40,365 bases of DNA from IMG/VR virus record IMGVR_UViG_3300036401_000511, positions 1 to 40,365 of that record. One strand, 5' to 3'. This document shows positions 1 to 40,365 of this stretch, piece by piece; the stretch's first letter is position 1, and each line of letters starts with the position of its first letter. This stretch comes from a virus. Made by a program: the position numbers and the translations under genes. Under the pieces are notes generated by a model, which was not told the origin of the DNA, searched no databases, and saw only the letters and a program-made list of their open reading frames with translations.

Positions 1-127
1 CCGCACGAAGTGATCGATTGGCTGCTGGCGCAGAACGAGACGCTCGAAAACCAGATCAAGCGCGCACTCGATCACTGGACGGACGGGCAGGAATTGGGCG
101 TCTGGGCCAAGTTAATCACTGGGATCG
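1..127. repeat. Terminal redundancy, left copy (circular assembly join)
   Basis: Bases 1-127 are identical to 40239-40365. An exact overlap of 127 nt at both ends is what a short-read assembler leaves on a circular contig, and the Tas-like gene reads in frame through the join. The window is therefore one complete circle of about 40,238 bp. It could also reflect a circularly permuted or terminally redundant virion genome; the sequence cannot separate these. Confidence 0.95.
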
Positions 128-648
128 GCCCGGTGATCACCGCCGGGCTGCTGGCGCATATCGACATTACGCGCGCGCCGACGGTGGGCCATATCTGGTC
201 CTTCGCCGGGCTGAATCCTGAGCGCAAATGGGAGAAGAAGACGAAGCGCCCCTGGAACGCGCAACTGAAGACGCTGTGCTGGAAGATCGGCGAGTCGTTC
301 GTGAAAGTCTCGGGCAACCCGAAAGCGGTCTACGGCGCGATCTATGCGGAGCGGAAGCTCTACGAGCAGCAGCGCAACGACGCTGGCGGCTGTTCTGTGC
401 AAGCTGCGGCCATTCTCACTGAGAAGAAAATCGGCAAGGATACGGAAGCCTTCGGGCATCTAAGCGGCGGGAAGCTGCCGCCCGCGCAGATCCACGCCCG
501 TGCCGAACGCTATGCCGTGAAGCTGTTTCTGGCGCATTACCACCATGTCGCGTATCGCCTGCACTACGGCACGGAGCCGCCGAAGCCGTACCCGATTGCC
601 ATCCTGGGCCATGCGCACGAAATCGAGGTGCCAAACTGGCCCATGTAG
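1..648 (+). CDS. Tas-like protein with IS110 C-terminal/Nop-like domain (3' part; starts at 40062)
   Basis: This is the downstream part of a 274-residue protein whose start lies at 40062, across the circular join. Residues about 100-132 of the whole protein carry a helix-hairpin-helix-like stretch (GIGPVITAG, then HIWSFAGLNP) typical of the C-terminal domain of IS110-family transposases (Transposase_20), a fold related to the Nop domain of box C/D snoRNP proteins. The N-terminal DEDD (RuvC-like) nuclease half of an IS110 transposase is absent; residues 1-95 look helical. No HNH or RuvC motif is visible. Interspaced repeat arrays lie directly on both sides (39669-40057 and 642-902). Protein type plus array type match TIGR-Tas, nuclease-less (TasA-like) form. 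Role inferred: RNA-guided DNA binding. The stop codon lies inside a degenerate first repeat of the right array. Confidence 0.8.
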   Translation, partial: PHEVIDWLLAQNETLENQIKRALDHWTDGQELGVWAKLITGIGPVITAGLLAHIDITRAPTVGHIWSFAGLNPERKWEKKTKRPWNAQLKTLCWKIGESFVKVSGNPKAVYGAIYAERKLYEQQRNDAGGCSVQAAAILTEKKIGKDTEAFGHLSGGKLPPAQIHARAERYAVKLFLAHYHHVAYRLHYGTEPPKPYPIAILGHAHEIEVPNWPM

Positions 649-902
649 CCATACTCAGAGAGAGAACCATGGTTAGTGAGCGAGCCAATTTCTTGGAGAG
701 AACCAGAGATCAGGAGCGAGCCACGTTGGATGAGTGAACCAAGTTTGTAGAACGAGCCATGGGACTAGAGAGACCAAATACCATGAGCGAGCCAGCGCAT
801 TGGAGTGGACCAAGATGCTGGAGCGAGCCATTCTACACGAGAGAACCATTGGATCGGAGCGAGCCAAGCGAAGCGAGAGAACCAAGGAATTTGAGCGCCT
901 GA
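642..902. repeat. TIGR-like interspaced repeat array B (right of Tas gene)
   Basis: Thirteen clear units plus degenerate end units repeat every 18 bp. Each has a 10-bp conserved block and an 8-bp variable spacer. Blocks alternate between GAGCGAGCCA and GAGAGAACCA, so the full period is 36 bp. Block starts: 642 (degenerate), 660, 678, 696, 714, 732, 750, 768 (9 bp, one base lost), 785, 803, 821, 839, 857, 875, 893 (terminal, GAGCGCCTGA). Spacers from 670: TGGTTAGT, ATTTCTTG, GAGATCAG, CGTTGGAT, AGTTTGTA, TGGGACTA, AATACCAT, GCGCATTG, AGATGCTG, TTCTACAC, TTGGATCG, AGCGAAGC, AGGAATTT. The single-base loss shifts all reading frames, which argues against coding. Transcribed strand unknown. Confidence 0.9.
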
Positions 903-906
903 TCTA

Positions 907-1092
907 ATGCCTGATCCCGACTGGAACGCGATCGCCGAAGCGGCCTACCAGGCTTATGCACTGATCGTACGTGCGGAACAGCAGCCCCTGCCGGTGCCCG
1001 AGTGGGAAGAGCTGCCCCCGCGCCACCAGGAAGCATGGCGCGAAGTGGGGCGCACGGTGTGTGAATTGTGCGGCAGCGCGGCCGCAACCTAA
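907..1092 (+). CDS. Small hypothetical phage protein, 61 aa
   Basis: An acidic small protein rich in Trp and Glu, starting 4 bp after the last unit of repeat array B. The pattern of a central LPP..R..AW segment is common in small proteins of phage structural regions, but no family can be named. It has two Cys near the C-terminus (CELCG). No good ribosome binding site is visible upstream. It sits between the Tas-like locus and a probable virion gene. Confidence 0.5.
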   Translation: MPDPDWNAIAEAAYQAYALIVRAEQQPLPVPEWEELPPRHQEAWREVGRTVCELCGSAAAT

Positions 1093-1111
1093 ATTCGAAA
1101 GGAAACAGAAA

Positions 1112-1561
1112 ATGCCCCGAATTGTATTTCTCGGTGATGCGGTGTCGTACGCAGGACCGGGCGGCGCCGGACCCTACGCTGCGCTGGTCATCGCCGCCTA
1201 CGCGGACGGCTCGGCCGATCTGCGCGTCTTTAACGGTTACTGCGAAGCGACCACTGACGTCCAGAAAGCGCCGCAATCGGACGACGCAACGCCCGGCACG
1301 TTCTGGTATACGAAAGGCGCCAAAGGCGCGGGACGCCTGGCGCAGCCGCTCAACGATTCGACCGACACGACCGTCGCGCTCGAGAACGGCTCGGACGTCG
1401 CGGCGTCGGGCGACAATCTGCTGATCGACGACGAATACATGACGGTGACGAGCGTGATCAACGCGAACAACCTCGCGGTTGCTCGTGCGCAGGGCGGTAG
1501 TAGCATTGCCGCGCATGACCCGCCGGCGGTGGTCAAAATCGGCGTAGCTCTCCCGTCGTAG
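1112..1561 (+). CDS. Putative virion-associated (head decoration-like) protein, 149 aa
   Basis: No family recognised with certainty. Residues about 20-70 (AALVIA..DG.ADLR...GYC, later a DDA..GTF motif) align well with the product starting at 39158, on the other side of the Tas-like locus, so the two are paralogues. The C-terminal part, absent from the paralogue, is rich in small and acidic residues like capsid-surface proteins. ATG at 1112 follows a GAAAGGAAA ribosome binding site and is preferred to an in-frame upstream start. It sits just before the scaffold gene, where P22-like and HK97-like phages often carry decoration proteins. Confidence 0.6.
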   Translation: MPRIVFLGDAVSYAGPGGAGPYAALVIAAYADGSADLRVFNGYCEATTDVQKAPQSDDATPGTFWYTKGAKGAGRLAQPLNDSTDTTVALENGSDVAASGDNLLIDDEYMTVTSVINANNLAVARAQGGSSIAAHDPPAVVKIGVALPS

Positions 1562-1566
1562 TTTTT

Positions 1567-2487
1567 ATGCCAGACGAAGCAACACAAACTGCGGTCACCA
1601 ACTTCGCGGAATACGAAGCCGCAGGGGGCAAGGTTCCTGCGCCCGCACCGGAGAAAGCGGCAGAACCCGTAGAACCCGTAGAAACGGTAGAAAAGCCGGA
1701 GGCGGAAGCAGAGCCGGAAACCACGGAAGAAGCGCAGCCGAAGCCTGGCACGGCGCAGCCGCCGAAGAAGAAGCTGTCGCTGTCTGACGAGCACGCCAAG
1801 CTGCTCCGCGAAGTGACGGAACTACGCCGCGAGCGCCGCGAACTGCAAGCTCCAGCGGCCGCCGTAGCAGAGACCAAAGCTGAGCCAGCGAAACCGGCAA
1901 CGACGAAGCCGGATCGCGGACCGCGCCCGCGCATCAGCACCTGGGCGGGAGACCTTCCGAGTTACGAGGAAGCGGCGGAAAAATGGGACCAGCAGGAGCG
2001 CGCAGACATCAAGGCAGAAGCAGTTCAGGAATACGAAAAGCGCGAAGCGGAGCGCCAGGCGAAAGCCGCGCAGGAGCGCATCAACGAAACCTACGGGCAG
2101 AAGGTTACCGAGCACGTCAAGGCGCACCCGGAGTACACCGAGGAGATCGGGCAAACGCCCATGTCGGAGTTGATGGCGAACATGGTGCTGCACCACGGCC
2201 CGGCGCTCGGCCAGCGTCTGATCGACAACAAGGAAGAAGCGAAGCGCATCACGCAACTGCCGCGCGATATCCAGATTTTCGAGATGGGCAAGCTGTACGC
2301 GCAAAGCGCGCAGAACGGCAACGGCACGCAACTCGAACCGGAAGCCGAAGCGCCGCAGCCTGTCAAAGTGCCGGCGAAACTGAGCGCCACCGGCGGCTCT
2401 ACGTCGGTGATGGCGCGGCCCGATCACGGCGCAAAAAGTTATGCGCAGTGGGAAGAGCTTGAACGGCGTTTAGCCAAACGGAAGTAA
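1567..2487 (+). CDS. Scaffolding protein-like, 306 aa
   Basis: A highly charged protein with an N-terminal Pro/Ala/Glu-rich disordered region (residues about 15-70), a long helical coiled-coil centre (about 75-105 and 135-185) and a basic C-terminus (ELERRLAKRK). A basic C-terminal helix is the feature by which scaffolds of P22-like phages bind coat protein. Length is close to P22 gp8 (about 300 aa). The gene lies upstream of the coat gene. Function is assigned from composition, length and position, since scaffolds are poorly conserved. Confidence 0.7.
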   Translation: MPDEATQTAVTNFAEYEAAGGKVPAPAPEKAAEPVEPVETVEKPEAEAEPETTEEAQPKPGTAQPPKKKLSLSDEHAKLLREVTELRRERRELQAPAAAVAETKAEPAKPATTKPDRGPRPRISTWAGDLPSYEEAAEKWDQQERADIKAEAVQEYEKREAERQAKAAQERINETYGQKVTEHVKAHPEYTEEIGQTPMSELMANMVLHHGPALGQRLIDNKEEAKRITQLPRDIQIFEMGKLYAQSAQNGNGTQLEPEAEAPQPVKVPAKLSATGGSTSVMARPDHGAKSYAQWEELERRLAKRK

Positions 2488-2492
2488 GAATG

Positions 2493-2762
2493 TCAGCCGC
2501 GCGGCTTCGTCCGCATTTCACGTCGCAGAATCGCATTGATTCGTCCCTGGTAGCCCGGTCCCTGCTGCTTCAGCCAAGCCAGCACGTCCGCATCGATCCG
2601 CAAAGCAATGGGTTTTTTGATCGGGCGATAAAACTTGCCGACCACGGCGTTCTGCCATTTTGGGTCATTCGGGTCCTGCAGCGGAATATCGGAAAAATCA
2701 ACCTTCGAATCCGGCATTCTTTTCAAAGCCTGGACCTGGCGGTTGGCAGCTGTCTTCTTCAT
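2493..2762 (-). CDS. brnA: BrnA-family antitoxin, 89 aa
   Basis: The sequence has the BrnA pattern: an acidic DFSDIP segment, then FYRP.KKPIALR.DADVLAWLK, then GYQGRINAILR. The last two form the ribbon-helix-helix DNA-binding region that autorepresses brnTA operons. ATG at 2762 is the natural start and gives a family-typical length. No BrnT ribonuclease toxin is visible next to it, so this is an orphan antitoxin. It is transcribed against the structural genes, together with a DUF2442 gene, and probably arrived as a small mobile module between scaffold and coat. Confidence 0.85.
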   Translation of the reverse strand: MKKTAANRQVQALKRMPDSKVDFSDIPLQDPNDPKWQNAVVGKFYRPIKKPIALRIDADVLAWLKQQGPGYQGRINAILRREMRTKPRG

Positions 2763-2766
2763 GCGG

Positions 2767-3009
2767 CTACCTGGTGCGCAGAAATCCGGCGACGGACAGG
2801 TCCTCGTCGAGTTGCGGCCAGTGGATGCCATCTCCGCCGGGCAGAATTTCGAAGTGCTGCAACTGTTCCGGGGTGGCATTGGCGAGAGTGGCAAAGTAGG
2901 CCAGGGGAACCGTGATTTCGCGGCCATCCTCCAGCCGGACATGGATTGCCCCCTCCGGGAAGGTGACTTCCACGGCACGAGCGGAAAATTCAACGGGCAA
3001 AATGCGCAT
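2767..3009 (-). CDS. DUF2442 family protein, 80 aa
   Basis: Shows the DUF2442 signature: a beta-rich N-terminus with EDGREITVPLAYF, a PEQL helix, and a C-terminal G.GIHWPQLDEDLSV block. DUF2442 proteins usually form an operon with a DUF4160 protein and are treated as a putative toxin-antitoxin pair. Here the upstream partner is only a fragment (2990-3115). It ends 4 bp before the brnA start, so the two minus-strand genes are probably one transcript. Confidence 0.85.
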   Translation of the reverse strand: MRILPVEFSARAVEVTFPEGAIHVRLEDGREITVPLAYFATLANATPEQLQHFEILPGGDGIHWPQLDEDLSVAGFLRTR

Positions 3010-3115
3010 TCCAGGCCTCCAGCAGTACGGTTTGATGGTCCCGGACGATATGGTAAATCCGGTTCAGAATAGACGCAAGCCACCTATGATTTCTCGCCGA
3101 ACCGAAAAAACAACC
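2990..3115 (-). pseudogene. Truncated DUF4160-like gene remnant
   Basis: Forty-one codons in frame before a stop at 2990-2992, with no usable start codon before the in-frame stop at 3116-3118. The C-terminal pattern (IYHIVRDHQTVLLEAWNAHF) resembles the end of DUF4160 proteins, normally encoded just upstream of DUF2442 with a short overlap. That overlap is kept here (19-20 bp with the DUF2442 start). The 5' end seems to have been lost, possibly when the neighbouring endonuclease region was inserted. Family call is by pattern only. Confidence 0.6.
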
Positions 3116-3201
3116 TTAATGTTAGGTAAAATAGAAGCAGGGCAACAAACGTTAGCGCGTTCATTGCCCCTCACCAACACATCGCCAATGGAGGGCGACA
3201 T

Positions 3202-3765
3202 GTGGCTAACCCTATTCAAACACCCCTCGTATTTAACGAGATCGTCTCGCAGCAGGAAGCTCGTGCCCAAGGCCTGCGCTGGTACTTTACCGGCAAGCCC
3301 TGCAAGTACGGGCATATTGCGGAACGCGGAGTGAGTCACGGTGTTTGCCGCGAGTGCAACCGACTGACCGGGAGCAATGCTGACAAGCGCGTGTACCGTG
3401 CGGAATGGGCAAAGCAGAACAAAGAAAAGCTGCAAGCCTACCTGAAGAAGTATCGCGCCGAGAAGAAAGACAAGTTGACGGCGCAAATCCGCGAATGGAA
3501 AAAAGCGCATCCCAAGTCGCACGCCGAACACAAGAAGCGTCAAAGCGAAGGACGTCGGCAGCGCATGATCGCCAAAGCCGGAAGGCCGCAGCCAGATGCA
3601 TGTGAGATTTGCAGTAAAGCGACGGATACGCTATGCTTCGACCACTGCCATCAGACAGAAGAGTTTCGCGGCTGGCTGTGCCAGCAATGCAATACAGCAC
3701 TCGGCATGGTGCAGGATTCGCCAGAGATTCTGCGCCGCCTTGCCGCCTATCTGGAACGTAGTTAG
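3202..3765 (+). CDS. HNH endonuclease, T4 endonuclease VII-like, 187 aa
   Basis: The C-terminal half has the recombination endonuclease VII layout: a CEICSK zinc knuckle, a DHCHQT core (catalytic DH.H), FRGWLCQQCN with the second CxxC, then LG..QDSPEIL..L..YL. The N-terminal third has another Cys-rich segment (C..GH...C..C) and a long basic helical middle, as in free-standing phage homing endonucleases. GTG at 3202 follows a GGAGGG ribosome site. It lies just upstream of the coat gene, whose codon 19 is followed by a 45-nt hairpin insertion. That recalls mobA and the gene 60 bypass in T4. Confidence 0.85.
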   Translation: MANPIQTPLVFNEIVSQQEARAQGLRWYFTGKPCKYGHIAERGVSHGVCRECNRLTGSNADKRVYRAEWAKQNKEKLQAYLKKYRAEKKDKLTAQIREWKKAHPKSHAEHKKRQSEGRRQRMIAKAGRPQPDACEICSKATDTLCFDHCHQTEEFRGWLCQQCNTALGMVQDSPEILRRLAAYLERS

Positions 3766-3811
3766 TTCTTTCAGTTCGGCGACACTGTCAAATCGCCCCA
3801 TCCGTAATCGC

Positions 3812-3851
3812 CCGCTTCCGGAAAGCGGTTCGAAGGCAGTACCTACTGCCT
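3812..3851 (+). promoter_or_regulatory. Two tandem hairpins in the coat-gene leader
   Basis: CCGCTT (3812-3817) pairs with AAGCGG (3823-3828) around a 5-nt loop. AGGCAGTA (3834-3841) pairs perfectly with TACTGCCT (3844-3851), in practice a 6-bp stem with a 6-nt loop. Neither is followed by a T-run, so they do not look like intrinsic terminators. They lie in the 128-bp gap between the endonuclease stop and the coat leader peptide. They may control or process the coat mRNA, or belong to the endonuclease insertion. Confidence 0.5.
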
Positions 3852-3893
3852 GAACCATCCACCCGAAAATCGTCACAAACGGAGACAATCCCC

Positions 3894-3956
3894 ATGTTTA
3901 ATCATCAAGGAGATCACCTCGGGCTGACGTCTTTCCAGGAGCGAATCGATGCCTAA
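3894..3956 (+). CDS. Possible 20-aa leader peptide coupled to the coat gene
   Basis: A short reading frame begins at ATG 3894 with GGAGA 11 nt upstream and ends with TAA at 3954-3956, overlapping the coat start (ATG 3949) by 8 nt. Its last codons carry the coat ribosome site CAGGAG. The arrangement would allow translational coupling. There is no independent sign that the peptide itself matters. Confidence 0.35.
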   Translation: MFNHQGDHLGLTSFQERIDA

Positions 3957-5226
3957 TACATTCGTTAACACCCAAGTGGTGCTCTGGAAGACGTTGGCCC
4001 GTTGGTGAACGCTCCCCTTCGGCTTAGTCTGAGGGGGAGACACCAACTGGAAAAACAACTTAAAATTCGCCCGCAACGTCGATCATTCCTATTCGGATGA
4101 GTTCGGCGCTACCGTCGGCAGCCATAACAAGCCCGGCCAAACCATCCAGGTTCCCAAACCGCAGCGCTTCACCGTCAACGCCTCGCAGGCCGCGGTGTTT
4201 CAGGGCATCACGAACCTGACCACGCCGCTCACCATGTCGATCCAGGCCAACGTCGCCTATCAACTGTCGAGCGCGGAGCGCTTCTTAAACGCGGATCATA
4301 TGTACGAGAAGTACGGCAAACCCGCTGCGGACGCCTTGAGCAATTACGTCGATTACCAATCGTTCCTGTTCGCCGTCAACACGTCGCCGAACTTCGTCGG
4401 CACGCCCGGCACGGCCCCGACCGACAACGGCATCTATCTCGATGCGGGCGTCATGCTCGACAACTTCGACACGCCCATGAACACCACCGACCGCATGGTC
4501 ATCGTCTCGCCGCAGATGATGGCGAACGCCGTGAAGAAGGATCAAACCCTGTTCCATGCGGGTCAGGAAATCGAGATGCAGTACCGCACCGGAACCGTCG
4601 GCGAGGCGCATGGCCTGCAGTGGTTTAAATCGCAGAACACGCCGACCACGACGGCCCCGACCTACGCCGGAGCGCCGGTTGTCTCGGGCGGCGCGCAGAC
4701 CGGCTCGACGCTCGCGACTAGCGGCTGGACTTCCGGCTCGCTGCCCGCCGGGACGCGCTTCACCATCGGCTCAGGCGCCACTGCAGTGAACACCGTGAAC
4801 GCGCAATCGCGCCAGTCGATCGGTGCGCTGCAGTCGTTCGTCGTCACCACGACCACCGCGCTCACCAGCGGCACGATCAATATCCCGGTCTATCCGGCGA
4901 TGTTCTCGACCGGCCAGTATCAGAACATCAGCCAGGCCCCGCCCGCCGGCGCCACGCTCAACGTCTGGGTGGCAAGCGGCGGCACGACACCGATCACCAC
5001 CGGCCTGGCCTTCCACGAAAAAGCGTTTGCTGTCGTCTACGGCAAGCTCGACGTGCCCGATAAAGGTGTGATCGAAGCCTACGGCGACACCGACCCGGAA
5101 ACCGGCGCCTTCATGCGCTATATGCAGTACCTAGACGGTGATAACGACCAGTGGAAGGTCCGTTGGGACGTTCTTTTCGGGTACGGAGGATTATATCCAG
5201 AATGGAGCTGCGTAATCGCTAGCTGA
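3949..5226 (+). CDS. Major capsid (coat) protein, P22 coat-like; gene interrupted at codon 19
   Basis: The product resembles the P22 coat family: N-terminal VNTQVVLWKTLARW, then KNNLKFARNV..SYSDEF, then the GQTIQVPKPQRFTV segment, and a C-terminal DKGVIEAYGDTDPETGAFMRYM...R.DVLFGYG..YPE block. Residues about 240-330 are Thr/Ser/Gly-rich, like an inserted domain. ATG 3949 has a CAGGAG ribosome site. Codon 19 (TGG, 4003-4005) is followed by TGA, 45 nt are extra (4006-4050), and the frame then continues unchanged to 5226. Without the 45 nt the protein is 410 aa, and the spacing from KTLARW to NNLKFA matches coat relatives with no gap. A simple ATG inside the later open stretch (4234 or downstream) would lose the conserved N-arm and is unlikely. 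Confidence 0.85.
4001..4050 (+). promoter_or_regulatory. Putative translational bypass element (45-nt hairpin insertion in the coat gene)
   Basis: Codon TGG (4003-4005) is followed by in-frame TGA (4006-4008), a second in-frame TGA (4030-4032) and then a matching TGG (4048-4050), after which the coat frame resumes with AAA AAC AAC. GTTGGTG (4001-4007) pairs perfectly with CACCAAC (4041-4047). Inside it, CTCCCC (4012-4017) pairs with GGGGAG (4034-4039), and TCGG (4019-4022) can pair with CTGA (4029-4032). A Shine-Dalgarno-like GGGGGAG lies 8 nt before the second TGG. T4 gene 60 bypass has the same parts: matched take-off and landing codons, a stop after take-off, a hairpin including the take-off codon, and a purine-rich site before landing. 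Alternatives are splicing or double TGA readthrough. Confidence 0.65.
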
Positions 5227-5234
5227 CAACAACT

Positions 5235-5275
5235 TACAGACATGTCCTGATCCATTACATCAGGACATGTCTGTA
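5235..5275. repeat. Perfect 17-bp inverted repeat after the coat gene
   Basis: TACAGACATGTCCTGAT (5235-5251) and ATCAGGACATGTCTGTA (5259-5275) are perfect reverse complements around a 7-nt loop. It starts 8 bp after the coat stop codon. No T-run follows directly (CTTTTTAG is 13 bp away), so it may be an mRNA-stabilising hairpin for the highly expressed coat transcript, a partial terminator, or a protein-binding palindrome. Confidence 0.85.
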
Positions 5276-5307
5276 TGTCCCACCGTACTTTTTAGATCGA
5301 TTCTCAT

Positions 5308-5388
5308 AGCGGGAGGAGCCATCCAAACACTCACCTCCAGCGAGAAACCACCGAACTCTCGTGAGTCCATTTCCTCCCGCTTTCTTTT
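5308..5388 (+). terminator. Possible terminator or attenuator hairpin
   Basis: AGCGGGAGGA (5308-5317) is the reverse complement of TCCTCCCGCT (5372-5381), followed by TTCTTTTC. The loop is long (54 nt) and contains secondary pairings. It lies between coat and the next structural gene, so partial termination would lower expression of tail genes relative to coat. Confidence 0.5.
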
Positions 5389-5407
5389 CGTAAAGGAGAC
5401 ATAGCCT

Positions 5408-5776
5408 ATGCCGGAATCCCATGTGCGCGCGCAGGGCTCGACGCGCGATGCCATTAAAGAGTTTTTCGCCGCCGAGCAGCGCAACGCGGAGAAGATCGAG
5501 AAGTTCCACCGCGGCCTGCCGGACGATGCCGAAGTGCCGCCCTACCTCTACCAGGAGTTCCCCAAGGCGCTGTATGCGCTGGACGGCGACACCTGCGTGG
5601 TAAGAAGCGCCGCGGAAGAGCGCGAGAAGGTCGCCGACGGCTGGTACGCCACGCTCGCCGAACAACTCGCTGCGCGCGAATCTTTGGAAGCGGATCTGAG
5701 CCAGCCGGAGGAATCCGAAGAGTCCGCTGATGCAGCGCCGCCCGTGAAGCGCAGTCATAAGAAGAAAGTCGCCTAG
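5408..5776 (+). CDS. Hypothetical structural-region protein, 122 aa
   Basis: An acidic, mostly helical protein with a basic Lys-rich C-terminus (KRSHKKKVA). ATG 5408 has a clear AAGGAG site 15 nt upstream. Its stop abuts the start of the next gene (5777). It sits between coat and the gp4-like connector protein, which suggests a head or head-completion role, but no family is recognised. Confidence 0.6.
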   Translation: MPESHVRAQGSTRDAIKEFFAAEQRNAEKIEKFHRGLPDDAEVPPYLYQEFPKALYALDGDTCVVRSAAEEREKVADGWYATLAEQLAARESLEADLSQPEESEESADAAPPVKRSHKKKVA

Positions 5777-6757
5777 ATGGCAAGCCCTCCCGACGAGCAA
5801 CTAAGCTCGACTTACTTAGATTTATTAACCCTGGCCGCGGGCGAGCTGAACCTCGTTGCGCTCGGCGACGATCTGGCCGCGCAGCCGGCGCTCGCGCAGC
5901 GGCTGCTCGACCGCCTGACGTGGATGGTCGATTCCTGGAACCTGAAGCCGGGATTGGTTCCCTGGTATCAGAGGCAGGTTTTCAACCTGGTGCCCGGCCA
6001 GCAGTCGTACCTGATCGGCACGCACGCGCCCGACTGGGATGCGCCGCGGCCCATCCGGCTCGATCCGAACGCGACCAACCTGCTGCTGACGAATCCCTCG
6101 AACCTGGGCTGGCCAGACGGCGCGCAGGCCGGCTGGTATCCGGAGCTGATCGAGGTGAACGCCCTGCCGCAGGGTGCGCCGCCCTACACGGTGAACGTGA
6201 ACGCGACGCTCGTGGGCAGCTACCCGGTCACGCTGTACGTGAACAGCGGAACCGGCTCGCCGTTCGCGTCCGGCCTGAACCCGCTTCGTATTCCGCTCGC
6301 GGTGCTGACGGTCCAGCAGTGGGCGAACATCTCGCTGCCGCAGCTTGCGATTACCTTCCCGCAGGCCTGCTATCTGGACCGTTCCGTCAGGACCGGCACG
6401 AATTCCACAACCGGCCTGCCTTACTACGCCTCGCGCTTCCACGTCTGGGGCGTGCCGACGACCGTCAACCAGATCGAACTGTTCTACTGGCAGGCGCTGA
6501 CGGTCGGCAACCTGACTGATCCCGTCAACGCGCCGCCGGGTTATTTCCGGGCATTGTTCCTGAATCTGGCGGTGGAGATCGCTTCCGGCTTCGGTGTGAC
6601 GCCGAGCGCGTTGACGCTGCGCAATGCCGCGGATGCCTTGGGCGACGTCAAGGAGCTGAACGCGCCGGACGTCTCCATGCGCCCCGATCCGGGGATGCCG
6701 ATGACACCGGGCGCACGGTATCTGACGCGGGCGCAGTTTTTAAGCGGAGTGTTCTAA
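5777..6757 (+). CDS. Tail accessory/head-completion protein, P22 gp4-like, 326 aa
   Basis: The N-terminal pattern is a helix with TYLDLLTLAAGELN, then LLDRLTWMVDSWNLKPGLV, then FNLVPGQQSYLIGTHAPDWD.PRPIRL. This is characteristic of P22 gp4-like proteins that plug onto the portal (leucine helix, LN.ML..W, then L.PGQ..YTIG...D...RP..I). The middle (residues about 130-190) is a Val/Thr/Asn-rich beta insertion, making it longer than P22 gp4 (166 aa). The C-terminal helical part (YFRALFLNLAVEIASGFG) is also typical. It precedes the gp10-like gene as in P22. Confidence 0.8.
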   Translation: MASPPDEQLSSTYLDLLTLAAGELNLVALGDDLAAQPALAQRLLDRLTWMVDSWNLKPGLVPWYQRQVFNLVPGQQSYLIGTHAPDWDAPRPIRLDPNATNLLLTNPSNLGWPDGAQAGWYPELIEVNALPQGAPPYTVNVNATLVGSYPVTLYVNSGTGSPFASGLNPLRIPLAVLTVQQWANISLPQLAITFPQACYLDRSVRTGTNSTTGLPYYASRFHVWGVPTTVNQIELFYWQALTVGNLTDPVNAPPGYFRALFLNLAVEIASGFGVTPSALTLRNAADALGDVKELNAPDVSMRPDPGMPMTPGARYLTRAQFLSGVF

Positions 6758-7006
6758 CTATTTGACTTTGACCAGGCCGGTGCGCTCTTTAAGCGACGTG
6801 ATGTCGCGGTCATGTTCTCGGAGAAGCGTATCGATGCCGTCCAGGTGTTTTATGATTTCGTCCAGACGTTTGTTGACCGCCGCAAACTGTTGGGTGACCG
6901 CCTCTTTAAATTCCTTGAAACGCTTGTCTTCCCGCCAGACTGCGAATAAAACGGCCAGGATGACGGGTAATCCGACCTGAAAGAACGGCTGTTGAAACCA
7001 AGGCAT
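6758..7006 (-). CDS. Small membrane-anchored coiled-coil protein, 82 aa
   Basis: N-terminal hydrophobic segment (residues about 10-25, VGLPVILAVLFAVW) followed by a long charged heptad helix (KRFKEFKEAV..., NKRLDEIIKHLDGIDTLL). It is encoded against the surrounding tail genes and wedged between the gp4-like and gp10-like genes, ending 1 bp after the former. Design is like the product at 17790-18029. A lysis-related or superinfection role is possible but unproven. ATG 7006 is preferred; a TTG at 7030 would add eight residues. Confidence 0.65.
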   Translation of the reverse strand: MPWFQQPFFQVGLPVILAVLFAVWREDKRFKEFKEAVTQQFAAVNKRLDEIIKHLDGIDTLLREHDRDITSLKERTGLVKVK

Positions 7007-7039
7007 AAATATGTGTCCCGATTCTAACAAGCAACTAGC

Positions 7040-8620
7040 ATGCCACTCGTCGATTTAGCCGGAGCGATCGGGCCCACGTATACGGGTGTCGCCGCAGCCG
7101 CAGCCGGCGAAAAGTGCGTCAACCTGATTCCCGAGAAGATCGAGGCCAACGGCAAAGCCGCGTTCTACTACACGAAAGCGCCGGGACTGTCCTCTCCGGT
7201 CGCCGTGCCCGGCGGCACGCCGATCTCGATCGCGCAGAACACCATCGTGGTGGGCGTGGGGATTGCGAGGAACGGCGTAGCGCTCGATGCGGGCAACGGC
7301 GGCATCGCAAACAATGGCGCAGTCGTGACCTTGCCGACTCCCGGCCCCGGCGTCATGGCGGGAACCTACATCAACAGCAGACGATTCCTCATCGTTGCGG
7401 ACGAACTGTACGAGCTGACCGGCTCCGCGCCGCCCTTTACGCCCGTGGCGCTCGGACCTACCGGGCCGTGTATTGGGCCGTATGTGCGCTACTCGATCGC
7501 GGTGAACATCCGCGGGAACCAGTTGTGCATCGCGTCGAACAACGTCACCTCCGTCTTCGATCTGACCACGAACACCTTCCATACGCCGGTCACGACGCCG
7601 GAAGTCTTCCTGCAGGTGGACGAATCGGACGGTTATTTTTTGGGCCTCGCCGCCAGCGGCAACTTTTACATCTCGGCCTTTCAGGACGGCACGACGTGGA
7701 ACCCGCTCGACTTCACCTTCGAAGAGACGCCGGACCTCACGATGGCGTTCAAGGTGTGTAACCGGCGCATCTGGATGTTCGGCTCGAATCATACCGAGTG
7801 TTATGTCGATTCGGGCGACCCCGATTTTCCGTTCACGCGCGACCAGTCGGTCTATATCGAGTCGGGCGCCTATCGCAATTCGCTGGTGATCGCCGACGAC
7901 ATGATCTACGGCATTGCGGTGAACGCGCGCGGCGCGGGCTGGGCCTTTCGCCTGGCGGGCATCACGCCGCAGCGCCTCTCGACGCATGCGGTCGAAACGT
8001 CCTGGCAGGCGTATCCGACGGTGCGTGACGTCAGTGTCCGCAGCTATCAGGAGAACGGGCACGAGTTCGTGCTGTTCGATTTTCCTTCCGGCAATGCCAC
8101 CTGGGCGTACGACATCGCAACCGGGATGTGGACCGAGCGCGGCGTGTGGAACGGCACGGGCTGGGACCGCGACTGGGGCGAGACGCACATCTACGATGCG
8201 GCGCTCGAGCTGCACCTGGTCGGCGATTACCGCAATTCGTACGTGTATTTGCAGGGCCTGAACTATTACGACTTCAACGGCACGCCGATCAAGTGGTCGC
8301 GGCGCTTCCCGCACGTCAACGCTGATCAATCCGGCGTGCTCTACGATCTGGTGCGCTTGATCCTGCAAACCGGCGTGAACGGAACGCTCGCGGCGGGAAC
8401 GCCCGCGACGATCACACTCGCGAAATCGGACGACGGCGGCTATACCTGGACGCAGCCGCTGCGGCCCGCATCCATCGGCGCGGCAGGCGCATACAACAAG
8501 CGCGTCGATTGGGTGGCGCTCGGCTATGCGACCGATCGCGTGTTCGAAATCTCGGGCTCGGACCCGATACCGCAGGCCTTGATTGCACTCAAGGGCAACG
8601 TGCGGCCCTGCTTTAACTAA
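7040..8620 (+). CDS. Packaged-DNA stabilisation/tail needle-adaptor protein, P22 gp10-like, 526 aa
   Basis: Resembles P22 gp10 (Phage_stabilise family, 472 aa). An N-terminal segment describes gene-product assembly on the tail tube (AGEKCVNLIPE, then FYYTKAPGLSS). A central block has DESDGYFLGLAASGNFYIS, then W.PLDFTFEETPDLTMAF..CNRRIWMFGSNHTECY, which matches the gp10 hallmark (PD.l......lwvfG..T.E). The rest is a WD-like beta-propeller with Trp-rich repeats. gp10 closes the portal channel after packaging and holds the needle. Confidence 0.85.
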   Translation: MPLVDLAGAIGPTYTGVAAAAAGEKCVNLIPEKIEANGKAAFYYTKAPGLSSPVAVPGGTPISIAQNTIVVGVGIARNGVALDAGNGGIANNGAVVTLPTPGPGVMAGTYINSRRFLIVADELYELTGSAPPFTPVALGPTGPCIGPYVRYSIAVNIRGNQLCIASNNVTSVFDLTTNTFHTPVTTPEVFLQVDESDGYFLGLAASGNFYISAFQDGTTWNPLDFTFEETPDLTMAFKVCNRRIWMFGSNHTECYVDSGDPDFPFTRDQSVYIESGAYRNSLVIADDMIYGIAVNARGAGWAFRLAGITPQRLSTHAVETSWQAYPTVRDVSVRSYQENGHEFVLFDFPSGNATWAYDIATGMWTERGVWNGTGWDRDWGETHIYDAALELHLVGDYRNSYVYLQGLNYYDFNGTPIKWSRRFPHVNADQSGVLYDLVRLILQTGVNGTLAAGTPATITLAKSDDGGYTWTQPLRPASIGAAGAYNKRVDWVALGYATDRVFEISGSDPIPQALIALKGNVRPCFN

Positions 8621-8625
8621 CCACC

Positions 8626-9150
8626 GTGCCCACCAGTACCACGCAATTCTGGCCCTATCAGGCGGTCTATAGCTGGTCGCGCGGCGACGGCACGCTCACC
8701 GATCAGTCGCGCCTGTGGCTGAATGCGCTCTACCGCACGGTTGCGACGAACGGCGGCGGGGGTGGTGGCTCATTCACGGCGGGCGGCGACCTGTCCGGAA
8801 CCAATACCGTGCAGACGGTGATCGGGCTACAGGGGAATCCGGTCAGTGCGACAGCACCCACGAACGGGCAGGTGCTGACCTGGGTTTCGGTCGATGGCAT
8901 GTGGGAGCCGAAATCGGTCACGGTCCCGGTGCTTCCGCTGGTGGTGCGCGAAACGCCCGCGGGAACGATGAACGGGACAAATACTGCGTTCACGTTGAGC
9001 TTCGCTCCGAATCCTGCGGCTTCGCTTACGCTCTGGCTGAACGGCGTCGAGCAGATCCCGACGGCGGATTACACCCTGACAAGCGCAACGCTTACGTATG
9101 TAGTAGCGCCGAAAAGCGCGGACCTCATGATCGCGCAGTACAGCCACTGA
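8626..9150 (+). CDS. Tail fibre-like protein, 174 aa
   Basis: Starts with GTG 5 bp after the gp10-like stop. A Gly-rich hinge (GGGGGGSFTAGGDLSGTN, residues about 41-58) leads into a fibre-repeat segment (T.QTVIGLQGNPVSATAPTNGQVLTW) common in phage tail fibres. It is followed by a small beta domain (TNTAFTLSFAPNPAASLTLWLNGVEQ) also seen in fibre tips. It is the first of three fibre genes in a row. Confidence 0.7.
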   Translation: MPTSTTQFWPYQAVYSWSRGDGTLTDQSRLWLNALYRTVATNGGGGGGSFTAGGDLSGTNTVQTVIGLQGNPVSATAPTNGQVLTWVSVDGMWEPKSVTVPVLPLVVRETPAGTMNGTNTAFTLSFAPNPAASLTLWLNGVEQIPTADYTLTSATLTYVVAPKSADLMIAQYSH

Positions 9151-9151
9151 T

Positions 9152-10621
9152 ATGCCTTCCTTTGTCTACTGGCGGCTGCTGATTTATGGCCCGAAAGGCC
9201 AGGACGTCGCGATCACGGAATGGAAATTCTTCGACAGCGGCAGCGCACAGATCGCCACTACGTCAGGGACCGCATCCGCCTCGAGCAATAACGGCGGCGA
9301 GGGTCCGGCCAATGCCTTCGATGCGAATACCTCGACCATTTGGACGCCGAATCCTGCGCCCACCTTCGCCAGTCCGCAATGGATTCGCTATCAATTCCCG
9401 TCGGCCGTCACGCCTGCGACCTATTCGATTCAGAACCGCAATGCGTCTTCACCGCTCTGGGCGCCGGACAACTGGAGCCTGCAGGGATCAAACGACGGCA
9501 CGACCTGGACCACGATCGGCAACTACAGCGCCGCCTGGACGACCGCGCTGCAGACCAATACGTTCACGGTCGGACCCTATGGCCTGGGTGATTGGTATCG
9601 CTTGCTGATCACCTCGGTCGCTTCGGGCGCTGGCAATCATTGCCGCGTCGGGCAAGTGGTGTTTAAAGATGGAACGGGCACGGCGATCTCGCTGGTCAAC
9701 GGATACTCCAATGCCTCGACCTGCATTATAGGGACAGACAATGGATCGGCGGATGCCTTCGATGGGCTGCCATCGTCTGGGCAGTGGGAATCAAACAATT
9801 CTCCGAGCGTCGGCGCGCCCGAATGGCTCGGGTATCGGTTCTTTGCATCTGCCAATGTCGCCTCGTTTGACTTATATGCCGGAAATGATTTCCTGTTCAA
9901 CAATGCGCCGGCGAATTTCACTCTACAGAGGAGTATCGATGGCGGGGCGACCTGGGTCACGGCCGGAACCTATACGGCGGCGGCATGGACACAGGGGTCG
10001 AAACAGACTTTCGGCGGCATCGTTCTTCCCCCCCCACAACGCGGCAATATCGACTACGACCAGATCCGCACGGCAGTCCGGCTGGGAACGGGCAGCAAGT
10101 TCCAGATGGCGGGCACGGGTACGCCTACGGCAGGCCACCTGGCTATCTACGATGCGAACGGCAACGTAATCGACGGCGGTGCGCCGAATACCGCAACGGG
10201 AACCGTCACGTCCGTCGCGCTCACGATGCCCGCCGAGTTCGCGGTCGCAGGCTCGCCGGTCACGACGGCCGGCACGCTGGCGGTCACGAAAGCGACGGAG
10301 GCGCCCAACAGCGTGTTCGCCGGGCCGTCTTCCGGTGCTGCGGCGCAGCCTACGTTTCGGGTCCTGGCATCAACGGATCTGCCGGCCGGGACCGGGACGG
10401 TGACGAGCGTGGGGTTGTCTACGCCCGCGGAGTTTACGGTGACGGGTTCGCCGGTCACCGCCAGCGGCACGCTGACCTTCGCCAAAGCCACCCAGAGCGC
10501 GAATACGCAGTATGCAGGACCGTCTTCGGGAGCCGCGGCAGCGCCTACGTTTCGCGCGTTAGTTGCGAGTGATATTCCGCAAGGAATTATTAAAGTGAAC
10601 GGCACGCCGGTCGGCGTGTAG
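9152..10621 (+). CDS. Receptor-binding fibre with two discoidin-like domains, 489 aa
   Basis: Two F5/8 type C (discoidin)-like carbohydrate-binding domains occur in tandem at residues about 1-165 (WRLLIYGPKG..., ANAFDANTSTIW, WSLQGSNDGTTWTTIGNY) and about 170-295 (SADAFDGLPSSGQW, FTLQRSIDGGATWVTAGTY). They are followed by a linker and two fibre repeats at about 345-410 and 411-470, each with GTVTSV, then P.EF.V.GSPVT..GTL, then AGPSSGAAA.PTFR. Discoidin folds bind sugars, so this is a likely adhesin for host surface glycans. Stop-to-start spacing to the preceding gene is 1 bp. Confidence 0.75.
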   Translation: MPSFVYWRLLIYGPKGQDVAITEWKFFDSGSAQIATTSGTASASSNNGGEGPANAFDANTSTIWTPNPAPTFASPQWIRYQFPSAVTPATYSIQNRNASSPLWAPDNWSLQGSNDGTTWTTIGNYSAAWTTALQTNTFTVGPYGLGDWYRLLITSVASGAGNHCRVGQVVFKDGTGTAISLVNGYSNASTCIIGTDNGSADAFDGLPSSGQWESNNSPSVGAPEWLGYRFFASANVASFDLYAGNDFLFNNAPANFTLQRSIDGGATWVTAGTYTAAAWTQGSKQTFGGIVLPPPQRGNIDYDQIRTAVRLGTGSKFQMAGTGTPTAGHLAIYDANGNVIDGGAPNTATGTVTSVALTMPAEFAVAGSPVTTAGTLAVTKATEAPNSVFAGPSSGAAAQPTFRVLASTDLPAGTGTVTSVGLSTPAEFTVTGSPVTASGTLTFAKATQSANTQYAGPSSGAAAAPTFRALVASDIPQGIIKVNGTPVGV

Positions 10622-10634
10622 AGGAGATTAAAGC

Positions 10635-11105
10635 ATGAGTGTTGTGAATTACAATGACACGACGCCCGCCGCGCCGGCTACCGGGGTTGTCAATATCAAA
10701 TGGCAGAGTGACGCCTCCGGCAACATCTCGGCCTATTCCCCGATCGGCAATTATCAGACGTGGACGCCGCCGGTGAGCGGCTCGGGCGCCATGACGGTCT
10801 CGATCAGCTCCCTCATTGCCGCGCAATACCTGCGTGAGGGCCCGATCCTCCACATGAATCTCAGTCTGAACCTCACGCTCGGGGGCACATTGGGCAGCGT
10901 GGTCTTTATCGGGATTCCGGTGGCGCTGTTCGGGCCGCAGGTCGGATTTCCCTGCCTGCTCTCCAGCGGCTCCAATTTTACCGGCCCGGCGCTCGCGACC
11001 TTTGTCAATTCGTCCACCCTGCAGGTCGTGCAAGCCGCCGCCGCCAATTTTCCGGCGGGCGTCATGAATTTCATCATTACCGCGAGTTACCGCGTGGCTG
11101 CCTGA
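10635..11105 (+). CDS. Tail fibre tip-like protein, 156 aa
   Basis: Starts with a GAGGAG site 10-15 nt before ATG 10635. The N-terminus (VNYNDTTPAAP...GVVNIKWQSDASGNISAY) and the central WQTWTP-like strand match the product at 17293-17787, so the two are paralogues. C-terminal beta strands end in ITASYRVAA. They are probably alternative or joint tip subunits of the fibre. Confidence 0.65.
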   Translation: MSVVNYNDTTPAAPATGVVNIKWQSDASGNISAYSPIGNYQTWTPPVSGSGAMTVSISSLIAAQYLREGPILHMNLSLNLTLGGTLGSVVFIGIPVALFGPQVGFPCLLSSGSNFTGPALATFVNSSTLQVVQAAAANFPAGVMNFIITASYRVAA

Positions 11106-11290
11106 CGGCGGCGCATCTCGCTATACGTCATGCGCACGAATCCCCAGGCTTTCGCGATCCCGCCGTTGGCCCGCATCATGCGCAGATCCCGCGCGAGCGG
11201 CCAGTCGTGCCGGTCGAGATACGCCAGCAGTTCTGTGAATTCGTCGTCCGTCAGCGGTCTGTCGTCCGTGATCGCCTCTTTGGTATCCAT
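11087..11290 (-). CDS. Hypothetical minus-strand protein, 67 aa
   Basis: A helical, charged protein with DDEFTELLAYLDRHDWPLARDLR, then a basic C-terminus. A minus-strand AGAGG site lies just before its ATG (11290). It overlaps the end of the fibre gene by 19 bp, tail to tail. No family recognised. It is one of several short minus-strand genes placed between structural genes. Confidence 0.5.
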   Translation of the reverse strand: MDTKEAITDDRPLTDDEFTELLAYLDRHDWPLARDLRMMRANGGIAKAWGFVRMTYSEMRRRQAATR

Positions 11291-11313
11291 GCCGCCTCTT
11301 AGGATATGACAGC

Positions 11314-11739
11314 ATGATTCGGCCTGCCTGTGCAGCGGACGTGCCGCGTTTGGTCGCGATGGGGCGGCGCTTCCGGAGTGAAACCGGCTATGCGAAGCAC
11401 CTGGCCGAGAACCCGGACAAGATGGCCGAACTCGCTGGGCAGCTCGCGAAGGCTGGCGGATTGCTGGTCTCAGAACGTAACGGCGAACTGGTCGGCATGC
11501 TCGGCTTTGTGGTCTACCCGCATTTCATCTCGGGCGAAACCACCGCTGGCGAAGTGTTCTGGTGGGTCGAGCCAGAGCATCGCGGCGAAGGCGTCAAACT
11601 GCTGCGGGAAGCGGAACGCTGCGCACGCACGGCGGGTGCGGCCAAGATGCAGATGATTGCGCCGACCGATCGCGTCGCGACGCTGTATCAGCGGCTTGGC
11701 TACGAATTCGTGGAAGCGTCGTATCAAAGAGCGCTATGA
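11314..11739 (+). CDS. GNAT-family N-acetyltransferase, 141 aa
   Basis: Typical GNAT order: an N-terminal IRPACAADVPRLVAMGRRF, a central beta-strand motif (GMLGFVVYP), then EVFWWVEPEHRGEGV for acetyl-CoA binding (the R-x-x-G-x region), and a C-terminal LYQRLGYEFVEASY. The substrate cannot be read from sequence. It is translationally coupled (ATGA) to the following oxygenase-like gene. Such enzymes in fibre regions may modify virion or host surface molecules. Confidence 0.85.
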   Translation: MIRPACAADVPRLVAMGRRFRSETGYAKHLAENPDKMAELAGQLAKAGGLLVSERNGELVGMLGFVVYPHFISGETTAGEVFWWVEPEHRGEGVKLLREAERCARTAGAAKMQMIAPTDRVATLYQRLGYEFVEASYQRAL

Positions 11740-12329
11740 GCGTGCCGGGTCTGGTCGTCGAACACTTCGCGCCGGACGCGCTGGAAGTGCGCGCGGCAGT
11801 GATCGCCGGACGTTTCGAGACGCAGCAGGGGCCGGACGGCGGGACCTATAGCGGCATCTCGGACTATGCCGTCCCGCACTGGCCGGAACGCATCGGCGAG
11901 GTATTGGGAAAGAAGGTTCTTCCCCAGTTGTCCTGTTTCCGGCTGAACCTCGCGGGCGAGCTGCCGCATAGTTGGGTGCATTCCGACGACATCTGCGCAC
12001 AGTATGCCAGCGTGCTGTACTTGAACACGCCGGAACAGTGCGCGGGCGGCACGGCGTTCTGGACCCACCGGGCGTTAGGAGTGAGCTACCTGCTGTCGCG
12101 CGAAGAACTGGCCGCGCGCGGCATGGATGCCGATGCGTTCTATCATCTGATGAACCGCGAATGGAAGGATGCCGACGCCTGGCGGCAGACCGGGTTCCTG
12201 CCGATGCAGTTTAACCGCTTCGTGACGTACCCGACGTGCTTCTTCCACTCGCGCTATCCGTGGGAAGGCTTCGGCACGGGACCCGCGGACGGGCGTTTGA
12301 TCTGGGCCTGTTTTTACGATTTGGCCTGA
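11736..12329 (+). CDS. 2OG-Fe(II) oxygenase-like protein (DUF6445-like), 197 aa
   Basis: The metal triad of Fe(II)/2-oxoglutarate oxygenases is visible: H82-S-D84 in SWVHSDD, distal H171 in FFHSRYP, and R187 in DGRLIWACFY as candidate 2OG-binding Arg. Between them lies YASVLYLNTPEQCAGGTAFW, a double-stranded beta-helix pattern (VLYLN...GGT.F). The family is close to DUF6445. ATG at 11736 overlaps the acetyltransferase stop (ATGA). It probably hydroxylates a protein or small molecule; target unknown. Confidence 0.7.
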   Translation: MSVPGLVVEHFAPDALEVRAAVIAGRFETQQGPDGGTYSGISDYAVPHWPERIGEVLGKKVLPQLSCFRLNLAGELPHSWVHSDDICAQYASVLYLNTPEQCAGGTAFWTHRALGVSYLLSREELAARGMDADAFYHLMNREWKDADAWRQTGFLPMQFNRFVTYPTCFFHSRYPWEGFGTGPADGRLIWACFYDLA

Positions 12330-12342
12330 AGGAGAGTAAGAG

Positions 12343-13467
12343 ATGAGTGTAGCGACCTCGACAGCCATTGCGCTGGGCGCGACGGCAGCGGCTGGAGTCG
12401 GCAGCGCCGCCCTCGGCGCGCATGCCGCCGGCAAAGCCGCCGATACGCAGTCCGATGCGGCACGATACGCCGCAGACCTGCAGAACCAGCAGTTCCAGCA
12501 GCAGCAGGCAAATCTGCAACCCTGGCTCCAAGCCGGGCGCGGCGGGTTGCAGCAATTGTCGGCGGGACTGCAGCCGGGCGGCGCGTTCGCGCAGCAACCC
12601 TATCCGCAGTTTCAACCCTCGGGAGCTGCGCAGCAGGCGCTCAATCCGGCCGGATTCACGCCCACCGGAGCGGCGCAGAATGCACTGCAGCCCGGCACGT
12701 TCCAGGCACCGACCGCGGAGCAGGCGGCAGCGACTCCCGGCTATCAGTTCCAGTTCGATCAGGGATTGCAGGCGCTGCAGCGCTCGCAAGCCGCAACCGG
12801 CGCGCTCGGCGGCGGTGCCGCGAAAGCCGCGCAGCAGTATGGGCAGGGACTGGCGTCCACGAACTATCAGCAAGCGTATGGGAACGCGCTGCAAGCCTAC
12901 AACACAAACCAAGGAGCCGCGCAGACGGCCTTGGCCGGGCAGAGCGGCATCTACGGGCAGAACCTCGCCGCGGCGCAGAATGCGCTGCAGGGACAGGCCG
13001 GTCTCTACGGCACGAACTTCAATACGCAGAACCTGCTCCAGAACCAGGCCTTCAGCCGGCTGGCGGATCTGGCCGGAGTCGGGCAGACGGCGACCACGCA
13101 GCAAAATCAGGCCAGCCAGAACTACGCCAACCAGGCCGGGAACCTGCTGACCAGCGGCGCAGCAGCGCAGGCCGCCGGAAACATCGGCCAGGCGAACGCC
13201 ATCGCAGGAGGTTTGGGAACCATCGGCAACAGCGCCATGAACCTGTATGCGCTGAATTCGATCTACGGACAGCCGGGAGCCGCTAAGATGCCGAACGCTC
13301 CCGACCTCAGTCTGACCTCGCCCGTCGGCGGCGCTGGTGTGCTGAACGCCGGCCAGTACGGAGCGCTTCCGGGTGCGCCGGGTTACACCCCAGGCGGCGG
13401 GACTCCGGTTCTCGGCTCGCTCTCCAGTTACGCCGGCAATTACAATCTGCCGGGCTACATAGGATAA
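12343..13467 (+). CDS. DNA ejection/transfer protein, P22 gp7-like, 374 aa
   Basis: Starts with a Gly/Ala helix that could be membrane-active (residues about 7-30). It continues as a Gln/Ala/Asn-rich helical protein with PGYQFQFDQG, then LQRSQAATGALGGGAAKA, then YGQGLASTNYQQAYGNAL..YN. This segment is shared by DNA-injection proteins of many P22-like phages. Gly-rich C-terminus. A strong AAGGAG site precedes ATG 12343. First of three consecutive ejection-type genes, the same position as gp7-gp20-gp16 in P22. Confidence 0.75.
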   Translation: MSVATSTAIALGATAAAGVGSAALGAHAAGKAADTQSDAARYAADLQNQQFQQQQANLQPWLQAGRGGLQQLSAGLQPGGAFAQQPYPQFQPSGAAQQALNPAGFTPTGAAQNALQPGTFQAPTAEQAAATPGYQFQFDQGLQALQRSQAATGALGGGAAKAAQQYGQGLASTNYQQAYGNALQAYNTNQGAAQTALAGQSGIYGQNLAAAQNALQGQAGLYGTNFNTQNLLQNQAFSRLADLAGVGQTATTQQNQASQNYANQAGNLLTSGAAAQAAGNIGQANAIAGGLGTIGNSAMNLYALNSIYGQPGAAKMPNAPDLSLTSPVGGAGVLNAGQYGALPGAPGYTPGGGTPVLGSLSSYAGNYNLPGYIG

Positions 13468-13471
13468 CGTC

Positions 13472-15361
13472 ATGCCGCTTGATCCCAACATCGCGCTCGG
13501 CTTTCAGCCGCCGCAGCTTCAGAACCCGCTCGCCTCGATTGCGCAGGTGCAGGCGCTCAAGAACCAGCAGCAGCAGGCGCAACTGGGTGGTCTCGAGCTG
13601 CAGCAGAAACAGACCGAATTGCAGCAGCACCAGCAAGTGATTCAAGCCTTTCAGCAATCCGGCGGCGATCTCGACAAAGCCATCGCTACGCTGCAGTCGC
13701 AGGGCAATCCGCAGGCCTTCACACTGCAGCAGAACCGTGCCGCTGTACAGAAATCCCTTGAGGACACCCGGAAGGCGCATCTCGATAACGTCGCGCATAC
13801 GGCAGACATGGTGAGCCGCAGCGCGCAACAGGTGCTGGACGCAAAGCCTGAGGTCCGGCCTATTGTCTATCAGGGACAGAAAGCCTATTTGGAGTCGAGC
13901 GGCCTAGTCCCGCAAGGGCAGCTTCCCGCTGAGTATACCGGGCCGGACATGGACTCGTGGTTGCAAACCAAGGTGGCGCAAGGGCAGAGCCTTAAGGACC
14001 GCGTAGACACGCTGAAGAACCAAAAGGAAGGCGCAGCCGCAGAGGCATTAACTACCCAGAGGCAGCAGGAGACCACTGCCAAGCAGCGCACCGACGCGCT
14101 CAATACGCTTTCGGCGGCGGCGAGCCCGGAGGACTTTCAACAGAAGATCGCGGGTCTCAAGGCGCGCGGTGTTTCGGATGACGTGCTAAAGGAATTTAGC
14201 GGACAAACATGGACGCCGGAATTGGGGCAACAACTTCAGACCCAAGCGCTCACGCCGGAGCAGCGCACCACTGCGCCGAAGACAGCCGCGGAGACCGAGG
14301 CCGCGCAGGTGAAGAATGCGGCGCTGTCCTTGGCGCAAGCCGCCAGTCGCTCGCCGGCCGAATATCAGAGCCTGTTGGCGCAGCAGCCGCCAGCCGTACA
14401 GAAGCGGTTCGCTGCGCTCGGCGCCAGCCCAAAATTTAACGACATCCTACAGGTCGGCATGACGCCGGCGGAAGCGCAGACGGCGGCGAACGAGCGTGGA
14501 CGCTTGGGCATTGCGCAGCAGGAACTGGCGCTTCGGCAGCAGGAGGTCGGCTTCGAAACGGGCGGCGGCGTCTCGCCCATTGCACAGGGCATCGTCGATG
14601 GAATTTACGATCCGCAAACTGTGCGCATGTTCGTGCGGAAGAATCCGGGTCTCTTAGCGCAAGCGCAGCAACTCGATAAAAACTTCGGCATGGACCGGCT
14701 GGATCAGCGTTACAACGCGGTCAACAGCCTGGCTCCCGGCGGGAAGGGCCAGAGCCACACGGCCATCCTCGCTCTGAATACGCTGGCGCATCATGCCGAT
14801 ATCGGACTCGATGCCATCGACGCCCTGAACCACGGGAAGTTTGTACCCGGCAATGCCGCCTATGACTATATCCGGCAGCAGACCGGCTCGGCGGCTCCCA
14901 ACGACTTCAACGTCATCAAGAATTTCCTGTCGGGTGAAGCAGCTAAGGTCGCGCAGGGGGGCGTACCGCATGAAGGGGAAGTGAATAACGCAGCCGCTGC
15001 TCTAGCGACGAAGAACAGCCCGGAGCAATTGAAGGGCGCATTGAACACCCTGCTTTCCATCGCCGGCGGCCGCATGGGTCCGATGATCCAGGAGGGCAAG
15101 AGCGCGGGTCTAGGGAACCGGCAAAGCTGGGACCCTTCCAGTGCAGATTTTACGGTTGTGCAGCCGGAAACCAAGGCCATCCTCCAGAAGCGCGGCATCG
15201 ATCCGAACACCATGAAGCCGGTCCCGAAGGCCGCGCCAGCCGATGTGCAGACAGCCAGAACGCAATACAAGCATGTGGCGCAGATGCAAAACGGCGATCT
15301 GATCGGCTCCAACGACGGCAAGACCTGGTATGACAGCAAGACCGGAAAGAAGGTGCAGTAA
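13472..15361 (+). CDS. Virion ejection protein (gp20-like position), 629 aa
   Basis: Long, mostly helical and Gln/Ala-rich with a coiled-coil N-terminal third (residues about 30-70, LQQKQTELQQHQQ). Residues about 250-350 carry more coiled coil. The C-terminal half is more compact (AILALNTLAHHADIGLDAID), similar to internal virion proteins that form the ejectosome. No lytic transglycosylase motif was recognised. Its stop is directly followed by the GTG of the next gene. Confidence 0.65.
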   Translation: MPLDPNIALGFQPPQLQNPLASIAQVQALKNQQQQAQLGGLELQQKQTELQQHQQVIQAFQQSGGDLDKAIATLQSQGNPQAFTLQQNRAAVQKSLEDTRKAHLDNVAHTADMVSRSAQQVLDAKPEVRPIVYQGQKAYLESSGLVPQGQLPAEYTGPDMDSWLQTKVAQGQSLKDRVDTLKNQKEGAAAEALTTQRQQETTAKQRTDALNTLSAAASPEDFQQKIAGLKARGVSDDVLKEFSGQTWTPELGQQLQTQALTPEQRTTAPKTAAETEAAQVKNAALSLAQAASRSPAEYQSLLAQQPPAVQKRFAALGASPKFNDILQVGMTPAEAQTAANERGRLGIAQQELALRQQEVGFETGGGVSPIAQGIVDGIYDPQTVRMFVRKNPGLLAQAQQLDKNFGMDRLDQRYNAVNSLAPGGKGQSHTAILALNTLAHHADIGLDAIDALNHGKFVPGNAAYDYIRQQTGSAAPNDFNVIKNFLSGEAAKVAQGGVPHEGEVNNAAAALATKNSPEQLKGALNTLLSIAGGRMGPMIQEGKSAGLGNRQSWDPSSADFTVVQPETKAILQKRGIDPNTMKPVPKAAPADVQTARTQYKHVAQMQNGDLIGSNDGKTWYDSKTGKKVQ

Positions 15362-16813
15362 GTGGCTGACGATATCCGCTTGCCGTCTGGCGCCAAGTCA
15401 GTATCTGATGAGGTCACGCTCCCGCCTGGCGCTTCGCTGATTCAACAAGAGCAGCCACCCTCTGCGGCATCCCGCTACGCCGGCAGTCTTGTCTCATCGC
15501 TCAATCCGTTTCCGGCACTGAAACGCTACCTTTGGGACCTGCCGCAGCAGGCGCAGCAGGAAGTAGCCACGAGGATGCAGAGCGGCGATTACGTGGGCGC
15601 AATCAAAGCCGCCGCCGCATCCGCTCCTGGCGTGCCATTCGCCAATGATCTTCTTCGCGCTCAAGTCGAACAGGCACGGCAATCGGCGCAGAGCGCGCGG
15701 CAAGGAGATTACTCAGAGGCCTTCGGGCACGGCCTAGCGGCCGTCGTTCCCGCTGTCGGACCTGCTGCAGCGCAGGCAGGAGAGCAGATCGGCAGCGGGG
15801 ATGTGGCCGGGGGATTAGGAACTGCTACCGGGCTATTGCTGCCTTCTGCGACAAAGGAACTCGCGCCCGCTGTAGTCGGACGCCTGGGAGGCCCTGCCGC
15901 TACACGGTTGCAAGCCGCCGCAGAGAAGAATTGGTACGACGCGCTGAATCCGACCAAAGAGAAGATGAAGGCGGTCACAAAGAACACAGTGGCGCCTGGC
16001 TTGGCTGAGCGCGGAGTTACGGCCAACTCGATTGCAGATTTGCGCGATCAGGCGCAAGCCAACATGCAGATCCACGGCGACCGCATCGATGACATTTTTG
16101 ATCAGCAGGCGCAGCAGGGCAAAACGATGCCAGCCACAAATCTACTGACAGCGATGCAAGATGCGCGCGACGGAGAAACGGTCGGCGGCATCAGCTTTAA
16201 TGAGCCCTACACGAATACGCTCGATTCCATGATGGACAAGGTAAAGCAACTCGAACAGAAGTACGGCGGCCAAATCCCGCTCGATGAACTGCGTAAACTA
16301 CGTCAATCCCTGGATACGCAAGTGAGCCGCACGAAGGGAGGGTTTGCGCTGCCAGTGGATGAAGGCTCAAAAGCGGACGCCATGCGCGTACTACCCAATG
16401 CGATTCGAAACGAATTCGCCCAGAACATCCCCGATTTGGCTGACGCTAACAAGCAGTTCAGCTTTTGGAAGAACGTGGACGACGTTGCGGCGGCGACGGG
16501 CCTACGCAGGATCGGGCAGAAAACGGGCTTAACTACACGCATGGCGCAAGGCGCAGGCGCGGCCTTCGGGGGAGCGGTCGGAGGACCGAAAGGCGCCCTT
16601 GCGGGAGCGAAGGTGGGCGGGCTGCTCGCCAAGCTGCAGGGAACGGTCTGGTGGAACAGCTTGTCTGCTGCGAACAAGATGAACGTCGCTGACCTGATCA
16701 ATCAGGGCAAAACACTGGATGCGCTGCGGCTTGCTAGTAGCGCGGGCCAGGGCGCGGCCGCACAGAGCCTGTCATTACGTAGCGACCAACCAGCTTTAAC
16801 GCCAGCCCCATAA
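15362..16813 (+). CDS. Virion ejection protein (gp16-like position), 483 aa
   Basis: GTG start immediately after the previous stop. Ala/Gly-rich helical stretches at about 120-180 (GLAAVVPAVGPAAAQAG, DVAGGLGTATGLLL) and about 400-425 (GAGAAFGGAVGGPKGALAG) could insert into membranes. Between them lies a charged helical region with KLRQSLDTQVSRTKG. This fits the third ejection protein of P22-like phages that opens a path for DNA. The C-terminus overlaps a minus-strand gene (16734-16937). Confidence 0.6.
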   Translation: MADDIRLPSGAKSVSDEVTLPPGASLIQQEQPPSAASRYAGSLVSSLNPFPALKRYLWDLPQQAQQEVATRMQSGDYVGAIKAAAASAPGVPFANDLLRAQVEQARQSAQSARQGDYSEAFGHGLAAVVPAVGPAAAQAGEQIGSGDVAGGLGTATGLLLPSATKELAPAVVGRLGGPAATRLQAAAEKNWYDALNPTKEKMKAVTKNTVAPGLAERGVTANSIADLRDQAQANMQIHGDRIDDIFDQQAQQGKTMPATNLLTAMQDARDGETVGGISFNEPYTNTLDSMMDKVKQLEQKYGGQIPLDELRKLRQSLDTQVSRTKGGFALPVDEGSKADAMRVLPNAIRNEFAQNIPDLADANKQFSFWKNVDDVAAATGLRRIGQKTGLTTRMAQGAGAAFGGAVGGPKGALAGAKVGGLLAKLQGTVWWNSLSAANKMNVADLINQGKTLDALRLASSAGQGAAAQSLSLRSDQPALTPAP

Positions 16814-16937
16814 GAAACGGTCCAAACACCAGAATGGCGTCGACGCCGTCGAATTTGAATACCGTCCGGGTCGTGCAGTTCCAGAAGAACAGCGCCGCCC
16901 AGCCCACGCTCAGGACAAACCACAAGCGGGTGATCAT
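16734..16937 (-). CDS. Small two-TM membrane protein, 67 aa
   Basis: Two hydrophobic segments (residues about 4-20, LWFVLSVGWAALFFWNC; about 33-52, DAILVFGPFLMGLALKLVG) and a basic C-terminus (RPRPGPRY) give a holin-like layout. It starts with an ATGA overlap at the end of the 16934-17110 gene and is last in a three-gene minus-strand operon. Its 3' end overlaps the end of the plus-strand ejection gene by 80 bp. Holin is a guess from topology only. Confidence 0.5.
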   Translation of the reverse strand: MITRLWFVLSVGWAALFFWNCTTRTVFKFDGVDAILVFGPFLMGLALKLVGRYVMTGSVRPRPGPRY

Positions 16938-17110
16938 TGGCTCGATCCGCCTTTTTCCCGCCTCGCTTCCAGCCGGACTGATTGCACATCGAAGCGATCG
17001 CCGATCTGGTCGAAGCGTTCCTCCATTCTTTTGCCGAGATTGGTGATATCGCGCTCCAGGCTGTCCTTAATGTCCGTCAGCAGTTGTTCTATGTGGCTCG
17101 GTTCCGGCAT
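16934..17110 (-). CDS. Small coiled-coil protein, 58 aa
   Basis: A soluble heptad-repeat helix (IEQLLTDIKDSLERDI, GKRMEERFDQIGDRFDV) resembling the coiled-coil parts of the products at 6758-7006 and 17790-18029. Starts at ATG 17110 in a TGATG overlap with the upstream minus-strand gene and ends in an ATGA overlap with the membrane-protein gene, so the three are translationally coupled. Confidence 0.55.
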   Translation of the reverse strand: MPEPSHIEQLLTDIKDSLERDITNLGKRMEERFDQIGDRFDVQSVRLEARREKGGSSQ

Positions 17111-17268
17111 CAGTTCCCGCCTTTTAGCCGGCCCACGGTGCGCATAAAATGCCCGCGGCGATTCAGCTCCCTTTTTGTCTTTGCCTGCTCCGCTTCGAGG
17201 AGTTTGGCCGATTCGAGGAGCGCCTCCAGGCGCTCAATAATCGTCTTTGGTTTCGGTTGTTCGTCCAT
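17110..17268 (-). CDS. Small helical protein, 52 aa
   Basis: First gene of a minus-strand operon. A charged helix (IIERLEALLESAKLLEAEQ) is followed by a basic end (RRGHFMRTVGRLKGGN). An AGAAGAAG purine tract precedes ATG 17268. No family recognised. Confidence 0.5.
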   Translation of the reverse strand: MDEQPKPKTIIERLEALLESAKLLEAEQAKTKRELNRRGHFMRTVGRLKGGN

Positions 17269-17292
17269 TTCTTCTTCTAAGGGTTCCTATTT

Positions 17293-17787
17293 ATGCCTCT
17301 CGTGAATTTCAACGACACCACGCCGGCCCCGGTCTCGGGCGGCCTCAACGTCAAATGGCAGTCCGATGGCGCGGCCAATATGTCGGCCTACATCCCCGCC
17401 AGCACGTATGTGCCCGCGGCGAGCTGGCAGACCTGGACGCCTACGCTGTCGGCCGATGCCGGGACGTTCACGCTCGGGAGCCTGTATCTGAACGTATACA
17501 TTCAGCAAGGCCCGGTGGTGTACTTTCAGTTGCGGTTCAGCGCGACGACCTCGACCTCGGCTGCGTTCCTGTTCTTCACGCTGCCGACGAGCGACGTCAC
17601 CCCGAATAACTTCGCGGCCATTTCGCCGGCGATTGCCGAGACCGCGCCCGCCGGCATGAACCAGACGGAGTTGTGTCCGTCGCGGATTAACAATCCCGGC
17701 AAGGTCGTCATCCAGCGCACAAATAACGCGCCCTGGCCGGTGGGTAGTTATACCTTCGCGGTGAGCGGGTTCTACCGGAGCGCGTGA
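17293..17787 (+). CDS. Tail fibre tip-like protein, 164 aa
   Basis: Paralogue of the product at 10635-11105: shared N-terminus (VNFNDTTPAPVSGGLNVKWQ) and a shared WQTWTPTLS strand region, with beta-rich remainder ending in YTFAVSGFYRSA. Placed after the ejection genes and isolated between two minus-strand groups, which suggests copying and relocation of a fibre-tip module. Likely virion surface, possibly receptor-binding. Confidence 0.65.
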   Translation: MPLVNFNDTTPAPVSGGLNVKWQSDGAANMSAYIPASTYVPAASWQTWTPTLSADAGTFTLGSLYLNVYIQQGPVVYFQLRFSATTSTSAAFLFFTLPTSDVTPNNFAAISPAIAETAPAGMNQTELCPSRINNPGKVVIQRTNNAPWPVGSYTFAVSGFYRSA

Positions 17788-17789
17788 CA

Positions 17790-18029
17790 TCAGCGTGGCT
17801 TCGCGGCCGGATGCTCCATCTTGTCCTCTAGCTTGCCGAAACGCTCTTCCAGCTTCGCGAGATGCAGGTCGACGGTCGTGAAGCGCTGGTCGATCGACTT
17901 GAATTCGGAACCGAGGTATTTGTACAGTCCTTCTTTGAAGTCGTCCAGGCGCTTGTTCTGAAAATACAGCCCGACGACGTACCCCAGGATGATGATGGCG
18001 GCCGGTCCCCAGTTATTCCAGGTGTTCAT
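17790..18029 (-). CDS. Membrane-anchored coiled-coil protein, 79 aa
   Basis: One N-terminal transmembrane segment (residues about 8-23, GPAAIIILGYVVGLYF) then a heptad helix (RLDDFKEGLYKYL, FKSIDQRFTTVDLHLAKLEERFGKLEDK). Same design as 6758-7006. Last of a minus-strand group that also encodes 18043-18291, the GIY-YIG protein and a ribbon-helix-helix protein. Possible lysis or membrane-tether role, not provable here. Confidence 0.6.
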   Translation of the reverse strand: MNTWNNWGPAAIIILGYVVGLYFQNKRLDDFKEGLYKYLGSEFKSIDQRFTTVDLHLAKLEERFGKLEDKMEHPAAKPR

Positions 18030-18042
18030 TTGGTTGTCTTCC

Positions 18043-18291
18043 TTAACGTAGCGGCAGGTGCTTGAGCAGTTCCCCGATGGCGCTCACCAGGTTGTCGATG
18101 CGCTCGCCGCGCTTCTCTTCGGCCTGGAGAAAGGCCTCGAACTTCCGGTCGAGCCGCTCCATATGGTCCTGCGCGAGAACCTGCCAGGTCCGCATCGCCG
18201 TAAATTCCGCTTTGTGATGGTCGATCATGGCCCACATCATGCGCTCGAGCGCATCCATGCGCGTACCGTTCGGCGTGGATTCTTCGCTCAT
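18043..18291 (-). CDS. Small helical protein, 82 aa
   Basis: Soluble helical protein rich in Met, Glu and Arg (MDALERMMWAMIDHHKAEF, ERLDRKFEAFLQAEEKRGE). It ends 13 bp before the next minus-strand gene and starts in an ATGA-type overlap with the end of the GIY-YIG gene. No family recognised. Confidence 0.55.
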   Translation of the reverse strand: MSEESTPNGTRMDALERMMWAMIDHHKAEFTAMRTWQVLAQDHMERLDRKFEAFLQAEEKRGERIDNLVSAIGELLKHLPLR

Positions 18292-18746
18292 TTGGTTTCC
18301 TTGCGTTTCGCCTCACGCGCCGCGACAGCCTTCTTGGCGCGTTCCGTACGCTGCTCCGGCGTCAGTTTTTTCCAAGCATTTGACCAACCTTTCTTGCCAC
18401 CCCGAGCGCCCTGTTTTTTGAAGAATTCCAGCACACCGGAGGGAACCTCTGGCGAATAGGGTTTTTGCGCCAAGGATTGGCAGTTGACCAGTGCATGGCC
18501 GGAGGCGACGTAGTGCCGAATCCACTTTTTCTCAGCCTCAACGGGGCTTTCCCCGAGAAAAACATTCTGAATTAAACGCATCGTCGTATCGGCTCCGAAC
18601 CTTGCTTTGTGATTGCGCAATCGATTCAGCGGATTTTCTGTCCGTCCGACGTAAAAGATATTGCGGTCCTGATCGAGTAATACATAGATGGCGCACCACG
18701 GCTCGTTATTTAAGGCTCGGCTCTGTCGCGATTCTTTCGAGCCCAA
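18288..18746 (-). CDS. GIY-YIG endonuclease-like protein, about 152 aa
   Basis: The nuclease core reads WCAIYVLLDQDRNIFYVGRT (the GIY...YVG pair), then NRLRNHK with the conserved Arg, and a Glu/Lys region that supplies the metal ligand. The C-terminus is basic with a TPEQRTERAKKAVAAREAK repeat, like DNA-binding tails of homing endonucleases (NUMOD3-like). The start is uncertain: the frame is open to 18917, but 18747-18901 is better explained by the ribbon-helix-helix gene, so a TTG at 18746 is used here. Likely a selfish or defence-related nuclease. Confidence 0.7.
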   Translation of the reverse strand: MGSKESRQSRALNNEPWCAIYVLLDQDRNIFYVGRTENPLNRLRNHKARFGADTTMRLIQNVFLGESPVEAEKKWIRHYVASGHALVNCQSLAQKPYSPEVPSGVLEFFKKQGARGGKKGWSNAWKKLTPEQRTERAKKAVAAREAKRKETK

Positions 18747-18901
18747 TCGTCCAATATCTGACTGAGCAGGGGGCCGATCTTGCGCCCGCGCTGGTCCGCT
18801 ATGTCCCGCAGCGTTTTCCATGTCGTTTCCTTTATGTTCCGGACTGAAATGGTCAGTCGCCGGTCTTCTTCCGCCTTCTTCATGGTTGTCCTGGGCATCA
18901 T
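18710..18901 (-). CDS. Ribbon-helix-helix DNA-binding protein, 63 aa
   Basis: DRRLTISVRNIKETTWKTLR forms the beta-strand and first helix, then ADQRGRKIGPLLSQILDDW the second helix, the pattern of Arc/MetJ/CopG regulators. It is transcribed away from the early promoter at 18955-18984, whose -35 box lies in a perfect palindrome. It is therefore a candidate repressor of the early operon and of itself. Overlaps the start region of the GIY-YIG gene. Target is inferred from position. Confidence 0.7.
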   Translation of the reverse strand: MMPRTTMKKAEEDRRLTISVRNIKETTWKTLRDIADQRGRKIGPLLSQILDDWARKNRDRAEP

Positions 18902-18954
18902 TCGCAGTGTATGACATCCGTTATTCCTTCGCTGAAATTATTTTCGCCTGTTGC

Positions 18955-18990
18955 TTGACAAACGTCAAGATTTTTCTTTACACTTGAGTC
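18955..18990 (+). promoter_or_regulatory. Early promoter with palindromic operator, leaderless start
   Basis: TTGACA (18955-18960) and TACACT (18979-18984) are separated by 18 bp, close to the sigma-70 consensus. The -35 box is part of the palindrome TTGAC-aaac-GTCAA (18955-18968), a likely operator. The first ATG (18991) is 7 bp after the -10 box, where transcription should start, so the first early gene is probably translated from a leaderless mRNA. This is the only strong promoter I see for the 19-25 kb operon. Confidence 0.75.
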
Positions 18991-19188
18991 ATGCAACAAC
19001 CCTACTGCACACCCGGCGATCCGGCCTGCGAAGGCTGGTCCAACGCCTGCCCGCGCTGTGCGGACCTGGTCTGCGACGCACACGCCCAATACGGCTTGTG
19101 CCTCGCTTGCCAGGACGACGCCGACGAGCTCGGGATCGATGCGCGGCAGTTGTTGGAGCAGATACGAATTCTGGAGGAAGTGGCGTAA
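18991..19188 (+). CDS. Cys-rich small zinc-binding protein, 65 aa
   Basis: First gene of the early operon. It holds seven Cys and a His in C..GDPAC, CPRCADLVCDAHA, GLCLACQDD, a pattern expected to bind one or two zinc ions, followed by an acidic helical tail. ATG 18991 sits at the predicted transcription start. Its stop overlaps the next start (TAATG). Function unknown; early zinc proteins often redirect host processes. Confidence 0.7.
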   Translation: MQQPYCTPGDPACEGWSNACPRCADLVCDAHAQYGLCLACQDDADELGIDARQLLEQIRILEEVA

Positions 19189-19730
19189 TGACCGTACAAG
19201 AAGAGATTGTGATGTTGAACCGGCAGGCGACGGCGATTCGCCAGGCGCGCATCGACATGGAGGCGGAACTGGCAGAGATCGAGCGTCTGAGTGCGACGCG
19301 TTGCAACTGCGACGGCGACTACGATTACGCGCGTGGCCGTTTTGTCGCGACGCATAGCGAGATCTGCCCGGAGCATGATATGTGCCAGGACTGCGATGAC
19401 GCGAAGGCGACTGAGATTGTGGAGAACCGCAAAGTGTGCGCCGATTGCGCCAAGGACTACGAAACCCTGAAAGGCCGCTGGACGGAATCCGCAGGCGGCT
19501 GGTGCCTCGAAGTGCAGAACGACGCCAATCACTTCTGCGATCCGCTTGGCTGGCGCATCCTGGCCTTTATCACGCCGAACGTGCGGCGCACCGGCTTTCT
19601 CGCTGAGATCGGCAGCGGTCAAGCGATCGGCGTGGGCTTCGGCTGCCGCCGGGGCAGCTATCGCACGCTCGAAGAAGCCAAGGCGATGATCGTCAAGGCC
19701 ACGGGCGTCGAGATTGTGGAGATCGCCTAA
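19188..19730 (+). CDS. Zinc-binding early protein, 180 aa
   Basis: Coiled-coil N-terminus (residues about 1-35, QEEIVMLNRQATAIRQARIDMEAEL) followed by a Cys/His-rich centre (CNCDGDYDY, HSEICPEHDMCQDCDD, KVCADCAKDY, residues about 42-90). The C-terminal alpha/beta part includes TGFLAEIGSGQAIGVGFG. ATG 19188 in TAATG overlap is preferred over longer upstream openings. No family name can be given. Confidence 0.7.
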   Translation: MTVQEEIVMLNRQATAIRQARIDMEAELAEIERLSATRCNCDGDYDYARGRFVATHSEICPEHDMCQDCDDAKATEIVENRKVCADCAKDYETLKGRWTESAGGWCLEVQNDANHFCDPLGWRILAFITPNVRRTGFLAEIGSGQAIGVGFGCRRGSYRTLEEAKAMIVKATGVEIVEIA

Positions 19731-19958
19731 ATGCCCGCGCCTAACGCCGCCTGGCAGGTCTTCCGCGGTCCGAAGAACCCGGACGCCTACACGGCCGTCC
19801 TGCTGCGCCTCTCGGCGCTGCATGTGGATCTGCTGAAGATCCGCGAGGAATTGAAACAGGACGGCTACGCGGCCAAAGCGCGCGTGTCGCTCGTCCAGGC
19901 CGCCCACAAAGTGGAGCTGGCGGCCGTTGAATTACAGGAAAGAAGAGAAGGAAAATGA
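19731..19958 (+). CDS. Small helical early protein, 75 aa
   Basis: Begins directly after the previous stop and ends in an ATGA overlap with the RecT-like gene. A helical body (YTAVLLRLSALHVDLLKIREELKQ..., VELAAVELQERREGK) suggests a coiled-coil partner protein. Located immediately before the single-strand annealing protein. Confidence 0.6.
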   Translation: MPAPNAAWQVFRGPKNPDAYTAVLLRLSALHVDLLKIREELKQDGYAAKARVSLVQAAHKVELAAVELQERREGK

Positions 19959-20938
19959 ATAGTACGGCATTACAAACGGTGGAACAGCGCATCGCGTTCT
20001 CGCGCGACCAGGTTGAGTTGATCAAAACGACGATTGCCAGGGGCGCGACCGACGACGAATTGAAACTGTTTCTGGAGGTCTGCAAGACGAAAGGATTGGA
20101 CCCGTTCAGCAAACAGATCCACGCCATCAAGCGTTGGGACAGCGGGCTCCGGCGGGAAGTAATGAGTTTTCAGGTGGGAATCGATGGCTTTCGCATGATC
20201 GCCGAACGCAGCACACGCTATACCGGGCAGGCGGCGCCGTTGTGGTGCGGCGAAGATGGCGTCTGGAAAGACGTCTGGCTCTCGGAAAAACCGCCCGCGG
20301 CAGCCAAGGTCAGCGTCTTTAAAGCCGGTTTTCAGGAGCCGGTGACGCGCGTCGCCTTATACCGCGAATACGTGCAGACGACGAAAGAGGGCACCCCGAA
20401 TTCCATGTGGGCCAAGATGCCCGCCTCGCAGCTCGCCAAATGCGCTGAAGCGCTCGCCTTCCGCACCGCGTTCCCAGAGTTGTCTGGACTCTACACGCAC
20501 GACGAGATGGGCCAGGCGGATTCTGGCGGCGGCGTGAAGAAGAAGCCGCCGACAGTCCAGCACCGGGAGCTGGAACGCGCTGCCCAGCCGGAGCCGATCG
20601 ACGTGACGCCGGTGAGTGAACCAGACCCGGCGCCGGAAACGCACGAGACCACGGGCGTGTACCGTGTACCCCAGGAAGCGGAACTGCGCAACGGCTTACG
20701 GAAGGGTCTGGAAAGCATCCAGCTAATCACCAAGGCCTGGACGGAACTGGTGCGCGATTACCAGGCTGCGGGCGCAACTGAGGTGATCGATGACATCGAG
20801 CAGCGCTTCGAACGCGACCGTGCCGGCAACCGCACGCCGCTCTCGCTGCGCACCGCGGTGATCGTGGCGCGCAACTGGCGCGATGACAATATGCATCTGT
20901 GGCTGCAGCCGGCGCACCAGGAAGCGGTGGTGGAGTAA
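19955..20938 (+). CDS. bet: RecT/Bet-family single-strand annealing recombinase, 327 aa
   Basis: The conserved Bet core is clear: FLEVCKTKGLDPFSKQIHAI, then MSFQVGIDGFRMIAERS..Y.GQ, then MPASQLAKCAEALAFRTAFP..SGLYTHDEM. This family anneals complementary single strands during phage recombination and replication. The C-terminal third (from about residue 200) is variable and acidic, as usual. The usual exonuclease partner is not adjacent; a Gp157-type gene follows at once, and the VRR-NUC gene at 28830 is the only nearby candidate nuclease. Confidence 0.9.
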   Translation: MNSTALQTVEQRIAFSRDQVELIKTTIARGATDDELKLFLEVCKTKGLDPFSKQIHAIKRWDSGLRREVMSFQVGIDGFRMIAERSTRYTGQAAPLWCGEDGVWKDVWLSEKPPAAAKVSVFKAGFQEPVTRVALYREYVQTTKEGTPNSMWAKMPASQLAKCAEALAFRTAFPELSGLYTHDEMGQADSGGGVKKKPPTVQHRELERAAQPEPIDVTPVSEPDPAPETHETTGVYRVPQEAELRNGLRKGLESIQLITKAWTELVRDYQAAGATEVIDDIEQRFERDRAGNRTPLSLRTAVIVARNWRDDNMHLWLQPAHQEAVVE

Positions 20939-21495
20939 TGGCGACCGCACAATTAACGGCGCCGGAACAGGAAACGCGCACGGAAGGCGAACTCAGCATC
21001 TCTTTATCCGAGATGCTCGGCCTGCTGGGCTGCCTCGAAGAGCCGGAGGATTCGGAGACCGGCGCGAAGTTCAGCGCGGACGTGCATAAGAATGTCCAGC
21101 GCGCGATCAGCGACAAGCTAAGGCGTTACCAGAACTTTTTCTCGTTTTGTGATGCCCAGACGGCTGAATGCGCGTCGGAGATCAAGCGAATGCAGGCGCG
21201 CAAGAAAGCCATCGAGGGCGCCAAGGAGCGCTTACGGAAATACCTGGCAAGAGCCATGGATATGCATGGCATCGGGTCGCTCAATGCGGGCACGGTGGTG
21301 TTCTCGCTGTATCCGGGCGCCAAAAGGTTGAACATTCTAAACGAAGCGGCGATCCCGTTCGATTACAAGTCGGAAGAAATCGTCGTGACGGTTGACCAGG
21401 CGCGGTTGAAGCGGGCGCTGGAGGCGCTGCAGCCGGGCGAGCGGATCGAGGGAGCGGAGCTGGTGACGGGCGAATCGTTCGTCGTGACGCGCTAG
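20938..21495 (+). CDS. Gp157 family (Sipho_Gp157-like) protein, 185 aa
   Basis: Helical protein with AQTAECASEIKRMQARKKAIEGAKERLRKYL, the coiled-coil core of Gp157 proteins, followed by a small beta domain (GTVVFSLYPGAKRLNI) and VTVDQARLKRALEAL..GE.I.GAELV. These proteins are commonly encoded next to RecT-type recombinases and have been linked to recombination and host resistance in streptococcal phages. Start ATG 20938 overlaps the recombinase stop by one base (TAATG). Confidence 0.8.
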   Translation: MATAQLTAPEQETRTEGELSISLSEMLGLLGCLEEPEDSETGAKFSADVHKNVQRAISDKLRRYQNFFSFCDAQTAECASEIKRMQARKKAIEGAKERLRKYLARAMDMHGIGSLNAGTVVFSLYPGAKRLNILNEAAIPFDYKSEEIVVTVDQARLKRALEALQPGERIEGAELVTGESFVVTR

Positions 21496-21505
21496 GATCC
21501 GAGAA

Positions 21506-21703
21506 ATGCCCCCTGAGGACGAAATCAGCCTGCCGCTGTCCATCGAGGAAGGGTTTCTGCTCATTCGGGCATTGAACATTATCGAATGCGCCAACGTTCC
21601 GTTGTTCGATGGCTTACTGGACCGCATGACGGCGCTCAAAGAGAAGCTTTGTCGTTCTGTGCCGTTGGCTATCGCGGAACGCACGCGCATAAGTAAGCCG
21701 TAA
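21506..21703 (+). CDS. MPP-module mini-gene 1, 65 aa
   Basis: Starts with the shared module GAGAAATGCCCCCTGAG. Helical protein (LSIEEGFLLIRALNIIE, LLDRMTALKEKL) without recognised domain. First in a train of mini-genes to 24860 that reuse almost the same initiation sequence. Confidence 0.6.
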   Translation: MPPEDEISLPLSIEEGFLLIRALNIIECANVPLFDGLLDRMTALKEKLCRSVPLAIAERTRISKP

Positions 21704-21732
21704 TTTAGCCGCAAGTATGCCAAGGATGACAA

Positions 21733-21966
21733 ATGCCCCTATATCCGGTAAATAGCAGCACGCCGGCCGAGGAAGACGAATGTCGATGCGACTGTGTCAG
21801 TTGTGTCAGCGGCGATCATATGGGCTGTTATTACGAAGGACGATACCCAGACACAGGGAGCGGATATGAGTGTCCGATTAAAGAGCGGACAGTTCGCTCT
21901 GCTATGACACAGGTGGATCAGGATGGAAGCCGAATGCATTCTGGGAAAACCACCGCTGAGGAATAA
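21733..21966 (+). CDS. MPP-module mini-gene 2, Cys-rich, 77 aa
   Basis: Start module GACAAATGCCCCTA. A compact Cys cluster (CRCDCVSCVSGDHMGCYYEG, residues 17-36, and a later CPI) suggests a zinc knuckle. The rest is polar. No family recognised. Confidence 0.6.
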   Translation: MPLYPVNSSTPAEEDECRCDCVSCVSGDHMGCYYEGRYPDTGSGYECPIKERTVRSAMTQVDQDGSRMHSGKTTAEE

Positions 21967-21971
21967 GACAA

Positions 21972-22181
21972 ATGCCCCCTGATTACGGACTCAGCAATTT
22001 GCCACCGGAGCAGATGACGGCCTCCGCGGGCAATATATCCATTCCTTGGTGGTCTGGCTGTTTTTATCAACAAGCTGACCCGAACTATAGCGTTGCATTC
22101 GGACTTGTCAGTATTGCTCAGGCGATCAACCGTCTTGCGGACGTGCTGGAGAAGTCGAAAGAATCCGAGCCCAAAGGATGA
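21972..22181 (+). CDS. MPP-module mini-gene 3, 69 aa
   Basis: Start module AGACAAATGCCCCCTGAT. C-terminal AQAINRLADVLEKSKESEP is almost repeated in the last mini-gene (24612-24860: QAINRLADVLEKSPP), showing these two share a 3' module while their middles differ. Confidence 0.6.
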   Translation: MPPDYGLSNLPPEQMTASAGNISIPWWSGCFYQQADPNYSVAFGLVSIAQAINRLADVLEKSKESEPKG

Positions 22182-22184
22182 GAC

Positions 22185-22409
22185 ATGCCCCCTAGCGTGA
22201 AATCCTACCCCTGCGGCTGCAAGCACAATGGGTTCGCGATGACGCCCGATAGTTCCATCTGCCGTGAGCACTTCACGACAGATCAGCGCCACTTCTGCGA
22301 TGAGTGGGATGGCCTGCTCATCGATAAGAACAGCCCGGAATTTGCCTCTTGCTTGTGCTTCGGCCAAGACAAAATTCGCCAGCCTGAAACGGAGAGAAAT
22401 GCCCCCTGA
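22185..22409 (+). CDS. MPP-module mini-gene 4, Cys/His-rich, 74 aa
   Basis: Start module GAGACATGCCCCCTAG. Residues 10-30 (CGCKHNGFAMTPDSSICREH) plus later Cys look zinc-binding. The end reads ETERNAP, whose last codons (AAT GCC CCC TGA) overlap the next ATG by 11 nt. Confidence 0.65.
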   Translation: MPPSVKSYPCGCKHNGFAMTPDSSICREHFTTDQRHFCDEWDGLLIDKNSPEFASCLCFGQDKIRQPETERNAP

Positions 22410-22644
22410 GACGAATAAAGCCCCGGCGTTCGATCCGGCGTGCGCGAGCCTAGCAGAGTACTTTCTAGGCAATGGCGCATTGAGTGATGCGGTAACGGAT
22501 CTAGCGGCAACGATTCAGCAGAGCGTCGAGGACTGGTTTCAATCGATTGAGATGGAGATGGATGAGTACATCAAAGACCGGATGCTAAGAAACTCGCCCC
22601 CTGCGAAAAACCCTGACGCGCTGAAGGAGACAAATGCCCCCTGA
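22399..22644 (+). CDS. MPP-module mini-gene 5, 81 aa
   Basis: ATG 22399 lies in GAGAGAAATGCCCCCTGAG and overlaps the previous stop by 11 nt. Helical body (LAEYFLGNGALSDAVTDLAATIQQSVEDWF) and the shared tail SPPAKNPDALKETNAP, whose 3' end again overlaps the next start by 11 nt. Confidence 0.65.
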   Translation: MPPETNKAPAFDPACASLAEYFLGNGALSDAVTDLAATIQQSVEDWFQSIEMEMDEYIKDRMLRNSPPAKNPDALKETNAP

Positions 22645-23119
22645 AGAAGACAGAGATACTACCGGCGCTCGTTTTTGGAATGGCGCCATGTATGTTCCCC
22701 TCAGCCCGGAGTGGAAACAGTCGTTAAGAAATCTAAAACCCGGTTGGGACACGTATGACTCTAAGCCGATCGCGGAAGCGGCCATCACAGCAGTAGAGAA
22801 TGCGTTCCAATGCTTTCAGGAAATGCCTGATATCACCCCTTGCTCCAACGGCGGTATCCAGGTGGAATGGCACAACCACGGCGTAAACATCGAGATTGAG
22901 TTCTCGCCTGAAGGAGAGCAGGTCTTCGACAGCGGTACGGAGCGGGAGATCCGTAACGAGACCGCAGCCGAGATCAAGCGGCTGCGCTTTTGGCTGGAAA
23001 GAATCCTTGCGTTAGGCCACAACGATGAGTGCCTGTTCTGCGGATTGAAAGACAAGCAGGCTCGCGGTGCTGTGGCCGCGCCACTGGTAGAGCAAAAGGA
23101 GAGAAATGCCCCTGTTTGA
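22634..23119 (+). CDS. MPP-module mini-gene 6, 161 aa
   Basis: Largest of the train. The N-terminal half (WKQSLRNLKPGWDTYDSKPIAEAAI) follows the L..GWD.Y....I...AI pattern of small phage or plasmid proteins of unknown role, with a following beta segment (GIQVEWHNHGVNIEIEFSPEG). The C-terminal part carries NDECLFCGLKDKQ and the shared tail ERNAP. A 14-nt overlap leads to the next gene. Confidence 0.7.
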   Translation: MPPEEDRDTTGARFWNGAMYVPLSPEWKQSLRNLKPGWDTYDSKPIAEAAITAVENAFQCFQEMPDITPCSNGGIQVEWHNHGVNIEIEFSPEGEQVFDSGTEREIRNETAAEIKRLRFWLERILALGHNDECLFCGLKDKQARGAVAAPLVEQKERNAPV

Positions 23120-23357
23120 GGAAACTAGCAGCACGCTGTCCGCAGATCGGATCAGGGTCGAAGTGGTGGCTTGCAAGCACTGTCGTGCCCTGGCGGTGCT
23201 GATCGGTGATACCCGAGTGACGAGTCATAAGTGTGCAGGACAGTGGGAAGTTCTCTGCACGGAACGCGTAAGTACGCGGCTCATCGTGGACGCCCTGCTA
23301 AAAAGCCCGCCCCCTGCTGCAAACGCTGACGCGCCGAAGGAGACAAATGCCCCCTAG
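23106..23357 (+). CDS. MPP-module mini-gene 7, 83 aa
   Basis: Start module GAGAGAAATGCCCCTG. Central beta-like region with ACKHCRALAVLIGDT...SHKC (CxxC...HxxC), a possible zinc ribbon. Shared tail SPPPAANADAPKETNAP overlaps the next start by 11 nt. Confidence 0.65.
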   Translation: MPLFEETSSTLSADRIRVEVVACKHCRALAVLIGDTRVTSHKCAGQWEVLCTERVSTRLIVDALLKSPPPAANADAPKETNAP

Positions 23358-23592
23358 CGCACAATACAGCCGCACGCCGTCCGATACGGAGCGTTTGGAC
23401 TGGCTGGAGCAAATCATCGGCCATGACGAAATGCGTATTGCATGGCAGGACGAGTACAACAAGATTCAGCTTGTCGCACAGGGTTGGTGCTTTGTGGGAC
23501 GAGACTTACGGCAGGCGATTGATCGCTTCCTGCTAAATTATTCGCCCCCGGCGAAAGCGCCTGACGCGCCGAAGGACACAAATGCCCCCTAA
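23347..23592 (+). CDS. MPP-module mini-gene 8, 81 aa
   Basis: Start module GAGACAAATGCCCCCTAG. The body begins SDTERLDWLEQIIG, a motif frequent in small phage proteins that end with a helix like DLRQAIDRFL, also present. Shared tail SPPAKAPDAPKDTNAP. The stop overlaps the next mini-frame by 11 nt. Confidence 0.65.
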   Translation: MPPSAQYSRTPSDTERLDWLEQIIGHDEMRIAWQDEYNKIQLVAQGWCFVGRDLRQAIDRFLLNYSPPAKAPDAPKDTNAP

Positions 23593-23611
23593 CGCAGAAC
23601 ACACTAGCTGA
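23582..23611 (+). CDS. Nine-codon remnant of an MPP mini-gene
   Basis: ATGCCCCCT starts a reading frame of only nine codons (MPPNAEHTS) before TGA, and another start module follows after 8 nt. Best read as a start module whose body was lost, evidence that the train is remodelled by deletion between repeated modules. May not be a functional gene. Confidence 0.35.
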   Translation: MPPNAEHTS

Positions 23612-23619
23612 GGAGAGAA

Positions 23620-23760
23620 ATGCCCCCTGTATTGAATGAATCACAGCGCACTGCGATTCTGAACCCCTGCATCGAAGCGGAAGACTGTGCAGACCCGAAG
23701 TACAAGCATTACCGTCTTCCGTGGTCCATCATTCTCACGTGCAATGTAGGCTTTGAATGA
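23620..23760 (+). CDS. MPP-module mini-gene 9, 46 aa
   Basis: Start module GGAGAGAAATGCCCCCTG. Short protein with four Cys-or-His positions (NPCIEAEDCADPKYKHY...CNV). Ends at TGA 23758-23760. The next 60 nt contain a Cys-Pro-Cys-Gly string in another frame (about 23781-23792), so this gene may once have been longer and been cut by a frameshift. Confidence 0.5.
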   Translation: MPPVLNESQRTAILNPCIEAEDCADPKYKHYRLPWSIILTCNVGFE

Positions 23761-23820
23761 ATCGAACACTTTGAAGGCTTGCCCGTGTGGCAAGTATCAA
23801 TTGCCCGAATCGCGCGAACC

Positions 23821-24084
23821 ATGGATCATTTGATACCCGTAACCGAGTGGCCCCAGAACGTTATCCGCCAAGCCCGAGAATTGCAAACCCGTATCCTGCA
23901 CGGTGTCGGAGGAAACTGGGAGATGGAAGAGAAGGGAGGCATGGCCCTGCATCTACGCAGACGGCTTTCCATTGAAGAGATGAACCTGCTTTACCAAGTC
24001 AATCGAACTTGCCCCGTGTTCACGCACGGCGCGGCCTCCGATCTGCTAGGCGATTCGGCTGAAACGGAGAGAAATGCCCCCTGA
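23821..24084 (+). CDS. MPP-train mini-gene 10, 87 aa, no start module
   Basis: Helical protein with WPQNVIRQARELQTRIL and a later beta/helix region (GGMALHLRRRLSIEEMNLLY), ending in the shared ETERNAP tail. Unlike its neighbours it lacks the ATGCCCCC start; ATG 23821 is the first reasonable start, with a TTG at 23779 in frame. The 5' module was probably lost. Confidence 0.5.
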   Translation: MDHLIPVTEWPQNVIRQARELQTRILHGVGGNWEMEEKGGMALHLRRRLSIEEMNLLYQVNRTCPVFTHGAASDLLGDSAETERNAP

Positions 24085-24286
24085 GGCGATAAAGAGCCAA
24101 CTGGCGCGGGTCATCGAGGAACTGTCGGATGCGGTGGCAACCTTGGGGGTTATCGGGCGGCACTATCAAGAGGCAAGAGATTGGCAGCGCTGCGGTTTGT
24201 ATCTACAGTTTCAGCACAAGCTCGGGGAAGTGTTGATAGGTCTGGACAGGAAACGCCACGATGAACCAGGAAACCACGCTACCTGA
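24074..24286 (+). CDS. MPP-module mini-gene 11, 70 aa
   Basis: Start module GGAGAGAAATGCCCCCTGAG, 11-nt overlap with the previous stop. Helical (IKSQLARVIEELSDAVATLGVIGRHYQEA). No family recognised. Its end overlaps the next short frame by 26 bp. Confidence 0.6.
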   Translation: MPPEAIKSQLARVIEELSDAVATLGVIGRHYQEARDWQRCGLYLQFQHKLGEVLIGLDRKRHDEPGNHAT

Positions 24287-24341
24287 CAAGGAAGAGGAAG
24301 AGGAGAGGCTGGCGAGTGTCTCGCTGACACCGAGGCAATGA
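24261..24341 (+). CDS. Short acidic frame, 26 aa, possibly the 5' part of 24342-24476
   Basis: ATG 24261 gives an acidic peptide with DKEEEEERLASVSLTPRQ, then TGA 24339-24341. The next gene continues in the same frame at the very next codon (GTG 24342). The two could be one 71-residue gene broken by TGG-to-TGA change, or be read through. Confidence 0.4.
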   Translation: MNQETTLPDKEEEEERLASVSLTPRQ

Positions 24342-24476
24342 GTGTTTATCATCTCCTGTCTGAACCTTGTGAATCAAAGCGCCTATACGCAAACGAAGGA
24401 GTGCCGCGAGCACGCTTACTATCTGGAGTGCCGGATCGTTGAAGAACTGGCGGCGCGGCAAGCGGCGGAAGGATGA
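24342..24476 (+). CDS. Small helical protein, 44 aa
   Basis: GTG start directly after an in-frame TGA. The product (FIISCLNLVNQSAYTQ, CREHAYYLECRIVEELAARQ) looks like a real helical protein with three Cys. It ends in an ATGA overlap with the zinc-finger gene. See 24261-24341 for the possible 5' part. Confidence 0.45.
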   Translation: MFIISCLNLVNQSAYTQTKECREHAYYLECRIVEELAARQAAEG

Positions 24477-24622
24477 TACTTCAGCCGTGGTCTACCCGTA
24501 AATCGAAGGGGAAGATACCGAAGGTTGTGTACTGTCAGAAGTGTGGCGCTGGTATGAAGACCTGGAGAATGCGGGTCCACAAAAGAGAGTGCAAGCCTGA
24601 AACGGAGAGAAATGCCCCCTGA
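24473..24622 (+). CDS. Small zinc-finger protein, 49 aa
   Basis: Contains YCQKCGAGMKTWRMRVHKREC, i.e. CxxC followed by H and C at finger spacing, with basic surroundings suited to nucleic-acid binding. It ends with the shared KPETERNAP tail and an 11-nt overlap with the next start. ATG 24473 overlaps the previous stop (ATGA). Confidence 0.65.
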   Translation: MILQPWSTRKSKGKIPKVVYCQKCGAGMKTWRMRVHKRECKPETERNAP

Positions 24623-24860
24623 CACGGAAAGCAGCTATCAGACGCTGTTGCAGACGCTATTCGGCACTGTTAGATACACGGTTCCGTTTGTGCAATCGAG
24701 TGACCCGCCGTCAGCGACTACGTGGATTTCTTATACCGGACCCTTCGATATCGAGAGACTCGTACAGGCAATCAACCGGCTGGCCGACGTGCTAGAAAAG
24801 TCGCCCCCTGCTAAGAACCCCGGCACGCAGCCTCCTGATACCAAAGGCGAGGTCCGATAA
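24612..24860 (+). CDS. MPP-module mini-gene 12, 82 aa
   Basis: Start module GGAGAGAAATGCCCCCTGAC. Variable Ser/Thr-rich body, then VQAINRLADVLEKS shared with mini-gene 3, then SPPAKNPGTQPP, a variant of the common tail. Last gene before the operon terminator. Confidence 0.65.
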   Translation: MPPDTESSYQTLLQTLFGTVRYTVPFVQSSDPPSATTWISYTGPFDIERLVQAINRLADVLEKSPPAKNPGTQPPDTKGEVR

Positions 24861-24970
24861 GGCGGATACTGTTAAAAGCCGCTATACTGGCAGACAACCC
24901 GCGTTCTTTACAACCAAAATACACCATAGACAACGGACTCCCGCCGCGCGGTCGAAAACAGACCAAGAGT

Positions 24971-24991
24971 GACGCCGTGCGGCGTCTTTTT
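24971..24991 (+). terminator. Intrinsic terminator of the early operon
   Basis: GACGCC-gtgc-GGCGTC followed by TTTTT and a further T-rich stretch is a textbook rho-independent terminator. It lies 110 bp after the last mini-gene and separates the early operon from the PEP-CTERM cargo gene. Confidence 0.85.
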
Positions 24992-25073
24992 CCCTTTTTC
25001 TGGCGCGCCAATGTCATACAATGCAAGCGGCAGAGAATCTCCTTACCGGCGGTTTTCTCCCGACGCGGATAGC

Positions 25074-25122
25074 GGGGCCAGGTCTTCCTCGAATGGGTAC
25101 AAGCTCCTTCGCTCCTGGCCCC
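25074..25122 (+). promoter_or_regulatory. Leader hairpin upstream of the PEP-CTERM gene
   Basis: GGGGCCAGG (25074-25082) and CCTGGCCCC (25114-25122) are perfect complements around a 31-nt loop, ending 30 bp before the ATG of the cargo gene. With no T-run it is more likely a 5'-UTR structure or a protein-binding site than a terminator. The rest of the gap 24861-25151 holds the early terminator and no other gene that I can support. Confidence 0.5.
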
Positions 25123-25151
25123 GGTATTCGTATTCTCAAAGAAGGAGCTTC

Positions 25152-25946
25152 ATGAACAGAAACACACTGCTACTCTTTTCCGCGCTGGCCTTTCTGGCGC
25201 TGCCCGCGTATGCCACGCCGGTCTCCGGCGCGTTCGGCATTGAGGGCGGCGGCGCCGGCGCGGTGGGCTTTTCGCTCAACTTCGCGTGCGCTCCCGGGTT
25301 GTCACGGGCCTTCCCCTGTCCGACCAGCACCTCCGGCAACTTTCTTACCACGCAGGCCGTCGGAGATTTCTCCGGCTACCTGGGGCAAGGCGGCTTTATC
25401 GAATCCTTGAATCCAACCGTGGCGCCGCCCAACACCACAGTAGACCTGAAGAACTTCATTGCCTTTTCCTCGTCCGGCCTGCCGAATCCGGTGACGACCC
25501 CCGACATTGCTTTGGATCTGAACAAGGTGCTGTTGGGCGTGGAAGGCACGGGGGAGTGCGGTTTGCCGGCGGCAGCGGGGCAGAACTGTACCCCGCAGGG
25601 GATTCCGCAGCTCGTCAACCCCGACAACCCGCTGGGGCTCTCCGTGTTCAATTTCTCCAACACACAGACCGGCGCCACCGTTTCCTTCTCGATGAACGGG
25701 ACGGCGCGGCGGCTTTCGACGGGGGAGACGTCGGGGTTCACCGGAGTATTCACGGCGAACTTCATCGGCACCAATTATCAGGCTCTGTTTGCCGCCTTGA
25801 ATGCGGGCCTGACCATCAATACGCCGTATTCCGCCACGTTCATCGTGAAGCCCGCCTCGGAAGTACCGGAGGTGGGAACGCTTTCCATGATGCTCGGCGG
25901 CCTGCTGTTCTTAGGTAGCACGGGATTCCGGCGGTTCTGCCGCTAG
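25152..25946 (+). CDS. Secreted PEP-CTERM sorting-domain protein (host-like cargo), 264 aa
   Basis: N-terminal signal peptide (NRNTLLLFSALAFLALPAYA, cleavage expected after residue about 21). The mature Gly/Ser/Asn-rich beta protein has two possible disulphide pairs. The C-terminal sorting signal VPEVGTLSMMLGGLLFLG is followed by FRRF: PEP-like motif, hydrophobic helix, basic end. PEP-CTERM tails are processed by exosortase/EpsH systems in Gram-negative bacteria that make exopolysaccharide. ATG 25152 has an AAGGAG site. It sits between the early operon and the lysogeny genes, the usual place for lysogenic-conversion cargo, and probably alters the host surface. Confidence 0.85.
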   Translation: MNRNTLLLFSALAFLALPAYATPVSGAFGIEGGGAGAVGFSLNFACAPGLSRAFPCPTSTSGNFLTTQAVGDFSGYLGQGGFIESLNPTVAPPNTTVDLKNFIAFSSSGLPNPVTTPDIALDLNKVLLGVEGTGECGLPAAAGQNCTPQGIPQLVNPDNPLGLSVFNFSNTQTGATVSFSMNGTARRLSTGETSGFTGVFTANFIGTNYQALFAALNAGLTINTPYSATFIVKPASEVPEVGTLSMMLGGLLFLGSTGFRRFCR

Positions 25947-25995
25947 CATCCCTTCCTTTGGGGCGGGCGGGGTTTCGCATCCTTCCCGTCCGCTT

Positions 25996-26319
25996 CTACC
26001 CGACTGGCTCTTTCAGTTCCCGCGGCAGGTATTTGGCGAGCAGCGCGTCGATGGCGTCCTTCAGCTCCTGGGGCGCGGTTTTCGACTGGAACAGCGCCTC
26101 GAGCGCCAGCCGCCGGCGGCCCTCGGCCGTGCGTTTCGCTTTGCGGTCGGCGTACACTTTATCGCGCAGCGCCATCAACAGCAGGTCCTGCAGCTTGATG
26201 CCGTGCGCGCGCGCCATGATGATCACGTCGTCGCGAAAGTGCTCGGAGGTCAGGCAGCATATTTTGGCTCGTCCGCGAAGGCTCTTCATGCTGATGTAGT
26301 CGCTGTTGGGACCGCGCAT
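25996..26319 (-). CDS. Hypothetical helical (possible regulatory) protein, about 107 aa
   Basis: The sequence includes KSLRGRAKICCLTSEHFRDD, then ARAHGIKLQDLLLMALRDKVYADRKAKRT, resembling a ribbon-helix-helix or short DNA-binding helical protein, followed by a charged helical tail. Start uncertain: ATG 26319 or 26289, and a TTG at 26400 is also in frame. Divergent from the integrase operon across a region with repeated GTACT motifs, hence a candidate lysogeny regulator. Confidence 0.55.
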   Translation of the reverse strand: MRGPNSDYISMKSLRGRAKICCLTSEHFRDDVIIMARAHGIKLQDLLLMALRDKVYADRKAKRTAEGRRRLALEALFQSKTAPQELKDAIDALLAKYLPRELKEPVG

Positions 26320-26323
26320 AAAA

Positions 26324-26626
26324 GGTACTACGTTAGGTAGCAAACGCGCCCGTACGCCAGTTTCGCATATTTTGACGTGCTGTAAATAGTGTCTAAGCAA
26401 AAGAATCTAGCAGTACTAATCGCTGGTTTTGTGAGTACTATTCCAGCGGCTTTTTTCGAATGCCCGCTAGTTGCTTGATAGCGTTCAGGATTAACAATAA
26501 GTCAAAGTGTAATCGCTCTGCTAGCGCTTCGTATGGCGCTTGTGGCGGCCCGAAAAAGCGCTTGCAATTCAAATCAAGCGAGAGTAAATTCGCGAGTATC
26601 GGTTCCCCTGGTACTCAGTCAGTACC
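26324..26626. promoter_or_regulatory. Regulatory region with repeated GTACT motifs
   Basis: This gap between the divergent genes at 26319 and 26662 contains GGTACT (26324), AGTACT (26412), AGTACT (26434), GGTACT (26610) and AGTACC (26621); the last two form the palindrome GGTACT-cagtc-AGTACC. Five copies in about 300 bp suggest operator or excisionase sites. No convincing -35/-10 pair stands out. Confidence 0.45.
26421..26456 (+). terminator. Probable intrinsic terminator
   Basis: CGCTGG (26421-26426) and CCAGCG (26443-26448) form a stem that is followed by GCTTTTTTCG. It points rightward and could stop transcripts from the PEP-CTERM gene before they reach the integrase. One GTACT motif lies in its loop. 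Confidence 0.6.
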
Positions 26627-26661
26627 AAAACCACCGACGCCATACACGAAGGGAAATTCCA

Positions 26662-26859
26662 GTGAACGCTACCTCTCTGCCCGTGGGCTCTTTATTTCCA
26701 GTGGAGGACCGGTCGAGAGACCAGCGTCTGGAGCAGATGCTCGCGCTGCACGAGGCCGGCGCGTCCTTAGCGAAAATTAGCGCCATGTTCCACATTTCGA
26801 TGGCCGCCGCGGCGTGTCTCTTGGCGGAAAGAGCTGCGGAAAGCGACCCAAGAGCCTGA
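26662..26859 (+). CDS. Small helix-turn-helix protein, possible excisionase, 65 aa
   Basis: RLEQMLALHEAGASLAKISAMFHISMAAAACLLAE reads as a helix-turn-helix of the Hin/resolvase type (HEAG.S...I...F..S). GTG 26662 with GAAGGG upstream is the best start; further upstream the open frame lacks sense. It ends 4 bp before the integrase, so a recombination directionality factor is plausible. Confidence 0.55.
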   Translation: MNATSLPVGSLFPVEDRSRDQRLEQMLALHEAGASLAKISAMFHISMAAAACLLAERAAESDPRA

Positions 26860-26863
26860 TTTT

Positions 26864-28156
26864 ATGGCCTCTCGCGCCCATATCCTTGCAATGCCTTTAG
26901 CGTCTAAGCTATTGTTGACTGCAGAGGAGGTGCAGCAATTGGCGAGACGCAGAGCGCAACACCCGACGGTTTTTAAAGAGAATGGCATGTGGGTGATTCG
27001 CCCAGTTATGGATGCGATCAACGAACAGGGCAAACTCGTACCCACGCGCCCGCGGCATTATATTGGGCCGGCGGCCGGCACCGATAAGCTCAGCAAGGAT
27101 GATGCCCAGGACATTGCCGATAATGGCGTTCTCAAACAACTGAACCGCTTTGTGCAACAGCCGCAGAGTATCGTGCGGATCGCGGGCTTTGTCGAGCAGA
27201 AGTTTATTCCCGAATGGGTCGAAAAGAAGAAGTGTGCCGGCAAAGAGCATTATCAGTATTGCCTCAAGAAGGCGATGCCGGTGATTGGCGACATTCGTCT
27301 GCGGGATTTCAAGGTCGGCGATGTGCGCCGGCTCTGTACTGTGTTGGAGCAGGAGGGGTGTTCGCCGAAGACCATCAAGAATGTGAAAACGGCCGTGGTC
27401 ACCGTGATCAACTTTGCGAAACAGGAAGGCTACTTTTGCGGTGACAACCCGGCGCAACTGGTGAGGCTGGAGGCCAGTCGACCCAAGGAACGCTACAGTT
27501 ATTCCTTCGAGGATGCCCAAAGGGTGCTGGCGGAACTCGGTACGCCCGTGGCGGAAATGGTGTTTACGTCCATGACAACCAGCTTGAACGTGGCGGAGCT
27601 CTGCGGTCTGCGTAACAAACGGCTGAACCTGACGGCAGCCACGCGCTTCTCGGCCGGCGAGGCCATCCCGCCCTTCTCTGCCCTGGTGCGCGAAAACTAT
27701 TACCGCAACACCTGGGGCACGGTGAAGACCGGCAAGCGGTATCGCACGGTCGGTCTGCCGGACTATGTCGTCGAGCGGCTGCTGCGACTGGCGGAATCCT
27801 CGCCTTTCAAAGGGCCGAATGATCCGGTGTTTGCCAGTCGTGCCGGCACGCCGATGGATGCGCATAACGTAAACAACCGAGCGTTCAAAAAAGTCAGCGA
27901 AAAGGTGAATCTACCGGTAACGTGGCATATCTTCCGGCACTCAGCCGCCAGCTTTGTCGAAGCGATGGACATGCCGCTGAGCGATCGCGAGAAAATTATG
28001 GGTCATGCCAACGCGCAGCAGACCATGCACTATACGCACTCCGATGTCGAGCGCCGGCGCAAGAATCAGAATCAACTGGCCGAGCGCATCATACCGGAAC
28101 GTGACAAGCGCATGCGCGATCTGATGCGCACGGATGTAGCAGGACCGAAGCAATGA
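26864..28156 (+). CDS. int: Tyrosine recombinase integrase, 430 aa
   Basis: A core-binding domain (residues about 105-205, VEQKFIPEWVEKKK, SPKTIKNVKTAVVTVINFA) is followed by the catalytic domain. Catalytic residues: H355 and R358 in WHIFRHS, H381 in GHANAQQTMHY, nucleophile Y390 in MHYTHSD, and a lysine around 288-291. The place of the first catalytic Arg (TG.R..E) reads TTSLNVAEL, with Asn242 where Arg is expected. The gene lies just upstream of the tRNA-Pro attP core. Together they make site-specific integration into a host tRNA-Pro gene very likely. Confidence 0.9.
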   Translation: MASRAHILAMPLASKLLLTAEEVQQLARRRAQHPTVFKENGMWVIRPVMDAINEQGKLVPTRPRHYIGPAAGTDKLSKDDAQDIADNGVLKQLNRFVQQPQSIVRIAGFVEQKFIPEWVEKKKCAGKEHYQYCLKKAMPVIGDIRLRDFKVGDVRRLCTVLEQEGCSPKTIKNVKTAVVTVINFAKQEGYFCGDNPAQLVRLEASRPKERYSYSFEDAQRVLAELGTPVAEMVFTSMTTSLNVAELCGLRNKRLNLTAATRFSAGEAIPPFSALVRENYYRNTWGTVKTGKRYRTVGLPDYVVERLLRLAESSPFKGPNDPVFASRAGTPMDAHNVNNRAFKKVSEKVNLPVTWHIFRHSAASFVEAMDMPLSDREKIMGHANAQQTMHYTHSDVERRRKNQNQLAERIIPERDKRMRDLMRTDVAGPKQ

Positions 28157-28371
28157 GCAAAGAGATCATTTGGACGCCGTCCCTGATGGGCCTGAAAGGC
28201 GGTGCGGCCCGCGTGGAAAAAGGCCTGTCGATGGTAAGTAAAAAGCGCCGCCGCGAAATTTCGAAGCTGGGTGCGGCGGCGCGTTGGGGAAAACGAAAAC
28301 CGGCCGGGAAAGAGAGTTCGCCCAAAAAAGCCACGAATTCTGCCCAGCTAACTGTCCAGCGACGTGGCTAA
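28153..28371 (+). CDS. Small basic protein, 72 aa
   Basis: ATGA overlap with the integrase stop. Strongly basic with SKKRRREISKLGAAARWGKRKPA, a Gly-Ala-Arg-Trp pattern common in small phage and plasmid proteins of unknown function. It ends about 30 bp before the attP core. Confidence 0.5.
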   Translation: MSKEIIWTPSLMGLKGGAARVEKGLSMVSKKRRREISKLGAAARWGKRKPAGKESSPKKATNSAQLTVQRRG

Positions 28372-28403
28372 GCAATTGAAAACTAAGGCACTTATTGCGA
28401 TAG

Positions 28404-28457
28404 AGCGCCTGGTTCGGGACCAGGAGGTCGGTGGTTCGAATCCACTCGCCCCGACCA
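28404..28457 (+). other. attP: attP core: 3' half of a tRNA-Pro(CGG) gene
   Basis: The segment folds as the anticodon arm (CCTGG-ttCGGga-CCAGG, anticodon CGG at 28415-28417), the variable loop, the T arm (GGTGG-ttcgaat-CCACT), the 3' acceptor strand (CGCCCCG), discriminator A and CCA. The 5' acceptor and D arms are absent upstream, so it is not a working tRNA. Integrating phages carry such 3' halves to rebuild the tRNA gene after insertion. It lies downstream of the integrase, as expected. The rest of 28372-28620 shows no gene that I can support. Confidence 0.9.
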
Positions 28458-28620
28458 ACCTTCCTCCCGCTAACTTCCTACTAAATCAGCAACTTATAGG
28501 CGCGCCCTTCGCTTCAACGAGACTCCCTCGATTTTGCCCTGAGCGCCTGTTTTGGGGTCATTTTGCCCGAATTCTGCCCAGCTTCCTGCCCGTGGAACCA
28601 GGAGGTCATTCGGTTTTGTT

Positions 28621-28833
28621 ATGCATCTCGATGAAGAGCTGCACATTGCGGAGCTGCACGAAGCCGCGGCGCCGCTGGCCATCCTGCGCATTCTGGCTCG
28701 CCTGCGGCCGCCTTCACGTCTGCGGGTTCTCGAGTGTGTGCGTTTGGTGGTTGCGGCCGATGCGTCAGTTGCCGGCATCATCGACCGGCTCACAGAGAAC
28801 CACCATCCGGCGGTCAAGGAACCCGAGTCATGA
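28621..28833 (+). CDS. Hypothetical small helical protein, 70 aa
   Basis: Helical protein (ELHEAAAPLAILRILARLRPPSRLRVLECVRLVV). AGGAGG lies 15 bp before ATG 28621, a long but possible spacing. Coupled by ATGA overlap to the VRR-NUC gene. No family recognised. Confidence 0.55.
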   Translation: MHLDEELHIAELHEAAAPLAILRILARLRPPSRLRVLECVRLVVAADASVAGIIDRLTENHHPAVKEPES

Positions 28834-29225
28834 GTGCACTGCCCTTCGACCTGAAAGAGCGCGACATCACGCGCCAGGTCTGCGATTTCCTGCGCGCCCA
28901 TCGCTGGCGCCTGCTGCGTATGAACGTCGGCAAGGTCCAGTTTAACGACGCCGGCTGGACGCAGTTCGGCGAGACGGGTATGCCGGATTATCTGGCGCTC
29001 TATTATTTGCCGGGCTCATTGGCGGTCGTGATGTGGTTGGAATTTAAGCAGCGCAAAGGGAAGCTCGCCAGGCACCAGGAACTCTGGCACGCGCGCGAGC
29101 GCAAGGACGGCGCCGCGGTCTATACCGTGCGCGATTACGAGAGTTTCCGAACGTTTTATGCCGCGACCTTCGACCGGGCGGATTCGCCGGTCCGGGGGCA
29201 GCGGGAATTAGCAGCGAATTTATAG
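28830..29225 (+). CDS. VRR-NUC-type nuclease, 131 aa
   Basis: PD-(D/E)XK nuclease of VRR-NUC style: GMPDYLALYY (the D in PD), then VVMWLEFKQRKGKLARHQELW (E-x-K catalytic pair and Q helix), then AAVYTVRDYESF. Stand-alone phage VRR-NUC proteins are thought to cleave branched DNA such as Holliday junctions, and this one may partner with the RecT-like annealing protein. ATG 28830 is preferred to a longer upstream frame. Confidence 0.85.
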   Translation: MSALPFDLKERDITRQVCDFLRAHRWRLLRMNVGKVQFNDAGWTQFGETGMPDYLALYYLPGSLAVVMWLEFKQRKGKLARHQELWHARERKDGAAVYTVRDYESFRTFYAATFDRADSPVRGQRELAANL

Positions 29226-29243
29226 CATTCGGAGTTATTTGCG

Positions 29244-30152
29244 ATGCGCTTTATCAAGCATCTTTCCATGGCTCACGCGGACGAAGCGATGGATGCCCTT
29301 TTGGAAAAACACGGCGCCGCCGGGTACGGCGTGTACTGGCTGATCGTGGAAGAAATCGCCGCGGCGATGGACGCCGGACGGACCGAACCCTTCGCCGTTC
29401 ATTCGCTTTCATCCTGGGCTGATCTCGCACACATCCCCTGGCAAAAACTGAGGATGATCCTTGGATCACTCTCGGATCACCTCGCGATCATAGCGAGATG
29501 TGATGATGATCGCATCCGGATCAGTATCCCTAACATATTGAAATATAAGGAAGAGCATAAGCGAAAATCCCCCCATGTTCCCCCACTGAATGCCCCTAAG
29601 AGTAGAGTAGAAGAGAGTAGAGTAGAAGTAACTGCTGCTGCTTTCTCTACGATCGCAGAAGAGCCCGTCCCCGAACCGGAACCCTCCGCAGCAGCAGCCG
29701 AAGTCGAACCGTCAGCAGATTTCCCAGATTTCCCGGTAAGCCGGCGGCTCATCGCGCTTGAGTACCCGGGAACCGACCGTGCGACGATCACGCGCATCAT
29801 CGCCGCAGCCTGCCGCGGAAAGCCCGACGCTAGCGACGACGAGGTGGCGGAAGTGCTCATCCGCACGCACAAGGGCAAACTGCAGCTGTCGGCCGCGCTC
29901 TGGCTCATGACCGTGCCGGCCTTTTTTGCCTTCCGCGACGGGCCCAAGCAGCCCGCAGTGTGTCCGGAATGCGGCGGGTATGGCTCGATCCTCAGCCACG
30001 AGTACGACGGGCAGCCGAACAGCGCCTGGACCGATCTGCCCGAAGTGCGGACGCATGTCGAGTGCCCGCGTTGCCGCGGCGATACGCTGCGCAAGCCGGT
30101 TGAGTCGGAGTTGCGAGAGCTGGTCTATGCCGGCGCGAAAGGAGCGAGCTGA
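29244..30152 (+). CDS. Phage replication protein, DUF4373/Lin1244-like N-terminal domain, 302 aa
   Basis: N-terminus FIKHLSMAHADEAMDALLEKHGAAGYGVYWLIVEEIAA matches the DUF4373 winged-helix region of phage replication initiators. The middle is acidic and low-complexity (residues about 115-155). The C-terminal half holds a zinc site (CPECGGYG ... CPRCRGD, residues about 239-275). It probably binds the phage origin and recruits the host replisome. No DNA polymerase or helicase was recognised, so replication is host-dependent. Confidence 0.75.
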   Translation: MRFIKHLSMAHADEAMDALLEKHGAAGYGVYWLIVEEIAAAMDAGRTEPFAVHSLSSWADLAHIPWQKLRMILGSLSDHLAIIARCDDDRIRISIPNILKYKEEHKRKSPHVPPLNAPKSRVEESRVEVTAAAFSTIAEEPVPEPEPSAAAAEVEPSADFPDFPVSRRLIALEYPGTDRATITRIIAAACRGKPDASDDEVAEVLIRTHKGKLQLSAALWLMTVPAFFAFRDGPKQPAVCPECGGYGSILSHEYDGQPNSAWTDLPEVRTHVECPRCRGDTLRKPVESELRELVYAGAKGAS

Positions 30153-30436
30153 TGCCTCAGGAACCCTGGCCGGCGCATCCGGAGATTGCGATCGGCATCC
30201 CGTACGCCGTCGTGACCGCGAAGCCGGCGTTCAAAGCCAAGTGCGCAGAGGCCTGCGGCTACACGGGCCCGTTGACGCTCGATGAGGCCGTCAAAAAACA
30301 CCGCATCTCGACCGAGCGCGCCGAGCACCTGGTGCGCACTTGGGAGCAGGCGGCGCATAAGCAATTCGCTGAGTTGCCGGTGCCGGTAGTAACGCATCCG
30401 GCGGTCAAGTTCAGCGAGGAGGAAAGGGTGCCGTGA
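30152..30436 (+). CDS. Hypothetical protein with HTH-like centre, 94 aa
   Basis: Start overlaps the previous stop (TGATG). The central LTLDEAVKKHRISTERAEHLVRTW resembles a helix-turn-helix. No family recognised. Last gene before a likely terminator at 30482-30520. Confidence 0.6.
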   Translation: MPQEPWPAHPEIAIGIPYAVVTAKPAFKAKCAEACGYTGPLTLDEAVKKHRISTERAEHLVRTWEQAAHKQFAELPVPVVTHPAVKFSEEERVP

Positions 30437-30481
30437 TGGGTGCTATCGTGAAAGGCAATTTTTACGACTGCAAGAAAAGCT

Positions 30482-30520
30482 CAGGCGGCATGGCGCCTCC
30501 GACGAAATGCCGCCTGGTTT
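30482..30520 (+). terminator. Probable terminator after the replication genes
   Basis: CAGGCGGCAT (30482-30491) pairs perfectly with ATGCCGCCTG (30507-30516) around a 15-nt loop, followed by GTTTTGC. The short T-run makes it a modest terminator. It marks the boundary between replication and packaging modules. Confidence 0.55.
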
Positions 30521-30552
30521 TGCAAGTTAAGCGCGTCAATTGCGCAAAATCA

Positions 30553-30582
30553 TTTTCACCGCAAACCGTTTTCGTGTATGCT
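30553..30582 (+). promoter_or_regulatory. Candidate promoter of the packaging operon
   Basis: TTTTCA (30553-30558) and TATGCT (30577-30582) are 18 bp apart, just after the likely terminator and before the ParB-methyltransferase and terminase genes. The match to consensus is moderate. Confidence 0.35.
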
Positions 30583-31026
30583 GTAAAGAATTCCAGCCCG
30601 GCGAGCGCACGCCGTAAAACCATTGCGTGTCCAGATGCCCGGCAAGGGCGTCGCCCCTGTTCAAAGCCCCTGTCTCAAAAATCAAAAATCCGCCTGTTTC
30701 GCGACGGCCAGTTTATCGGCACGCGCGACCGCTCGACCATCGAAGCGCTCTACGCGCGCTCGCTCGTCACGCTCGAGTACAACGCCAAAGGCTTCGTCGT
30801 CGCCGCCCATGAACGCCCCATCGCGCAGCACGACGCGGAGCCGAAACCCAACACACCCTCGCAGGGCTCGGTGCTGCGCCCGATGCGCTACTCGTTCGAA
30901 GACGCTCTGATCGAATGCCGGCCCTGGGACCTGCGCCGCCTGACCGGCAAGCGCTCGGGGATTCACTACGCCCCCGAAAGCCTGCGCCCGCTCTTCCTGC
31001 GCGTGGTGCTCGAGTGCCTCGCATGA
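30574..31026 (+). CDS. Hypothetical protein, about 150 aa, start unclear
   Basis: The C-terminal 115 residues look genuine (KIRLFRDGQFIGTRDRSTIEALYARS, YSFEDALIECRPWDLRRLTG), and the stop overlaps the methyltransferase start (ATGA). The N-terminus is doubtful: the frame is open back to 30433, but that region carries a terminator and promoter, and no ATG exists after GTG 30574. A non-standard start or a sequencing/frameshift error near 30680 are alternatives. Confidence 0.5.
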   Translation: MYAVKNSSPASARRKTIACPDARQGRRPCSKPLSQKSKIRLFRDGQFIGTRDRSTIEALYARSLVTLEYNAKGFVVAAHERPIAQHDAEPKPNTPSQGSVLRPMRYSFEDALIECRPWDLRRLTGKRSGIHYAPESLRPLFLRVVLECLA

Positions 31027-32357
31027 CCGCTGCTCCCGCCAAACCCCAGATCGGCATGCGACCGATCGACAAGCTCGTCCCCTACGCCCGCAATGCCCGC
31101 ACCCACGACGAGGGCCAGATCGCCCAGATTGCTGCTTCCATCCGCGAGTTCGGCTGGACCAACCCCATCCTGCTCGACGGGCAGAGCGGCGTGATTGCCG
31201 GCCATGCACGCCTAGCGGCAGCGCGTGTGCTGGGCCTCAAGCAAGTACCGTGCCTCGAACTCGCGCATCTCACGGAAGCGCAGAAGCGCGCCTATATCCT
31301 CGCCGATAACAAGTTGGCGCTGAACGCGGGCTGGGATCTTTCGCTGCTATCGGGCGAGCTGCAGGAGTTGAAAGCCGAAGAGTTCGACCTGTCGCTGCTG
31401 GGCTTCAACGACGAGGAACTGGCCGAACTGCTGGCGTATGCGCCCGGTACGGAGGGCTTGACCGATCCCGACGAATGCCCGGAAGTGCCAGCGAATCCGG
31501 TTACCAAACCGGGCGACCTGTGGCTCTTGGGGAAGCATCGGCTGCTGTGCGGGGATTGCACCAAGCAATCGACGCTAGAAGACTTCCTGAGAGACGCGCA
31601 CATGGAGGCCGTCGTGACTGACCCGCCTTACGGCATCAGCATCGTGAAGACCAAGGGCAATCCCGATCAGGGCGTCGTCGTCGGCGGTAAACCCTATGGC
31701 AAACAGAGAGTCGGCGTCGTCGTCGGCGGTGGTTCAGCGGGCGCAATGTATCCCTACGGCGGCGTAAAGAAGGGCGTCGGCGGCGGCGAGAACATCGTCA
31801 GGCCATCGCTTTATGCGCCGGTTGCGAACGACGACAACACCGATGCGGCGTGTGAGTTCTACGTCTCTGCGGTGGCTGTTGGTCTCAAAAATTTCATCAT
31901 TTTCGGCGGTAATTACTTCACTGCATTCCTGCCACCGTCCCGCTGCTGGATTGTCTGGGATAAGCAAAATAGCGGCAACTTCGCGGACGTGGAGATCGCG
32001 TGGACCTCGTTTGATAAAGGGAGCCGCTTGTACCAGTGGATGTGGAACGGATTAACGCGCGCTGGTGATCGCAAAACAGAACTTGAAAGTCGCGTGCATC
32101 CCACACAGAAGCCGGTCGGACTCTTCGAAAAGATCTTCTCGGACTTTCAATTCACGATCTGTCTGGACCCGTTTCTCGGTTCCGGCTCCACACTGATCGC
32201 CTGCGAGAAGACCGGGCGCACGTGCTATGGCATCGAACTCGCACCCGCCTACTGCGACGTGATTGTCACCCGCTGGCAGAACTTCACAGGCCGCGAAGCC
32301 GTGCTCGACGGCACCAAACACACCTTTGCCGAAATCAGTAAAAAGCACGCTGCCTAA
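31023..32357 (+). CDS. ParB-like domain fused to N6/N4 DNA methyltransferase, 444 aa
   Basis: Residues about 10-100 form a ParB/Srx-like domain (GMRPIDKLVPYARNARTHDEGQIAQIAASI, GHARLAAARVLG). Residues about 175-430 form a DNA methyltransferase with motif IV DPPYG at 200-204 and the SAM-binding motif I DPFLGSGSTLIACEKTGR at 382-399. That order (IV before I) marks the beta class, adenine-N6 or cytosine-N4. An 18-nt direct repeat (GGCGTCGTCGTCGGCGGT at 31671 and 31713) lies in a Gly/Val-rich insertion after motif IV. No restriction enzyme is encoded nearby, so it may shield phage DNA or act in packaging or regulation. Confidence 0.9.
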   Translation: MTAAPAKPQIGMRPIDKLVPYARNARTHDEGQIAQIAASIREFGWTNPILLDGQSGVIAGHARLAAARVLGLKQVPCLELAHLTEAQKRAYILADNKLALNAGWDLSLLSGELQELKAEEFDLSLLGFNDEELAELLAYAPGTEGLTDPDECPEVPANPVTKPGDLWLLGKHRLLCGDCTKQSTLEDFLRDAHMEAVVTDPPYGISIVKTKGNPDQGVVVGGKPYGKQRVGVVVGGGSAGAMYPYGGVKKGVGGGENIVRPSLYAPVANDDNTDAACEFYVSAVAVGLKNFIIFGGNYFTAFLPPSRCWIVWDKQNSGNFADVEIAWTSFDKGSRLYQWMWNGLTRAGDRKTELESRVHPTQKPVGLFEKIFSDFQFTICLDPFLGSGSTLIACEKTGRTCYGIELAPAYCDVIVTRWQNFTGREAVLDGTKHTFAEISKKHAA

Positions 32358-32838
32358 GCGCATCGACTGGCCCGCGGCGCATGCCGAATACGTGAATAAT
32401 GCGGGGCTGACTTACGCCGATATCGCAGCGAAATACGGCATTAATCCGTCTGCGCTGCGGATGCGGGCGGGCAGAGAGCAATGGACTGATCAGCGGCAGG
32501 CGGCGCAGGCAAAACTACTGCAAAAGGTGACAGAGAAGACAATTCACGACACCGTGGCCGAGCTCGCCAAGTACAACGAGCAGGACCTGATCGCAGCCAA
32601 GGCCCTGCGCTCGCTGGCGGCGCGCCAGATGCAGGCCGGCAACCTGGAGCCGAAGGACGTGCGCGCGTTAGCGGGTGCGATTGAGTCGGCGCAGCGCATC
32701 GCGCGGCTTGCTCTAGGCGCCTCGACGGAGAACACCGAACTGAGCGGTAGCGTGGCGGTGCAGCGCATCACCGACCGCCTGCTGGCCGGGCGGCAGCGCC
32801 TGCTCGAGCAGCCGGTAGCGATGGAGCTGGTGCAATAG
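32326..32838 (+). CDS. terS: Small terminase subunit-like protein, about 170 aa
   Basis: Directly upstream of the large terminase. An N-terminal helix-turn-helix (IDWPAAHAEYVNN, LTYADIAAKYGINPSALRMRAGREQW) is followed by a helical oligomerisation region, the usual layout of TerS, which recognises the packaging site. No ATG exists at the right place: TTG 32326 is chosen, overlapping the methyltransferase end by 32 bp, and a TTG at 32263 is also in frame. Confidence 0.7.
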   Translation: MPKSVKSTLPKRIDWPAAHAEYVNNAGLTYADIAAKYGINPSALRMRAGREQWTDQRQAAQAKLLQKVTEKTIHDTVAELAKYNEQDLIAAKALRSLAARQMQAGNLEPKDVRALAGAIESAQRIARLALGASTENTELSGSVAVQRITDRLLAGRQRLLEQPVAMELVQ

Positions 32839-32839
32839 C

Positions 32840-34327
32840 ATGGCATCGCGCGCTTTATCGATTGACGAAGACCTCGCGGGCGACCTCTCGGAGTTCTACG
32901 CCGACCCGCTGGGCTTCGTGCGGTTCGCGTACCCGTGGCAGGAAAAAGGCCCGCTGAAAGACTACACCGGCCCCGATACGTGGCAGCGCGAATTGCTGAA
33001 CGACGTCGGCAGGCAGGTACGTGAGCGCCGCTTCGACGGTATCCACGCAGTCGAGCCGATCCGCGAGGCCACGGCTTCGGGCCATGGCATCGGCAAATCC
33101 ACGCTGGTCGCCTGGCTGGTCGATTGGATCATGTCCACGCGGCCGCATGCGCAGGGCACCATCACCGCGAATACGTTTCCGCAACTTGAGACGAAGACGT
33201 GGGCGCAGATCCGCAAGTGGACGCAGCTCGCGATCAACGCGCACTGGTTTCATGTGAGCGGCGACAAGATGTACTCGAAAGACCATCCGGCGACGTGGTT
33301 CTGTTCCGCGCAGACCTGCCGCGAAGACAACAGCGAAGCCTTCGCCGGCCAGCATGCGGCGAACTCGACGAGCTTCTACATCTTCGACGAAGCCTCCGCT
33401 ATTCCGCCGCGCATCTGGGAAGTGGCCGAAGGCGGGCTGACCGATGGCGAGCCGATGTTCTTCGCCTTCGGCAACCCCACGCGCAACGACGGCGAGTTCC
33501 ACGCCATCACCTTCGGCAACAAGCGCAATCGCTGGCACCAACGAAGCATCGATTCGCGCACTGCAGCCTTCACGAATAAGACCATCCTCGAGCAGTGGAT
33601 CGCCGACTACGGCGAAGATTCGGACTTCGTGCGCGTGCGTGTCCGCGGCCTGCCGCCGCGAGCGTCGGACCTGCAGTTCATCGCCGGCGACAAGGTCTAC
33701 GAAGCGCAGCAGCGCGCCATACCCACGCGCTTCCCGGACGATCCGCTCATCCTCGGTCTGGACGTGGCGCGCGGCGGCTCTGCCTGGACGGTGGGCCGTT
33801 TCCGCAAGGGCTTCGATGCGCGCTCGGTGGCGCCGATCCGGCTGACGGGCGAAGAATCGCGCGATACCATGCGCGTGGCAACCGTGCTGGTCGAGGCGCT
33901 CGACCGCACCTGGAACGGGCAGAAGGTGCATACCGCGTTTGTCGATTCGGGCTTCGGCGGCCCGATCGTGAACCGCTGCCATCAGCTTGGTTTCAAGAAC
34001 GTCATCGAGGTGAGTTTTGGCGCGAAAGCGCCGGATCTGCATTACGCCAACATGCGCAGCTACATGTGGGCGAAACTGCGCGACTGGCTGGAGCACGGCG
34101 CGATTCCGAAAGACACGCGGCTCGAAGTCGATCTCACCGGCCCCGGCTACCACCACAACAAGCAGGACCAGCTCGTTCTCGAATCGAAGGAAGACATGGA
34201 GAAGCGGCAGGTCGATTCTCCGGATGACGGCGACGCGCTGGCGCTGACCTTTGCGCAGCCCATCGGGCCGGGGAAGAAGACGCCGTCCATGCGGGCGACG
34301 GATAAGCAGCCGTGGGCCTGGGGATGA
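32840..34327 (+). CDS. terL: Terminase large subunit, 495 aa
   Basis: ATPase motifs: Walker A GHGIGKST (residues 81-88), Walker B FYIFDEAS (179-186, D183 E184), and a coupling motif near FGNPTRNDG. RNase H-like nuclease: D308 in GLDVARGG, D369 in FVDSGFGG, and the D462/D463/D465 cluster in SPDDGDALALTF. All catalytic residues are present and the length is normal. It packages DNA through the portal encoded at 36733. Confidence 0.95.
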   Translation: MASRALSIDEDLAGDLSEFYADPLGFVRFAYPWQEKGPLKDYTGPDTWQRELLNDVGRQVRERRFDGIHAVEPIREATASGHGIGKSTLVAWLVDWIMSTRPHAQGTITANTFPQLETKTWAQIRKWTQLAINAHWFHVSGDKMYSKDHPATWFCSAQTCREDNSEAFAGQHAANSTSFYIFDEASAIPPRIWEVAEGGLTDGEPMFFAFGNPTRNDGEFHAITFGNKRNRWHQRSIDSRTAAFTNKTILEQWIADYGEDSDFVRVRVRGLPPRASDLQFIAGDKVYEAQQRAIPTRFPDDPLILGLDVARGGSAWTVGRFRKGFDARSVAPIRLTGEESRDTMRVATVLVEALDRTWNGQKVHTAFVDSGFGGPIVNRCHQLGFKNVIEVSFGAKAPDLHYANMRSYMWAKLRDWLEHGAIPKDTRLEVDLTGPGYHHNKQDQLVLESKEDMEKRQVDSPDDGDALALTFAQPIGPGKKTPSMRATDKQPWAWG

Positions 34328-34665
34328 CACGAAGCAAGAAAGAAAAAGCACGTTACGACGCCGACTGGATCATTCTCGAAGGCATGGAGATCTATTGCAC
34401 TGGTTGGGGCCTGTCCGTCGATGTTCACGAGGATCATATCTCCAGTCATTCGAACCCTGTAAAGCGGAAGGGCGGATGGAAAAAACTGCGTATTCATCTC
34501 GAGGGCGATTTGGAACAGCAGCTCAAGCTTATTAAGGCTCTTGCCAAGTCCTACAACTACGACATCGCGCAGCTGAATAAAACGGCGCAGAAAATTGTTC
34601 CGTTGGTGCAGTTGGAACAAATAGCACCTGAGCAAGAGCCGCCGAAGGTAAACGGCGCCGCGTGA
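34324..34665 (+). CDS. Hypothetical protein, 113 aa
   Basis: ATGA overlap with the terminase stop. Basic N-terminus (TRSKKEKARYDADW), small alpha/beta region, then a helical part (LEQQLKLIKALAKSYNYDIAQ). No family recognised. Between packaging and portal genes. Confidence 0.55.
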   Translation: MTRSKKEKARYDADWIILEGMEIYCTGWGLSVDVHEDHISSHSNPVKRKGGWKKLRIHLEGDLEQQLKLIKALAKSYNYDIAQLNKTAQKIVPLVQLEQIAPEQEPPKVNGAA

Positions 34666-34666
34666 C

Positions 34667-34924
34667 ATGCAGAAGGACGAGACGTTCCGCTGGCATCCCG
34701 CGCTCGCGAATTTAAAACCTATGCCTGAAACCGGAAAAGTCGAGACACTTACCGAAGCCGAGATCGACGCCTTCGACCAACGAGCCCGCGAACAGTTCGA
34801 GCAGACGCTGCGCATGTCGCAAGCCTTGCGCGAGGCCTGGAAGCCCGAGCCGGAGGAACCCAGGCCGGGCTCGGACGAAGCCAAAGAAGCGATCAAAGAC
34901 GCCATCAAGCAGGGAGCGGAGTGA
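34667..34924 (+). CDS. Hypothetical acidic protein, 85 aa
   Basis: One bp after the preceding stop. Mainly charged helix (EAEIDAFDQRAREQFEQTLRMSQALREAW) with acidic C-terminal part. No family recognised. Confidence 0.5.
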   Translation: MQKDETFRWHPALANLKPMPETGKVETLTEAEIDAFDQRAREQFEQTLRMSQALREAWKPEPEEPRPGSDEAKEAIKDAIKQGAE

Positions 34925-34969
34925 AGGCGGCGCAGTACGAAGTGTTGGTGGCGCAAATGGACGGTCCTG

Positions 34970-35356
34970 ATGGGCTTGCTCCTATTGCACACTGGGATAG
35001 CCGCGGCGCAATCGCCAGTGGACAAGACCCGCAACCATCGCACGCGCTGGTGGCTGTCGGCGATCGCGGTATTAGGTGCGGCTTCGGTCTACACCGGAGC
35101 GACGCGCACGCTGGATACGCAGATGCCGCCGCCGGGAGGCCTCGAGCGCAGCGCAGGGATCGTGGTGACGAAGCAGCTCGGCGTTAACTTCGGGATCGCA
35201 GGCGCGGTGCTCTGCGGCGAGTGGTTCCTGTTGCGCTACCAGGGCGCGAAGCATCGCAAACTCGAGCCCGCGTTTATGATCCTGAACTATGCGGGAGCCA
35301 CGGCGTTGAGCTTGGATGCCGCCGTTGAGTTATCCGGGCGGAAGCCACCGCAGTAA
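34970..35356 (+). CDS. Membrane protein with signal-like N-terminus, 128 aa
   Basis: Starts with GLLLLHTGIAAAQSP, a possible short signal sequence, then three hydrophobic segments (about 28-42, 72-86, 103-118) and polar loops. A competing frame at 34921 lacks these features and is treated as spurious. Possible role at the host membrane (lysis or superinfection exclusion), unproven. Confidence 0.55.
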   Translation: MGLLLLHTGIAAAQSPVDKTRNHRTRWWLSAIAVLGAASVYTGATRTLDTQMPPPGGLERSAGIVVTKQLGVNFGIAGAVLCGEWFLLRYQGAKHRKLEPAFMILNYAGATALSLDAAVELSGRKPPQ

Positions 35357-35361
35357 CGGTC

Positions 35362-35454
35362 ATGCTAGACCCGCTCGAGATGGTGCATCTTATCGTGGCG
35401 CTGTTGCTTACCGTGCTGTTGCTCTCGGTGCTCAAGCTGGCGGGGAAACTATGA
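35362..35454 (+). CDS. Single-TM micro-protein, 30 aa
   Basis: A 30-residue protein, mostly one transmembrane helix (MVHLIVALLLTVLLLSVLKL). ATGA overlap with the next micro-gene. Tiny membrane peptides in phages can act as lysis factors or inhibitors; nothing decides this here. Confidence 0.5.
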   Translation: MLDPLEMVHLIVALLLTVLLLSVLKLAGKL

Positions 35455-35540
35455 CGATCGACCGCTTCTTCGCGGTGACGTTCGCTGCGCTCGGCGGGAT
35501 GCTGCTGGTGTTCATGCTGATGCTGCTGACGGGGCGGTGA
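35451..35540 (+). CDS. Single-TM micro-protein, 29 aa
   Basis: One transmembrane helix (FAVTFAALGGMLLVFMLMLL) with an Arg at the end. Overlaps the previous gene by 4 bp (ATGA) and the next (GTGA) by 4 bp, which supports that it is translated. Confidence 0.5.
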   Translation: MTIDRFFAVTFAALGGMLLVFMLMLLTGR

Positions 35541-35968
35541 AGATGAAGCGCAAGAAGACCAAGAAGCGTCCGTCTCGGGCGACGCAAGGACGGGATCGCG
35601 TTATGGACCTCATCACGGAAGCGCACTACAACATGAAATTTGGCTTGGCGTTTAACGAACTCGGGCCGCTGCCTATCAGCCGCGAAGCGATAGAGCGCTT
35701 TTTCAGGGACAACCCGCAGTTTGACCACGTCCCGGAATATATCTTCAAGGACCTTCAAAACATCGCGGAGACGAAAGAAGCCGGAACCTCGGAGACCAAG
35801 CCAGAACAAGCGTGCGATAGCGTTCCCGATGCTCCGAAGCCGAAGCGCTTCACTTTGTCGCCTGAGCAAGCAGCAAAGTTTCAAGAGATCGCCCAATTGA
35901 GCAAACCGTTAGTGCTGGATGGTTACGAAGTTTCTCCGGCCACAAAGGAGTTGACATGGCTAAATTAA
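35537..35968 (+). CDS. Hypothetical protein, 143 aa
   Basis: Very basic N-terminus (KMKRKKTKKRPSRATQGRDR), then a helical domain (LISREAIERFFRD-type segment) and an acidic linker. GTG 35537 overlaps the micro-gene stop; ATG 35543 is the alternative. Ends inside the start of the next gene. Confidence 0.55.
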   Translation: MKMKRKKTKKRPSRATQGRDRVMDLITEAHYNMKFGLAFNELGPLPISREAIERFFRDNPQFDHVPEYIFKDLQNIAETKEAGTSETKPEQACDSVPDAPKPKRFTLSPEQAAKFQEIAQLSKPLVLDGYEVSPATKELTWLN

Positions 35969-36516
35969 CAACGGGCGCGCGCAGTTCGCTCGCCTCGTCG
36001 CAGTTCGCGCTGCCGGGTTCGCGGCGCTTCCCGATCCCGGATAAAGCCCACGCCGCCAACGCCAAGGCACGCGCTACACAAGGCGTCCAGGCCGGAACGC
36101 TTGCGCCGGCCACCGCGGCGAAGATTAAGGCCAAGGCCAACAAAAAACTCACAGGCGTCGATCAGGACATCAACAACCCCACGACGTTGCAGAACGATAT
36201 CAACAACTGGAAAAGCAGACCGCAGACAACGAGGACCAAATTCATGAGCAACAGTCAAGCGCACGGCGCGGCCTCACAGACCGGCGACGGCAAGAGCTTC
36301 AAGGCGCAGCCGAAGCACGGCGGCACCGAAGTGGCGGGCGCAGCAAAGAAGGGCCAAGCCAAAATATCGGCAGGCACGACGCAGGCGCCGATCGCGGTGG
36401 CCAAGAAAGGGCAACCCAAGTTCGGCGGCACCGCCAACCCGCAGAGCGCGAGCGGGCGCTATGCGAACGGTAGTAGCTCGATGGACTCCATGCGTAGAAT
36501 GATCGCCGATCATTGA
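35956..36516 (+). CDS. Hypothetical phage protein, ALPG..FPIPDKAHA family, 186 aa
   Basis: N-terminus ARSSLASSQFALPGSRRFPI, then PDKAHAANAKARATQG, a motif widely seen in small phage structural-region proteins of unknown function. The rest is basic and Gly/Ala/Lys-rich with repeats of the KKGQ.K type (AAKKGQAKISAG, AVAKKGQPKFGG). An internal ATG at 36244 could give a second shorter product of about 90 residues. Confidence 0.65.
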   Translation: MAKLTTGARSSLASSQFALPGSRRFPIPDKAHAANAKARATQGVQAGTLAPATAAKIKAKANKKLTGVDQDINNPTTLQNDINNWKSRPQTTRTKFMSNSQAHGAASQTGDGKSFKAQPKHGGTEVAGAAKKGQAKISAGTTQAPIAVAKKGQPKFGGTANPQSASGRYANGSSSMDSMRRMIADH

Positions 36517-36520
36517 AACC

Positions 36521-36733
36521 ATGCCCGCCAAAAGCATCGCGCAGCGCAGGCTCTTTAGCATCGCTGAACACGCACCGTCCGCGCTCTATTCGCGCAACAA
36601 GGGCCTCGCGAAGCTGCCGCAGCAAACGCTGCACGACTTCGCCGCCACCAAAGAGAAGGGCCTGCCCAAGAAAGTAAAGAAGCCGCACGCCTCGCAGCGG
36701 GTGATTCGCAACCACGGTAAAGACAACGACTAG
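36521..36733 (+). CDS. DUF3008-like small protein, 70 aa
   Basis: Pattern AKSIAQRRLFSIAEHAPSALY, then DFAATKEKGLPKKVKK matches small phage proteins of the DUF3008 type (SKAQ.R...DFA.TK.KGLP..V). Very basic. Stop overlaps the portal GTG by one base. Confidence 0.65.
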   Translation: MPAKSIAQRRLFSIAEHAPSALYSRNKGLAKLPQQTLHDFAATKEKGLPKKVKKPHASQRVIRNHGKDND

Positions 36734-38928
36734 TGCCTGATCCCACCGAATTCGATGAGCTGGACGTACCTGAGCAGGCCCGCAAATGCTGGCGCGAAGC
36801 GCTCGACCGCGAGCACGAGATCCGCGAAGCCTACACCAAGCGGCTGAAGTTCCGCGCGGGCGACCAATGGGATGCGGGCGATGTCTCGGCGCGCGGCAAG
36901 GACCGCCCCGCCATCGTCGTCAACCTGCTCGAGCAGCCCGTCCAGCAGGTCATCAACCAGAACCTGCTGAACCGTCCCGGCGGCCAGGTCTCGCCCGCCG
37001 ACGATGCCGCGAATCCGGACGTCGCGGAGTACTTGGAGGGCCGCATCCGGCACATCGAGTATGCATCGGACTGCCAGGTCGCCTACGCCACCGCCATCGG
37101 CTACGTGGCAAGCGGCGGCTACGGCTACGTGGGCCTGACGGTCGAGTATGTCTCGTGCGAATCGCTCGAGCAGGAAGTGCGCATCCGCACGATTGAAGAC
37201 CCGTCGTGCTGGGCGATCGACCGCAGCGCGAAAGAACCCGACGGGCGCGACATGCGCTGGGCGGTGGGACGGCAGAAGTTCTCGGTCGAAGAGTTTAAGC
37301 GCCGCTGGCCTGAGGCGCAGGTGATCGATGCGTCGTTCTATGGGATCGACGACACCTACCGCGACTGGGGCACGGCAACGGATGTCTGGGTCGGCGAATA
37401 CTGGCGGCTCGAATACAAAAAGCGCAAACTGCAGCGCTTCTCGGACGGCTCCACGGGCTTTACCGACGATAAGCAGTTTCTACGGCGACTGCCGCCGGGC
37501 GTGACGTCCTTGCCGGGCGATGCGAACCAGCGCGAAGTCGAGTATCCGCAGGTCACGCAGTACCTCGTCTCGGGCGCGGAGGTGCTGGACGAGACACCGT
37601 GGCCCGGCACGCGCATTCCGCTGTACGAAGTGATCGCGACCGAGTTCTACGCCGACGGCAAGCGCATCGTCAAGTCGCTCATCTCGGACGCGCTGCCAAG
37701 CCAGCAAACGTACAACTGCTCGGAATCGCTGAAGCTCGAAGCAGTGGTCCTCGCGCCGAAGCCGAAGTGGCTGGCTTCTTCCGAGCAACTCGCCGGACAC
37801 GAGGACCGCTGGAAAGCCGCGAATACCTCCGAAGACGGTGTGCTCTTCTACAACGGCACGCAGGACAGCAGAGGCAACCCGGTCCCGCCGCCCGACTGGA
37901 AAGTGTTCGTCCCGCCGGTGCAGGAGTTCACGCTCGTCTCGAACCAGGCGAAAGAAGACGTCAAAGCCACCACCGGGTTCTTTGATCCGGCATTGGGCGC
38001 GATGGACCCGCAGCGGCAGTCGGGTAAGGCGATCCTGGCATTGCAGCAGCAAACGGGCCAAGGCACGGCGCACTATGCCGAGAACCTGGCGCGGGCATTA
38101 AAAGCGCTCTATCAGGACGTGATCGACATCGACATCAAGCTGAACCGCCAGGCCGGGCCGGCAATGCGGCGCGTGACGAAGCCGAACGGCCAGCAGGCGC
38201 TGGTGCGCATCAATGACCCGGCGCAGGCCAAGCAGCTACTGCTCGAAAAGGGCCGGTACGAGGTGGTCGTGAGCGTCGGCCCGAGCTTCCGCACGCAGCG
38301 CGAAGCGGCGACGGCATTTATCGAGACCATCGCCTCACGTGATCCGCAGGGCTGGGCGCTGATCCGCGATCTGGGTGCGCGCATCAAGGAACCCGAGCTG
38401 GGGCATTACGCCGATGAAATTGCCCAGAGGTGGGTCCCTCCTCAGTTCGCGCAGCAGGAAGGGCAGCCACCCTTGCCGCCGGAAGTGCAGCAGCAGTTGT
38501 CGCTGGTGCAGCCCTTGACACAGAAGGTCAACGAACTGACGCAGATCATCACGCAGAAGAAAATTGAGGAACAGGGGAAGTTCGAGCGCGATCAGCAGAC
38601 GGAGCAGATGCGCTATCAGACCGAGCAGCTGAAGGCCTCGGCGCAGATACGGGTCGCTGAATTAAACGCGAAGAATGATCAACTGCTGGCGGAAGTGGAT
38701 GCGCGCGTGAGGCTGCTTGAATCGGCGGCGGATCGCGGCCACCAGATGACCATGCAGGTTCATAAAGCGGCCCACGAACACGGCATGGCGGCCGTCGAGC
38801 ACGTGCACGCCATCCACCAGGCCAAGGAACAGTATGCCCAGCAAGCCGATCAGCCGGCTGAAGCAGGCGGTTACCCGCCGCCCGCGAGCAGCCCAGACGC
38901 CGGCAGCGAAGCCGCAGCCGGAAGTTAA
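36733..38928 (+). CDS. Portal protein, P22-like, 731 aa
   Basis: Length and layout match P22-like portals (725 aa in P22). The N-terminal wing/clip region has FRAGDQWDAGDVSARGKDRPAIVVNLLEQPV, then VAYATAIGYVASGGYGYVGLTVEY and DPSCWAIDRSAKEPDGRD. The C-terminal barrel is a long helical coiled coil (residues about 610-720, rich in Gln and Glu). GTG start. The dodecameric portal forms the DNA gate for the terminase encoded at 32840. Its end overlaps the next gene by 95 bp. Confidence 0.9.
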   Translation: MPDPTEFDELDVPEQARKCWREALDREHEIREAYTKRLKFRAGDQWDAGDVSARGKDRPAIVVNLLEQPVQQVINQNLLNRPGGQVSPADDAANPDVAEYLEGRIRHIEYASDCQVAYATAIGYVASGGYGYVGLTVEYVSCESLEQEVRIRTIEDPSCWAIDRSAKEPDGRDMRWAVGRQKFSVEEFKRRWPEAQVIDASFYGIDDTYRDWGTATDVWVGEYWRLEYKKRKLQRFSDGSTGFTDDKQFLRRLPPGVTSLPGDANQREVEYPQVTQYLVSGAEVLDETPWPGTRIPLYEVIATEFYADGKRIVKSLISDALPSQQTYNCSESLKLEAVVLAPKPKWLASSEQLAGHEDRWKAANTSEDGVLFYNGTQDSRGNPVPPPDWKVFVPPVQEFTLVSNQAKEDVKATTGFFDPALGAMDPQRQSGKAILALQQQTGQGTAHYAENLARALKALYQDVIDIDIKLNRQAGPAMRRVTKPNGQQALVRINDPAQAKQLLLEKGRYEVVVSVGPSFRTQREAATAFIETIASRDPQGWALIRDLGARIKEPELGHYADEIAQRWVPPQFAQQEGQPPLPPEVQQQLSLVQPLTQKVNELTQIITQKKIEEQGKFERDQQTEQMRYQTEQLKASAQIRVAELNAKNDQLLAEVDARVRLLESAADRGHQMTMQVHKAAHEHGMAAVEHVHAIHQAKEQYAQQADQPAEAGGYPPPASSPDAGSEAAAGS

Positions 38929-39403
38929 GTCGCAGCCGGCTGCCACGGGGCATCCGGTTGCCGAGCGCGACAACGAGAAGGATGTGCTGACGGCGCGCAT
39001 CGGCGCGCTGTTAGAGCAGATCGGGCAGATGGAGCAACGGGAAGCGCAGCATCGTGCGGAGCGGCAGGCGCTGGCCCGCGCGCTGAACGCTATGGAACGC
39101 GAAGCAACCGAACGCAACGCGACGCAACAACACGCAACAGGAAAGGAACTAACTACTATGCCTACACTCGGCGAGATCGTGAATTATCAGCCTAAGATCG
39201 ACGTCGGCACGGAACCGCTGGCCGCCCTGGTCATCGCGGTCCACGAGGACGGAACCGCGGACCTGCGCATTGCAGGCGGCTACTGCCTGGGCTGGACAGA
39301 TGCCCAGAATGTCGCAGCGTCCGACGACGGCGCAGCCGGCACGTTCTTTACGCCAGGCTCGACCCAACCCGCCTCGCGGCGCAAAGCGAACGGCTCTTCA
39401 TGA
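38834..39403 (+). CDS. Coiled-coil plus virion-associated domain protein, 189 aa; probable internal start at 39158
   Basis: The N-terminal 105 residues are basic, Pro-rich and then coiled coil (DVLTARIGALLEQIGQMEQRE). From residue 109 the sequence is a paralogue of the product at 1112-1561 (AALVIAVHEDGTADLRIAGG, then a DDGAAGTFF motif). ATG 39158 in the same frame has an AGGAAAGGAA purine site 10-18 nt upstream and aligns with the start of the paralogue, so an 81-residue product is likely made as well. Virion surface function is a guess. Confidence 0.6.
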   Translation: MPSKPISRLKQAVTRRPRAAQTPAAKPQPEVKSQPAATGHPVAERDNEKDVLTARIGALLEQIGQMEQREAQHRAERQALARALNAMEREATERNATQQHATGKELTTMPTLGEIVNYQPKIDVGTEPLAALVIAVHEDGTADLRIAGGYCLGWTDAQNVAASDDGAAGTFFTPGSTQPASRRKANGSS

Positions 39404-39555
39404 TCACGGTGCACCTGATCCTGCTGGTCTTCGCCTTCGTGCTGTTTCTGCTGGCTGGCATCGGGTTCGGTACCCCGCCTAATCCGCCCATCAGCAAGAT
39501 CAACCTGGTCGCGCTCGGCTTGGCGTGTCTGACCCTGGCGCTGTGGTTGCATTGA
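39400..39555 (+). CDS. Two-TM micro-protein, 51 aa
   Basis: ATGA overlap with the previous stop. Two hydrophobic helices (HLILLVFAFVLFLLAGIGFG and NLVALGLACLTLALWL) around a Pro-rich turn give a holin-like hairpin topology without further evidence. Confidence 0.55.
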   Translation: MITVHLILLVFAFVLFLLAGIGFGTPPNPPISKINLVALGLACLTLALWLH

Positions 39556-39560
39556 ACGGC

Positions 39561-39692
39561 ATGAGCATTATTGCTGTGCTGGCGGCGATACTGCTGCCGC
39601 TTCAGCTAACGGCCATCTGGCTGGTGTTTGATGCGAGGCGAGCGCTGGATAAGCTAGCCAAAACAAACGAGAGAGCCATCGGTGAAGAGTGA
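39561..39692 (+). CDS. Single-TM micro-protein, 43 aa
   Basis: N-terminal transmembrane helix (SIIAVLAAILLPLQLTAIWL), then a charged tail. Five bp after the preceding gene. Its last codons coincide with the first units of repeat array A. Together with 39400-39555 it resembles a small membrane-protein pair. Confidence 0.5.
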   Translation: MSIIAVLAAILLPLQLTAIWLVFDARRALDKLAKTNERAIGEE

Positions 39693-40057
39693 GCCAAGGG
39701 TCATGAAAGTACCACGTAAGTTGAGCGAGCCAAAACATATGAGCGCACCGCTAGTGACGAGCGAGTCAGTGGACGAGAGAGAACCACATTACCGGAGCGA
39801 GCCACGCCACAGGAGAGAACCAAGTGGGTTGAGCGAGCCAAAGAACCCGAGAGCGCCACTTTCGGGGAGCGAGCCGGACCGATTGAGAGAACCACAGTGG
39901 ATGAGCGAGCCAGTGCACAGGAGAGAACCAGAGATTGGGAGCGAGCCGTAAATCTAGCGCGAACCGTATATACATGAGCGAGCCAGCGAAGTCGAGAGCA
40001 CCATCTGGTAGGAGCGAGCCATCGGCCAAGAGAGAACCACCTTCCCCGAGCGCCTAA
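39669..40057. repeat. TIGR-like interspaced repeat array A (left of Tas gene)
   Basis: About 21 units repeat every 18 bp, with 10-bp blocks alternating GAGCGAGCCA and GAGAGAACCA and 8-bp variable spacers; full period 36 bp. Blocks start at 39669, 39687, 39705, 39723 and so on to 39957; one spacer (TATATACAT) is 9 bp, then 39976 to 40030, and the terminal GAGCGCCTAA at 40048. Left units are more degenerate. Spacers: TCGGTGAA, AGGGTCAT, CGTAAGTT, AAACATAT, CTAGTGAC, GTGGACGA, CATTACCG, CGCCACAG, AGTGGGTT, AAGAACCC, CTTTCGGG, GACCGATT, CAGTGGAT, GTGCACAG, GAGATTGG, TAAATCTA, TATATACAT, GCGAAGTC, TCTGGTAG, TCGGCCAA, CCTTCCCC. An apparent 89-codon frame through it (SEP/REP every six residues) is a by-product of the period. 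Confidence 0.9.
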
Positions 40058-40061
40058 AATA

Positions 40062-40365
40062 ATGCTCATGCCCACTCTCACCCTCGATCCCGTCACCCGG
40101 CTGAGCCGCGATCTGACGAATGCCGCGAAAACCCTGTCCCTGGCAGAGGCGCGCTATCTGGTCGATGCCTACTACATGCTGCAGAAGAACCGCATCCAGG
40201 CTGCCAACCAGATGCGCGCTTTGAATGAATCCGAAGAGCCGCACGAAGTGATCGATTGGCTGCTGGCGCAGAACGAGACGCTCGAAAACCAGATCAAGCG
40301 CGCACTCGATCACTGGACGGACGGGCAGGAATTGGGCGTCTGGGCCAAGTTAATCACTGGGATCG
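40062..40365 (+). CDS. Tas-like protein with IS110 C-terminal/Nop-like domain (5' part; continues at 1-648)
   Basis: ATG 40062, 5 bp after array A, begins the 274-residue protein that continues across the circular join (40238 to 1). ATG 40068 is an alternative. The first 59 residues (TRLSRDLTNAAKTLSLAEAR, YLVDAYYMLQKNRIQAANQM) are helical and contain no DEDD catalytic residues, unlike complete IS110 transposases. No ribosome site is visible, so expression may depend on the array transcript. Last 127 bp repeat the window start. Confidence 0.8.
   Translation, partial: MLMPTLTLDPVTRLSRDLTNAAKTLSLAEARYLVDAYYMLQKNRIQAANQMRALNESEEPHEVIDWLLAQNETLENQIKRALDHWTDGQELGVWAKLITGI
40239..40365. repeat. Terminal redundancy, right copy
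   Basis: Exact copy of bases 1-127; see the left copy. It should be removed when the circle is closed. Confidence 0.95.

Follow-up and report, generated by a model that had tools for sequence, protein, structure and literature searches.

An established case of programmed translational bypassing is gene 60 of phage T4, in which the ribosome stalls, releases its codon, slides and lands on a matched codon (PMC11194080; PMC5009743). A 5' stem-loop is thought to pull on the mRNA leaving the ribosome, and its disruption lowers bypassing (PMC11194080; PMC5009743). T4 also needs a nascent-peptide signal, the key one acting at a distance of about 25–30 residues from the P site (PMC5009743). The bypassed insert has been viewed as a protection of gene 60 against nuclease (PMC5009743), and a PNAS paper of 2011 is reported to have described the T4 endonuclease together with the 50-nt gap as a mobile cassette.

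Other systems are few. The byp elements of Magnusiomyces capitatus mitochondria are short inserts in protein genes that are skipped in translation; a mitochondrial genome holds 81 of them, which are described as independent of mRNA context and as not always having matched codons (PMC5009743). The terminase gene of Streptomyces phage Hau3 contains a candidate phage bypass with a Shine-Dalgarno-like sequence (PMC5009743). A paper from 2024 names only T4 gene 60 and yeast mitochondrial genes (PMC11194080). In the open literature we searched, which cannot prove novelty, T4 gene 60 and the Magnusiomyces mitochondria were the established cases and Hau3 a candidate. Efficient programmed bypassing in phage has so far rested on T4 gene 60.

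An insertion in the coat gene

We analyzed a stretch of viral DNA of 40,365 nucleotides, referred to as the window; the upstream endonuclease gene, the leader, the coat gene and its insert described here lie on its plus strand. Its coat gene starts with ATG at 3949. The first coding part (MPNTFVNTQVVLWKTLARW, codons 1–19, 3949–4005) ends on the Trp19 codon TGG (4003–4005), the proposed take-off codon, and is directly followed by a TGA stop (4006–4008). This stop opens a 45-nt segment (4006–4050), the proposed bypassed gap plus landing codon, which contains a second in-frame TGA at 4030–4032 and ends with TGG (4048–4050), the proposed landing codon. The coat frame resumes at AAA 4051 and runs to 5226. 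The downstream part matches the Pfam profile PF11651 (P22_CoatProtein, 1.2e-27), and an uninterrupted homologue, L002, matches the same P22 coat profile from residue 1 (2.7e-34). No in-frame start codon is present in the window between the insert and GTG 4195, and initiation at this GTG would drop 67 highly conserved residues matching the profile. An AlphaFold model of the coat protein (pLDDT 32) was too poor for use.

Comparison with related viruses confirmed that the 45 nt have been inserted into a gene whose homologues are uninterrupted. Eleven related viral contigs from seven lineages (L002–L006, L008–L010, L012, L013 and L028) lack the segment; in them codons 19 and 20 adjoin, giving a contiguous LARW|KNNLKFARN. 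The initial annotation, made without access to relatives, had described codon 19 TGG, a TGA, a matched TGG 45 nt further on and an intact coat frame, and had inferred a P22-type coat N-terminus once 4006–4050 is deleted. Both claims held, the latter since uninterrupted homologues have the predicted LARW-KNNLKFA junction. The check it proposed, a comparison with coat genes lacking the 45 nt, supports an insertion, and the case that would have refuted the bypass, relatives carrying the 15 codons as normal sequence, was not found in the 11 insert-less contigs.

The insert is carried by three lineages, represented by the window (with L001, identical over its available stretch), L011 and L007, and its length is 45, 45 and 44 nt, respectively. 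The L011 insert is identical to that of the window at 45 of 45 positions, with adjacent coat DNA being just 74–82% identical; a long invariant core is common to all three inserts, and the insert is more conserved than its coding flanks. Take-off and landing TGG match in frame and both coat parts are open in all three lineages. Changes in coat part 1 are mostly synonymous, and this part remains protein-like, because pS between carriers is 0.43–0.66 with pN of 0.02–0.11. Two of the three lineages, those of the window and L011, have a stop (TGA) after the take-off codon, and L007 has TGT there. In L007 a GTG at 4953 additionally opens a 407-codon frame into the coat. With UGU after the take-off codon and this GTG frame, L007 is the weakest case. 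It should be kept in mind that only three lineages carry the insert, that two of the inserts are identical and that the lineages are related.

Searching viral contigs for the exact insert core returned the known carriers only, and none were found in genome contigs. A shorter version of the core gave three matches (L030–L032), which are unrelated and were rejected as chance. Apart from the window, L011 and L007 were the only contigs with the leader motif. Several different coat queries recovered the same family of viral contigs each time and nothing among genome contigs. In annotated phages all coats were less than 60% identical, and no match to 3500–4250 was found at the DNA level.

RNA structures around the insert

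The insert is a near palindrome and folds into a take-off hairpin (4001–4047). The outer stem pairs GTTGGTG (4001–4007) with CACCAAC (4041–4047) and takes in the take-off codon; the inner stem comprises 11 bp (4012–4022/4029–4039) and is closed by a loop of 6 nt. Folding energies of the insert hairpin are -31 to -33 kcal/mol (z -4.2 to -4.6), and none of 200 shuffled sequences was as stable. A Shine-Dalgarno-like GGGGGAG is located at 4033–4039, 8 nt before the landing codon. The hairpin with its outer stem spanning the take-off codon had already been recognized in the initial annotation and was confirmed here, as was the position of GGGGGAG; the motif also forms one side of the inner stem. 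In L007 the outer hairpin appears broken in the column alignment; folded alone, the sequence re-pairs differently (z -2.0). We also scanned both strands of the window and about 85 other loci mechanically for matched codons, a gap, a stop and a reopened frame. Ranked by folding energy per base, the elements of the window and its relative L011 were at the top of 2,097 candidates, and no comparable element stood out at loci with related endonucleases.

A second structure, which the initial annotation had not mentioned and which adds to the T4 gene 60 likeness it had proposed, is formed between the leader and the coat gene. The 5' strand of this 5' stem-loop lies at 3915–3937 (CACC 3915–3918 plus 3920–3937) and the 3' strand at 3985–4007, reaching from coat codons 13–18 through the take-off codon. 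Pairing in the window comprises 17 bp with 3985–4001, extended by 4 bp between CACC 3915–3918 and GGTG 4004–4007. In the three carriers the leader pairs with codons 13–18 at -25 to -31 kcal/mol (z -4.8 to -6.5), whereas each of the eight insert-less sequences examined gave a z above -1; measured against dinucleotide shuffles, carriers are far outside the distribution and insert-less sequences ordinary. The long 5' stem therefore tracks the insert (3/3 carrier versus 0/7 insert-less lineages). Two pairs of the stem are compensatory, with synonymous changes on the coat side, although such covariation counts are small, coming from just three sequences of related lineages. The leader also contains a mini-ORF of 20 codons (3894–3956) that stops on ATGCCTAA and overlaps the coat start by 8 nt. 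Its stop is the same in all three insert lineages, and coat codon 2 is CCT in these lineages and never in insert-less relatives.

Two further structures near the coat gene were observed. A candidate H-type pseudoknot lies upstream at 3772–3797, with equivalents at L011 4719, L007 4711, L002 4848, L006 4794, L009 4823 and L028 2815. Its first stem (CAGT/ACTG) is near-constant across lineages; the second stem varies yet still pairs (GGCGA/TCGCC, GCCGA/TCGGC, TGAGGAA/TTCCTCA and GAGAC/GTCTC). It is possibly a regulatory RNA; the window has no Rfam match at gathering thresholds. A strong hairpin without a clear T-run (ACAGACATGTCCTGAT / ATCAGGACATGTCTGT) directly follows the coat gene at about 5226–5285.

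A proposed endonuclease-plus-bypass cassette

Directly upstream of the coat gene lies an Endonuclease VII-type (HNH) gene with a GTG start (3202–3765; PF02945, 6.3e-18), the proposed mobility gene of the cassette. Homologues occupy the same place in L011 (61% identity) and L007 (49%), so that such a gene directly precedes the coat gene in 3/3 carrier versus 0/7 insert-less lineages; in the insert-less relatives no upstream endonuclease gene was found between the scaffold and coat genes. As the lineages are related, this co-occurrence is suggestive. The gene had not been mentioned in the initial annotation and further strengthens the likeness to T4 gene 60. Free-standing homing endonucleases of T4-like phages likewise adjoin a conserved target gene (PMC2988022), but here the endonuclease is paired with an insert in the neighboring gene, homing itself being inferred.

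In the T4 control, mobA is followed by 60.1, which overlaps the start of gene 60; matched GGA codons, TAG, a hairpin and a 50-nt gap were likewise present. The coat locus shares with T4 matched take-off and landing codons, a stop after take-off, a take-off hairpin, a 5' stem-loop just upstream and a gap of about 50 nt. In both, a gene for an HNH-type endonuclease precedes the interrupted gene, and a small ORF runs into the start of the latter. A Shine-Dalgarno-like sequence before the landing site recalls T4 as well, but in the window it is buried in the inner stem, a point against the bypass reading. It differs in that the gene encodes the coat and not a split topoisomerase, the codons are UGG instead of GGA, 19 codons instead of 46 precede the gap, and the 5' stem is longer and formed with the leader outside the gene. 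Similarity between the window endonuclease (PF02945) and the MobA fragment annotated in T4 was not detectable. The window also lacks KKYK: no nascent-peptide signal of this type is present in the 19-residue coat part 1, the sequence of which is common to insert-less relatives. Because this part is so short and without a KKYK-like signal, another trigger of take-off would be needed.

We consider it very likely that the locus is a mobile endonuclease-plus-bypass cassette whose insert ribosomes skip by a hop between the two UGG codons; this hop is inferred, without protein, RNA or reporter data. The cassette would consist of the Endonuclease VII-type homing endonuclease gene, the leader strand and the 45-nt hairpin insert. 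Ribosomes would translate codons 1–19 and come to a halt on UGG, the A site being occupied by UGA and the insert hairpin lying in front of them, then release the codon and slide across the insert. During the slide the leader is predicted to pair with the emerging mRNA, first over 17 and later over 21 bp, and to displace the outer stem of the take-off hairpin; the timing of these pairings is inferred, as is the efficiency of the hop. The peptidyl-tRNA-Trp would re-pair on UGG 4048, and decoding of AAA 4051 would follow, yielding an uninterrupted coat protein. As has been proposed for T4 gene 60, the insert probably protects its gene against the nuclease that the cassette itself encodes, the target and activity of this nuclease being inferred as well. 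Bypassing is favored because relatives lack the 15 codons, because the L007 form has 44 nt, because no in-frame start precedes 4195, and because the 5' stem-loop and the adjacent endonuclease gene match T4 gene 60. The bypass postulated in the initial annotation is therefore supported by comparison over those alternatives that can be tested from sequence, with the hop itself unproven. Its statement that a bypass in a coat gene would be new is compatible with the open-access literature searched, in which we found no such case, although this is not proof.

Several other explanations have to be considered. Splicing of the insert from the mRNA, as a mini-intron of unknown kind or a bulge-helix-bulge intron of the tRNA type, would likewise preserve the coat frame whether 45 or 44 nt are removed and is not excluded by the data. 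We regard it as very unlikely: at 45 nt the insert is far below the size of self-splicing group I or II introns and shows no recognizable core of one, and Rfam gave no match in the window at gathering thresholds. Moreover, the helix is continuous across the 5' junction, without a 3-nt bulge, the presumed bacterial host is not known to possess such a splicing system, and splicing does not require a matched codon in frame, a stop behind it or a 5' stem ending there. Stop read-through or frameshifting, giving a coat with extra residues, could be invoked as the insert of the window and L011 is in frame and a single -1 shift in L007 would also reach the coat frame. Yet two in-frame TGAs would have to be passed in the window and L011, and relatives have no residues at the insert site. 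An extra protein segment is further disfavored because the L007 insert of 44 nt is not a multiple of three while its coat parts are intact, so that this form would need a different mechanism. There is little room for this explanation.

It is also improbable to a high degree that the coat gene is inactive or that a shorter coat arises by internal initiation. The GTG at 4953 of L007 speaks for the latter, but in the window the first in-frame start, GTG 4195, costs the conserved profile residues described above, and in all three lineages most changes in both coat parts are synonymous, which speaks against inactivity. Finally, the hairpins might act at the DNA level, either as branched structures on which the Endonuclease VII-type enzyme works or by forming a mobile palindrome, with bypassing secondary or inefficient. 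The Endonuclease VII-type family includes Holliday-junction and cruciform nucleases, and the near-palindromic insert would fit such a role. This reading leaves both the expression of an essential interrupted gene and the compensatory synonymous pairs with the leader unexplained, and it can coexist with bypassing; as a replacement for it we judge it very unlikely.

Within the preferred bypass reading, the other described systems differ from the locus. Unlike the many Magnusiomyces byp elements, the single element of the window is flanked by RNA structure and adjoins an endonuclease gene. The Hau3 gap is much shorter and located around a UUA codon, and no endonuclease cassette is described in the corresponding passage (PMC5009743). 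A bolder interpretation, towards which we lean by a small margin, is that the locus represents a second, independent origin of mobile endonuclease-bypass cassettes in phages, situated in a major capsid gene and with hopping driven by RNA structure, namely a leader-codon stem competing with the take-off hairpin; a nascent-peptide signal of the T4 type would play no part. If true, an independent case of the same layout would make endonuclease-plus-bypass cassettes a recurrent mobile element, allow testing whether RNA structure can stand in for a nascent-peptide signal, and show bypassing at work in a gene that has to deliver its product in quantity.

Phage context

The window contains genes for an integrase (26864–28156), a ParB-like/DNA methyltransferase protein (30915–32357), the terminase large subunit (32840–34327) and the portal protein (36733–38928), and we therefore assign it to a temperate P22-like phage. 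A second Endonuclease VII-type gene is located downstream of the coat gene in L011 (6291–6965), L007 (6301–6987), L008 (6280–6921) and L114 (6326–6970). Because it is present in carriers as well as in insert-less relatives, it is not linked to the insert. Between the scaffold and endonuclease genes, the minus strand of 2493–3083 encodes a DUF2442 protein (2767–3009) and a BrnA-type antitoxin domain, and an ORF at 10–648 weakly matches the IS110-type Transposase_20 domain (PF02371). A frame at 35789–35953 is 38% identical over 60 residues to coat residues 43–98.
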